Part shown: piece after piece, positions 1 to 64,000 of the stretch
Position numbering within the stretch: position 1 is the stretch's first letter
Layout: every line of letters starts with the position of its first letter
Assembly: GCA_007922195.1 (NCBI GenBank)
Contig: ML681996.1
Span: 18,777,218 to 18,841,217, forward strand
Reading direction: 5' to 3'
DNA from: Podocnemis expansa
Taxonomy: Eukaryota > Chordata > Testudines > Podocnemididae
DNA: 64,000 nt
Made by a program: the position numbers and the translations under genes
The notes under the pieces: model-generated
What the model saw: the letters and a program-made list of their open reading frames with translations, nothing else
Database searches by the model: none
Told to the model about the DNA's origin: nothing

Positions 1-289
1 GATGCTAATGAGAGGAGGAGTCACCCTGAACTGATTTCCCAATGACAGGGAAGAACCATTTGTGAATGTGTGGGACAGGACGTACTAGGCTTACAGGTCA
101 CCTGCTGGAGTCCTTGAAGCCCTACTACACTCTGCCCCAGGAAGTGTGGTATAGTGGCATTCTCAAGGCTGCCTAGAGTGGCTATGGCGAGCCAACCAAG
201 AAAAGCTGCTGCAAGGAGCAGCCAATCAATGCCTAGTTGGCTCACATAAAACGAACTGTAGGGCTACAAAATTTAGTTGCTAGCTTGAA

Positions 290-2260
290 CCAGAAGGTGT
301 TCCCTGGGAATTACCACACCCAAAGCAGAAGCCAAACTTGAAGAGCTTAATGGGACTAAATCAGGGGTGCCAGATAATCTCCATATAGGAATGTTAAAGA
401 AACTAACACATGGCATTGCAAGCCTATTAGCAGTGTAGACTCTGGGGCTATACTGTACAACTGAAGAATTGTGACCATAGTCCTATTTTTTCAGAAAGGC
501 AAAAAAGTGACCCAGGTAACTATAAGGCCTGCAAGTTTGACCCCAGTAGTATGCAAGGCATTGCGGGGTGTGCGTGTGGGGAGAGGAAGTAAATAAAGAC
601 ATTGAGGTTAACGCTAATTGGGACAGAATACAATATGACTTTATAAAAGGTAGATCATGTCAGATCAACCTGATTTCCTTTGTTGAGAAGATAACTTTTA
701 GACAAAGGGAATGTAATGGATCTAATTTACCTAGATTTCAGTTAGGCATTTGATAGCATTCTACATGGGGAATTATTTCTTCAACAGGGAAAGATGGGGG
801 TTAACATAAAAATCAAAAGGACTTCTTCTGATATTCAAAAGGAACTGGTCAAAGACGATTAATATGAAAATAGAAAGTTGGATAAGGAACTGGTTAAAGG
901 GAAGACTACAAATGCTCAGACTGAAAGGTAAATTGTCAGGTTGGAGGGAGATTACTAATAGAGTTCCTTAGGAATCTGTCCTGGGACCCATCTTATTTCA
1001 CCTTTTTATTACTGACCCTGGCACAAAAAGTGAGTGTTCAAATAAATTTTGTGGATGACACCACGTTGGGAAGTATTGTCAATGCAGAAAAGGATAGAGA
1101 TATCATACAGGAAGATCTAGATGACCTTGTAAACTGGAGTTATAAAAATAGGATGTGATTCAATAGTGAAAAGTGCAATGTCATGCATTTAGGGACTAAT
1201 AGAAAGAACTTTTCCTATAAGCTGGAAACATATCACTTGAGAGACACTAAGGAGGAGAAGAACCAGTAAGGTACTGGTTCATAACAAGATGCCCATGAGC
1301 CATGAATGTGATAATTGCAATGAAAAAAGCAAATGCAGTCCTTCAGTGCATCATAGCCACTATTTTCAGTAGAGATAAGGAGGGCAAGGCACAGGTGAGG
1401 CCTCATCTGGAATAGTGTGTGCAATTTTGGTTCCCCATGTTTAAGAAAGATGAATTCAAACTCAAACTGGTGCAGAGAAGGGCTATGAGAATATCTGAGG
1501 TTTGGGAACCCTGACTTGTGACAGGAGACTCAAAGAGCTTGGCTTATCTAGCCAAACAAAAAGAAGGTTGAGAAGGTATGATTCCTCTGCATAAATACAT
1601 CAGAGGGATAAATACCAGGAAGGGAGAAGAATTAAGTTCACTGCAAAAGTGGCCATAAGAAGAAATGGACATACACTGGCCATCAGGAAGTTTAGGCTTG
1701 AAATTAGATGCAGGTATCTATCCAGCACAAGAGTGAAGTTTTGTAATAGTTTTCCAAAACTAGCAGTGGGGAGAAAAAAGCATAGCTGGTTTCAAAACTG
1801 AGCTTGATAAATTCATGCAGGGTATGGTATAATGGAACAGCCCAGTTTGGAAATTGACTGATCTTTGTCTCCTGGTACAAGATATGCTGATGGGATGATG
1901 GATGGGGTGGGTGCTGAATTATTACAGAAAGTTCTTTCTTGGGTGTCTGACTGATGAGCCTTGCCCAAATGCTCTGTGTTTGATCACCACATTGGGGTCT
2001 GGAAGAAATTTTCCCCCACCACCAATTGTCAAAAACTCTGTTTTGTTTCATCCCCCCCTCACCCATTTTCTTCTGTAGCATGAGACATGACTCAGCTGCT
2101 ATATCTTAAAGTCTTTAAAACATGATTTGAGGACTTTAATAACCACGTCATAGATTAGAGGTTTATTACAGGAATGGGTAGCCTGCATTGCTAAGAAGGT
2201 CAGACTAGATGATCATATTGGTCCCTTCTGACAATAACATTTATGAGTCTTATAAGAGAG
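290..2260 (+). mobile_element. CR1 LINE relic, ORF2 reverse transcriptase to 3' end
   Basis: Degenerate sense-strand CR1 non-LTR retrotransposon. Near 345-410 the conceptual translation resembles the segment just upstream of the RT core (KSGVPDNLH). Near 640-750 it resembles the 'KGRSC..NLI' and 'DF..AFD' blocks. Near 965-1075 it follows the [11 protein letters not shown] block and the 'F-DD-T' catalytic block ('FVDDT'). The 3' part (about 1400-1850) matches the CR1 C-terminal region, and 2195-2255 carries the 3'-UTR stem ('AGATGATCATATTGGTCCCT') and the end microsatellite. Many stops and frameshifts show it is dead. The 5' boundary is approximate; bases 1-290 may be more of the same element but I cannot align them. 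Confidence 0.85.
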
Positions 2261-2640
2261 GCATGAATGATACTCTTGGCTGGCTAAAGGAATGCATGGA
2301 AGTCTTCAGCCCTCAGATAAGGATGAAGGTGGGAAAGGAGTCATAAGAGAAGTGACTCAGGGAAACATAATAGATAAGAACACAGGGTATAGCAGGTGGC
2401 TGCTATTTGTAGGATCCATGGCTCCAGAGTAATGGGCAGGCCATGGTCCCCATCCCCAGTAGTCAGAGTCAGAGTGGTCAACTCCCTGAGAGAGTTTAAA
2501 TAGGCCCAGGGAATGGGATACATTTATGGAACTTTGATGACCCGGAAAAGGGACTGAACTGAGCTAAAGGACTAGCTCAACTGGAGACTTCAGCAAAGGG
2601 TTCCCAAGAAGCAGGAGCATTGCTAAAAAAGATTGTGGCA
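2261..2640. other. Unassigned 380 bp between CR1 and a C-rich tract
   Basis: No gene or repeat family that I can name. The purine-rich wording at 2530-2600 ('GACTGAACTGAGCTAAAGGA') is reminiscent of turtle LTR interiors, but I have no terminal motif or target duplication to support that. Confidence 0.3.
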
Positions 2641-3384
2641 TGGCCGCTGTGCCTTCCCCTCCTCCAGGTGTCCCTCCACCAGACTCCACAGCCCATGCCC
2701 AGCACCCCCTCAAGAGCTTGAGCACAGATTCATCCAGCCCAGCAACTTATGCAACTCAGCCCTGGTTCTGGTCCCCCCTCCACCCTGCATCCGTGGCTCT
2801 GCCCCTCTCACAGCTTTAGCTGCCCTCATAGCCACAGCTCCTCCCCGCAGTAGCTACAACCTGGCTCCACCCACCCAGTGGTTCTCCCCAGTGCCCTGCT
2901 CCAGCCAACCCCCTGCAGCCCTGGCCCATCTCTGGCCCACCCCAGCCCTCTGATACAGCTGCAGTTCAGATCAAAGCCCCTAGCCCCACAGAGAGCCCCA
3001 GGTCCCTGCATCAAGCTCCATGCCTACCTCCAGCAGCCCTGTGGCCTGGCTCTATCCAGCTCTAAGAACCCCCTCCTTTTGCTCAAGCCCAGGGCTACCC
3101 ATGTCCATCTCTCTCCCCCTTACCTTGTGGGGCTCAGGTTGGCCCCACAGCTGCCACCACCGCTGCACGCACAGCCTGAGCTGGAGGAGAGAGAGGATTG
3201 AAATTTTCCTCATCCTCTCCTACTTTGGCTATGGTTGCATGGAGGAGGAGCCAGCAGCTCCTCCCACTGCTGTCAGCAGACAGCCTACATGTGCCTGTGC
3301 TGCTGCTGGGGCTGTAATTTGGGGCACAGCCCTGTGGTGCCAGTGCTAGCAACAACCCAACCAGGAAGGAAGTCTTAGGGCACT
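2640..3384. other. C-rich low-complexity segment
   Basis: A pyrimidine-rich stretch with many CCC, CTCC and CAGCC runs. It produces several overlapping open frames of proline/serine-rich sequence on both strands, which is the pattern of skewed base composition rather than coding. It may be the interior of an old DNA transposon, like the comparable G/C-rich segments at 9060-10200 and 51867-52269. I see no termini. Confidence 0.4.
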
Positions 3385-4012
3385 GTCCATTCATAGACTC
3401 ATAGGCTCTAAGGTCACAAGGAACGATATGATCATCTAGTTTGACCTCCTGCACAATGAAGGCCACAGAACCTCACCGACCCACTCCTGCAATAAACCTC
3501 CAACCTATGACTGAGTTACTGAAATCCTCAAATCATGATTTAAAACTTCAAGATACAGAGAATCCGCCAGCAAGTGAGCCAGGCCCCATGCTACACAGAA
3601 AGGTGAAAACCTCCCAGAGCTGTAGGCAATGTACCTTGAGAGAAAATTGCCTCCCAACCCCAAATATGGTGATCGGTTAAATCCCAAACATGTGGGCAAG
3701 TCTCACCAGCCAGTTACCCAAAAAAGAATTTTCTGTATTATCCCAGAATCCACCCCAGGACACTGGCATATCCATCACCAGTAGTCAAAACTCAGTCAGT
3801 TGCCAAACTACACCATCCCATCATACCATCTCCTCAATACACTTCTCAAGCCCAGTTTGAAAGGCAGTTATGTTTCTTGCCCACACAGGTACCCTTTGTA
3901 GGCTGTTCCAGAACTTTACTGCTCTGATGGTTAGAAACCTGCATCTAATTTCAAGTCTAAATTTCCTGATGGACTGTTTGTATTCATTTGTTCTTATATC
4001 TACACTGATGCT

Positions 4013-4918
4013 TGTGACAGAGTCAACTTACCTGCACTACAGCAGCCCAGCAAATTCTGTGGGCTGCAGAAGCCTCATCCCTTGAACCCTGCTGGGCATG
4101 TTCTACCTGCTGCCCCAGAATAAATGGAAGATGCTCAGTTCATTCAGGGCTGACCAGTGAAGGAAGAAGACATATGCTGGAAGTTCCTGACAGGGAGCTG
4201 CATCAGCCCCAAGGAGTGGGAAAGAGTGACCCCAAAGGGTGCCCTAAGGAGCAGCTGCCCAGCAACAAATACTCTGAGGCTGATGCCCAGGCATTTACTA
4301 CATCCAGTGAATCTCGAAGACTGCAGGGATGCCAACAGCAGCCATCCCAAGAGGAAAGAAGGCACAGATCAGTACCTTGCTAGAAGTCAACCCCTGTGCT
4401 CACGTAGGAAGTAGCCCAGGGGGCTGTGGGGTGGAGCTGGGGTAGCATGGAGAACCAGTCAGTATATTTCAGGATGGATCCTTGCTGACCTGGTGCCACA
4501 CACCCTGGCACTGATACGATCCTGGGCTGGAGCTCAGTGGAGCAGGAGGGCCTGAGCCCCCTACCTGGGCACTGTCCCCCATTTTGGACATCCCTTTGAT
4601 AGTGACTCTGTGGCCAGTAGGCCATGCTGCCCTGACCCAGGAGTTGCATACTTACTTGGAGATTGTCTCTGTGGATGCGAAGCTGTGCTGTCCTGACCAG
4701 AGGGCCGTGTATTTACTTTTGCATTGACTCTGTGGCTGCTAGGCTGTGCATTGACTTTGATATTGTCTCTGTGGCCACTAGGTCGTGCTGCCCTGACTAA
4801 AAAGCCATGTGATGACTCTGGTATTGATAGTTAGGAAGATTGGTGAAGCACCATCCCTGCTCATGCCCCGTGTGATTTCCCCACCAGGTGGCATTAGGGA
4901 GGGCATACCCTCTTGACA
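4013..4918 (+). mobile_element. Solo LTR (906 bp) inside CR1
   Basis: Begins TGTGACAG and ends CTTGACA (TG...CA). It is flanked by ATGCT (4008-4012) and GTGCT (4919-4923), a 5-bp target duplication with one change. Removing it restores continuous CR1 sequence, so both boundaries are well defined. The 3' third (about 4600-4830) holds four imperfect repeats of a roughly 60-bp unit around 'GACTCTGTGGCCAGTAGG', which is typical of LTR regulatory repeats. The near-end motif GGGAGGGCATACCC resembles turtle Gypsy/ERV LTR ends. No internal coding sequence is present. Orientation is inferred from that end motif. Confidence 0.8.
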
Positions 4919-6520
4919 GTGCTGTTCTCAAATAATTCCTCTCCCTTCCTGGTATTTTTCCCCTATGGTATGTTTAAAGAGAGCGATCATAACTCCTCTC
5001 AATCTCCTTTTGGTCAGGCTAAACAAGCCAAGCTCTTTAAGTCTCTCACAAGGAGAGTTTGTCATTTTACGGATCATCCTCGTAGCCCTTCTCTGCACCT
5101 ATTCCAGCTTGAATACATCATTTTGAAGAATGGAGGACCAGAACTGCACACAATATTCCAGATGGGTCTCACCAGTGCCTTGTATAAAGGTATTAACAAC
5201 TCCATATCTCTACTGGAAATACCTCTTCTTATGCATCATGGAACTATATTAGCTTTTTTCATAGCCACTTCACATTAGCAGCTCATAATTATCCTGCAGT
5301 CAGCCAGCACTCCCAGGTCCTTTTCCTCCTCTGTGACTTTCGTCTGATGCATCTCCCTCTTATAGGAAAAAAATCTTGTTATTTGTCTCTAGATGTATGA
5401 CCTTACACTTCCCATTATTAAATTTCATCCTGTTCCCAATACTCCAGCCTATAAAGTCATCCAGATCATTTGATCCTTCTCTGTATATTGGCAATAACCC
5501 TCCAACTTGGTATCATCCACAAACTTAATTAGCACAGTTCTACTTTTTGTGCCAAGAAGGTAAGTAACAAAAAGATTCAATAAGATTGGTCCCAAGAGTA
5601 ATCCCAGAGGAAGGCCACTAGTAACTTCCCTCCAGGTTGACAGTTCACTCTTCAGTATGACCTGCTGTAGTCTCCCCTTATCCACCTGACTATATTCATA
5701 TTAATCCCCATCTTCTGTAACTTAACTAATAATTCCCTGTGTGTAACTGTATCAAATACCTTGCTGAAATCTAACTAAATTAGGTTCATTGTATTCCCTT
5801 TACCCCCAAAAAATCTGTTATCTTCTCAAAAAAGAATATCAAGTTGGTTTGGTATGATCTCCCTTTTGTAAAGGCAAATTGTTAATTTATCCCAGTTACT
5901 GTTATCCTCAATATCTTTAAGTACTTTGTCTTTTAAATATTCTTTAAGACCTTGCATATTACTGATGTCAGACTAATGGTCCTGTAGTTATCCAGCTAAA
6001 TCTTATTCACTTTGTTGAAAATAGCAACTATATTAGCAATTTTCCAGTCGTGCAGTACAATGCCCGAGTTCACAGATTCATTAAAAGTCCTTGCTAATGG
6101 GCTGGCAATTTCTTGTCCCAGTTCCTTTAATATCCTCAGAGGCAGATTATCTGAGCCTCTTGACTTAGTTGTTCTCTACAACCAGTTCTCTGTGAGGTCC
6201 TTGTTATTCCCCAGTACCAAATCTAAGATGGCATCCCCTCTTGTTAGGTTGGTAACTCTTTGAAAAAGGAATTCATCAGTTACCACATGCAGAAAAATCT
6301 GGGCCCTTTTATTACTACTAGCATGTGTCCTTCAATCTATATCTGGGAAGTTAAAGTCTTCCATAATCACAGAGTTCTTAGTAGCATTTACTTCCTTAAT
6401 GGACTTAAAGAGATCCCTATCCATGTCTAAATTAGATCCAGATTGTCTGTAGTATACCCAAGCACTATCTCTGGAAAAATTCTAGTAATTTTCTTACCCA
6501 ATGTGATTTTTAACAACATA

Positions 6521-7217
6521 GGGTGTGTTCACACGGCACTTTTGTTTCGAAACAACCTCGTTGTTTCGAAACAAAAAAANNNNNNNNNNNNNNNNNNNNN
6601 NNNNNNNNNNNNNNNNNNNNNNNNNNNNNNNNNNNNNNNNNNNNNNNNNNNNNNNNNNNNNNNNNNNNNNNNNNNNNNNNNNNNNNNNNNNNNNNNNNNN
6701 NNNNNNNNNNNNNNNNNNNNNNNNNNNNNNNNNNNNNNNNNNNNNNNNNNNNNNNNNNNNNNNNNNNNNNNNNNNNNNNNNNNNNNNNNNNNNNNNNNNN
6801 NNNNNNNNNNNNNNNNNNNNNNNNNNNNNNNNNNNNNNNNNNNNNNNNNNNNNNNNNNNNNNNNNNNNNNNNNNNNNNNNNNNNNNNNNNNNNNNNNNNN
6901 NNNNNNNNNNNNNNNNNNNNNNNNNNNNNNNNNNNNNNNNNNNNNNNNNNNNNNNNNNNNNNNNNNNNNNNNNNNNNNNTGCTGGTGCCTGCAGCCCCCT
7001 TTCTGGGGCTGCAGGGTGAGCCAGCAGCGGCTCACCCCCAGGGGTAACGAAATAGCATGTTCACACAGTGAACTTGCTATTTCGTTTCCCGCTTTTTTTC
7101 TTATTTCGAATTAACATTTTGTTAATTCGAAATAAGATATTTCGAAATAAGGTGTTTCGAAACAAGTTGTTTTGACACAACTTGTTTCGAAATAACCCTG
7201 TGCGTGTGAACACAGCC
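6521..7217. mobile_element. Non-autonomous HarbA Harbinger element with assembly gap
   Basis: Terminal inverted repeats GGGTGTGTTCACAC (6521) and GTGTGAACACAGCC (ending 7217), flanked by ATA on both sides (6518-6520 and 7218-7220), a 3-bp duplication as in PIF/Harbinger. The arms are rich in the palindrome TTTCGAAA and relatives (6546-6575, 7110-7195). The right arm contains the block 'CGAAATAGCATGTTCACAC' at 7048, also seen in the right arms of the other HarbA copies. The core after the gap is GC-rich (TGCCTGCAGCCCCC). There is no coding capacity outside the gap. It is inserted in the antisense CR1. Confidence 0.85.
6580..6979. other. Assembly gap, 400 N
   Basis: Exactly 400 unknown bases. 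The same length as the gap at 50930-51329, so probably a default gap size rather than a measured one. Open frames running through the N block are artefacts. Confidence 0.99.
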
Positions 7218-7361
7218 ATAGACTCTGACTTGTTAATTCTATCACCTTGAATTTCTTTACAGTCTACCTCATCATTGAAAAAACAATGCCAGTTCTCTGC
7301 CATTGTCTTTATATCTGTCTTTCCTAAAAAAACACTTAGACTTCAATTGCTGTATGCCAGT

Positions 7362-8130
7362 TGTCAAGGCCGTTTCCCCACTCTGGCACTCTGAATGCAG
7401 AAGGTGAAGGCCCACAACAGGCCTTAAAAGCCACTGGCCTTAAAGTCTGCTCTTAAAACTCTCCAAGGCCTCCAATTCCTGGTCTTGGAATGGTATTGCT
7501 GCCACCACTCAAATGCAAAAAACCTCTTGAAAACCCAGGAAGGCACACTTGGGAGTTCCTTCCTGTGAGGTAACTTCAATCCTTTTTTCCCTGTCTCAGG
7601 AGAGTGACTGAACCACAGCTGGAATATCAGCTGAAACTGGAACAGAACCCTTTTTAGTAGCTGACTGTGCAGTCTGAGGCACATGCACACAAACCTCTTG
7701 CTGCCCTTCAGATCACAGAACCAGAGCTTACTTAAAGGGTAAATTCTTTAATTAAAAAGAACAGATAAGAAACACAGAGTTGCTTCTCTGGGATTAATTT
7801 AGGTAGTTACAGGGTGGGGCGGGGGTTACATGTGCTCAGCACAGAGAAATCCAAAAACAAAGAAAATACCCTGACCGCATCTAACTAAACATTCCCTGTT
7901 CTACTCACACCTGGTCAGTAACAAACTTAGCTTATCTTTGGTAAGGATGTCACTGAATCCTTCCTTAGCCCATTCTGGCCTCCTCCTGATCCTCCCAGGA
8001 GCTCTGCTGCATCCAAACAGGAACAAGCAAAGCTGCTGCTCCAATTAAAAAACCTGCACTTCATTCCTATTGGCTGTCCTGGGACTCACTGAGCAGAGTG
8101 TTAACCCTTTCCTCCCCAAGGTTTACTATA
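7362..8130. mobile_element. Probable solo LTR (769 bp) inside CR1
   Basis: Starts TGTCAAGGCCG and ends TTTACTATA. It is flanked by a perfect 5-bp duplication CCAGT (7357-7361 and 8131-8135), and CR1 text continues after it. The 5-bp duplication and TG start fit a retroviral-type LTR; the end is not the usual CA. No coding sequence. I recall similar 'TGTCAAGGC...CCACTCTGGCACT' repeats from turtles, but class assignment (ERV versus Gypsy) is not possible here. Confidence 0.65.
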
Positions 8131-8174
8131 CCAGTCATGATTACTATTCCATAATGCTATCCCTACAATATCTG

Positions 8175-8537
8175 AGGAGTCCTGTGGCATTTAAAGACTA
8201 ATGAATTTATTTATTGAATGAGCTTTCATGGGAGAAAATCCCCTTTCCCATAGAAACAGGTGATTTGACCTCACCTTCCTCTATGTGCTGTTTCCCGGTG
8301 TTTGAATCTTAACAACTGCTTTGATTTGCTGTTACAGTATCACCTGAGTTCATGACTTACACTCCCCTGCATTTATTTTACTCCCATTCTGTAAGTTCCT
8401 CCATCTTCAAAGCATCAGATGAAGTGGAATTTTCTCCAATGAAAGCTCATGCAATAAATAAATTTGTTAGTCTTTAAATGCCACAGGACTCCTTGCTTAT
8501 TTTGCTGAACTAGACTAACATGGCTACCCCTTTGGAA
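8175..8537 (+). mobile_element. Penelope-like 3' tail with inverted 5' piece
   Basis: A 363-bp insertion in CR1 flanked by a 12-bp target duplication, CTACAATATCTG (8163-8174) and CTATAATATCTG (8538-8549). The first 80-100 bp read the tail in antisense (AGGAGTCCTGTGGCATTTAA, ATGAGCTTTCATGGGAG). The rest reads it in sense (GCATCAGATGAAGTGG, AAAGCTCATGCAATAAATAA, CCACAGGACTCC) and ends CATGGCTACCCCTTTGGAA. Penelope-like elements often carry such inverted terminal pieces. Assignment to Penelope rests on the GIY-YIG relic in the related copy at 52983-53640. Confidence 0.8.
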
Positions 8538-8611
8538 CTATAATATCTGGTTTCACTTCCTTTACCAGTAGCTCTAGTTCCTACATTTTGTTACCCAGGC
8601 TTCTCACACTC

Positions 8612-8944
8612 CAGAGGAGGAGCAATAGCAAAGCCAGCCCAGAGAAGAAAGCTGAGAACTGAGCCCAGAGGGGTCTACAGAAGAAGATGCCAACCAAAGA
8701 ACTGTGATAGGCTCTGTTGGATAGACTGACTGAGGACTGAGACCAGGGACACATCTGTAAACCAGAGAACTGAAGGCACTTTCACAGGCCCTGTTGGACA
8801 TGCACCCTTGAGGGAGGGTGTTGCAGTTTGTAGCTGTACATTAATGATGGTGTGTAACTTGGATTGAGGCCTGAGTCATGGAAGACCTTCCACAAAATGA
8901 GAAGAGTCCATGAGTGTGCACACTATACTGGAGGCATTCCATCA
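8612..8944. other. Unassigned 333 bp
   Basis: No repeat or gene recognised between the truncated 5' end of the CR1 and the MITE that follows. Confidence 0.3.
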
Positions 8945-10732
8945 TAGGGTGATCAGATAGCAGGGGAATAAAATCAGGCCAGAGGGTGATGAGTAATGGG
9001 CATCTATATAAGAAAAAGGTCTCAATATCAGAACCTATCCTATAAACTGAGGAGGCTTTTGGGGTAGACGAGGCAGGCGGGGGCCTGGGGCCCCACAGCC
9101 GCCTCCGTGAAAGCAGGAGAGCTGTGCCGCTCAGCTCCCTGCTTTAAGCTAAGACAAGCAGCCTCTGCTGCTTGCCTGCCCGCTTGCTCCAGCCCCAGGG
9201 AGGAACAACCAGCCCGGGGGCAGGGCTTCCCCCTCCCCACTTCCCAGGTGGGCTGTTCCACTCTAGAGACGGAAGGGGGGCTGGCCCATAGGCAGGGCCG
9301 AAGACCAGAGTTCAGCCTCTGGGCTGGCTTGCTCCACCCCTCTCCCCGTCCCCCTCCTCAAGCAGTACTTGCCCAGAGCTGGCTCCACTGCTGCCGCCCC
9401 TCCCCCTCCATGCTGCTCCAGCCTGTGTGAGAGGCTGAAGAGCGAAGGAGCTAGATTCAAAGGGCTCCTGTCTGCAGTCCCAGCAGTAGCTTCACCCCCA
9501 GAACAGGCAGGGCAGATAGGTGGTGTGTGGGGGGGAAGTGGGTGGTGGATTGGAGGGGTCCTGGACAGGCAGGGGGCAGAGGTAGGGTGGGGTGGGGTGA
9601 GGGGCTTCCCCACATGGTCTCCAGGTCCTGAGTGGGCCCGTAGTTGCTCCCTGTGCCCCTGGTTGGGCGGGGGGCCTCTGGGCCCCGGTGGGACTGGGGG
9701 ATGCTCCATGGCCTCTGGGCATCAGGGGTGGGTGGGTTGGGAATGGAGCCCCTCACCTGAGCTCTGGGCTCGGCCAAGGGATGTTCTTCAGCCTCTGTCC
9801 TGGCCAGGGTCGGGCCATCAGGGGGCTGGTGACCCAGGGGTCTTTTCTCAGCCTTTGGGGGTCAGGTTTGTGTCCAGGCTGCTGTGAGGAAGCCCTGGCC
9901 AGGGAGCCCCCCACAGCTTAGGGGGTGAGGCTGGGGAGCTGACCCAGGGTCTCCATCCCTCACCCCACACCCAGACTGCGATGCCACCCTCTCTGCCCCT
10001 GAGTATCCTGGCCTCACCCCATGCCCAAGTGTCAGGGCTGGCCTGGCCTGGCCTGGGGTCTCCTGTGCTCACCACACACCCAGGTGGTGGAGCAGCCTGG
10101 TCTGACCACAGGGGGGGCCTCCCATGGTGGTGGGGTCAGCCTGGCACAAGCATGGGGTCTCCTGCCATTGCTTAGTTGCCTTAGTTGGTTGGGGCAGAAG
10201 GTGGACTGGGGGAGTAACCACTCAGCAGTGATATTATTTTTAAAGTTGAACTCTGCTGAACACTCCATATGCTGCACCCAATATTTATTCTGTGCTTGAA
10301 ATTGTTCTCTTGTGTGTTGAATTGTTTTACATTAAGCAAAGTGCATGGAGGAAATGGAGTTTGTTCAGTTTGGGTTACAATAGAACTGAAATTAACCTCA
10401 GAAAGGGCATTCTGGATTTAAACTGGTGCCTCTTGAGCATCCTCTCCAATATCAAATTTGCTCAGATAACAAGTAACTTTTTTTTCCCCTTTGTAACCAC
10501 ATTGCCTCTCCTCCTCAGATCTGAAAGTAGCTGGGTTCTGTTCTTCTCTGTCTCCTCATACAGCACAGGCCAAATTCTGCCTTGAGTCACACCTAGCTTG
10601 AGTATGCCCATGGCCTTCAAATTCAGTGTCTGCTAGTGCTACCCTGTAACATTCAAACCATGCTTTGGGACTCAGTGCTGGCCACAGACCCTCTGCTCCT
10701 GGATATTTCCATGAATAACAACCCATCAAAGG

Positions 10733-10815
10733 CAGTGGTTTTCAAACTTTTTTCTCCTTCGAACCTATTTTGAAAAAATCATTTATCCCCACAACCCAAC
10801 ATCTACCTGTAACAT
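10733..10815 (+). mobile_element. hAT terminal fragment
   Basis: CAGTGGTTTTCAAACTTTTT followed by a T-rich stretch and 'CCCACAACCCAACA' matches the left end of a common turtle hAT family (CAGTGGTTCTCAAAC type). No partner terminus was found, so it is a fragment. Confidence 0.55.
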
Positions 10816-11164
10816 TCAGTGGCTGAGTAAGTGCAGTTGCACCTATGCTTTAAATTAGCAAATAAATCTAAAGATTAAAAAACAACCCAAAATCCTGAAG
10901 ATTAAAAAAAGTAGAGTATCCAACTTAGATTCAGGTGAGATGGGGTGAGTTGCACCCATAGGGAGGCAAGTGAGAAAGAAGGGGGAACAGCCCAGGGGCA
11001 GAGGTTTGTATTAGGAGCCAACTGAAGTGTATGTACACTGTGGAGAGGCTGTCAAGCTGGGAAGGAGAAATAACAGGGTCAGGAGCTGTTTGGGAGCTCA
11101 GGGAAAGGTAAATAGGGGGCTTTAAATATGTAAACAGTCCCATTGCATTCAGCCCTGCTACCTC

Positions 11165-11322
11165 TCCTGCATCTTTGGGCAACTCATTTAGTCACTCTGT
11201 GCCTCAGTTCCTCAGCCATCTGTTACTGTACACTGGGAACAGAAGCACTGCCCTACCTCAGAGGGTTGGGTGAGAATAAATGCATTAAGGAATGTGAGGT
11301 GCTCAAAATACTACAGTGATGG
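11165..11322 (+). mobile_element. MIR SINE
   Basis: The text TTTGGGCAACTCATTTAGTC, then CTCTGTGCCTCAGTTCCTCA, CCTACCTCAGAGGGTTG, GTGAGAATAAATGCATTAAG and GTGCTCAAAATACTA follows the MIR consensus in order, including the tRNA-unrelated core and tail. This is an ancient tRNA-derived, L2-tailed SINE. The 5' tRNA-like head is not evident. Confidence 0.7.
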
Positions 11323-12340
11323 GGTCCACAGAAATAGCTGATAGACAGACCTAGACCCACCATGTCACAGTTGCCAGGGGTGGATGGAAGGGACAAGCTA
11401 GACAGGGCTGTAAGGAAGGAGACTGGGGCTGGCAGCAGGGCCAAGTGGGTGGAGGGCAGCCATACTGAGAAAGAATGCTAATACTAAAAAAGCAGGCGTG
11501 GTGATGTGCTGAATGCTGGAAACATTAGGTGTTAAGTAATGAAAACACGCATAATTCTTCCACTGATGACCAGCTATTAAAGGGACTCAGAACACAGTGG
11601 GCTACCAAGAGTCTTTGGTGCCGGGGGGCCAAATTTACATCCTCCCCCGCCCCCGCACAAGGCAGGAGGAGTCCTGGTACCATCTCCAAACTGCCCTGAG
11701 GAGGGGGTCTGTATCGGTGGGGCAGGGGAGGATCGGTGGGTATGCAGGCTTTACTCACTCTCCCCCCACCTCCTCTTCTTAGCACTGAGCACCATGCACA
11801 GGATCAGGCAGTCTGAGGGAGTTATGTATTTTTGCAGGGGAGGCAGTGTTAATATAGATGGTTCCTACTGGTAAAAAAGTACTAGTCCTGCTTTTGATTT
11901 TTTTTTTTAATGTGAAGTCATGTTTGAGGATTCAGCAGGTATTTTCCCCTCTCCTTCCCTGGGCAGCAGTGGCTATTTCAGACACTGAGGAAGAGGAAGA
12001 TGGTCTCAGCCCCCAGCTGTCCCCTCCTCCCTAGCTTCTTCAGGGCTGGAAGCAGTTTCAGCCCTGAAGCAGGACATGAGGGAATCACTACATGAGCATG
12101 TTCTTTCCAGCATCTGATAGCTCACACACCCGTCACCCTCAGTTCTAGAGTCCCCCTGGCTCCCATTGTCCCTTTCTTATGATATCCCACAGCCTGGTAG
12201 GTCAGGGAATTTAGAAGTCCTGACTGCACTTCAGCTGGGGTGACTGAGCTGCAGGGCCAGAGGAGAGGAGAGCATTTGGGGTTGGGGGGGGCCCCCGAGG
12301 ACGTAAGGAGGGGGGGCTTAAGCTACAGTACTCTTGTTAA

Positions 12341-12560
12341 GTTCCAAAGGGGCAGCCGTGTTAGTCTAGTACAGCAAAAAAAGCAAGGAGTCTTATGGCA
12401 CTTTAAAAACTGACAGATTTATTTATCGCATGAGCTTTCATGAGAGAACATCCCACTTTGTCAGATGCTTTGAAGAGGGGGAACTTACAGAATTGGATGA
12501 AAATAAATGCAGAGGAGTGTGAGACATGGGATCAGGTCATACTGCAACAGCAAATCAGAG
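12341..12560 (-). mobile_element. Penelope-like 3' tail (antisense)
   Basis: Starts GTTCCAAAGGGGCAGCCGTG (complement of the sense tip CACGGCTGCCCC), then GGAGTCTTATGGCACTTTAA, GCATGAGCTTTCATGAGAG, CATCCCACTTTGTCAGATGC and TGCAACAGCAAATCAGAG. Truncated 3' tail, no coding part. Confidence 0.75.
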
Positions 12561-13659
12561 CTCTAGGGGGCTAGAAGAGGGGGGTCACAGCTCTCAGCCT
12601 TGCCCTTCTTCCCCCCTCCTTCAGGGCTGGAGGCAGCTTTTATTTCCTAGTTCATGACATTGCTAGCTCTTGCATAACATTTGTGATATTGAGGAATTTG
12701 CATTTTTGGATGGTTTCTGCTAACTTGGAAGAATTCTTTTTTACACAAATGGGTTGACATTTTATGAAATTTGATTTTGTTGTTGTTGTGGTTTATCCGT
12801 GAAAATTTATATGTGGGAAATGTGGTTGCTCTGATGTGGCGTTGTGATCTGTTGTGACACTCATTTCATTTTCAGGATTTTATTGTGAGGTTCAGCCAGA
12901 AAGAGATATTATTAATAATAAAAATAAAGAATAAGGATATGTGTATGGGGGTTTCAATGACAGAGGAGTTGGGTAATAAAAGGAAGTACATGTTAGGTGC
13001 TGAAAGAGGGGGGGAAATGTTGGCTGTTGAATAGGCAATATGGAAGCAGTCTAGTTCACTGTCCAAAGTCTTAAAGCGTACAAAAATGCTATGCTTTTTA
13101 TTATGTGAGTTTAGTTCCTCTAGGGGGGCCCCACAGTGGCCCTTCGCCTAGGGCCCCAGAAAACCTAAAGCCACCTCTGCTACAAAATTGGGACATTTGG
13201 TCATTCTAGGCATTTGTGTGAGGGGTCTCAGTTACAATGATGCAGTAATAAGGTCTCTTAGAAACAAAGTCCAGGAGCTATTAGAATTAATCATAAGAAT
13301 GGATGTGTTCAAAGACCACAAAATTTAACCTTGTGCAGAAGGCCACTGCCTGGTCTATGGATTGTTTAACCCATCTTAAAAGAGTTTACAGGAGCTCAGA
13401 CTGAAGTAAGTAACAGATAGATCAGAGAAATAATCTAAACACTCTAAGAGAAATAAAAAAAGAACAGTTTCAAGAAAGAATAAGATAAGATGCATCCTGA
13501 AAAATGAGAGCTAATACCGATATGGAAAAATAATCTAGAATACCAACATTCCACAGGAACAAAAAAATTAATCCAGTATTAATAGCTGACAGCACACTAG
13601 ATATGTGTTTGTAATACGATATCAAAAGATTAAAAATAAGTGTTTGTGGGCTGCATATA

Positions 13660-14060
13660 AAGATGCATCTTGCAACAGAATTAGGGTATAACAAACCCTA
13701 TCTATATGATTTTACCCAGAATATTTCAACTCCATTTTGGATACCAGAAAATGTGCAGGAGTTCAGAGAAGACCAACAAGATGTTTCATAAGCCTGGAGG
13801 GACTGATTTAAAAGAAAAGACAGCACTTAAGTGCAAATTGCTTAGTCAAGGATCATCTAACACAGAGAGATATACTTGACAAATATTTGAGGTGTGCAAA
13901 TACCAAGGATACAAAGAAATTATGGTGGTAATAGAAAATTAACCAGTAGAAATATAATTAAATCTAAAAAAGGAAAATTTAGGCTGACTGCCAGTAAAAA
14001 GTATTCCTACAATAACATGTAGTAACCAGCTGAATTATCATTCAAATTGTAAAAGCCCAG
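13660..14060 (+). mobile_element. Very old CR1-like 3' fragment
   Basis: The run around 13745-13790 (GTTCAGAGAAGACCAACAAG) corresponds to the 'VQRRATK' block of CR1 ORF2, and 13960-14060 resembles the downstream C-terminal and 3'-UTR layout. Highly diverged, with uncertain limits. Confidence 0.45.
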
Positions 14061-14431
14061 CTTTTGGGGATATTTGAAAACTGTTCCTGGTCAAATAACG
14101 CAGGAACATCAAATAGTGTTTTCTTCTCGCTAATCAAACCTTCTGCCGGACCGCGAGCCTGAAGTTAAACAACAAAACCTATTGGTCTTATTTGTCTCTA
14201 AAAACCCCTTCAAGCCTATTGCTACTGAGAACTTTACATGCAAAGGGGCCCCTATGTTGTTGGTGTGGCTAATGTCCATTCTGCTCACCAAGTCCATTGA
14301 GGAAATTGTGTTGGAATAGGTGGAATTATCCCTCAAAACCACAGTGGGAGTAAGGAAAAGCACTTTAATAACCACTTTCTCTGACTCCATGATCTATCAA
14401 AGAGTGACGAAGGTTATGCTTCACACCTATT
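14061..14431. other. Unassigned 370 bp, chance minus-strand ORF
   Basis: Contains an 86-codon open frame on the minus strand (14130-14390) with no recognisable domain, and no neighbouring exon or splice context that I can defend. I treat it as non-coding. HarbB copy 1 is inserted directly downstream. Confidence 0.3.
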
Positions 14432-14849
14432 GGCTATGTCTACACTACAGGGCTCAGTTAAGCCGGCTAAATAAAGTCTGCTTAAAGTAGACTTTATTAA
14501 GCCATCTTACCACGTCCACACTCAAAATGCCAGGAGACTGCCCACGTCCACACTGGCAGCTGCTAGGTCACCCTAGGAGTGGTGCATTGTGGGTATCTGG
14601 CCCACCCACAGTGCACCACAGCAGAGGAGCCCCTCTCTTCTGGCCATTCCTTTATTACAGGAAGTGAGTGACCACACCACCTTCTGTACTGTGTGTGGCA
14701 ACAGGGAGCCCAGGGAGGCGAGACAGCCTGATGTAGCCCAGCGATGTGCCAGCACAGCACTCCACATCCTCCCTGTGTTGCCCAGACTTCTCTGGCTCTG
14801 GAACAGGTGCTAAAGGGCAACTGCCAGTGCAGGGGCAGGGCGCAGCAGT

Positions 14850-15236
14850 AGTTAAGACTTAAACACAAGGAAACAGCAAATAGAAGAAGGTGAAGTCAAA
14901 TCACCTGTCATAATGGGGAAAAAAATCCTTAGTCAGGGTTTAATCCTGCTTTCACACAATCTAATCTAAAAGGAATAGCAACTTTCTTTCTTTCCTTCTT
15001 TCCATGTGTTATTTCCCAGTGTTTGAATCTTAACAACTGCTTTGAATTGCTGTTAGAGTGTGACCTGATCCTATGTCTTACACTCCCCTGCATTTATTTC
15101 CTACCATTCTGTAAATTCTACCATCTTCAAACTGTCTGATGAAGTGGTATTTTTCTCCCATGAAAGCTCATCCAATAAATAAATTTGTTAGTCTTAAACA
15201 GTGCCTCTGGACTCCTTGTTTATTTTACAACAATAT
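14850..15236 (+). mobile_element. Penelope tail captured inside HarbB copy 1
   Basis: Sense tail: TTTGAATCTTAACAACTGCT, then ACACTCCCCTGCATTTATTT, CTGTCTGATGAAGTGG, CATGAAAGCTCATCCAATAA and TGGACTCCTTGTTTATTTTA. The first about 130 bp read in antisense (GTCAAATCACCTG), as in free Penelope copies. It ends ACAACAATATCAG instead of the normal tip GACTAACATGGCTACCCC, the same boundary as in the other two HarbB copies. Confidence 0.75.
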
Positions 15237-15239
15237 CAG

Positions 15240-15660
15240 TGGGGGTCCTTTGAGAAGGGGAGACATACAGGGTTCGTCGGAGAAGGGGAGAGACAGGCAG
15301 GGTCAGGCTGAAAAGGGCAAGGGGGAGACAGGGGTTTGGGCAGAGAAGGGGGAGACACCCAAAGTCCGGCAGAGAAGGGCAAGGGGGGAGACCCATAAGT
15401 TTGGGCAGAGAAGGGGGACACACCGAGGATTGGGCTGAGAAGAGGAAGGGGAGACACACAGGTTTGGGCAGAGAAGGAGTGAGACAGGCAGGGTCGGGCA
15501 AAGAACGGGGGAGATGTGGGAATCGGCTAAGAACAGGGGAGACGTGCGGGGTCGGGCTGAGAATGGGGGACACATGTAGGGCGGGCAAAGAACAGGAGAG
15601 ACATACAGAATGGGCTGAGAATGGGGGAAATGCTGGGTCAGGCTGTGATGCCCAGTCTGG
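15240..15660. repeat. HarbB minisatellite, about 25-35 bp purine-rich unit
   Basis: Imperfect tandem units of the form GGGCAGAGAAGGGGGAGACA / GGGCTGAGAATGGGGGA. The complementary pyrimidine version (CAGCCCGACCCTGCATCTCT) occurs at the matching place in the other two HarbB copies. The open frames across it on both strands are products of the repeat. Confidence 0.85.
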
Positions 15661-16005
15661 CTCAGAACGGAGGAGATCAGTCAGGGAACATGGGGCGTTT
15701 GGCTGTGGTTCACACAGCTGAGAACGCTCCCAGTTGCATTGCGTCTTCTATCCAGCCTCCATCCCCATGTTTTCTGTGGCTGGGAGGCCAATTAAGTCGA
15801 CTTAAGGCAACTTCCGCTCCACATTGCCTTAAGTTGACTTAATAAAGTCGACTTAACTGTAAAGTCGACTTTATAATCGGAAGTAATAAAGTCGACTTTA
15901 ACTGATGCTAAAGTCGACTTTATAGCCCTGCAATGTAGACAGGGGTTTGTTTAAGTCAACTTAACGGCCCTTAAGTTGACTTAAACACACAATGTAGACA
16001 TACCC

Positions 16006-17656
16006 ATTGAGGGCAGCTAGAAGAACAAAACGTGGGCTGCCTACAAACACCTAAGAATACATAGGGGTCTGAGGATACTAAATTGTCAATTTTCAGGAAG
16101 AAGAAATGTGAGTAATTCTTCTGGATTCATGAGAGATCAAAGAAGGTTTTGTTGTTGTGAGCTCCCTGAAACCAAAAGCTAATGTTCAGTTTGCATAATC
16201 TGCAAAAATCAGATCCTGTAAAGTTTGCTCAATACGGGTGCCAAAGTTACAAAATATGAAAAATGATGAAAAAAAAAATTAGGAAACCTTATCACAAACT
16301 CATAAAAATACAATTTAAGCTTGGGGAAAAAAAAACATTCAATATGATTACTTTTAAATCCTAAAGTGTTTATCCAGCTTGGCTACCAGTACTTGACAAA
16401 CACCATATGGCATTCCTATACATGGATGATAATAGCTAAAGAAACTTGAAATGTTTCCTCAGGAAGGAGGGGTGGTGGTTTTTGTTTTGCTTTGTTTTGC
16501 TTCTCTCCCCCACCTCAGCACATCACTGCATGTGTAGTAGAATATTAGGAATTTACAATCACGGTTTTAGGCTGTTGACCTGCAGTTCCTGGAATACTAG
16601 GTCCCATTGGCAACTTCGGTATACATGAGTATATCTTAGTCACTGCAGGATACGCTCATCCAGCAGAGAAGAAACCAATCCCCCACACGAGCAGTTGTTG
16701 AATATCTGGCAGATGCACAAACCTCAATACAGCAGGCTGATGAACAGAAGTGCAAAGATTTGCAAAAGAAGTGCAAAGTGCATTTGCTTTTCTTTATGCT
16801 GATTGGGGTACTGAGATCATCACTAAAAATGTTCTGAACTCATTTTTCTGAGGACAAGTGCAGTGAAAAAAAATTAAGAGAATGAAAAAAAAATCACCTG
16901 TTGCACTGTCAGTCATCATTCATAATATTTAGAATGTTTTTTTTAGTAAGTTCTCTGTTGCCTGGACAACCACTCAAGACCTGACTGTCTGTTAGCAGAT
17001 GCCTTAAAAGATATTAGAAAATCCATAGAGTGTCAGAGTATTCAATAAAGAGAAGCAACTTCACAGCTTTCTACAGAAAATTTCAGGAAAAAAAATGGTA
17101 GCTGATATTTGCAGTCATTACTACAGAGTTGGAAGTGTAAACTTTAGAGGGCACCAAAACCAATCACCACATATAAATAATACATTACATTATTTCTATA
17201 TAAAATACTATATACATTACAAAGTATTTTATAGTATTTGGTTTAAATAATCTTCATTGGTACACCATTGTTTGTCTGGCAATTAAAAATTAAGAACTGA
17301 TACTTTAGGTTTCATATACAAACTTAACTCTACCTCTTTTGTGTATATAATGCTGTAATTAGTTAGATAATCAACTTAATTAATTGAACTATTTGCAATC
17401 CTTTTTTCTTCCTTGAACCATAAATATAATATGTTATCAATGCTTTAATGGGGTTGTTGTTGCTTATCCTGCTATAAGTGAATAGGAACGGCTGAGAGCT
17501 CAGCACTTTTGAGGAGGAAACTATTTAAGTGATTCTATAAGGATTTAGAGCCATAAAAATCAGCCTTTCCTCCCTACTGTTTTTGAAAATCCTAGCCTTA
17601 ATATAGAATATTTACTTATAACAAGTGAGTTAGAGACCACATGGACGAATCACTAT
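16006..17656. other. AT-rich sequence, no repeat or gene recognised
   Basis: About 1.65 kb of ordinary-looking A/T-rich DNA with short A-runs (16269, 16330, 16867). No LINE, SINE or terminal repeat could be identified by eye. Confidence 0.4.
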
Positions 17657-17815
17657 GGGTATGTCCACACAGGCTTCTTATTTCGAAACAACAGAGGTTT
17701 TTTCGAAATAAGAAGTAGCATGTCCACACGACGCACTGTTATTTCAAAACCGTTAAACCTCGCATCAAATCGAAATGGGTTATTTCGAAATAATGATGTA
17801 TATGTGGACATAGCC
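17657..17815. mobile_element. HarbA-type MITE, 159 bp
   Basis: Termini GGGTATGTCCACACAGGCTT and ATATGTGGACATAGCC, flanked by TAT on both sides (17654-17656 and 17816-17818). The interior is a shortened HarbA arm (TTATTTCGAAACAACAGAGG, TTTTTTCGAAATAAGAAGTA) plus a right arm with TTATTTCGAAATAA. Non-coding, probably an internal deletion derivative of HarbA. Confidence 0.85.
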
Positions 17816-17818
17816 TAT

Positions 17819-18784
17819 GAAATCAAATGTTAATATTTCTTTATTCTTCCAATGTCATGGTATTAATTTGTTAATTAAATACAAATCCTATTCTGTCTCC
17901 TAAACTTTTGTTATTTTTTCACTATTTTCCTTTTACTCCATTTTCTTTTTCCACGTCTATAAAATATGGTTTCTTCTTTTCTTGATCTTTTTTGGCATAT
18001 TTTTTCGAGTTTATGATTTTTTCCAATTTTCTATTTGTCTCCATTCATCTCTTTCTAATGCCTCTCTTTTTCTATCTTATATTGTTTATTCACGTCTCCC
18101 ATGTTTTCTTCAGTGCCTTCCTCCATCCCTTCAATATTTTCTGCTTTCTTTCTCATAGATATCCATTAGTCTCAGAAGTATTGATGTAGAAAAGAGAAAG
18201 AAGATTCAGTGCCATTGTGCTGTCACATGTACACATAGGAGTTACAGCAATAAGACAATGCTTCATACAGTACAATCACTCAGTGATGTTTGTGCTTGAG
18301 AAATGTGCTAAATTAAAGATTTTGCTAAGTGCCAATATACTTAGAGAAGCCTTCTGCAAAATAAAATAAAATAAAATAAAATAAAATAAATTATATTATG
18401 CAGTTCCACATCAAATGTAGTAAGGGTGTGGGGAAGTGTCACAGATACAAAGTTGTATTACCTCTATCTTGTTGAATACAGAGATACTTATTACTAGGTG
18501 CCTTTAGTAACTTGTTTCCAAGATCTTGCTACTCAAGAAAGTAGTTAGGGAATGTTATTTGATAATTCTGTGTGTGTTGCTTGAATCTGATTCATATTAG
18601 ATTCAATTACTTGATTCCAGGAGCTACCCAAAATATCAGCAGACATAAAATTTGTAGACTGTATTTCAACAATAGTGAAAGTTTTAAAATACCAAATTTA
18701 ATAATAAACACTGAAATATTTTTTCCATTCTTACATTTATGTATATTTCCAATGCACGTGTTCTGATTTTAAAAGAATCACAAT
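17819..18784. other. T-rich unassigned sequence with (AAAAT)n
   Basis: No transposon or gene recognised. It includes a pentanucleotide AAAAT microsatellite at 18356-18392 (about seven units) and a T-rich tract at 17900-18170 that yields a chance hydrophobic ORF. Confidence 0.4.
18356..18392. repeat. (AAAAT)n microsatellite
   Basis: About seven tandem copies of AAAAT (AAAATAAAATAAAATAAAAT and onward). Confidence 0.9.
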
Positions 18785-19371
18785 AAACATGAATTTATGG
18801 AAAATGAAAACCAGGAAAGGAATTTGACATCTTCCTTTAATGAGGTTACAAGCTTGGCAAATGAAGTTAAGAGTGTAGCTGCAATATACTTAAAATTCAG
18901 TAAGGTTATTTCATTTGGGACACCATGACATTTTGATTAAAAACGCTAGAAATATGTAAAATTAATAAGGCATATTCTAAATGGATTAAAAACTGCTTAA
19001 CTGATAGGTTCAAAGTGTGATTGTAAATAGGGAAACATCATGCAGGTATGTTTCAATGTGGTTTCAAAGGAATTGGTTCTTGGTGCTACGCTCATTAACA
19101 TTTTTATTAATGGCCTGGAAGAAAAATATTATCCCTGATAAAGTTAGCAGATGACAAAAATCAAGCAAGTGATAAACAATGGAGAAGAGAGGCTTCCATT
19201 TGAGGAAGATCTGGATTGCTTGGTAAACAGGGTGCAAGTAAAAATTTAAGTATTTTAATACAGATAAATGTAAATATACTCTTCTAAGAACAAAGAACTT
19301 AGATCATACTTACAGGATGGACAAGGAGTGACTGAAAAAGATTTTGGGGTCTTGATGGAGGGTCCTAAGAA

Positions 19372-20150
19372 TATAAGATTGGTCCTACTTTGTCAGACCA
19401 ATGACCCTTCTAGTCCAGTATCTTCTTTTCTGACAGTGATCAGAGAGAATGCATAGAACAGGGCAATCATCAAATGATCCATACCCATAATCTACTCCCA
19501 ACATCTGGCAGTCAGAAATTTAGGGACAATCAGAGCATGGGGTTGTTTCCATGACCATTTTATCTAATCACCAATGATGAGATTATCCTCCAGGACCTCA
19601 CCTAATTCTTTTTTGAACCCAGTTTTAGTTTTGGCCTTCACTAACCTGGCATCATGGTCCACAGATTGATAGTGAGTGATGTGAAGTACATCTTACTTTT
19701 TTTTTTTAATTTCTTGCCTATAAATTTCATTGAATGACCTCTGGTTTTTGTTCCATGGGAGGATATTAATAATTCCTTATTCACTTCCTCCACACCAGTG
19801 ATGATTTTACAGACCTCTATATTTTATAGATCTCTGTATTGCCTCTTAGTCACCTCTTTTTTCCAAGCTGAACTGTCCCAGTCCTTTAACCTTGTCTCAT
19901 ATGGAAGATGTTCGATAGCACTAATAATTTTAGTTGATCTTCTTTGTACCTGTTCCATTTCTAGTAACTATTTATGAAGACGAGGTAACCAGAACTGCAT
20001 GCAATATTCAAGATTTGGATGTACCATAGATGAATATAGTGGTTTTATGATATCTACTAGTTTATTATCTATCCACCTCCTAATGGTTCCTAATATTTTT
20101 TTAATTGCCTCTGCACATTGAGCAAATGTTTTCAAGGGGGAAAAAAAAGT
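19372..20150 (-). mobile_element. Antisense CR1 3' fragment inside sense CR1
   Basis: Begins AAGAATATAAGATTGGTCCT, the complement of a turtle CR1 3' end, and continues through CCAATGACCCTTCTAGTCCA, ATTCTTTTTTGAACCCAGTT and TTGTACCTGTTCCATTTCTA to the GCACATTGAGCAAATGTTTT block (RT C-terminal region). The roughly 150 bp after it (20151-20302) I cannot place. It interrupts the sense CR1. Confidence 0.8.
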
Positions 20151-20602
20151 TACCAAACCTTTCTGCAACTCTTGTTCTTTATGACATGATGTCCTATGTC
20201 CGCTCCACATAAGGCATGTTGAATGTGAGTTCTCAGTATGATGATGTGCCAAGAGGGTGAATCCTGGTATCCATATACAGGTGCTTCTTGAAAAGGAGTA
20301 GATATTATTTTACCTCTATAGTAGGCACTGATACAACCTTGCTTTAATACTGTGTCCAATTCTGATACTCCACATGTTGAGAAGTATATTGATAAATTGC
20401 AGAGGATTCAGAGAAGAACCACAAGAACAATTAAAGGATTAGAAAACTGATCTTATAATGATAGACTTAAGAAACTTAGCCTATTTATCTCAACAAAAAA
20501 AAGATTGCAGGTGACTTGATTACAGTCCATATGGGAACAAATATTAAATAAAGAAATTTTCAATTGAGCATAGAAAGGAATAGCACTCTCTTACCACTAG
20601 TT

Positions 20603-21012
20603 CAGAGGTAGGCAAACTTTTCTGGGCCCCCACAATCCTCAGCAGGTGTCAGAGGCATGGCTAGCAGTGCTAGGGGAGGGGCCAGCAGAAGCAGGAACTG
20701 CCACACAGGATACATTCTTTTCCTTGATGGCCCGGCCCTCCAGCAGCATCTGGTGCTTCTGGGGGGCACAGCCAGAAAGCACCAGAGCTATGAAACAAGT
20801 GTGGCTCTTGTGGCTCCAGGGCCCATTGGGTGGAAGGATCAGCAAGGGACAGAAGCCACAGTGAGCATGTGGCTCTTGCAGCCCCAGGCCCTGCTGGGGG
20901 GCAGACCAATAAAAGGAGCAGCCATCATGCCACAGGGCTGGGAGCCCTTCTTGCTGCTGTGATGGGTGAGTGTGCCATCTTTGGCACACATGCTAGGGGT
21001 TGGCAAGCCCTG
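20603..21012. mobile_element. hAT non-autonomous element, 410 bp
   Basis: Ends CAGAGGTAGGCAAACTTTTC and (minus strand) CAGGGCTTGCCAACCCCTAG, the CAGNGGTxGGCAA type of hAT terminus. Flanks CACTAGTT (20595-20602) and CATTAGTG (21013-21020) match at 6 of 8 positions, as an aged 8-bp duplication. GC-rich interior with no transposase. Confidence 0.75.
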
Positions 21013-21285
21013 CATTAGTGGATTGAAGTTGTAGCTAGACAATTTCTGAATGAAAATGAAGTGTAAACTTTGGACTGTGAGGGTAAAGAACCATTGGAAC
21101 AATTTAGCAACAGTTGTAGTGCATTATCCACCACTAAAATTTTTAAATCAAAATTTGATGTTTTTTCTAAAAGATAAGCACTAGGCATTAATTTGGTGAA
21201 GTTCTGTGGCTTGCGTTGTTCAGGCAGTCACATTAGATTATCACAATGATCACTTCTGGCCTTAGAATCTATAAATCTGTGGATG

Positions 21286-22746
21286 TAATCACAGCTAACA
21301 GGATCTAAAATTAAACATCTATGATTGGTGGAGAACATGATTAGTGGAGATCGTTCTTCTCTGGAATTCAGTTTCTGTTTACTGGACAGTGTCCAGCTCA
21401 GTTGACCCACAGATCTCATTTTGTGTCTCATCTGTTTGTTCAAGTATTTATTTTGGGGGGAGTGTGTGTGTGTGAGGGTGGGGGGGAGTTAAAAAAGAGA
21501 TCATTTTCAATTCTTCTGTTAAAATTTAGAAGTCAAAATTCTATATGAACTTAATACATGCATCTTTGTACACAGTATGCCATAAATGTGCTACATTTTT
21601 ATATTCTTCATGCACTCATTGATAGCTGTGCAGAAGAAAAACAAATGCAAGACTAACCCTTTTCAAAATCTAGGCCATTATGCATAGTTAACAGCTGTAG
21701 CACATTGATCTTTAAGAAGAACACACATAACATTTAGAGGAGGACCACTTGGAGATATTGCAACCTCGGGGGGGGGATGCCAAATCTTGCAATCACAGAA
21801 AGAAAAGTTAATTTTTGAAAATAAAATAAAGAAGTGGTGTTCAATAAAATTACACTGGCTCACAGCACTGACTCTGTAAAGAGACGTTTAACAATTTTGT
21901 TCCACAAACCAGATAACTGCACTTTATAAACATGCAATTGTTCTGGATATTTCCATAAATTAGGCCGCCTGTTTTAAATCTTCTTTTCAAAATAAGGACA
22001 TCTTACAACACTGAATATCTCTTCTAATCTCTTTCTCTTTTTTTTTTTTCTTCTATGAACTATGCATAAAATTAATAGGTAAATATTCACAATGCTTTTA
22101 TGTAATGCTAACCAATCTTGAGATATTTGGAATTGAAATGATCTGAAACTTAACATCATCTTCATTTGTAATTTCTTAACAACCTATCTTATTAGAGAGA
22201 ACTTTAAAGAGGGTATTTGCATATTTTCTGATTTACCTCTGAGTTAAATTTTTCTATTCTTAGTCATTTAGAGGTATGCTGTACCTATTCAAAAGGCAGC
22301 TGTTTTTCCTTTCTACTATTTTTCAAGTATATGTATTTCCAAGCTTTTTATTAGGTTGCATATATTAGCAGATGGAAATTATAGATTTGTAGGAAATAAA
22401 AGACATGAATGAGTGCCAAATGAATATCATAATAGTACAAGCAAGGGCTTTGTCATATATGTTAATTGAACTGACAATGCCCAACAACAATCACTATAAG
22501 CTTCTTATGGGTCTTTAAAGACACTTGTGCTCACTTAAGGGACCCTATCCACATTCCAGGCAGACCACCTCAGCATGACAACATCAACTCCAGAAATAAA
22601 TTATGCCATACAAGTCCAACACTGAATAAAATGGGACAGTTCAGGAGCACTGAAGCCTTCTCCCACAACAATGGACCTGGAAAACAAGACCAAGCCTTAT
22701 TTACCATTTTCAGGTTTGCAGAGAAACACAGATACATGGTCAGTAA
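21286..22746. other. Unassigned A/T-rich sequence
   Basis: Nothing recognised apart from a short GT/G-rich tract at 21460-21490 and a CT/T-rich tract at 22020-22052. Confidence 0.4.
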
Positions 22747-23044
22747 GGGTACATCTGCTCAAGAATTAAAAAAAAAAACGTTGGCTGCCCTATGCTAGCT
22801 GACTCAGCCTCATGGAGGCCAGGGTGTGGTGCTGTTTCAACGCAATGTACTGTAGACTACTTGGCTCAGAGACCAATCTATTTGGCTCAGAGACCAATCT
22901 CTGAAACGATCCCACCTAGCAGGATCCTTCAACTCAGGCTCTATCCCAAGCCCAGAAATCTACATGGCAAAAAAACAGCTCCATGAGTCCAAGTCAGCTG
23001 GCTTGGGCCAGACACGGGTTTTTCTTTGCTCTGTAGATGTGACC
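22747..23044. mobile_element. Palindromic Harbinger-type MITE, 298 bp
   Basis: Ends GGGTACATCTGC and GCTCTGTAGATGTGACC, with TAA (22744-22746) and TAT (23045-23047) flanks. The two arms are inverted copies: left GCTAGCTGACTCAGCCTCAT, right (complement) CCAGCTGACTTGGACTCATG. The whole element can fold on itself. The right half of the left arm has a local 21-bp duplication (CTATTTGGCTCAGAGACCAA twice). This is a well-known turtle MITE layout (TIR GGGTATGTCTACACTGCAAT). Confidence 0.8.
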
Positions 23045-23326
23045 TATGAGAGTATCCACATCAAGTGCACATTAAGACCTACTAAAACCCACACAATGGC
23101 AAAGGCATGGTTATAACTAGAACTGACTGAAATTTTTTCAAGGTTTATGTCTCTATCAGAAAATGCTGTTTCACTGGAAGTGCTTTGTGAAAAAATACAC
23201 AAAATTAACAAAATTTTCATTAGGTTCAGGGTAGAATTGAGAGAGGCACCCCCACAATCCCAGAAGAGCCAACAGTTTGGCAATTAGCCTGAGAAGTGAA
23301 AGACCAGATTGTAGTCCCTGCCATAA

Positions 23327-23515
23327 GTTACAGAACATTAGGGCTAGAAGGGACCTCACAAGGTCGTCTAGCCCAATCCCTTGATAAAAGCAAGGCTACT
23401 CCCACTAAATCATCCCAGCCAGTGTTTTGTCCAACCAGGTCTTAAAGATGAACATTACACCACCTCCCTAGGCAACCCATTCCAGGGCTTCACCACTCTC
23501 CTAGTGAGAATCCCC
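23327..23515 (-). mobile_element. CR1 3'-end fragment (antisense)
   Basis: AGAAGGGACCTCACAAGGTC, then GTCTAGCCCAATCCCTTGAT and CACCACCTCCCTAGGCAACC: the 3' end of a CR1 from the same family as the copy 200 bp downstream, truncated after about 190 bp. Confidence 0.85.
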
Positions 23516-23727
23516 CTTATAAAATTTTAAAAATTTAAAACCCAAACATTTTTCATAAAATGGAATTGTCTTCTAGTTATCCCAACTTATAACACAACCT
23601 AGAGGAAATAAGCTTGAAAATTGAGGGGGGAAATAGCAGTGGTAGTCTGTAAGACTACTGAAACTAATGGGGTGAACTACTAAAGCATTGTTTCCACAAA
23701 AATGATGAAATGGCAAATTAGTTACTA

Positions 23728-24740
23728 ATCATAGAATCATAGAATCATAGGGTTGGAAGGGACCCCACGAGGTCATCTAGTCCAACCCCCTGCCAAAAAA
23801 AGCAGGCCCACTCCCATTAGATCATCCCAGTCAGGGTTTTGTCCAGCTGGGACTTGAACACCTCCAGAGATGGAGATTCCACCACCTCCCTAGGCAACTT
23901 ATTCCAATGCTTCACCACTCGCCTAGTAAGGAAGTTTTTCCTAATATCCAGCCTGGACCGCCCCAGCTGTAACTTGAAACCATTGCTTCTCGTTCTGCCC
24001 TCTGTTACTACCGAGAACAGTCGAGCTCCCTCCTCCTTGGAGCAACCCTTCAAGTAGTTGAAGGTTGCTATCAAATCCCCCCTCAGTCTTCTCTTCTGCA
24101 GGCTAAATAAGCCTAGTTCCTTCAGTCTTTCTTCATAGGGCTTGTGCTCCAGCCCTTTGATCATTTTGGTTGCCCTCCTCTGGACTCTCTCTAATTTGTC
24201 CATGTCCTTTTTGTAGTGGGGAGCCCAAAACTGGACACAGTATTCCAGATGTGGCCTCACTAGTGCAGAATAGAGGGGAATGATCACATCCCTTGATCTG
24301 CTGGTAACACTTCTTCTGATGCAGCCCAGTATGCCATTGGCCTTTTTGGCAGCAAGAGCACACTGCTGACTCATATCCAGCTTCCCATCCACCATGACTC
24401 CCAGGTCCTTTTCTCCAGTGCTGCTATTTAGCCGATCACTCCCCAGCCTGTAGCAGTACATGGGGTTTTTTCGTCCCAAGTGCAGGATTTTACACTTCAA
24501 TCTGAGATTCCTCTTGGCCCACTGCTCCAGTTTGTCTAGGTCTCCCTGAATCCTGTCTCTGCCCTCTAGGGTGTCTACTGTTCCCCCCAGTTTGGTATCA
24601 TCTGCAAACTTACTAAGTGTGCAATCTATCCCATCATCCAGATCATTAATGAAAACATTGAACAGAACTGGCCCCAGGACCGACCCCTGGGGCACACCAC
24701 TCGTTACTGCAGCCCTGTCATTTAGATCATTCAAAGGTAA
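23728..24740 (-). mobile_element. Young 5'-truncated CR1 (3' 1 kb)
   Basis: On the minus strand this is the last kilobase of CR1 ending in the microsatellite (CTATGATTCTATGATTCTAT, plus-strand 23731-23751) and the 3' stem. It is the least mutated CR1 in the window, with the ORF2 C-terminus still open. 5' truncation is normal for CR1 copies. The preceding boundary near 24740 is where CR1 similarity stops. Confidence 0.92.
23817..24728 (-). pseudogene. CR1 ORF2 C-terminal fragment (reverse transcriptase)
   Basis: An uninterrupted frame of about 300 CR1 codons (321 including upstream non-CR1 codons). In order: [20 protein letters not shown] (RT block 4), then [11 protein letters not shown] with the catalytic FADD in the place of YxDD, the [13 protein letters not shown] block, [51 protein letters not shown], and a C-terminal [19 protein letters not shown]. 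The endonuclease and the N-terminal RT palm/fingers are missing, so it cannot be functional. A few residues are deleted before CKILHLG compared with CR1 in birds and other reptiles. The start codon shown by a simple ORF search (24780-24782) lies outside CR1 and is not a real start. CR1 proteins normally copy their own RNA by target-primed reverse transcription. Confidence 0.9.
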
Positions 24741-26006
24741 GCAATGTGAGGTAACATAAAAGTTTCCCTTACCTCTAAACACACAGAAATAATTGTATGG
24801 TGTAAAATCAAACTGGAAAAAAAGTCAGAAAAAGAAGTTTCTTCACTTCTAATTTTTAGTGTATTAGTTTATGGCATATGAAGAAAAGATAATTTACTGA
24901 GTAACAATATTAGAGTTTGCAATATTCATGTAGTTTAGATACTATAGTTGTAGATGCCTCCTAAATGTGGATAGATTATAGTCAGTTAGAGAGACCTATA
25001 TTTGCTTCTCTTATTGCTAACTACTAAATCATGTAGAATCATATATTGCTTTGCATCTTCCAAAACAAATCTGGGAAAGAAAATAATTTACCATTGACAT
25101 CACACAATAAATGTACTCAGAAAGATGTTTAAAATACACTGAAATATAAAAACATAGTGACAGATATTTGTCAAAGGTATAGTACTCTGTGGTTTTTAAT
25201 ATATTTAATAAATGTTGCATTTTAAATCAACAAATAAGCAGCGATGTCACTGTTCATCTCTAAATAAAGTAATATGGTCACCACTTAAGTTTAAATAAGC
25301 ATATAAACCAAACACACACATAAAATCTCTTACAAAATATCTTTCAGGAACATCCCAGAGACAGTAAATACCATCCAGTATAGAAGGTAAATGAGCCAAA
25401 TCTTTGGGGGATGTTTCCAAAAGATAGGCACTTTATCTTCCAAAAACCTTAATTCAGGGACTGTCGAAAATGTGCTGCCAAACCATATATAAAACTCTGC
25501 AATACATTGTAAAACTTGCTCATTCTTTTTCCTTCCCCAGCTGAATTTCCTCATTAACCAATTCATTAGCTCTTGCCTTGAGCAATACTAATTAATTCTA
25601 ATTTTTAAAAAATTAATATTATAAATGAATCATCAACATTTGTATACCGTGACCAAGACACCCAGGGGATTAATCTTGTGACAAATACACAGTTTCTTTT
25701 TTTCTTTTCCCATCCCTTTGTTTTTGTCTTTACTCACCAACCAGTTTCAGTTCTTCAGAGAAGGGACCATTTATTTTACCTTCCTGTAGAGTACAGTTAG
25801 ACCATCACATAAGTCTATACTTCTCAACTTTTTCAATATTAAACCCAAATTTCAAGTACCAGGATTCATTTTCATTTAGTAGAGATCCAGACAAGACCCT
25901 CGTCTCCAATACCAACATGGGAAAGTCAGTTGATCACAACCACATGACATAAGTTTGCAATCATGCTGGCATCACAACCCCCAGATTAACATTTGATGAT
26001 ACAAAT
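24741..26006. other. Unassigned A/T-rich sequence
   Basis: About 1.27 kb without a recognised gene or repeat; short chance ORFs only. Confidence 0.4.
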
Positions 26007-26999
26007 AGTATTGTGACAGGCTGCTCCCCAGATCCAGTCTGGTATCCCACTGTGACCTCCCAGGCCCCACTCCTAAACCCCGATTCACTCCTCTTTGCCA
26101 AGTGACCACTCACTCCCAGGTCAGTCCACTCTGGCCTCTGATGTGCAACTGGCCCCAAGCAGTGGGTATATGCCCTTTGCCTACTCAAGGGATGGTCCCC
26201 CAGCAAGCACCTCCAGCTTCAGACACCATCCTGGGAGCCACTGTCCACATAAATAGCGGGGCCCACTCCCAATCGCCATACACTCTTGTTCTTCCATTTA
26301 ACGAAGAAATGGATTGTGCCCAGCCCTCTTCACTCACCCCCTCTAAAGACCACACAGCTTCAAATCAAACAACTACTAGTTAATTGATCAGATTAGAATT
26401 CTAAGTGAGAATGTGGCCAACCATTGCAGAAACACAATACAAATGAGTCAGGAGAGACCACAAAGAAATAAAAGGTAAGACACACATACTAACCTTATAT
26501 CTCTACTCAGACTGACCTCACAGTCCAAAATTTATGCTCAAGGTGTTTGGCTGTCAGATGTTGCACAGCCAATCTCTGCCTGAGGCAGGCAGGGCCCACA
26601 TCTTGCTTGAAGCTGTTTCAAAATTGAGATTCCCAAGCCAAAAGCTCCAAATCCCTCCAAGTGTCTTTCTTTGTTCCAAAACTTGCTCTGATCCCTCCCT
26701 TTCTGGGCAGACATGATCTCTTTGGCTATGTCTACACTGGGGTTTTAAGTTGACTTAAATAAAGATCAGGCCACACAACAAGTTAACAAAACCGACTTTC
26801 CCCATCGCTAAAATCGGCTTTATAACTTGAACTCAGAAAGTTGACTTAAGGCAATATGGCCAGGGAGCTGCCTTAAGTCAACTTAATTGGCCTCCTAACT
26901 ACAGAAGACATGGGGATGGGGGATGGAGAGAAGGCACAACACAGCTAGGAGCATTCCCAGCTGTGAGCACTGCATCCAAATTTCCCATGTTCCCTGACT

Positions 27000-27690
27000 G
27001 ATCCAGCATCTTTCTGCCTTCTCAACCCAACCAGGCATCTCTCTGATTCCCTGGCCGACCCGGCATCTCTCTTGTTCTCAGCCTCTCCCCGCATCTCCTC
27101 CACTTCTCAGCCCAACCCCACATTTCCTCCCATTCTCATCCAGACTACGCATCTTCAGCCGACCCTGCATCTGCCCCACTTCTCAGCCCCCCCACATCTC
27201 TCGCCATTCTCCAGTCTGACTCATCATCTCTCCCATTCTCAGCCTCACCCTGCACGTCTTCCATTCTCAGCCCAGTCCAGCATCTCCCCCCATTCTCACT
27301 CCAACTCCACACCTCAACCCAACTTGGCATCTCCCCGCATTCTTAGCCCAGCCCTGCATCTCAGCCCGACCCAGCATCTCAGCCCAACCTGGCCTCTCTC
27401 CATCTTCTCAGCCCAACCCGGCATCTCTTGCCATTCTTAGCCTGAACCAGCATCTCTGCCATTCTCAGCCCGACCCCACATTTCTCACCATGCTCCAGCC
27501 TGACCCCACCACCTCTCCTGTTCACAGCCAGAACCCGCATGTCTCCCATTCTCAGCCTAATCCTGTGTGTCTCTCCCCTTCTCTGCCCAAAACCATGTGT
27601 CTCCCCCCTTGGCATTCTCAACCTGACCCTGCCTGTCTCTCCCTCTCTTCACCCAACCCTGTGTGTCTCTCCTTCTCAGAAGACCCCCCT
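27000..27690. repeat. HarbB minisatellite (pyrimidine strand)
   Basis: Roughly 25 imperfect units such as CAGCCCAACCCGGCATCTCT and CTCCCATTCTCAGCC. The open frames in it are repetitive (Leu/Pro/Ser-rich) and not genes. Confidence 0.85.
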
Positions 27691-27699
27691 GATATTGTT

Positions 27700-28075
27700 G
27701 TAAAACAAACAAGGAGTCCAGAGGCATTGTTTAAGACTAAAAAAAATATTGGATGAGCTTTCATGGGAGAACATCCCACTTTGTCAGACAGTTTGAAGAT
27801 GGGGGAACTTACAGAATTGTAGGAAATAAATGCAGGGGAATATAAGACAGAGGATTAAGTCACACTCTAAGCAAATCAAAGCAGTTATTAACATTCGAAC
27901 ACTGGGGAACACCACATAGAAAGAAACAAAGAACGAAAGATGCTATTTCTTTTAGATTAGATTGTGTGAAAGCAGAATTAAATCTTGACTATGGATTTTT
28001 TTTCCCCATTAAAACAGGTGATTTGACTTCACCTTCTTCCATGTGCTGTGTCCCGGGATTTGAGTCTTAACAACT
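27700..28075 (-). mobile_element. Penelope tail captured inside HarbB copy 2
   Basis: GTTGTAAAACAAACAAGGAG, TGGATGAGCTTTCATGGGAG, CATCCCACTTTGTCAGACAG, AATAAATGCAGGGGAATATA, then the inverted piece AAACAGGTGATTTGACTTCA. It begins at CCTGATATTGTTG, the same junction as in HarbB copies 1 and 3. Confidence 0.75.
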
Positions 28076-28959
28076 GCTGCACCCTGCCCCTGCATTGGCA
28101 GTTTCCCTGTTGGACCTGGTCCAGAGCCAGAGGAATCTCGGCAATACAGGAAGGGTGTGGAAAGCTGTGCTGGCACATCACTGAGCTACATCAGGCTCTC
28201 TGACCTCCCTGGGCTCCCTGTTGCCACACATAGTATGGAGGGTAGCGTTGTCACTCGTTTCCTGTAGTAAAGAGGTGGCTGGAAGAGAAGTGCACTTCTG
28301 TTGTGGTGCACTGTGGGCCAGCTACCCACAATGCACCACTCCTACGGCAACCTAGCAGCTGCCAGTGTGGACATGGGCAGTCTTTTGGCATTTTAAGTGT
28401 GGACATGCTAAGCTGACTTAATAAGGTCTACTTCAAGCCAGCTTAAAGTAGACTTTATTAAACTGGCTTAACTGAGCCCTGTAGTGTAGGCATAGCCTTT
28501 GTCTAGCCAGAGCCAGGGAACTCAATTACTATATCTTTGCTGCCTCCTCCAGGCACTTGCTTGCTGCTGGGAGAAAACTCTGTATGTCTCCCACCCCCTT
28601 GAGCCATGCTAAACATGCTACACATCTGAGCACACGCATAAAAAGTTGTAGGAAACATGATATCATACTGCTCATGAAGAATAAGTTATGAGGACCCCTA
28701 ACAAAACTTTGAATGGTGTAATTGGCCTAAAAACATACAATTTCAGTGTATAAGTGAACAGAAAAATCATACAGATCATAACCCAGGCTGCACAGATGTG
28801 ACAAATATTAATTAGAAGAAAAGTTAGAACAGGAAAGGATATGGCATTATCTAGATTACCAAGTACTATTAAACCATTTTAAAGTCATGATTGAATTGCT
28901 TTCCCTTTCATTTTTAATGTGCTTTCCTTCTGTCCATTAGCCAAAGTTTGTGTGAAAGG

Positions 28960-29060
28960 TAAAGATTTTGGTGATGTAACAGTGACTCCTTTGCAGGCAG
29001 GATTGAACCTGTGACCTGTGAAATGTAGCATATGAACCTCTGTTACATGAGTGTTGTCAG
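28960..29060 (-). ncRNA. Possible tRNA-like remnant (B-box)
   Basis: On the minus strand the sequence CACAGGTTCAATCCTGCC contains a match to the pol III B-box (GGTTCAATCC), preceded by about 50 bp. A convincing A-box or cloverleaf was not found. It could be the head of an old tRNA-derived SINE or chance. Low confidence. Confidence 0.25.
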
Positions 29061-29615
29061 CAGATCAAGGGGTGATTGTTCCCCTCTATTTGGCACTGGT
29101 GAGGCCACATCTGGAGTACTGTGTCTACTTTTGGGCTCCCCACTATGAAAAGGATATGGAGAAAGTAGAAAGAATCCAGCAGAGGGCAACAAAATCATTA
29201 GGGGGCTAGGGGACATGACTTATGAGGAAAGACTGAAGGGACTAGTTTTATTTAACCTGCAGAAGAGAAGACTGAGGGGGGATTTTATAGCAACCTTCAG
29301 CTACTTGAAGGGGTTCCAAAGAGGAGGAAACCAGGCTATTCTCAGTAGTAACAGAGGACAGAACAAGGAACAATGGTTTCAAGTTGCAGCTGTGGAGGTT
29401 GAGGCTGGATCTTAGGAAAAACTTTCTCACTAGGAGAGTGGTGAAGCATTGGAATGTGTTGCTTTGGGAGGTGGTGGAATCTGTCTTTGGAGATATTTAA
29501 GGTCCAGTTAGACAATACCCTGGCTAGGATGATTTAGTGGGAGTGGTCCTGCTTTTAGCAGTGGGTTGGACTAGATGACCTCATGAAGTCCCTTCCAACC
29601 CTATGATTCTAACTA
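29060..29615 (+). mobile_element. CR1 3' fragment (sense)
   Basis: Contains GGCCACATCTGGAGTACTGT, then AAGAATCCAGCAGAGGGCAA, ACCTGCAGAAGAGAAGACTG, CTTTCTCACTAGGAGAGTGG and the 3' stem TTGGACTAGATGACCTCATG ending CCTATGATTCTAACT. It covers the ORF2 C-terminus and 3' UTR; frameshifts leave only a 66-codon open piece at 29215-29415. Confidence 0.88.
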
Positions 29616-31369
29616 AAAACTCAGTGGCCCTCAGCTTGAAGTCTGTAGTAGACTCATTAAGCTCTAGCTGGGCTAGGTGCCACTAGAGTGTGACAGAGCA
29701 CCACTATGAGCAGGAATGGGTAACACTTATATATTCAATATTTTGTTTGGCCCTATACATCTTTCTCTTCTAAAAAAATAATTTCTTAGTCCCCTGAGGC
29801 TCTTCAGCTTTAACAACTTATTATGCCATTGCATTTTATATCACCTGCACAAACTCATTATGAACAACATCCCCAACTTTCATTCGGGAATATGAATGTG
29901 CAAACAGATGGTTTGAGTATTCCCTTTTTAATCCATCTCTAAGTTGTGAAGTTCATAATGTAATAGAAAGATTTGATGTCAAGATGTGCTACCTGTCCTT
30001 GTTTAGTGTTTATTTTATATAAAAACAAGAAAAACCTAGCTCAAAACTCCAGCTCAAAACTAAAGATAAAAGATAGCTTGCACAATTGCTAGTTAACAAA
30101 TGTAGTTAAGTATGTTCTTATATCTGCTAATTTCTGAAAGCAAATTAAGTATTATTCAGAAGTAAAACAAATTAAAAAACTTGCCACCATTATTAAAAAG
30201 GAAAAGTGCCCAGTCTATTTTTGTGTTCTGTTTTGAAAGTTCAGAAATGCCAGATCAAACAACAACCAACCCTCTGCCTTCTTTGTCTGCACAACTGTTC
30301 CCCACCGCCCCCAGGCTTAGTGTAAACCAATAATAGTTTATCTAAGAAAACACACACATCCATACACAGAGAATCTGAATGCTGCTTTAGCCAATTATAT
30401 ATTCTCAGGCAACAGAAATACTGTTTTATTCTGACAGGGTCATTTCTGATTAGGTGATTGGTTTTAAGAAAAAAAAAAGTCACCTTGAGTCTATAATGAT
30501 TAAATCCAGTAGTGGAATATCACTAAAATCACTAGGGTGCATCTTAACAGGGTGCCAGCAATTGAGTAACTGGACTTAGCTAGTAGAAGGATATCTCAAA
30601 TAAGTTATATAAAATGAGTAAACAGAAAAAAATATTCTACAATAATTCCATCCCCCTCCCCCATCTGCTCCAGTTTTGGACCCTATCTGTGTTCTTGTGT
30701 TCAACACCTGGAAGATTTTACTACAGAATGACATTTACCACTTTCTCATCTCAGAGTTCTTCCTTAACTTTCTACGGAAGTTTTGGATTTTTCTACAGAA
30801 ATATTACAAACAATCCCTCATCTCCTGTTGATTGGTTATTGCTTCCCCTTAAATGACTGGGATGGATGGATGTAACAGGGCAGCACCAATCCAGGATGGA
30901 TGTAACAGGGCAGCACCCATGTCTCATGAGTACTCCTTCTGGACAGATATCGTCACAGTTTTTCAGTTCCGGTGAATCCTATCCGTGGTTTCTCAGGCAA
31001 CTTTCAACGACTTAGTTCTCAAGGCAAGTCACATGCACGTATGTAAAACAAAACAACCCATTGTTGGGTATCAGTCCACAAAGGACCTATCTCAGTGTCT
31101 CTCTGGCTCTTCCCAACCTCAGTCTTTAAATAGTCCTGGCTGTGCTATGAGGTCATACTCACAGGGTTTTCTCTCTAGAGACACTATTTTCCTGCTGCCC
31201 TCTCTGAGTTCAGTCCTTACTGAGTCCCAGAAGCCAGCCAAGCAGTCTTTTTCCTCTCTCCAGCTCTAGTACATTCTCCATCTCCTTTTACATGACACTG
31301 CCAGGCCAAATTTGACTTCTCCCTATAGTATATCTCATTGGTTGCACGGAAGCAGCCACTCTAGGCCAC
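29616..31369. other. Mostly unassigned sequence
   Basis: 1.75 kb without a recognised transposon. One local tandem duplication of about 29 bp is present at 30867-30924 (GGATGGATGTAACAGGGCAG twice). No exon is supported. Confidence 0.4.
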
Positions 31370-31776
31370 ATGGGGTATGTCTACACAGGGTTCTTATTTT
31401 GAAACAACCTCTGTGGTTTCGAAATAAGAAGTGCCATGGCCACACGACGCATGGCCATTTCGAAAGAAGCAAACCGCTTCTTTCGAAATGGCCGTGCTCC
31501 TTTCGAAATAAGTTAAACCTCGTTGCCTGTCGAAAGAGCGTTGTTTCGAAACGGTTGTTTCGAAACAACGCCAAAGAGACATGCCGTTTCAAAATAACGG
31601 TTATTTTGAAATGAGTTGTTTCAAAATAACCGTTATAATGGTCGTGTTATTTTGAAACAACAGTTGTTTCGAAATAACTGGCTGACCTTCCTCCCAGGGT
31701 GCACAGCGCCCTGGGGGAAGTCCCTGCCTGGGTTTGCCTGTGAGGCAACGTGGCAGGGAGGGCTGACACAGGCAGC

Positions 31777-33818
31777 ATGGCCCAGCAGCCATACCCCGCA
31801 GCTGCCACATGCAGGAGGGCTCCTGTGTGGACGCAGGAGGACGTGCAGTGCCTCCTGGACATCTGGCAGCAGCCAGACATCCTTCAGCGGTTCCGGGCCA
31901 GCCACCGGAACGGCGATCTATATAGTGACATCGCAGATGTGATGTCCCAAGGAAGGCACCCCCGGAGCACTGAACAGGTGCGGAGCAAGATAAAAACACT
32001 CCGGCAGGAGTATGCCTGCACCCGGGATGCCTGGGCACTGCAGGGGCCTGGCAGCCAGGCCACCTGCCCGTATTTTGAGGCCCTGGATGCCTTCCTGGGC
32101 ACACAGCCCAGCGGTGCCCCCGCTGCGGCCATGGACACCTCCGGGGGGCCTCAGAGCCCCTCGTCAGCCCGGAGGCAGCCGCCTCCGACATCTCCATTGG
32201 GGGACCTCGAGCCGCAGCACCACCAGTGGCGGAGGCCAGCCCCACGACCCCAGAGCTGTTCCTGGCCATGGAGGCGGAGAGCAGCGTGGAGGAGCAGGGG
32301 CCCGCCACCGCCCCAGGCTCCGACTCAGATCCCGGGACATCTCGGCGGACCTCCGGAGCCCCCGTGGGTAAGTATGCCCCCCCCCATCGAGGTACACAGG
32401 GCTGGGCCTTTCCATCAGGTCCCGGGACGGGTAGAGGCCAGGGCCGGGCACCGGGGCGGGTAGGGCCCAGGATTCATGGGCTCAGAGGGGCCCCCTGGGC
32501 ACGGGTCCCACGGACACAGGTGGCACCACGGTCAAAGGCCCCTGTGTGCCGGGGGGTGGTGACCAGGGACTGGCTGGGAAAGATGCAGCAGCATCTTGGG
32601 TGGGGTGGAGAGCAGGCAGGGCACACCACTGGCCAGTGGTCTCAGGAGACCTCCAAGGGCAAGGTGTGGCTGGGTCCAGTTCACCCTTGTGGGCACCATG
32701 AGCATGTGTGCCTCCAGGGTACGGGTCCCAGATGTCTGGCAAAAGGAGACCATGGTCTCCTTTCTTCTGCTCTGTTCTTCTTTTTATCCTCCCATTCTCT
32801 GTCTGGCAGGCAGGTCAAAATACAGGGGTTTGTCAGGCTTTTTCCCAGAGGGGCTGAAGGATCCTGGACTGCCAAAAAATACCGATGTATATGGGAAAGT
32901 GTCCCAGGGCCCCTTAAACCCTGATGACTACCTCGGCCAGACAACCTTCTTGCCCAGGGTCCTCCAATGTCCTCCATCGGGTACCGTCCCAGCCTCCTTC
33001 CGAGGCTTTGGGGGCCAGGAGCCCTACCCCAGGGCAATGTCCCATGGGATCCTGGGACCCACTGACAGTCAGGGAACAGGCGTGTGCTGCAGACAGGTGC
33101 ACACAGATGGGACCAGCAGGTGGCAGAGGCTAATTGTGTTTTTTGCGTCCCTGCAGCACGTCGCAGAGCCCCTCCGCAAGGGCCGGCACCCACACCCGGA
33201 CCCTACCGCCCAAGCCCCAGGACACCGCGGCGACGGCGGAGGGCCCCCAGGACCTGCACTGAGCTCCTGGAGAGCCTGGAGGAGCTCGGGGAGACCATGC
33301 ACACTGCCACCCAGGCCTGGAGGCGGGAGCAGGCGCAGCGGCAGGCAGCTGGGCTCCGTTCCCTGGAGCAGCTCGCAGGCGCCGAGGACAGGGCGGCGAG
33401 GGCACTGGAGGTCCTGGCAGTGGAGCTGCCAGCTGCTATTCTGCAGCAGGCTGCAGCCATCCACCAGCTAGCAGAGGGCCTGGTTCCCCGACGGTGCCGG
33501 GAGACATCACCGCCCCAGGAAGGACAGCGGGCAGAGGGCAGCCGTGGGCGCAGGCGGGGCATGCCACCCCCCCGGACCCTCCCACAGGCGTTGCCTAACC
33601 CTCCCCGCCCCAGGACCTCTTCACCCCTGTCCCCTCCCAAGTTCATGTTCCCTCCCCAAGTCCCCTCCCAAGTTCATGTTCCCTCCCCAAGTCCCCTCCC
33701 ANNNNNNNNNNTTCATGTTCCCTCCCCAAGTCCCCTCCCAAGTTCATGTTCCCTCCCCCAGACCCCCCCAGATTGCCCCGTCCCGTATCGCCCCCATCCC
33801 TTCCCTTATTGTGAATAA
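31777..33818 (+). CDS. Harbinger MYB/SANT-like DNA-binding protein, two exons, one frameshift
   Basis: Second Harbinger protein; in this superfamily it binds DNA and assists the transposase. I start at ATG 31777 (A at -3, G at +4) because the MYB-like domain follows at residues 18-80: WTQEDVQCLLDIW, HRNGDLYSDIADVM, RSTEQVRSKIKTLRQEY, a Myb_DNA-bind_4 trihelix-type pattern. Exon 1 appears to run to 32367 at the donor GTAAGT; the acceptor is TTTTTTGCGTCCCTGCAG ending 33156. Joining them keeps frame (phase 1) into an Arg-rich stretch, then a likely coiled coil (ELLESLEELGETMH, RALEVLAVELPAAILQQ). Oddities: the reading frame shifts by one base in the G-run 32143-32148; the C-terminus crosses a 31-bp minisatellite with 10 N, so the 3' frame and stop (TAA 33816-33818) are provisional. 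The frameshift is either real decay or a homopolymer error. Confidence 0.75.
32368..33156 (+). other. Predicted intron of the HarbA MYB-like gene
   Basis: 789 bp from GTAAGT to a pyrimidine tract plus CAG. It separates the MYB domain exon from the coiled-coil exon. The open frames at 32226-32924 and 32596-33471 that run across it would be intron read-through. Predicted from splice consensus and frame continuity only. Confidence 0.55.
33640..33770. repeat. 31-bp minisatellite with assembly gap
   Basis: Four visible units of AGTTCATGTTCCCTCCCCAA + GTCCCCTCCCA (31 bp), interrupted by 10 N. Because 31 is not a multiple of 3, copy number changes the reading frame of the MYB-like protein. Confidence 0.9.
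33702..33711. other. Assembly gap, 10 N
   Basis: Ten unknown bases inside the minisatellite, most likely a collapsed tandem array of unknown true length. Confidence 0.99.
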
Positions 33819-33819
33819 A
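33814..33819 (+). terminator. Poly(A) signal of the MYB-like gene
   Basis: AATAAA in TTATTGTGAATAAACCC. The predicted stop codon TAA (33816-33818) lies inside the signal. Confidence 0.6.
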
Positions 33820-33851
33820 CCCCTGGAAAGTTATTCTTGGTTGTCTGTGTT

Positions 33852-33857
33852 TTTATT
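33852..33857 (-). terminator. Poly(A) signal of the transposase gene
   Basis: AATAAA on the minus strand (plus TTTATT in GTTTTTATTTGGGG), 93 bp downstream of the transposase stop codon and facing the MYB gene signal. Confidence 0.55.
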
Positions 33858-33949
33858 TGGGGGGGGGTTGGCAGTGTGGGTGGATGGGTGCAGGCTGGCT
33901 GTGGGTGGACAGGGGGAGATGGTGTTTTGGTGCAGGGCAGCCCTGGTCC

Positions 33950-35194
33950 TCAGTCTTCCTCCGCAGCGAAGGCGAGCCGGAGGGCATCGCGGATGGCGAG
34001 GGCTCGCGCAGATGGCTGCTCCCGAGTCGGCTGGGGTCTTGGTTGTTCATAGTCCCTGGCAAATGCTTGGACCTCAGCCTCCCATGCAAGTGGGATGGGT
34101 TCCCCCTGCTGCTCACAAAAGTTGTGGAGCACTGCACATGCCGCGATGACTTGTGGCAGGCTCCGCTCAGCGAGGTGGAGGCGAGTTAGCAGGCACCTCC
34201 ACCGGGCCTTGAGGCGTCCGAAGGTCCGCTCGACCACCTGTTGACAGTGGGCAAGGCGGCGATTGAACAGCTGCTGGCTGGGGTCGAGTGGCCCAGCGTA
34301 TGGGCGCATTAGCCAGGGCCGCAGGGGGTAGGCCGCGTCCGCCACTATGAGGATGGGCACCTCTACGCCCCCAAGGTGGATGGTGTGAGGGGGGAAATGG
34401 GTGCCCGCCTCCATGCCCTGGTACAGGGCGGAGTTGCGGAGGACCCTGGAGTCATGGGCCCTCCCTGGCCATCCCACGTAGCAGTCTTGGAACTGGCCCC
34501 GGTGGTCCACAAGGGCCTGCATAATGACTGAATGGTATCCCTTTCGATTGCAGTACACCGCAGCCCTGTGCTCCAGGGCGCGCACAGGGATGTGAGTGGT
34601 GTCCAAGATGCCAGCACAGTTTGGAAAGCCAAGGGTGGCCATCCCAGGCATGGTGTCCTACAGGTCCCTGCATCTCACCAGGCACTGTAGGAGGACGTGA
34701 TTGATGGCCCTAATGACCTCACGGAGGATGGTGCCGGTGGTGGACCTCCCGATGCCAAACAGGTGCGCCACTGCCCTGTGGGACTCCGAGGTGGCCATCT
34801 TCCACAGGGCGATGGCCACTCATTTGTCCACCGGGATGGCAGGCCTCATGGGGGTGTCCCTGTGCTGCAGGTGCGGGGCCAGTTCGCCCACCAAGCGGGT
34901 GAAGCTGGTCCTGCTCATACGGAAGTTCTGGCCCCAGAGGTCATTGCCCCAGGTGTGCAGAACGACCCTCTCCCACCAGTCGATGCTGGTCTGACGCGCC
35001 CAGATGCGGCGGGGCACGGGGTGGGGCAGGGGCAGTAGCTGAGCCCTACGGCTGAGCTGGATGTATTCCTCAGGTAGAGGCCAGTCCTCCTCGGGGTCTG
35101 CAAACAGAGTCTCCCACAAGTGCCGGAGACCCTGCATGCGCACCGAGGGGCTGGGTGCTGCACGGCGCTGTCTAGGCAGCCGAGCACTGTCCAT
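33950..35194 (-). pseudogene. PIF/Harbinger DDE transposase with two nonsense codons
   Basis: A single frame of 414 codons, usual Harbinger size, interrupted only by TGA at 34820-34822 (in a context suggesting CpG decay of an Arg codon) and TAG at 34658-34660. I start at ATG 35192-35194 (G at -3 and +4), though the frame is open up to 35356. N-terminal part: WWERVVLHTWG, RMSRTSFTRLVGELAPHL, RDTPMRPAIPVDK. Between the stops is a helix-turn-helix-like segment, SHRAVAHLFGIGRSTTGTI. After the second stop, 233 open codons hold the DDE_Tnp_4 catalytic domain: Asp17 in GILDTTHIPV, then GWPGRAHDSRVL, Asp105 in ILIVADAAYPL and Glu141 in VVERTFGRLKARWR (numbering from 34651), giving DD35E spacing. The protein cuts and pastes elements with these termini in the nucleus. 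As assembled it cannot be made in full length, except by readthrough. Confidence 0.93.
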
Positions 35195-35516
35195 GGCTTG
35201 CAGCGTGCTGCTAGCGTGGGTGGACAGGGAAGTGAGGTCAGGGCCGGCTTTTATGTGATTGGCTACCAACATGGCCGTCGACGTGGCCCAGGGAGGCGGC
35301 CATGTTGCCACACCTCCCATGCTGCACTGCCCCTGGGGTCGAAATAGCAAGTCCACACTATGGAAACGCTATTTCAATTCCCGTTTTCTGCTTATTTCGC
35401 GGACACCATTTTGTTATTTCGAAACAGGTTATTTTGAAATAACATGTTATATCGAAACAAGTTATTTCGAAATAACTTGTTTCGAAACAAGTGCTCCCCG
35501 TGTGAACATAGTCATG

Positions 35517-35699
35517 GAGGAATTCTCCTCTGTTCCTTTTCATGATGGGGTATGGCAGGACCTGAGGCCTTCAGCAAACTCTGTACTCCATCAGTGTTTC
35601 AGGCCATATTCTCGTGTCACTGCACAGTAGTAAGTGTATAGCAGAGAGCTGGGGAAATGGCTGGATTTGGCCTTGGGGAGATGGGCTGGTGGGTCCTGT
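35517..35699. other. Unassigned 183 bp
   Basis: Host DNA directly downstream of HarbA with no recognised feature. Confidence 0.3.
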
Positions 35700-35754
35700 A
35701 AATTTGTGATATGCCACCAAATGTGCCACGACCTGCAGAAGTTGAAAGCCACTG
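35700..35754 (-). mobile_element. hAT terminal fragment
   Basis: On the minus strand CAGTGGCTTTCAACTTCTGC AGGTCGTGG is a typical hAT end (CAGTGGTTCTCAAC type). No matching other end was found. Confidence 0.5.
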
Positions 35755-36899
35755 ATTTAGTGGGATTATTAATAAAAATACCCCACAGGGTTGTAATAAT
35801 CCTGGTTTAAATATTTAGCTATATCTTAACAGTTTTCTAATGCTATTTTGGCTACTGGTTTAGAATAGCTCTAAAGAAAGGATTTTTTTTTTACCTTGTC
35901 TTTTTCAGTTCCAAACACTAGGTTTCTAATCCACCAGGTCTATACAAGATTCTTTCACCTACTACCTTTTTCTTTCCCAACTCAGGAAGATCCCCAGGGT
36001 ATTCTCTGCACCACCAGCTTATGAAACAACTCAGAAAGAAGGAAGCAAACACAACTTAGCAAACATTCTCATACCACTCAGCCTGTCAAAGGTTTCTGAT
36101 CATGGGCCTGCTAGAGGTCAGACTACAGATTTTTGAAGTAATTACACACTCTGTCTCACTCTCTTCCCTAAAAGCATATCACACTACAAGATTAAACCTG
36201 TAACAAAAAAATATGAGGAAAGATTTACACTGATCCTGCAAGTTGTTTCACATGAATGTGCTCCCTTTGACTTACAGGACCAAGTCCTAAAGATTTTCTT
36301 CTTGATAGAATAAAATACCCACTATACACTTCTACTGGGAAAATGCTCAGAAAATAGTAGATCGCGTCAAGTGGAAATTGTACTAATTCTTCCTAAAGAG
36401 CAACTTGGCAAGTTTATTAAATTCATGGTAGGGTTTAATTTTTAGTCTTTGTTTTTAGTAGCAGAACAAAAAGATTTTCCTATTGCATTTGATGATATTT
36501 TTCAAGCATTATAATCTTTATTAAATAGGTTATCTGTAGCATGTAAAAATTATGAGGTATGATAAAACAGTATGATTTGTATCCTTAATCTACCATATCA
36601 CCTTAACATCTGCTACTTTACAGTCTGATGAAGAGCTTATTCACTGACTTCAGCATTTAGAAGGTTGGATAAATAGATTAGCATAGGTTGAATACTACAG
36701 AAAAATGTAATTTCAGCAACCATCCATATGAATTTTTAAAAGAGTTCTTTCATTCCCTTTTATTTTAACTTCCTCCAGATATTTTAGTAACATTATGTTT
36801 AATTCTTATGTCTGAGGGACATAACTGGTCCCTGAATACCACAGTGTCCAAGTATCTCCTGAACTTTAATGCAGTTGTCTTTATATCATCTCCAAGAGA
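35755..36899. other. Unassigned sequence
   Basis: About 1.1 kb of A/T-rich DNA with no recognised gene or repeat. Confidence 0.35.
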
Positions 36900-37482
36900 T
36901 AAAGAAGAACTATTATCCCTATTTTAAAAATGAAGCACTCAGGGTATGTCTACAATGGATCTTTAAGTTGACTCAAGTAGGCTTAAGTCAACTTAAGCAA
37001 CTCCATGGCCACATTTAGCATTTATTAAATCGATTTAAGCACTTGCTTAATTCAATTTAATAACTCTCATTCTTAAAGTCAACATTAAGGTTTAAGTCAA
37101 CTTTATTAAGTCGACTTAACAAAATGTGGCCATTAAAGTTGACTTATAAGTCGACCTAAGGCAGCATAGCCATTTAATTTGACTTTATAAAGTCAACTTA
37201 AGCCAGGGGACCCATTTAAAGTCAACTTTATCAATAAATAATTAAGTTGAATTTATATGGGTTCCCTGGCTTAAGTTGACTTTAAAAAATCAACTTAAAC
37301 AAATGGGGCCTCTCAAAGTTGACTTAATAAAGCCTATTTTAAGTTGACCTTGTTAAGTCAACTTACCTGAACCCTCTAGTGTAGACATAGTCTAAGCGCT
37401 TAGCACAAGGTCATGCAGCAAGTCTGTGGTTTAAAATGGACTTCTACACACATCATATTAGTCCCAAAGTAGAGCCCTGCTT
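36900..37482 (-). mobile_element. MIR SINE (antisense), split by a MITE
   Basis: Left part CTATTATCCCTATTTTAAAAATG and right part TTAGCACAAGGTCATGCAGC + AAGTCTGTGG follow the complement of MIR (TATTATCCCCATTTTACAGATG ... CAAGGTCACACAGC). The intervening 36942-37392 is a Harbinger-type MITE. Confidence 0.65.
36942..37392. mobile_element. HarbB-type MITE, 451 bp
   Basis: Ends GGGTATGTCTACAATGG and TAGTGTAGACATAGTC, with flanks TCA and TAA (an imperfect 3-bp duplication). The interior is almost entirely TTAAGTCGACTTAA-like palindromes (TTAAGTTGACTCAAG, TTAAGTCAACTTAA, AAAGTTGACTTATAAGTCGA), more than a dozen copies. It lacks the Penelope tail and minisatellite of the long HarbB copies. Confidence 0.85.
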
Positions 37483-37501
37483 ACTGGACTTACCTTCCTT
37501 A

Positions 37502-40040
37502 GTTGCTTATAAAATCATAGACTCAAAGACCAGTAGTCTCATCTCCTGTGCAGTATAGACCACATAATTCCTAGACCATATATTTTAGAAAAAAAAATAT
37601 CCAATCTTAATTTAAAAATTGTCAGTGATGATCCATGGTAAATTGGTCCACTGATTAATTAGGCTCACTCTTAAAAATGTATGCTTAATCTACAGTATGA
37701 ATTTGCTTCAACTTCCAGTCATTGAATTCTGAGATACCTTTCTTTGCTAGATTCAAAATGCCATTAATAAATATTTATTCCCCTTTTCGGTGCTTATAGA
37801 GGGTAATCTTATTTTTATACAATTAAATAGATAGTGCTCCTTGAGTCTCTCATGATAAGGATTTTTTAAAATAATTTAATCATTCCTTTGTCTCTTCTAT
37901 GAACTCTCTCAATTTAGTAACATCATTCTTGAACTGTGGGCATCACAAACAGATATGGTACAATATTTCAGCAATAGTTGCCTCAGTGCCAAAGCAAAGG
38001 TAAAATAACCCCTCTGCTCCTATTCAAGATTCCTCTGTTTATGGATCCTATGCTCTTGTTAGCCCAATTGGCCACAGCATCACATTGAACACTCAGGTTC
38101 AGCAGACTATCCAAAATAATTTCAGATCCATTGCCTCCCAGGATAGAATTCTCCATCCTGTAAGTATGGCCTACATTCCTTGTTACTAGATAAACATATT
38201 TATAGTTAACTTTATTTAAACACTCAATGTTTGTTTGTGCCAAGCTTGCCCTGAACCTGTCCTCATTATCATTTAGCACTTCTCATTTTTTGTGGCACAT
38301 GCAAATTTGAGAGTACTGATTTAATATTTATTTCAGGTCACTATTCAAAATGTTAAATAATATAGAGCCATTGTCCAATCACTGCAGGGCCCTAATGGAA
38401 ACAAAGCCACGTGATGTTGATTTTCATTTTATAATTTCATTCTAAGACCCATCAGTTCTCCAGTTTTAGTCCACATTACTGTGAAACTAACAGGCCTATA
38501 AAACAAACAAGGAGTCTAATGGCACTTTGAAAGACTGACAGATAGAATAATCACAAGAGGTTTCATGGGAGAAAATTTTACTTCAGACAGTTGAAGATGG
38601 AGAAGGACAGATGAATGGAAAGAAAATAATTACTCATGTCATGTCATTTACTCTTTTAAAATATTGGTACATTAGCTTTCTTTCAATCATTTGGTGTTCC
38701 AAAATATATTGAAAAGCAACATCAATGACCCCCCAAACTCTGCAGCTAACTTTTTTAAAACTCTTGGAAGCAACGCCGGAAGTGCTGATTTAAAATGTTT
38801 CATGTTAGTAACTGACGTTTAAATTCTTCTTGCTAGTATAATGGAGAGAGTGTTATCATGTGCTGTGACTACGTCATCTGTTCCCTCTCTCGCCGAATAC
38901 ACAACAGGATTTATTTTAATACTGTTGCCTTATTATTGATAATTCTAGCATTTCCATCTAGAAATGGACCAACACCATTTTCAAGATTCCCTTGTTTAAA
39001 TACTCCTTGTTGTCCTTAACTCTCATGACCATAAATTTTCCATGTCTTCCTTTGCTTCCCTTATATATTTTATAAAATTCCTAGCTTCTGATTTCTATTC
39101 ACTGATATCATCTTCCCCTTTCTTCCATTAGTTATAAATTATTTTATATCTGCCTTCTCCTTCCAATTAAAACAGGGGCTTTTGTTTGTTTGTTTGTTAC
39201 TTTTAACCAGGTTGCCTTAGTCCTCAGTTGTGGTTTGGGGGGCATGTAGTGACAATTAAACAATTATTAATTATCTGATTAAATTCTTTCTCATAGCTAA
39301 TTAGTCTCACAATTGTTTTCAGGTTTGTGAAATATGCTTTTTTTAAATGTTAAGTGTACACAAGTCTGGACTGTATTCTCTGTGTCCCTTATACATTTGG
39401 TAAAGTCATGATCACCGGTACCTAAATTACTACTCTTGTTTTAGTTCTGTGTCAGTTCCTCTTTCTCAAGATGAGGTTTAATATTTCTGTTTGTTAAACA
39501 CAACACTTCTTGAGTTAGGAAATCATCATCTATAATATTTGAAAATCCAAAGATGTTTTGTACTGGCAGCAAGAGACCTCTATCATATGTCACCCAAGCT
39601 GAAGTCTTCTGTGACCAGAAAGATTTTCTGTCCCCAAAACATTGATTGGCTTCATATGCTCTTGTCATACAATTTCTTTCTGTGATTGGATCGCCTGTAG
39701 CAGACACCGATTAATACCCCATATTGTGTTCTATCTGATGAGACATTAATCCATAAGCATTCAATATCATTTTTTTCTTAGCTGTCAATTACTTGAACAG
39801 ACAGAGCTGTCTTTTTTTTATATTGTTTTAGTTTTGTTTTAAAAGACATAGAATACCACTCCCTCTCCACTTTGCCCCACATGATCTTCCTGATTCCGAT
39901 CATTAGAATCATCTGAACAAGTATCAGTGATGCCAACGAGATCACATTTATGCTCAGAAATGAGCAATCCTAGTTCCTTTTGTTTCCCATCCAGGCTTCT
40001 AGCACTGGTGTGTAGGCAACTGAAGAATTATATTGTGGTT
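37502..40040 (-). mobile_element. Old long CR1 (antisense) with Penelope insertion
   Basis: From a 3' end near 37502 (AATCATAGACTCAAAGACCA) through the RT region (37780-38480; GAACTGTGGGCATCACAAAC, TTCTCCATCCTGTAAGTATG, ACTAACAGGCCTATA) and upstream ORF2/endonuclease text (38640-40040; CCATCCAGGCTTCTAGCACT and GGTGTGTAGGCAAC at the far end). Highly mutated and without a usable frame. Interrupted at 38501-38625 by a Penelope tail. Interior match is patchy in 38900-39900. Confidence 0.75.
38501..38625 (-). mobile_element. Short Penelope tail in CR1
   Basis: AAACAAACAAGGAGTCTAAT, GGCACTTTGAAAGACTGACA, GTTTCATGGGAGAAAATTTT, ACTTCAGACAGTTGAAGATG. The CR1 phrase CAGGCCTATA before it continues as ATAATTACTC after it, implying a short duplication (ATA). 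Confidence 0.7.
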
Positions 40041-41698
40041 AGCACTCAGAATCCCCAGTTAGCATCAGGGCTATATTGTAGTAAACTCTGCAGTCACAGA
40101 GGTAACCACAGTCATTGCATAAGAGAATTTACAGTCTAAAGGTCCAAACCTTCAAATTACCATAGTCCAGAGCTCTCCAAACTACTGCCCGCCAGTGGAT
40201 GGGCAGGTCAGGGAAGGGCTCGAGGGGGTAAGGGAGCTGACAGTCTGGTTGGGGAAGGAGGCAAGGGAGCCTTCTGGTGGGCAGATTGGGGGTCTGGCCC
40301 ACTAGTAATTAAGTAAAAGCAGATTCGGCCCTCTAATGAAAAAGGTTGGAGACCCCATTAACTATAACTAGATTCTGCATCTACATAGAACAACTGGCAG
40401 GATTATGTCCTAAGGGCTCAGTCTTAAATACACACATAATTCAATTTTATCAATTTTAAGAGTTAAAAAATAATGAGATGTTTAAGATAATACATTTGGA
40501 ATTCTTCTTATTCGCCTTCTGGTTTCTGAATTGTTAGGATGCACTTAGATCATAGTTTCAACGTATTTTCCACAGCCATGAGGGCCAGAAACTAACTAGG
40601 GCTCTTTACTCTCTCTTATTTTTTTAAAATGAGTACTTAGATTTTCCTGCAATTTCTCGATTCAAGCAAGTGACACTTTAAGAAAAAATACCAAATATCA
40701 TGAGATCTATGTTAAAAATACAGGGGTTGGAAACATACACAGCTTTACTCACATGATTAGTCCCAGTGACTTCAACTGATTTTTTTCAAGTTACATGAGT
40801 TCCAGTATCAGAAGTTTTGGGAAGCCTACAAAAATGACATATAAAGGGTGAAAAGGAGAAGGAGGAAATTAATTTATACATTTTTATTTACAAATATATG
40901 TTTCCTTTTATTTCCCTAGCAACCTCTGAGCTTAAACATCTGTTAGCAGATCTATCCAGAGCATAATGGCAGAGGTAAGTCTTGAGAACTGATTTTAAGG
41001 GTCAGTAGCTGCCATATGGAAAAGTGGAAAGGAAAATGTTTCATGAATGAGGGACAGAAATGTAAGGAGGTATTTGTAAGACAAGGATGGTGACAATAAA
41101 AGAATTTGCAGTATTAGTTCATTTGCAGTTTATCTTATCAACCATTTAAAGAGAAAATGAACTCTCATGTGACATTGTATGTCTATTGATTCAAAGAACT
41201 TTGCCTCCACTTTTTAAATGGAGAAAGTGAGATGGCAAATTGAAGAGCAGTTCAGTGGTAGATATGGGCACAGATGTTTGTTCTCCTGACTCTTACCCCA
41301 GAGCTCTACAAAAGCTGCTTCCTATAAATAAAATTGAGCTTTTACACGTCTTCATCTCATCCTTCCTCTAGGACCAAAGATTTGCTACTTTTTAGTACTT
41401 CACTGAATAAAATAGTCAAAGATTATACAGCTAAGTCAGCCAAGAGTATAGCTGAAATAATATGGCAATGAAGGTGTTTCAGTGTCAACTATTGTTAGAA
41501 AGAATTTTTAATAGAAATTGGCAATTATATGTGAAAACTTAAAGGACAAGAAAAACCTGAAGAAATGGAAAATTGTACTTTCTTTTGAGAGAGGGAAACA
41601 TTTCAGGAAATACAAACTTGCAAGTTAACTTCACTATTGGAAACATGCAAAAATATAATAAAACTGTCAACTTTGTAGAACATAATTATATTTATTAA
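40041..41698. other. Mostly unassigned sequence
   Basis: Contains a hAT-like MITE (40168-40357) and a possible antisense MIR trace around 41170-41310 (AAATGGAGAAAGTGAGATGG ... TCCTGACTCTTACCCCAGAG). Otherwise nothing recognised. Confidence 0.4.
40168..40357. mobile_element. hAT-like MITE, 190 bp
   Basis: Left end CAGAGCTCTCCAAACTACTG and right end (minus strand) GGGGTCTCCAACCTTTTTCA are degenerate inverted repeats of the CAGxGGTCTCCAACC type. The interior includes GGGCCGAATCTGCTTTTACT on the minus strand. No clear 8-bp duplication is left. Confidence 0.55.
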
Positions 41699-42334
41699 GG
41701 TTATTGAAGGGTGCAGGGTGAGACATCCTGGTTGTGGCCACCCCGCTGGGGGCTACAGCCCCCCAAGCTGGTGGCGGGGTGATCCGCATGGCTTCTAGCC
41801 GCTGCCACAGCTGAGCCCGGGGGCCTGGGGAGCTGGTGGGACCCAGCTCCCCGCAGCAGCAGCCGCTCAGCCCCCGGGGTGCTGGGGAGCTGGGTCAGGA
41901 CCGGAGCAGCCCCAGTGGTGGGGAGAGCCAGGCACCCCTGCACCCCACCACCTCCAAAGGGTGCAGCCTGCCGCAGCTGCGGCTCACTCCGCCAGCGCTG
42001 CAGCCCAGGGGACCTGGGAATGGGATGAGCCACCACAGCTGTGACCACACCATACCCCTTGCAGCTTCCTTGACCTGGGCGGGGGATCCTGGGGGTGCTG
42101 GGGCTCCTGGCAAGCCCTCTCCCCCACTCCGCTCTGGTTGGGTGCCCCTCTCCTGAAGCGAAAGAGCAGGTCCATACATAGGACCTGCTCTTTTGCTTTC
42201 AGGGTCTCCCTTATTTTGAACTAATTTTTTTTTTTTAGTTCAGAATAAGTTGTTTCAAAATAAAGGTTTTATTTCAAAATAAGTCATTTCGGAATGACTT
42301 ATTTCAAAATAAAGCCTTGTTTGTAGACATAGCC
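41699..42334. mobile_element. Non-autonomous HarbA element with eroded left end
   Basis: The right arm (42110-42334) is clearly HarbA: GAAAGAGCAGGTCCATACAT, TTATTTCAAAATAAGTCATTT, GTAGACATAGCC, followed by TAA. The left boundary is taken at 41699 because TAA precedes it (41696-41698) and the first bases GGTTAT resemble GGCTAT, but the rest of the left arm is missing. The GC-rich core (41740-42110) resembles the core of the copy at 50319. The matching CpG sites of its TTTCGAAA palindromes have mostly decayed to TTTCAAAA. Confidence 0.75.
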
Positions 42335-42337
42335 TAA

Positions 42338-44219
42338 GATTCTACCTACCTGAGTCAGTTTGCAGGAATGGGCCCTGAGAATCTGCTTATACACAATAAT
42401 GTGAAAAGGAGTCAGTAACATGAGTGTATAAAAATGAATAAAATGTAAAAACTAAAAATAAATAAAAGAAATAAATGTATAAATGAGTGTAAAATGAACA
42501 AAATGTATAAATGAGTGTATAAAAATGAATCATGTCAAACTAATGTAACTTCTTTCTTTTGAAAGTATATCTTTCCTGTGTAAAAGAAATCAAGGGGACT
42601 AAGATACGTAAATATAGTAATAGTTAATTATTCATTTTTTGTTTAGAAACATTCATCTGAGAACCTAGAAAGTGTTTATTACACATGAATGTCATCAGTC
42701 TCACAGTACCCACACATGTAAAGTGATGTAGTAAGATTATATCCATTTGTAAATAGGGAAAAATAGGGAAAGTTTGAATCTGATCAAGATATTACTCTAG
42801 TCAGTGAGAAAACTCCCACTGACTTTAGTGCGGCATGGTTAAGCCAGGCAACTTGTAAAAAAATCACATGGGAAGTGCTGTAGAATAGAGAACCTTGGGT
42901 GTCTCATATCAATGATATGTGAGGTAGCATCCACCTACTTTACTTATTTCAGAGTTATGGTCCTGTCATCTAGTTCAACATGAAACTCTCATATATTAAT
43001 GAAATAACTATAGAGTACTAAAACTATTACTCCATTAAACTGTTAAAAATAAATCAAGAGGAGAGAATACTTCTTAAAAATCAAGATTCTAAAGAACAGA
43101 TTGTATTGAGTCTATATCTAAGATTTTGAGTCATTACTGAGCTGCTAGATGTAACAGAGAAAAAGGAATTTTATAATGACATAAAATCCCATACATTCTT
43201 CATTAACTAGAATAAAGGATTAAAAGTAATTAACAATAAAGACAAGTACAAAATTTTAGGAAAAATATGTGGCAGTAGATGTGTGTATCATGCTGGTATG
43301 TTTCATATATTTGACTGTCACCATCAGAATTAGTTTAACTATGATTGGGCAATTACTTGGAAAATATATACAAATACACAAGAAGTTGCGCAGTAATTTG
43401 TCTGTAATAGGAATAATAGATTCTAATTCAAAATAAAATTACCTAGTGAGGATTGCTGTGATTGCTATGCCTTACATTTAACACATATTATCATAATATT
43501 AAACTACTACATAAAACAAATAATTTTTAATAAGTTCTGAGAACAAAAAATATATGGTTAATGACTATTCCCTAGGGTTGCCCACTAGATAATTACTTAA
43601 CAAATATTTGTATCATTATTCAGCAAATCAGCTCACTCTGTGTTCTGATAACATTATGCCCAGCGCAGATGACTGAATGCAAGCTTAGTTTTCCAGACTT
43701 CTGGGAGAGCTTAGTTTTAAAGAACCACAAGTGCCTCACGTAAGAATTGGAGCGTCTCGACTATAGGGAACAGTGATGAAAACAAGAAAACGTCTGATAT
43801 AGTTTGATAGAGCCTAGTTGCTTGGAAGTCAGTACCATAAGATTTTGTACTTTTAAGCATATGTATTACAGATAGCTAATATCTAGTTCTTTTATTGATA
43901 AGGTGGATCTTAAACAGTTACGGTAGACTTTTTCACTTTCTATTCCCAAAGAAAGGAACTCAGAAAAAGAAAGACGTTTTAAAATTAGTTTGTAACAAGA
44001 TTAACTTTTTCAGTATATGATACTGTCACAGAAGAAACTCCATTTTCAGCTATAAAACTATGTCCAAAATCTTATATTTAATATCCTTCTTAAAACCCAA
44101 GAGAACTATAGGGTAGGTACAATATTTTTTTAATATTTAGTGTTGCCTTTTCCAGTCTACTAAGTACACTTTGAGCTACATGAAAAACATAAAACAGATA
44201 GAGTCTGGGTAGGAATAGC
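42338..44219. other. Mostly unassigned sequence with local A/T-rich tandem repeat
   Basis: 42405-42530 is an imperfect tandem array around ATAAATGAGTGTATAAAAATGA. 42526-42600 (AATCATGTCAAACTAATGTA) resembles a tiny sense CR1 ORF2 scrap. The rest is A/T-rich without a recognised feature. Confidence 0.4.
42405..42530. repeat. Imperfect A/T-rich tandem repeat
   Basis: Repeated ATGAGTGTATAAAAATGAAT and AAATGTATAAATGAGTGTA units, about five imperfect copies. Confidence 0.75.
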
Positions 44220-45630
44220 AAGTGGGTAATTTATCCTGGGCAGGAGAAATGTTTGTTGACATAAAGATAGCAAAGCTGGGTCTTATGTTTGTTGCCAACC
44301 ACCTCTGAAGGAGGTGAAGCCAAAAATTACCAGTAAATATAAAACCCAAGATGAGGTATTAGTAGGTGTCTCATACAGACCACAAACTCATAGCAGAAAC
44401 AGGATGACAGGAGCCTTATGAATTTATCTATAATATGGGGGAGCAGTTTGAACATGAAGGGCTTCAATCTGAGTTACTTATACTGAATGTCTCATATTCC
44501 CAGTCCTAAAGTAGCCCTGAAATTTCTAAATATTATTGATGACAATTTCTTAACTCAAATTGTTGTGGCCAATAGGGGGGAATTGTTTACTGGATTTTTT
44601 CTTAACAGTTAATGAGGCATGGATCACAGGATAACCATTAATGGTAGCTTAGACATAAAGTGATCATGACTTAATTACTATGACAGTCAACAGTAGGTGT
44701 ACCTGCACTGTGATCTCTTGATAGACACTGGATAAATGCCTATAAACAGGGGAATTTCAAGTAGTAGAAAAAGTCATTTTACTTCTATGTTTGGCATCAT
44801 TACTGAAATATTGTATCCAGTTATGGTGCCCACAATTCAAGAAGGATATTTCATAGTTGGAAAGGGTTTAGAGAAGAGTTACAAGAGTAGTTAAGGGATT
44901 ATAAAACATATCTTATAGGATAGACTTACATAATATATGATATAGGATTGACTCACTGCCATCAGACACCCACAGATGAACCATGTCAACTAACTGGTTC
45001 ACAAGGCTTGGGCTAAGAGGTTGTTTACATGAAATGTAGATGTTTGGGCTCAAGCTGCAAACAAAGCTTTAGGACTCTCTGATCATACAGAATCTTAGAA
45101 CTCTGGACCAGCCTATGACTAGACATCTGCAGCACAATTAAACAGCTCATTAGCCCAAGTCTGAGAAATCTGAGCCAATTGGCATGGATCAGCTATTGAA
45201 TTTTAAATTGCAGTGTAGACATACCCAAACAGCTCAATCTATTTGTCTTAAAGAAAAGTGTAAGGGGTGACTTTGTTATAATGTATAAGCATCTATTTTG
45301 GGAGCAAATATTTAATAATGGGCTCTTCAGTCTAGTACAGATAGGTATAACACAGTCCAGTGGCTGGGATTTTAAATTAGACAAATTCTAGACTGTAAAT
45401 AAGGCATTAATCTTTGACAGGGAGGGTAAATAACCATTGGAACAATTTAACAAGCATTATGTTGATTCTTCTGCACTGACAATTTTTAAATGAAGATTGG
45501 ATTTGTTTTTTCTTTAAAAAAATCAGCTTTAGTAATTATTTGGGGGAAGTTCTATAGCCGAGTGTTCAAGAGGTCAGAACCGATGTTCACAATGATCCCT
45601 TCTTATCTTGAAATCTCTGAATCCATGAAA
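44220..45630 (+). mobile_element. CR1 relic (sense) with endonuclease remnant, internally deleted
   Basis: The 5' part (about 44260-44660) translates to endonuclease-domain text such as LVGVSYRPQT followed by a line equivalent to NxLVxxxTRG. The sequence then jumps to the ORF2 C-terminus (44790-44930, 45227-45480; GTATCCAGTTATGGTGCCCA, TTAGAGAAGAGTTACAAGAG) and the 3' UTR (TTCACAATGATCCCTTCTTA, ending near 45630). The RT core is missing, so this is a deleted old copy. A palindromic MITE lies inside it. Confidence 0.7.
44930..45226. mobile_element. Palindromic Harbinger-type MITE in CR1
   Basis: The right half ends AATTGCAGTGTAGACATACCC; the arms are inverted copies (left TTGGGCTAAGAGGTTGTTTA, right TAAACAGCTCATTAGCCCAA). 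The left terminus is degraded, so the start is approximate. Same family as 22747-23044. Confidence 0.75.
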
Positions 45631-47272
45631 GCATATGGTGAGGAACTGACAGAAGAGATCCACAGGATGGTCATCCACTGGTGTAAAGCCACTGGGGAAC
45701 TTCTGCCAATGTTAAGTCAGAGCAGTAGTTCAGCATCTCTAATTTACCTTGGATCTGAGGTAGTGTGTCAATAGAAAATGTAGGTTGCATAAAATTCAAA
45801 TATTCCATGGGCCTCCATCCTCCTTTATAGTTCTGACTCAATGGCAGATGATTAGGAGGAACCACTGCAACGTATTATGTACATGTAGCTGGGCTCCTGA
45901 AAGTGAATAGACATGAGACAGTGTTATTGTTGTTGGGGAAGAGACACCTTCATGATGAAACAAGGCAAAAATGAAATGCTTTGATTAGGTTCATCAAACT
46001 AAAATTTAGTATTTTGATTTGGAACATTTCCTTTCCGGGGGGGGGGGGGGGGCTGGGGTGTAATATATCAGTGTTTCATTCCATTTTGGTCGGAAAGGAA
46101 AGACTGAAATTTCTCAGAGCATGGAAATTCTAATTTTGACCAACTCAGAGCACTGAAAGATGACAACTTAATTCTTAAGATATTGTTTTTAGGGAAATGT
46201 GTTATTTCTAGTGGCTCCAATGAATGAAGAATAAAAACTGCTTATATTGTATTGTGTGGTAGTCTAGGTGAAAATAGATGGAGGTAAGAATGGTTGTCAT
46301 GGCTGTGTCCAAAATCTGTGCAATGGTCATTTAATTACTACCAAGAAAAAGCAACATACCGTCTCTAATTAATTAATAATCACCTGGCAGTAGTTTGATT
46401 TCTAACTGAAGGGGCCCAAGGAACATATTGATAAATACTATTTTGCTGCAAGATATTTATCAAATTAAGTTCCCTGCCACAACTGTAATGTCTCAGGAAC
46501 AGTGAACCATAGGAAGATGTTTAAAAGTTACAGATACTGGGCTTCTTTTTCCTTGTGATTATTAAATCATACAGAAGGGAGATGCACTGCTGTTTACAAA
46601 ACCACAGCTACTCTGGGTAAATCTATTTATTCCAAGCCAGTGCTAGTCCCAGTAATTTCCACGGGGCTTGCTTCATTCCAGCAGGTCTGTCCCTATTCTC
46701 AAATCAGATTGATTCTCCCCTTAGAAAGCAAAGCTTTTTAACCTTACAGATCTAATCCCCTGAGCTAAAGCTGAACTGCTGTCTATAAAAGTAAAAGGGA
46801 TTTGGTAGACTTCTTCCCCATGGAGAACTTGGCAGCTCCAAGAACAGCACTCCACACAAGTAATTTACTTTTATAAACAGTATAAATAAAACAGAAATAG
46901 AAGGAAATAACTCAGAAACTTACACCACTTCTCTTTTTACAACACCCTGGATGGTTTACTTTGTTTCCTGCAGAAGGTCTTCAAGCTGTTGCAGCTGGCT
47001 ATCTGCAGGAGGTCTCCAATCTGTGCAGGTGTAATTTAGATAAGTCAAGTCATAAGGTTTTCTTTCTTATGGGATGGAAATGTAAGTTGAGGTATTGCCA
47101 CAGGGTGGTACTTAGCTGCCTCCATAATGCTAACATATTTGCCAGTAATTTTACAGCTACATACATTTGTGTGTACAAATTTCTTTTAACCATATGAATG
47201 CATTAGATATGAGGCTATAGGAAATGAGTTTATGCAGTACAAACAGCCTCATACAGAATGCATATATTAAAT
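45631..47272. other. Unassigned sequence
   Basis: 1.6 kb with no recognised gene or repeat, apart from a 16-20 bp G homopolymer near 46036-46053. Confidence 0.4.
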
Positions 47273-48309
47273 CAGTATTTCTCAAATACAGTCACAGAGG
47301 AGTTTTCTTGAGGTTACAGCCACTTGAGCTGTGGTGGGTGGAGGAGGGGCAAAGAAGCATCCCCTCCCTTTCTTGTTTTACTTGAGTGCACTGCTTTGAT
47401 GTTGCTTGTTGTGACTACCAGCAGGGATGAAGCTCTGCTTCTCTCTGAGGGCACCTAGAGCAGAATGCTGAAGGAGCAGGTAGCTGTTGGGTTCCCCACC
47501 TTCCCAGGAGCTCAGACTTCAGACTTCAGCCCTGGCGTGGCAAGGTGGCAGGCTCCAGCCATGAGGTATGGGATCCTGTAGCCTAAACTTCAGGTGCTGG
47601 CTCCCTGTCACCTCCCCCTGTCCCACACTGCTAGCCTGACTCCCCATTCAAGACTTAATTTGTCCCCAGACTATCTGACAATGAGTATGTCTGCTGTGAA
47701 AGGTGATACAGTGTGGATCGGTTTACCTGCAATCGGTTTACGCGCAAATTCGGTTAACACACACTAGCGTCTTGTCCCCCAAAGCTACCAATTTAACATG
47801 CAGAACTCGTTAATGCATGGTATGTAAAACCGGAAGTCGGCCTAAGAACAGAAACATGTGGAATAAGCCTTATTAGAGCTGCCTTTTTCTTTTCGGCGCC
47901 ATTTTGGAAAGACACATCATGCTTAATTGTGTTTTCACGGAACATAGAGTATATATTTTTGATTAGCTATAATTAAGTGCAATAGATATTTTACTGCACT
48001 GTATTTTAGGACATTTCACCATGGTCCTGTTTATACGTGGTCCATTTTACACGTGGTCACGGTGGCTTGTCTCCGGACATCCATGTGTTAACTGATCCCC
48101 ACTGTACTTGTACGCTTATTAATATCACTTTCCACAGCAAACTTGCTAGCTAGTGATAAATACATTATAATGATTTTGGTGTGTATATATCCACACTTGT
48201 TTTTTTCCAGAAGTTAATCAGTATTTTAGGAAAAAATGCAAAAGCAGCCAACAGCAAAGTTATTGGCTGCATTCTGAGACCAGCAAAAATATTTTCCTGG
48301 GCACCCCTG
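47273..48309. mobile_element. Old hAT element containing a Tigger-like element
   Basis: Ends CAGTATTTCTCAAATACAG and (minus strand) CAGGGGTGCCCAGGAAAATA. Flanks TATTAAAT (47265-47272) and CACTAAGT (48310-48317) agree at 5 of 8 positions with only transitions, as an aged 8-bp duplication. The interior has GGTTACAGCCACTTGAGCTG and, near the far end, GGCTGCATTCTGAGACCAGC, phrases I associate with a turtle hAT. No transposase frame. Confidence 0.6.
47709..48104. mobile_element. Tc1/mariner (pogo/Tigger-like) MITE, 396 bp
   Basis: Ends CAGTGTGGATCGGTTTAC and (minus strand) CAGTGGGGATCAGTTAACAC, flanked by TA on both sides (47707-47708 and 48105-48106). These CAGTGxGGATCGGTTAA termini and TA duplication fit Tigger-type elements. 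The interior is non-coding (TTTTCGGCGCCATTTTGG in the middle). Confidence 0.8.
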
Positions 48310-49643
48310 CACTAAGTCCCCTTCTTACATGATCACAATTTAAATAAAAATAATATACAGTAAAAATATTAATAGCATATTAAGTCATTACTAGCTATGC
48401 AGTTATATGAGCTATGTAGTCAGTTCCTTTAGCATTCTGCCAGTTAATAATGGAATTCTAAGGGTATGTGTATAGTGATGGCAGCAAAGTCAACATCAGA
48501 TCAATTCTTCTGGATCAACTGAGTGGTCAGTTAAGACCCAGTTACTTGATGTGGAAACTGAATTAATAAAACCACCTCCTCAAATGGCACAGCATAGCAT
48601 CATTGGAAACATATTTCCTGTTGGTGCAGCACAGTGAAGATGCCATGCTAAAAGGGAGTTAGAAAGTCAACCGAGTTACACAAGCTTCTCTGTATAGCTT
48701 ACATAATTCCTATCAACTGCTGCCAATTTTCTCCACAGAGTACATTGGTCTTAATCTGTTTAAGGAAACAGAATAGCCAAAATAACTAACAACTTAAAGT
48801 CCATGGTGAGTGAACTATATTATAATATTACAATAGGTTGGAAAATACGCAACCTCAAAGAAGTAAAGGGTTGCCAGTTAGTTAATATGACAGTAATGTG
48901 TCCCAGTCATGATCCGTAAAATATTATATTTGGCACTGGCCATATAGCAGTAGTATGTTCTGTAGGGTTGCCACTTTTGATTCTTAATAAAGTAGAAAAA
49001 AACAGTAATAATAAAATCTTTACATCAATTTGATTGCTTTCATCCTTGCCATTTCCTGTCTCTCCACATGTGAGCAGTCAGGCCAGCTTGCAGATATGTC
49101 TATCACTCAAAAATGAATTTCATTAGTTTATTTGCTTCTTAACAAAGTGATGGGGTTAGGGATATCTTTTTACTCACTTTGTTCTCTGTAACCTTGAGAG
49201 TAAATGAAGACATTAGACCCTTTCATTTCAAAAGAAGGAGCAGAGATTTAGCCATCTGCCTGGAGCTGGACATTTTAATTATTGAAAACATATGCCTTAA
49301 CAATATACAAATAAGCAATATAAAACACAGGACAAAAGGTTAAAAAATTGCTGTTCTGATTTAATGGGGACTGATATTACATAAGCATATTGTGATATCA
49401 TCATCCCTCCCTCAGCGGCAGGTAAATAAATCAAAAGTTATATAGCATCAATCCTCTTCTGGGCTCAGTTTAAAGGTCTTTTATACTAAGATGAAATAAT
49501 GCCATCTTTTTCATTATTATGCTACTGGGTTTTTTTCTATGTTAGCATCATCTCTTGCCCTGATTTTGCCAAAGAAATACTTGTTCAGATAGCCTATTAT
49601 TGGCATTCTTAATACATGACCCAAACATGTTCATCTCTTCTTC
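48310..49643. other. Unassigned A/T-rich sequence
   Basis: 1.3 kb with no recognised gene or repeat. Confidence 0.4.
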
Positions 49644-49656
49644 CAAATTATTTGTA

Positions 49657-50061
49657 AAGCAAACAAACACTGGGGAAAGCGTACAGAGAAGAGGTCAAAT
49701 CACCTGTTGTAATGAGAGAAAAATCCAGTGTCCCTATTAAGTCCTGAAGCAATTCAACAAAATTTGCAAATAAATAAGTTTCAGTAGCTTCTCTTTGAAG
49801 CCTTGATCTGTTCCCCAGTGTTGAATCTTTACAGCTGTAGTGATTTGCTGTTACAGTGTGACCTGTCCCATGACTTACACTTCTCTGCATTTATTTCCTC
49901 CCATACTGTAAGTTCCCCTATCTTCAAAGCATCTGACAAAGTGGGATTTCTCCCACAAAAGCTCATGCAATAAATAAATATGTTAGTCTTTAAGTGCTAC
50001 AAGGCTCCTTGTTTGTTTGTTTTACTGAACTAGACTAACATAGTTACCCCTCTGGATCTTG
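49657..50061 (+). mobile_element. Penelope-like tail, inverted-plus-sense structure
   Basis: 405 bp flanked by a perfect 13-bp duplication CAAATTATTTGTA (49644-49656 and 50062-50074). The first about 150 bp are antisense (GAAGAGGTCAAATCACCTGT, TTCTCTTTGAAGCCTTGATC); the remainder is sense (ACACTTCTCTGCATTTATTT, AAAGCTCATGCAATAAATAA) ending ACATAGTTACCCCTCTGGAT. Same plan as 8175-8537. Confidence 0.85.
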
Positions 50062-50318
50062 CAAATTATTTGTATTGCTGTAGTAAGTTGTGCACCTTGT
50101 AAGACCCCTTCATTACATATTCTATTAGTCAGTTTACTTAGAATATTCTATACAGATAAAGCCATTGGAAAATTAAATCTGTATTGGATGCATTTATTTT
50201 TCAAAGATTCTGTTCCATATAGGAAGACAAAAAGACATTGCTTTTAAAGCCCTTAAGTTTGGCATTTTTGTATTAGAAAACTGGTGTGGAATAATTTGGT
50301 GTCTATTGTAAATACTTA

Positions 50319-51661
50319 GGGTATGTCTACACAGGGTTCTTATTTCGAAACAACAGAGGTTGTTTCGAAATAAGAAGTGGCATGGCCACACAACGCACGG
50401 CCATTTCGAAAGAAGCAAACCGCTTCTTTCGAAATGGCCGTGCTGCTTTCGAAACAACCTAAACCTAGTTGGCTGTCGAAACAGGGTTGTTTCGAAACCA
50501 GAGGTTTCGAAACAGCCCTGTTCGGACATGTTGTTTCGGAACAAAGTGTTCCGAAACAACATGTCACCTTCCTCCCAGGGTGCTAAGCACCCTGGGAGGA
50601 AGGGCAGCCCCCCCTCAGCACCCTGGCCAAGGTGCTGAGGGGTGTCCGCGGGGAGAGGGGGGCGCGGAGCTGCGCTGCACGCCGCCGGTGCCTGAAGGGG
50701 ACTGCAGACACCGTGCCTCACCTGGCGGGTGCCTGCAGCCCCCTGCAAGCACCCGCCAGGAGAGGGCAGCGGGGCACTTCACCCCAGGGGCTTTAAAGCC
50801 CCTGCTGCCCCCCAACCTGGAGGCGCGGCCCCAGCGCACGGCTGCAGCCCGCCGCTGCCGGGGCCGGAGTAAGCGTGGGCCGGAATCCCCGGCCTGACGC
50901 GCCGGCAGGGGGCGTGTCGGGGCATCCCTNNNNNNNNNNNNNNNNNNNNNNNNNNNNNNNNNNNNNNNNNNNNNNNNNNNNNNNNNNNNNNNNNNNNNNN
51001 NNNNNNNNNNNNNNNNNNNNNNNNNNNNNNNNNNNNNNNNNNNNNNNNNNNNNNNNNNNNNNNNNNNNNNNNNNNNNNNNNNNNNNNNNNNNNNNNNNNN
51101 NNNNNNNNNNNNNNNNNNNNNNNNNNNNNNNNNNNNNNNNNNNNNNNNNNNNNNNNNNNNNNNNNNNNNNNNNNNNNNNNNNNNNNNNNNNNNNNNNNNN
51201 NNNNNNNNNNNNNNNNNNNNNNNNNNNNNNNNNNNNNNNNNNNNNNNNNNNNNNNNNNNNNNNNNNNNNNNNNNNNNNNNNNNNNNNNNNNNNNNNNNNN
51301 NNNNNNNNNNNNNNNNNNNNNNNNNNNNNGCACCCGCCAGCTGAGGCGCGGTGCCTGCAGTCCCTTGCAGGTACTGGCGGAGTGAGGCGCAGCCCTGCGC
51401 CTGACTCCGCCGGTGCCTGCAGCCCTCTGCAGGCACCCATGGGATGCAGTGCCCCTCTGCACTGCACCCTGTGGGTGCCTGCAGTCCCCTCCCCAGGCGA
51501 AATAGCAGGTCCACACTGTGGACCTGCTATTTCACTCCCTTATTTCACGGACATGGTTTTTCTCCAGCGAAATAAGTTGTTTCGAAATAACATATTATTT
51601 CGAAACAGCTTGTTTCGAAACGTGTTGTTTCGAAACAAGCACTCCCCGTGTAGACATAGCC
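50319..51661. mobile_element. Non-autonomous HarbA element, 1.34 kb, with assembly gap
   Basis: Ends GGGTATGTCTACACAGGGTT and GTGTAGACATAGCC, flanked by TTA on both sides (50316-50318 and 51662-51664). The left arm matches the autonomous copy nearly base for base for about 130 bp (CGGCCATTTCGAAAGAAGCA, ACCGCTTCTTTCGAAATGGC). The right arm matches through CGAAATAGCAGGTCCACACT and TTGTTTCGAAACAAGCACTC. The core is GC-rich with repeated CCTGCAG/GCACCCGCCAG phrases. No transposase or MYB sequence outside the gap. Confidence 0.9.
50930..51329. other. Assembly gap, 400 N
   Basis: Exactly 400 unknown bases in the GC-rich core of a HarbA element. The several long frames that span it are artefacts. 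Confidence 0.99.
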
Positions 51662-51866
51662 TTACTGGTTCAGTAAAGGATTTTAAAATGCTGTGTTGCA
51701 TTTCAGTTGAAAGGCTTGTTTTAGTTTAAGCACAAATTATTAGATTCAATGCAAATGTAACAGTGATATTCTGAGTGTGTGTTATGCAGGAAGTGAGACA
51801 TTATACATGAGTGGTTTCTTACAGTATGTGCTAGCTGTTTACAATAAACAATCTGTCTCCCCTTGT

Positions 51867-52269
51867 CAAGGCCAGCTGAAGGGGCTGTGGTGCCCCAAGC
51901 CAGCTTTGGGTTTTGCACCCCCTTGCTCCGGCCGGCTCGCCCTGCCCCCAGGGCAGTAAACAGATGGTCCAGGGGTGGAGCGGGTCAGCCCAGAGGTGGG
52001 GCTTCCCTTTCCCACCCTTCCCCTGGGCTGACTGTTCCTCTCTAGGGGCAGGGAGGACCAGACCAGAGGCAAGGCCAGAAAGCAGAGCTTGCCCCATGGG
52101 CTGGCCTGTTCCACTCCCAGGGGCAGAGTGGCTGGCTTGGGGAGAGGCAAAAGTGTGGTTCCACCTTCTGACCCCACTTGCCTTGACCCCTGTGTGACAC
52201 CAAGGACACCCCTAAGGTAGTGGTGCCCAAAGCTGCTGCCTTATTTGCTTATAGGTTGAGCTGGCCCTG
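51867..52269. mobile_element. hAT non-autonomous element, 403 bp
   Basis: Ends CAAGGCCAGCTGAAGGGGCT and (minus strand) CAGGGCCAGCTCAACCTATA. Flanks CCCCTTGT (51859-51866) and CCCCTTTC (52270-52277) agree at 6 of 8. GC-rich interior (GGGGCTTCCCTTTCCCACCC) resembling the outer part of the 9047 element. Non-coding. Confidence 0.8.
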
Positions 52270-52982
52270 CCCCTTTCATTTTGCTGTGACACTGAGAGTT
52301 TCTGTTCCAGACTTGAATGAGAACTCTCTGTGGCTCAGGAGATTGTCTCTCCCACCAACAGGAGTTAACCCCCAGAAAGATATTGCCTCATGCATTTGGT
52401 TTCTCTAATGATCAGCATTCTGGTCTTAACATTTAAGTTCTAGCTTTGGTTTTAAAATAAAGAATATTTAAGTATTTGAACTAGTCAGTTTCTAGTTTGC
52501 ATACAATCCAACCATTTTAGTCAACTTCAGTTCATTGACCACATTTACAACTAACTTTACTGAATGTCCCTGAGTGTCCCTTAAATATAGATCTCTGGTT
52601 AAATCTCCAATGAATTATATAACCTTCCAGAGATGACCTGTTCCTGCTGATAGTGTGAGGGGGAGCAAAAGGAGAGTACTCAGCTTCAGCATTGTTACTG
52701 AGCATGTTCGTTCCATGTGAGCATGCTCAGTAGAAGACAAACAGCAAAACTGGGAAGTCCCTGTGACCCCACATGCCTGTTTCTCCTGCCTTCATACATC
52801 AGCTCTATAAGCTTGTAGTTACTCAAAAGAACAATTAAATGGTAGTACACATGAACTTAGTTCTGAATTACCATTCAGACTAAGTCATAAAGATATACCA
52901 TTACATTTATAAGAAGATAGTATATTGTGTTTTAATTACTTATTAATTATACTAATACAAGTTCTCCTTCCATCTTTTCAAA
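52270..52982. other. Unassigned sequence
   Basis: About 700 bp with no recognised gene or repeat. 52686-52736 contains a short inverted pair (CATTGTTACTGAGCATGTTC / GAGCATGCTCAGTAGAAGAC). Confidence 0.35.
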
Positions 52983-53640
52983 GGTTCCAATAGGGCAGCC
53001 ATGTTACTGTCGTTCAGTAAAACAAACAAGGAGCCCCGTGGCACTTAAAGACTAACAAATTTACTTATTGCATAAGCTTTCATGGAAGAAAATCTGACTT
53101 CATCAGACACTTTGAAGATGGGGGAATTTACAGAATGGGAGGAAAGTCTAAGTCATGGGCACAGGTCACACTGTAACAGCAAATCAAAACAGTTGTAAAT
53201 ATTCAAACACTGGGGACTAGCAGACTGATGAAGATGAGGTCAAATCACCTGTTGCAAAGAGAGAAAAATCTAAAGTTCCTATTAAGCCCTGAAGCAGTGC
53301 AATCAATTTTGCAAATAAATTCAATCCCCACAAGCTTCTCTTTGAAGCCTTGATCTGGTATTCATCTGACTGAGCACTGCAACAGCAAATTGTCTATGTG
53401 ATCAGGAAGATTGAAATGCCCACCCAATGGTTTTAGAATGTTGTGGTTTCTGATGTCAGATTTGTGTGTATTGATTCTTTTGCTCAGAGACTTTCCTGTT
53501 TTTCCAATATTTAAGGCAGAGGGGCATTTCTAGCATGATAGCATTAATCACAATAGCATAAATCACAATGGCATAAATGGCATAAATCATAAATGGCACG
53601 ATGGCATAAATCATAAATCACAATTAAAATCACTTAATAA
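52983..53640 (-). mobile_element. Penelope (Neptune-like) 3' part with GIY-YIG relic
   Basis: Longest Penelope copy here. From the plus-strand left it reads the antisense tail (GGGCAGCCATGTTACTGTCG, GGAGCCCCGTGGCACTTAAA, GCATAAGCTTTCATGGAAG) and then continues into coding sequence on the minus strand. At about 53405-53520 the minus strand gives IGKTGKSLSKRIN, THKSDIRNHNILKP and GHFNLPDHID, matching the GIY-YIG endonuclease at the C-terminus of Penelope polyproteins (YIGxTG...R...H...HF..PGH). The upstream GIY half is frame-shifted, and a local ATAAATCACAATGGC tandem repeat has expanded (53540-53625). No reverse transcriptase remains. Confidence 0.8.
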
Positions 53641-54860
53641 ACTCTCCTGTACAACAGTCAAGAGCAAACTCTCTTTAAGAAAAATGAAGGAAGGGCTGAG
53701 TTGCCCTGCAGCCAAGACTTTGGACTTCATGTTCTGTTTCATCAGCAGGCACTTGACTCATGCAGTATACTGTGAAATTAGATGTGTTCCAGTGTTCTGA
53801 AATGGAAAGCTCACACATTGCATCTAGCACCCCTGCAAGATGATTATACGCTCCTCCAAACAGTTATAAACAAGACTCAGAGCATGCCAAAACAATGTTA
53901 ATTTACTAGCAAGAAATGTATAATAATGAAAAGCTAAACCAGAAATGTATTTTTTTCTCATTCCTTTGTCGTTATGTTTAAGGTCTCATTTTGTTCTGAC
54001 AGTTTCCTCAAAGCAGTTATAGCATAACACTAAGTGTACCTTATAGTCACAGAGCCATTAGATTGAATTCAGCAAGGGACCTACATTATCAGGTCAATGC
54101 CTATCACTTATACAGTAATTTGTTTTCACTCTTGATTTCCCCTTTTACCAAGTTTCCTCTGCCTTTCCTTTTTTGCTCATTTCCCTTGACATCCCTCTGC
54201 TGCTGACATAGCAACATGTATGCAACTAAGGTCTATAAAAAGGAATAGATCTCTTTCAAAAGTGAAATCTCCCATGTTGTTCGTTATGTCAAGATAAAAA
54301 TAATAAAAAAACTCACCAGTTAATGATTTACAATAAAGGTTAGAGGTTTTTTTTTTATCCAAATTAATACTGCTAAAGACTAAATCAGAATCTTTAGTGA
54401 AGAGAAGTGATTTTGACTAGAATATAATTGCTCTGAACTTTTTAGTGTAGAACACTGAAATAAGTATTTGTTACAACATTACTAGAAATGCCTTGTTTGC
54501 AAAATTTAAAAAGAAGCCATTTTTTTAAACTGGAGAATGATTATACAAATATATTACAAAAAATTGTTACTAAAATGTTGTAATTCAGAAACAGTGTGAT
54601 TGTTGTATAAATGCACAAACCTAAATCCTGCTTTTCAATAAGCATATGCGTCTCCCATTGACACTGACAGGGTTTACATACACAAAAACCTAATGTTAGA
54701 ATTCACTCATCAAAATGTTAAATGTTACATTGTAGCTGACTGTGTTTTATTGATCATGACCATCAGCCAACAGGCCATATTTGTCATAGAAATAATAAGG
54801 GGATATATTACATATAAATCATTTCCATCAATTTGCCAATGTGACACTATATCTGAAAGA
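53641..54860. other. Unassigned A/T-rich sequence
   Basis: 1.2 kb without a recognised feature. Confidence 0.4.
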
Positions 54861-55043
54861 AAGTACTGGCCCAAGGGTTTTTGGTGCCCTAGGCGAATTA
54901 GTACTTTGGTGCCCCCATCAGAGGCAATAGATAGATATAGATATTAAATTGAGAAAAAAATCACTTCCATCTAATTTGGCACCCCTTAAACTCTGGCACC
55001 CTAAGTGATCTCCTAGTTCACCTATATGGTTGGGCTGGCCCTG
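54861..55043. mobile_element. hAT palindromic MITE, 183 bp
   Basis: Ends AAGTACTGGCCCAAGGGTTT and (minus strand) CAGGGCCAGCCCAACCATAT, with GGTGCCCTAGGCGAA facing GGTGCCAGAGTTTAA. Flanks CTGAAAGA (54853-54860) and GTGAAAGG (55044-55051) agree at 6 of 8. Non-coding. Confidence 0.7.
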
Positions 55044-58000
55044 GTGAAAGGAACACTTCAGAACCCCCATATTCACCAGTGTTATGTAATTATTATATGC
55101 GTCATACAAAGCATGCCTTTTGAGGTAGCATTTTAAAAGTCTTGATCCGCTGAACATTAATATCTTGCTGGTTTCTGTTTGCTATCACTGTATGCAAAGT
55201 TATAATAAGTTCTGCTATGTGTGTACTACTGAAAGATGTAGTGAAGTAGGAAACACCCAAACCAACTTTTCAGATGCAAAATGGAGTAGCCAGATATATT
55301 GAGATACCATTAAAGAGGAACCCAGCACCCTAATGCCCATCCCTAGAGACAGAGCAAGCACCTATACAGTAGACATGGCTTGACCTCCCCATATCACATG
55401 CATGAACTTTCCTAGCAAGTTGGAAGAAGCTTGCTAGAAAATTTCACAGTGAACTTCACTCTTTTCTGCTTATCATCTAGCTTTTGCATTACTTGAATGG
55501 GAAAAGCTTTTGTTTCTGCTTACCTTGCTGAGTCACCGAAGTGTTGTTACAAAGACTGCAGTAGACCTTGACAGATTATTTAAGTTCACTTTAGCCTGAC
55601 AGACTCTTTTGGGGCTTTGGAACAAGAACTTCCATAACTTCAGCAAAGAATCTTTTGACTTCTATTAGTTTTAGGGAAGTTATAATAGAGTATGAACTTT
55701 TTAACTTTACCCTACCATTGTCATGTTAGAAGTATCTTGTTCAATTTTGATTTGCCAATCAGTTTTAAATAAATTTTTGGAATGGTCTTTTCCTATCTAG
55801 TGTATAAATGACTAATTCTTCTGCAAAACAATCTGTCTTCCAGAATGAAGTCCAAAAAAGAGCAAAAAAAGGTCTTAGGACCTTCCTTAGGATATATATA
55901 TAGCCAGAGTTTTGTTTAATATATTTAATGGTTGTTATAGTGAAATTAACTTCTTATATTATGAATTAAAGACTAAGAAAAGAAAATGTATTTGCAATGG
56001 TTAAGAACTGCATAAATCTGAAGAGTTTACTAGTGGTATATGCATCCTTTATTTAGAGAATATGATCTCCACTGGTGATGCAGTGTAATCTCAAAGTAAT
56101 TTGGAGCTAATCTTTGTCTTGAGTGTTATCAATTCAGGCTCAACCAGAAGTCCCTCCATTTCTATCAAATTCAGACTTCACCACAGTCATTCATACTTTG
56201 AAACCTCCTGGACTACAAGACTGTAATGTGTTGCTTTTTGAATTCTCCTTGATGTTAACATGGAGGATTAAATAACAGTAGAGCATGGCTGCTCATTTAC
56301 TTTAAATATTGGAATGAGATAGTCAAGCAGGCCAGTTATCAATAATGGACACTGGCTCATCTTATGTTACAGGCATTATTGGAGGTTATAACATCTTTTA
56401 TAAACTATCGGTAGGTCTAAAGTACTTGAGAGGTTGTCTGTTCTCCAACAGTCACAGTTGTGTATTTCTTCTTTGAGTGGTTGACAATCAGTCAGGTTGG
56501 CTTAATCCGGCCCAAAGAAAGCAAAACTATCTATAATAATATTTTAAGATGTTCATCTTTCAATTTTTAAACAGAAATATTTTATTATGAAATTTGACAT
56601 GTTTCATGATTTGCTTACTTCAGATAGGCCCCTTTTCCAGTCACAATGAGTCAATTTCAAACAATCCAAGACAAAAAGGTTTCAAAATCCAAGCTTGTAA
56701 AATTAATCTGCTTGAAACTGAAAATTCCAAATTTTACATTTTTTCAGTGTGAATATAGACATTTCAGAGAAAATAAAAGAACCTAAAAACAAAATATAGT
56801 TTCATGTAGAATTACCCAAGAAGAATTTGGTGAAAATGTGAGTAGTTGAAAGCATTCCACAGTTACACGCAGATCTAATAATAAAATTCTGATAATTTGA
56901 TTGCTGGCAGAATAATGTATGCCATGCTTCTGTTTATATCACACTGGAGATTGTGGTTGTTCAGCCATGTCTCTGTTATTTATATGTCAGAGGAGAAGTT
57001 CACATAGAAATTCTTAATCCTCTCTGAAGAAGACACTTTCCTACAGTTTTGGAATTCCAGATCTCCAAATAACTTTCAAAATGTTCTTTGGACTATGTGT
57101 TGTCTTTACTGTATTTCTCTTCTCCTTCTGCTCCTTCCCTGCCATTTTTCTCACTATAAAAAATAGTATTTGTTTATATATGTATTATCTGTTTCTATCA
57201 TCACAATATACTACTTGGACTTCTGCCTCTTGGTTTATTCACTCAGGAAAAAGATTATTGCTTTATAAAACAGCTCAGCACTTCTAGATGCTGCTTTAGT
57301 CTGTTATGTCTATGATCAACAGATTAATGATTCCCTAGGAAAGCATTGACATGGCAGACTATAATGGCTCTGGAAAAGAGATACTATTATCTTTCACATG
57401 AATTGTCAGCTGATAACAGAAGTAGATCATCTAGCCATTGAGATTGCATTGGGAAAACAATAGTGATTCAAACAAAAGTATAACTAACCTAAAAGTTGAT
57501 AGGAATTCTGTGGCAGCATCAAATTGAAGATGTGACAGCCCCAATATTCTTACACAGTTTTAACTCACATACTTACTCTGTTTACCTAACCCTGATGTAT
57601 GGGCAAGTTTTCAAAAGTTCTGTGTGCTTCTTCTGGACACTCATTACTTTTGAAAGTTTGGCTAATAGTATTCATAACTTTCTATCCTGAACTGTTGGGC
57701 CAAGGTTATGTAGTCTGGGATATACATAAAATAATTCCATTATACCATGACTGAACATTTACCAAGAGTCAAACAATGTTATCAGGTATGCGGGTATTTT
57801 CCCTTTATATTGAGTGTCAGATTATGATCAGTTCTTATATAAACAGTGAAAGAAGTGGGTATAATACAGAGTTCCTAAGCCTTCTCCATGTACCCCAGGG
57901 ACCTATTACATTTACAGTTTCTATCGTCTCCTCATTGATGGGGAAAAGAACATGACTCTATGGGAGACACCAAACCCGCCCACCAACTAATAAAATAGGT

Positions 58001-59542
58001 TAGTATATTGGTTACCTTTCCATATCTGTCACCAAAATTGTTGAATGGATAGGACACTAGAGCTTATCCTCCAAATAAATTGTTCCTTGTTTTATTTTAT
58101 TTATTAAACAACAACATGTGTCACTTGGGGATTTCCACAGGTGGAGCTAAGCTCCAGGTCCTTTCCCAAATTAAAGCCAACAAAACCAGGCCAAAGTCAG
58201 AATAATGTAAGGCATTTAGGATTCTTCTTCTCTTTCTTAGGATGCTGTTCACAGTTTTACTAAAATAAAGACCACAATCCAGGATTCGGATGCATGGACT
58301 CAGGAATCACAGGTAAACAGACTGTTTCCTTTGATGTGGGGGCTGCTGTGATGTTGTGCCACAGGCTCCTAGATTCTGCACACTACATCACCTAACCATC
58401 TCTAGGGTAGATACCCCCAAACTGTCCGAGTTGCTGTATTTTATATACATCTGTTGCTGAGCTGATTACAGTTTCTTCCCCTTTTACCTTCCCATCTTTT
58501 TCCCAACAGGGCAGGAATAATTGGGAAAGAAGAAGACACTCAATATGGATACAAAGTCATTCTTTTTAACTTTTCAAAAGGATAATTACCATTCTGTAGT
58601 CTATACATTAATGGCAACAATCATCAAAGGGGAATTCTTGTAACACAGACATGGGTATATTGTTACCAAAAGTGATTTTTTCCTGCAATAAACACATGGG
58701 CACAGGATACCACAAACAGAGCAGGGAAGATGCAGAAACAGAGCTCCATCTTCCAAGGAAGTTGAGTGGCTGACCAGAGAAAGCAACACCTGAATTCTTG
58801 TATTGGTGGCACAGCTGGTGGACTTTCTCTAGGAAGTTGTTCCACAGAAAACATTGTTTAACAGGGATTTTTAAGTTTTAATTCAGGATATTAGAATACC
58901 TAACATTATTTATGGCCACATATAAAGGACCTTAAAGTCATTGGAAAGATTCCCAGTGATATCAATGAGCTCTGGCTCAGAGTTTTCATATTTACTTTGT
59001 TGCTTGAAGAAATTTTTGTTTGTGTGTTCTGTTTGGGGAGGAAAATCATTTCATGACCCAGAGAAAGTATTTCATAAGATTGAATGCATGGAGATTGTCC
59101 CGGAAGAATCTAGGATGTTTGCTCCTGTCATACCTACACTGCAAATGAAATCTTTATTGCCTAGGACCCACATCCCATGGGGAGTCAGACACCTAAAGAC
59201 CCTTTGGTATTTGGGACTGTATTTCTAAGTACTTCATAACTGGGTAAACAGAAAGGTCTATTATTTGCTTAAGACAGCACTTATGCACATATGTGAGATT
59301 TTACTTACACAGCTACAGTCAGTAAAGGAAATAGGTCTACTTGCATGAGTAAGCAGTTAAAGTAATCATGTAATTAAGATTGAACAACCCATCCAGAAAA
59401 TTAGCCCTGGAGAATTCAGGTGAGTACTGCAGAAGGATTCTAGAAGGTATGATTGGAAAATTCCAAAACTTGCACAGCAGAAATCTTGTTGCATGATTAT
59501 GTTGAAAATTACAGTATCATCTTCTCTGTTGCTTGTGTGCAC
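55044..59542. other. Longest repeat-poor stretch, no gene recognised
   Basis: 4.5 kb of A/T-rich DNA. I find no LINE, MITE or LTR by eye, and none of the open frames (all under 100 codons) shows a domain, a splice framework or codon bias that I can defend. A weak CR1-like phrase (CAGCCATGTCTCTGTTATTT) lies at 56963. Suitable for comparison with other turtles as candidate unique sequence. Confidence 0.45.
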
Positions 59543-60365
59543 TGTAAAGGAGCACCCACCTCTTACCAGCTCAGTGTAGCATCACAGTCCTTTTCTTACC
59601 CCCGAAGTCCTCTGCAAGCTGCCTGATAACTTTGGCTGACCTTTAGTGGCTTTCTGGCCAAGTAACAAATTACAAAGTTAATGCCTTCCAGGTATAAAAA
59701 AGTCAAATAAATAGTCTATTACTCCACACTATGGCCTTCAGCCCCTGTTTTGGGACCTCAGAAAATCACTCCTTTGTTCAGATTTCCAGCTAAGACCTGT
59801 CACCTTGAGATTTACATGACTTTACCCATGGCTGAGAGGGAATCCATCCACTACTCTGGGTTCCAGCCCAGAGACCTACAAACAACAGACACATATAGCT
59901 CAATTCACTTTGTTGCTACTTCTTCCCTAGCCCTCCTCTTGCTTGACCCCTTTGCTTCACTCTTTATTTCAGGGTTCAGATACTTAGGTCTTCGCCTTGA
60001 AAATTCAGCTATGTAAAATGCAGCCAAAAAAACAAACTCTGTCTAGCCCTCAACTTCCTTTAGCAAAAACAGTGCAATCTACTTTCTTTCTCTGTTCCCA
60101 GTTAGGAACTATACTGTGTTTTGGGTTCCAGGTTCTTTTATTTGGCCCTGCTAGGTTCTGATTGGCTGTTGCTAGCTCTTCCAGCCCTTGGAGTACTGGG
60201 TCCATCTAACTTCCAAGAAGGTTGCTTCAGTGACATCTCTTTAAGTAAGCATGAAGGACCCATCCTTACTGATCTTCTTGTCCCAGACTGCTGTTTTTGG
60301 AGGCTGGATGTAGTAGTATGCCAGGGTTTCTGGCAAGAAGCCATAGAATGTAATACACTTTCATA
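59543..60365. mobile_element. Possible solo LTR, 823 bp
   Basis: Starts TGTAAAGGAGCACCC and is flanked by TGCAC on both sides (59538-59542 and 60366-60370). The text (CCTTCCAGGTATAAAAAAGT, AAATAAATAGTCTATTACTC, CAGCCCCTGTTTTGGGACCT) resembles a turtle LTR with a TATA-like and a poly(A)-like site. It ends TTTCATA rather than CA, so the right boundary is tentative. Confidence 0.45.
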
Positions 60366-61347
60366 TGCACCAGCAGAAGAGATACAGAAATGCTGCCTGC
60401 CTAACATTAAGACTCAGACTTTTCTCAGAGCTTCCAAAATCTCAAAACTTTTATCAGCATAACATTTTCTTATCCAAATGCCAGAGAAACTCAAGAGGGA
60501 GAAGGGCAGCAGGAAGATTTTTCAGGTCTGATGTGTTGTTGATATAAAGGAGTCAAAGTCAGCCTGGAATTTCAGCCAGCTGCTGCCAGTAGTTATAAAC
60601 AGGGAGAGAAGATCAAGTGTCAAGCAGAGGGATAGCTTCTGTGCACAAATACCTTGAGATCAGCGCATTTTTTTCCAGATTTTTCTACAGTTCCTCAGGG
60701 TAACACAATTCTGGTTGTTTGTTCTACATCCACATTTGCACTGCCCCTCGTACAGAAGAGTGCAGTGGATTTCTCCCACCAGTAAGCCAGGAGGTTTTTA
60801 CAAAAGAGAAGGTCAGGGGAAAGATTAAAATTCTTATTTTCAGTCCCTTGACTCAGAATATTTGTTCTCCGTGTTATGGGATTAAAGCAAACTCAAAGGT
60901 GCAAAAAGTTGAAATGTACAAGCCACGAACAAATAAAAGGAAGTTAGTTTTTATAGTCTGGGGAAAAAAAAACAACCTACCCACTCACCCCACTGATTGC
61001 TTGTGACTGTTAAAAACACAAAGGTGGGAGCGATGTCATTTAAAGTGTAAATACAATCTGAAAAGTTACCCCAAAAAAATTGCATTTTTTTTTTTTGTCA
61101 GTGAATTGCATTTCCACTGATCAGAAGTGGAGACAGCTTCTGAGGCCAGGGGGAGGGGAAAGATCTGAACTGGAGAACCTGACACAGTGTTCCATGCATC
61201 TAATTTCCTTTCCTTTCTTACTTTCCTCCACTCCTTCCATTCAGCCTGTGTAGATCTGCTTTTTGTTTTCCTCATGCCGGGAGCAAGAGGGAGAATCACA
61301 AGTAAGTCACCCATGCTCTAGAACTTGTCCCAAGCACTGCTGCTGCC
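60366..61347. other. Unassigned sequence
   Basis: About 980 bp, no recognised gene or repeat; a T-homopolymer at 61085-61096. Confidence 0.4.
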
Positions 61348-61659
61348 ATTAGGTATGTCTACACTATGGGTTTAAGCAGACTTAAAGCCCCTTAAGTCGA
61401 CTTAAACAAAGCCCTGCCCACACTGAGAAGGTATTAAGTCAATTTAAGTGTTTGCTTAAGTCAGCTTAATAACTCTCACTCGTAAAGTCAACTTAGCAGT
61501 TAAGTTGACTTTACTATGTCAATTTAAGCCAATGTAGCATGGGAGTTGGCTTAAGTCAATTTAATTGGCCTCCTAGCTATCTGAAACATGGGTATTTGTG
61601 CTGGAGAAAAGGCACAACACAGATGGGAGCATTCCAAGCTGGGTGTAACACATCAAACC

Positions 61660-62110
61660 CCTCCCTGTCTTAGCCCCAGCCCCTCAGCCCACGTCGCCCT
61701 CCCCCAACCTGATCTGGCATCTCTCCCCATCTCAGCCTGACCCTGTATCAATCCCCTTCTCAGCCCGACCCCACATGTGTCCCCTTTCTTCAGCCCAACC
61801 GTGCATCTCTCCCCCATCAGCCTGACCCCGCATCTCCCCCCTCTCAGCACAACTCTGCGTGTCTCCCTTTCTCAGCCAAACCCCATGTGTCCGCTCTTCT
61901 CCAGCCCAACCCTCCTTGTCTTTCCCAATACCCTTCTCCAGCCCAACCCTGCGTGTCTCTTCCTTTGCCCTTCTCCAGCCAGATCCCCTGTGTTGCTCCC
62001 CTTGCACTTCTCCAGCTTGAACTTGCATGTCTCCCCTTCTTCAGCCAGCCACCATGTGTCTCCCCTTCTCGTCCTGACCCTGCATGTCTCTCTCCCCTTC
62101 TCAGCCCAGC
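61660..62110. repeat. HarbB minisatellite (pyrimidine strand)
   Basis: Tandem units like CAGCCCGACCCCACATGTGT and CTTCTCCAGCCCAACCCTGC, about 30 bp each. Open frames here are repeat-derived. Confidence 0.85.
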
Positions 62111-62124
62111 CTCCCTGATATTGT

Positions 62125-62515
62125 TGTAAAACAAGCAATACGCCCTGTGGCACTTTTTAAGGCTAACAAACTTATTGATTGAATGAGCTTTCATGGGAGA
62201 AAATCCCACTTCTCCAGATCATTTGAAGATGGAGGAACTCACAGAATGGGAGGAAAATAAATGCAGGGGAATGTAAGACATAGGATCAGGTCACACTGTA
62301 ACAGCCAATCAAGCCAGTTGTTAAGATTCAAAAACTAGGAAACAGCACAAGAAAGAAAGAAAAAGAAAAATTGCTATTCCTTTAGATTAGATTGTGTGAA
62401 AGCAAAATATAATCATGGCTATGGATTCTTTTTCCCATTACAACAGGTGATTTGACTTCACCTTCCTCTATGTGCTGTTTCCCAGTGTTTGAATCGTAAC
62501 AACTGCTACACCCGG
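62125..62515 (-). mobile_element. Penelope tail captured inside HarbB copy 3
   Basis: ATATTGTTGTAAAACAAGCA, GAATGAGCTTTCATGGGAG, AATAAATGCAGGGGAATGTA, then the inverted piece CAACAGGTGATTTGACTTCA. Same left junction (CTGATATTGTTG) as copies 1 and 2. Confidence 0.75.
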
Positions 62516-62530
62516 CACCTGCACTAGTAG

Positions 62531-62994
62531 CAGGGGCATCACTGTGCGGGGGCCAGCAGTGCATGGGCCCTTAATTTCTGGCCAATGGTACAGCCAGAAG
62601 GTGCTTGATCCAGCTCTGGGCCACTTGGGGCAAGCAGTGGAGGCTCAGAGACAGATCCTGCCCCTTGCCAGCAGCAGCAGGGGCCCAATCCAGCTTCAAG
62701 CCTCCTGCAAGAGGCTTGGAGTCAGAGATGGTCCCTGCCATCTTTCACAAGTGGCAGAAGCCATCTTCGATTGGCAGCCACTCAGAAATGGCTATTGCTG
62801 CTTATAAAAAGTGGCATGGACTGTCTCCAGCTCCATGCCTCTTGCAAGAGGCTTGAAGTCAGATTGAGCCCCTGCTGCTGCTGGCAAGCGGCAGTGGTTG
62901 GATTGGGCCCTGGAGAAGGTTCAGGGCCATGTGTGGAGGGGTGGATCCTGGGTCTTTAACCCCTCCCCCCCAGTAACATCCCTATCTGGCAGTT
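62531..62994. mobile_element. hAT-like element nested in HarbB copy 3
   Basis: Ends CAGGGGCATCACTGTGCGGG and (minus strand) TAGGGATGTTACTGGGGGGG. Absent from HarbB copies 1 and 2 at the same site. Flanks ACTAGTAG and TCTGGCAG agree at 5 of 8, and both are derivable from the uninterrupted sequence. The interior has repeated GCCTCTTGCAAGAGGCTT-like hairpins. Non-coding. Confidence 0.65.
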
Positions 62995-63378
62995 GTCCTG
63001 TGGCAGCTGGTCCAGAGCCGGAGAAGTCTGACCAGTACATGGAGGGTTAGGAGTGCTGTGCTGACACACTGCTGGGCCATGTCGGGCTCCCTGACCTTCC
63101 TGGGCTCCCTGTTGCCACACAGAGTATGAAAGGTGGTGTGGTCACTCACTTACTGTAGTAAAGGAGTGGCCGGAAAAGAGGGGCACCTCTGTTGTGGTGC
63201 ACTGTGGACCAGCTACCCACAATGCATCACTCCTAGGGTGACTTAGCAGCTTCCACTGTGGATGTGGGCAAGTTTCCTGGCATTCTGAGTGTGGACACTG
63301 TAAGCCAACTTAATAAGGTCTACTTTAAGCCATCTTTATTAAAGTAGCTTAATGAAGCCCTGTAGTGTAGGCATACCG

Positions 63379-63884
63379 ATAGGCAGTTGTTGGTGCTACA
63401 GGGACCAGGTGATTGCCTCCCATTTGTAGGAGTGGAGTATGAAATTTGCTTCTGACTTAGGGTAGCTGTTGCAATTATCCTGGATCACCTCTACTTTTTC
63501 CATTCTTAATCTAGGTGCTGGTTATGTGGAGATAAGAGGAGCTAAATTGATCATACATTTTGGGATCTAAAGGGATTTATCCCATATAGTAAAATTTACA
63601 AACTGCTGATTAGGTTTTTTACCTTCCATCCAGCACCCAAGTATTGTTTGGAGAGTGGGTTAAATTACAATCATCATAATTTTGGTAGGTTCCAAGATAA
63701 ATCAGTTGATTAGGTAGTACCCAAATGAGTTCCTTTTTACCCAATGGGTGCTTGGGGATTGATGCTGAGCACAGTAATGTCTGGTAAGCAAGTCTCTCTC
63801 TATGCATTATGATGCTTTTAGCTCACTCATCATTTTATCCTTCCTACCTCCGGTGTGAAGGAGGGGAGCCAGTCAGAATCCAAC
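63379..63884. other. Unassigned sequence
   Basis: About 500 bp with no recognised gene or repeat. Confidence 0.35.
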
Positions 63885-64000
63885 CAGTCTGTCTACATGA
63901 GGTTAGAGTTGAAAGGCATGGCTGCTGCTGGCCAAGGTCAGCTGACTTGGGCTCGTGGGGTTCAGACTCTGAGGTGAAAAATTTCTCTGTAGGTATTCGA
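63885..64000. mobile_element. Left arm of a palindromic Harbinger-type MITE, cut by window end
   Basis: GTCTGTCTACATGAGG, then CTGGCCAAGGTCAGCTGACT and TGGGCTCGTGGGGTTCAGAC match the left arm of the family at 22747 and 44930. The element runs past base 64000. Confidence 0.65.

Follow-up and report, generated by a model that had tools for sequence, protein, structure and literature searches.

The 64-kb window, the whole stretch of DNA analysed here, contains a Harbinger-type DNA transposon of 4,141 bp at 31373-35513, which is complete with both ends and carries two convergent genes, a spliced Myb/SANT gene on the plus strand and a single-exon DD35E transposase gene on the minus strand. It is a real, nearly complete cut-and-paste Harbinger element in which both genes are broken, and it is a fairly young member of the known Harbinger class, not a new kind of element. 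Very probably, it is a formerly autonomous Harbinger-type (PHIS) transposon that inserted in CAC-ATG-GAG and is now dead in both genes. Its features are as follows.

31370..31372, no strand: left copy of the target site duplication (TSD), ATG, read directly and paired with the right copy
31373..31390, plus strand: left terminal inverted repeat (TIR) with the tip GGGTATGTCTACAC, read directly
31394..31678, no strand: left subterminal array with 12 palindromic cores of the TTTCGAAA type, putative binding sites of the Myb protein
31777..32367, plus strand: Myb/SANT exon 1 (Myb_DNA-bind_4) with a frame change in the G-run 32143-32148, from Pfam and frame reading
32368..33156, plus strand: putative Myb intron, GTAAGT...CTGCAG, predicted from sequence only
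33157..33818, plus strand: Myb exon 2, read directly; its terminal TAA overlaps AATAAA at 33814-33819, and it holds a 10-N gap
33629..33770, no strand: 31-bp tandem array within Myb exon 2, broken by the 10-N gap at 33702-33711
33852..33857, minus strand: AATAAA signal of the transposase gene, read directly
33950..35194, minus strand: transposase gene, single exon, 415 codons including the final stop, from frame reading and relatives
33950..34651, minus strand: catalytic DDE_Tnp_4 domain, from Pfam, with Asp codon 34601-34603, Asp codon 34337-34339 and Glu codon 34229-34231
35413..35492, no strand: right array of TTTCGAAA-type palindromes, 4 cores in steps of about 15 bp
35496..35513, minus strand: right TIR, placed by eye, with 4 mismatches in 14 bases against the left tip
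35514..35516, no strand: right copy of the TSD, ATG, a perfect match to the left copy, read directly and paired

Ends and genes of the element

Both termini and the ATG target duplication, which a preliminary description of this DNA had claimed, are read at the positions listed above. The TIR tips are GGGTATGTCTACACAGGG and GACTATGTTCACACGGGG. They are imperfect, with 13 of the first 20 bases identical in an ungapped comparison, and they are bordered by the perfect ATG duplication, so that the element shows the short TIR and 3-bp target duplication of the Harbinger/PHIS superfamily. With up to 3 mismatches allowed, chance would give 3.8 occurrences of the tip GGGTATGTCTACAC in the window, but 19 are present, a number that none of 100 shuffles reaches. 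The left end of the element has no exact match in viral contigs.

The first exon of the plus-strand gene encodes a Myb_DNA-bind_4 domain (E values of 2.1e-16 and 1.4e-16), and the element thereby has the second gene with a Myb/SANT domain that marks Harbinger/PHIS elements. Such a gene is present in four of the six PHIS groups, according to the available part of PMC4482050. The Myb frame changes in the G-run 32143-32148. Downstream of the G-run, the frame runs to a predicted donor site (G/GTAAGT, after 32367) and continues in phase at 33157, behind a predicted acceptor site (CTGCAG). The domain and the phase kept across the predicted intron support the earlier proposal of a Myb/SANT-like gene with plausible splice sites. 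The AATAAA signals of the converging genes, 33814-33819 on the plus strand and 33852-33857 on the minus strand, are 32 bases apart.

The minus-strand gene encodes a DDE_Tnp_4 domain (Pfam, E value of 1.4e-38). The read-through transposase contains the triad D198, D286 and E322, with 35 residues between D286 and E322, and these columns are kept as D, D and E in 37, 36 and 34 of 40 aligned relatives. The DD35E frame claimed previously is confirmed by the triad, the spacing and the domain, and a DDE_Tnp_4 domain with a D, D, E triad is that of the Harbinger/PHIS superfamily. A search of solved structures by sequence gives 2 matches (best E value of 0.014), neither of which is a transposase, and a Foldseek search against PDB gives 198 matches at E <= 10, none with E <= 0.001.

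Two in-frame stops, TGA at 34820-34822 and TAG at 34658-34660, interrupt the transposase. These stops and the frame change in the Myb G-run are the three coding lesions of the preliminary description; all three are read where it had placed them, but the number three is a lower limit, because an assembly gap of 10 N sits in Myb exon 2. An active autonomous transposon has both genes intact, and this copy, with two stops and a frame change, does not.

Subterminal palindromes, short relatives and target sites

Three short, non-autonomous elements in the window are related to the focal element.

6521..7217, plus strand: non-autonomous relative A, TSD ATA, with a 400-N gap inside
17657..17815, plus strand: MITE-like relative C, 159 bp, TSD TAT
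50319..51661, plus strand: non-autonomous relative G, TSD TTA, with a 400-N gap inside

The tips and the TTTCGAAA array are common to A, C, G and the focal element, and the matches are confined to the regions near the ends. Identity to the focal element is 89% for G over the first 196 bp and 82% for C over the first 93 bp; at the right end, it is 74% for G and 76% for A. A, C and G show no Myb or transposase genes in the sequence present. Intact TTTCGAAA does not occur in the rest of the window, where its TG form occurs 6 times and its CA form 10 times. The TTTCGAAA array is likely to be the docking site of the Myb protein, because the Myb-like protein of Harbinger3 binds a 9-bp subterminal motif, as described in the accessible text of PMC9710019.

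According to the mechanism that we propose, the stacks of TTTCGAAA palindromes just inward of the two ends would serve as binding sites of the Myb/SANT protein, through which the DD35E transposase would reach the GGGTATGTCTACAC tips. Excision by the transposase would be followed by its insertion of the element at a staggered cut of 3 bp, from which the 3-bp duplication would result. Insertion of the focal element into CAC-ATG-GAG would correspond to the empty site CACATGGAG. A, C and G were probably mobilised in trans by transposases of the focal kind supplied from elsewhere.

Eight elements of the window, the focal one and A, B, C, D, E, G and H, are paired by their tips and belong to two element families; for A and the focal element, the right end is placed by eye. 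Perfect 3-bp duplications are found in six of the eight (ATA, ATT, TAT, TTT, ATG and TTA), and those of E and H differ at one base. That the ATG core reflects a wrongly placed boundary is rejected, because the same boundary yields perfect duplications in other elements. Of the 48 flank positions, 35 agree with CWC...GWG; the null mean is 16.0, and none of 100,000 draws gives a fit as high. The fit is 29 of 42 without the focal element (null 14.0) and 19 of 24 for the TTTCGAAA group alone (null 8.0), neither of which is ever reached in draws. These counts are not independent tests, because the motif was picked after the flank counts. The focal site CAC-ATG-GAG fits CWC-NNN-GWG fully, and that of H fits at just 2 of 6 positions. 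The base four positions ahead of the tip is a C at 11 of the 14 tips that have no more than 2 mismatches, and at 14 of 19 when 3 are allowed. The target letters of maize PIF are CWCTTAGWG; no paper on these letters was found in the literature search.

An insertion preference that reaches 3 bp to either side of the TSD, as in PIF/Harbinger elements, is present at these sites; in PIF and mPing, the preference spans 9 bp, the TSD with 3 bp before and 3 bp after it (PMC2836001). The strict TWA core of PIF/Harbinger is not that of the focal element (ATG), and only one of the six perfect cores is TWA (TTA, copy G). NuwaII elements prefer C-TNA-G (PMC4482050); the flanks of the focal site fit this target, but its ATG core does not, and one of the six perfect cores is TNA. 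The ANT duplication of Pangu likewise differs from ATG and is matched by one perfect core (ATT, copy B). Strict TSD rules leave the focal element outside every group tested, though it has the features of the superfamily. Eight sites from one window and two element families are too few for defining a new group. The apparent split of flank and core is nevertheless worth checking genome-wide, and a fixed flank beside a loose 3-bp core, if true across the genome, would question the sorting of Harbinger relatives by core duplications alone.

Age of the element and alternative explanations

The CpG observed/expected ratio is 0.50 for the focal element, 0.53 for the transposase and 0.47-0.53 over the coding regions, as compared with 0.12 outside the eight elements of the window. 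In 15 GC-rich control windows, which have a GC content of at least 52% and overlap by half, the ratio is 0.03-0.37. The element itself, divided into 15 windows of 500 bp that also overlap by half, exceeds this control range in eleven of them; the four within it are those of the intron, the tandem array and one in the transposase. Stops are expected to arise in the transposase at approximately 42 per unit of neutral substitution, so that the two stops seen correspond to about 0.047 neutral substitutions per site (95% range of 0.006-0.17), if the decay is taken as neutral and the transition bias as 3.

Changes at conserved columns, defined as those kept in every other group compared (the gecko row being left out of the definition), are found at 7 of 59 columns in the focal transposase, a count that may include a stop column, at 6-9 of 66 in eight squamate proteins and at 8 of 60 in a Carettochelys copy. 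The corresponding numbers are 2-9 of 58 for a group of six turtle proteins, 0-3 of 52 for a group of seventeen, 17 of 83 and 25 of 83 for two fish, and 11 of 52 for the gecko. The conserved sites of the focal transposase have remained constrained to about the same degree as those of its squamate relatives. Another comparison, at 113 columns that are kept in 90% or more of 35 sequences, gives 15 differences for the focal transposase, but is unfair to it, since it was excluded from the definition. In a tree of 37 rows, the focal sequence groups with Carettochelys and Pelodiscus copies with support of 98/98; its branch has a length of 0.85 and is marked as uncertain by the tree program. We read this long branch mostly as divergence under constraint, not decay.

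The three measures, CpG content, stops and conserved columns, agree that the focal element is younger than its surroundings, yet not fresh. Of the TTTCGAAA-type cores, 6 of 16 in the focal element and 1 of 4 in C have the TG or CA form, against none of the 11 in G and none of the 5 in A. The difference between the focal element and A plus G gives a p value of 0.018, which rises to 0.17 when the clustered cores at 31587-31650 are treated as an inherited variant. The short relatives look at least as young as the focal copy, which is not clearly the freshest in the window. The preliminary description had inferred recent activity among otherwise wrecked repeats, and this is supported in part. The element is indeed young against the local background in its CpG content and constraint, but both genes are broken and decay has begun. 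B, D, E and H are visibly older, but not all neighbouring repeats are wrecked, because A, C and G retain perfect 3-bp duplications.

It is conceivable, though unlikely, that the family is long dead and that the copy is old, its intact look being due to the scarcity of new stops in GC-rich coding DNA. Neutral decay with its upper bound of 0.17 per site, the TIRs with 13 of 20 bases identical, the TpG/CpA excess of 1.35, the intron CpG ratio of 0.25, the four of 15 element windows in the control range, the 6 of 16 cores in TG/CA form and the long branch in the tree are all consistent with great age. The coding CpG ratio is, however, above the maximum of 0.37 in the GC-rich controls, the visibly older elements B, D, E and H have ratios of 0.16-0.31, the conserved-site changes are no worse than in squamate relatives, and the target duplication is perfect.

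The stops and the frame change might instead be assembly or sequencing errors in an intact copy, as suggested by the 10-N gap within the tandem array of the same Myb gene and by the position of the frame change in a homopolymer, a common place of error. We consider this improbable, since the two transposase stops are separate and lie outside homopolymers and the tandem array, and signs of decay such as the TpG/CpA excess are independent of them. That the two genes are a host gene pair domesticated from a transposon is very hard to credit: co-domestication of the two genes is reported for insects (PMC9710019) and the conserved sites are constrained, but both ends and the target duplication are retained and both frames are broken. 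More speculatively, and with rather little probability, the element may belong to a Harbinger lineage of turtles whose target choice depends on the flanks CWC...GWG and not on the core, whose Myb protein docks on the TTTCGAAA array and for which this genome still has intact copies as a source; if this is true, an amniote would harbour a two-gene Harbinger that is mobile in nature.

Relatives and known Harbinger systems

The formerly autonomous, now broken transposon proposed here has many relatives. Of 7,996 candidate proteins scored against the read-through transposase, 546 match it with E <= 0.001. Among the best 120 of these 546, turtle proteins, mostly near 400-430 aa, stand at the top, followed by those of lizards and snakes. 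The turtle relatives in this set (Chelonoidis, Pangshura, Gopherus, Chrysemys, Caretta and others) are uninterrupted as predicted, and no copy of the focal element's own family is among them; they are predicted proteins, and prediction may step over lesions. The earlier proposal that intact sisters may exist elsewhere in the genome has its support solely in these predictions from other turtles. The identity of turtle proteins to the focal transposase is about 44-49% in full-length rows (40 of 238 proteins aligned). The nearest among the matches listed is a 300-aa Pelodiscus protein, with 55% identity over 269 residues and 62% against the catalytic piece. The search for Myb homologues, with a query extended from exon 1 beyond the frame change and the donor site, gives one match, also from Pelodiscus, among 1,294 candidates, which is 46% identical in alignment. 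These relatives make a turtle the probable host, perhaps one of the softshell/pig-nosed side. The protein searches cover candidates of 0.55-1.75 times the query length and the best 120 of 546 or the best 120 of 129 matches, and a closer fragment could lie outside these. The turtle transposases represent sister families, not copies of the focal family. The literature search found no paper on softshell-turtle PIF-Harbinger elements and, as judged by title, none on the focal family among those on Harbinger in turtles.

The focal element adds a well-preserved two-gene Harbinger family of a probable turtle host, with an anatomy sufficient to predict where the Myb protein binds and which targets are used. 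Searches for an element of this kind that is still mobile in an amniote have a clear starting point in it.

The predicted Harbinger-type transposases of turtles have the same domain, triad and length (mostly near 400-430 aa) as the focal transposase, but are uninterrupted, whereas the latter has two stops. PHIS elements are reported to be absent from birds and mammals in the accessible part of PMC4482050. The NuwaII group of PHIS, for which the same text lists 12 host species, one of them a turtle, resembles the focal element in its GG-type tip, in its Myb/SANT and DDE genes, and in the C before and the G after the 3-bp core, but differs in its TNA cores. As far as described in the available parts of PMC2836001 and PMC9710019, zebrafish Harbinger3 and rice Ping/mPing have, like the focal element, two genes (DDE transposase and Myb-like), a 3-bp duplication, a 3-bp flank preference and short non-autonomous partners. 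The elements of this window differ from PIF/Harbinger in that five of the six perfect cores are not TWA and in that the subterminal motif is an array of TTTCGAAA palindromes.

Second element set

Four other tip-paired elements in the window constitute a second, older element set.

14432-16005, element B
26724-28497, element D
61351-63378, element H
36942-37392, element E

Their tip (terminal inverted repeat end) is of the GGSTATGTCTACAC type, which is common to both element sets in the window, and their subterminal repeat is of the TTAAGTTGACTTAA type. The CpG observed/expected ratio is 0.16-0.31 in all four elements. B, D and H contain an internal minisatellite of the TTCTCAGCCCAACCC type with a period of approximately 28-30 bp, other periods being also reported, and their main matches to one another show 72-84% identity.

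Gaps, palindrome and unpaired tips

The interiors of A and G, the short non-autonomous relatives of the 4,141-bp Harbinger-type transposon, are known only in part, because each contains a 400-N gap.

6580-6979, gap inside A
50930-51329, gap inside G

The predicted Myb intron of the transposon itself contains a 22-bp perfect palindrome at 32742-32763, with CCATGG at its centre. A one-ended relative is located at 42190-42334; its TTTCGAAA-type cores (subterminal palindromes) are all in the TG/CA form (3/3), and its end shows C|TTA. A single perfect tip at 45213-45226 (−) lacks the C four bases out, and no partner tip was found for it.

Reverse transcriptase frame

An open frame of 335 codons at 23820-24824 (−) gives a partial match to RVT_1 (reverse transcriptase; E = 1.4e-08), and resembles the end of a CR1-type LINE.
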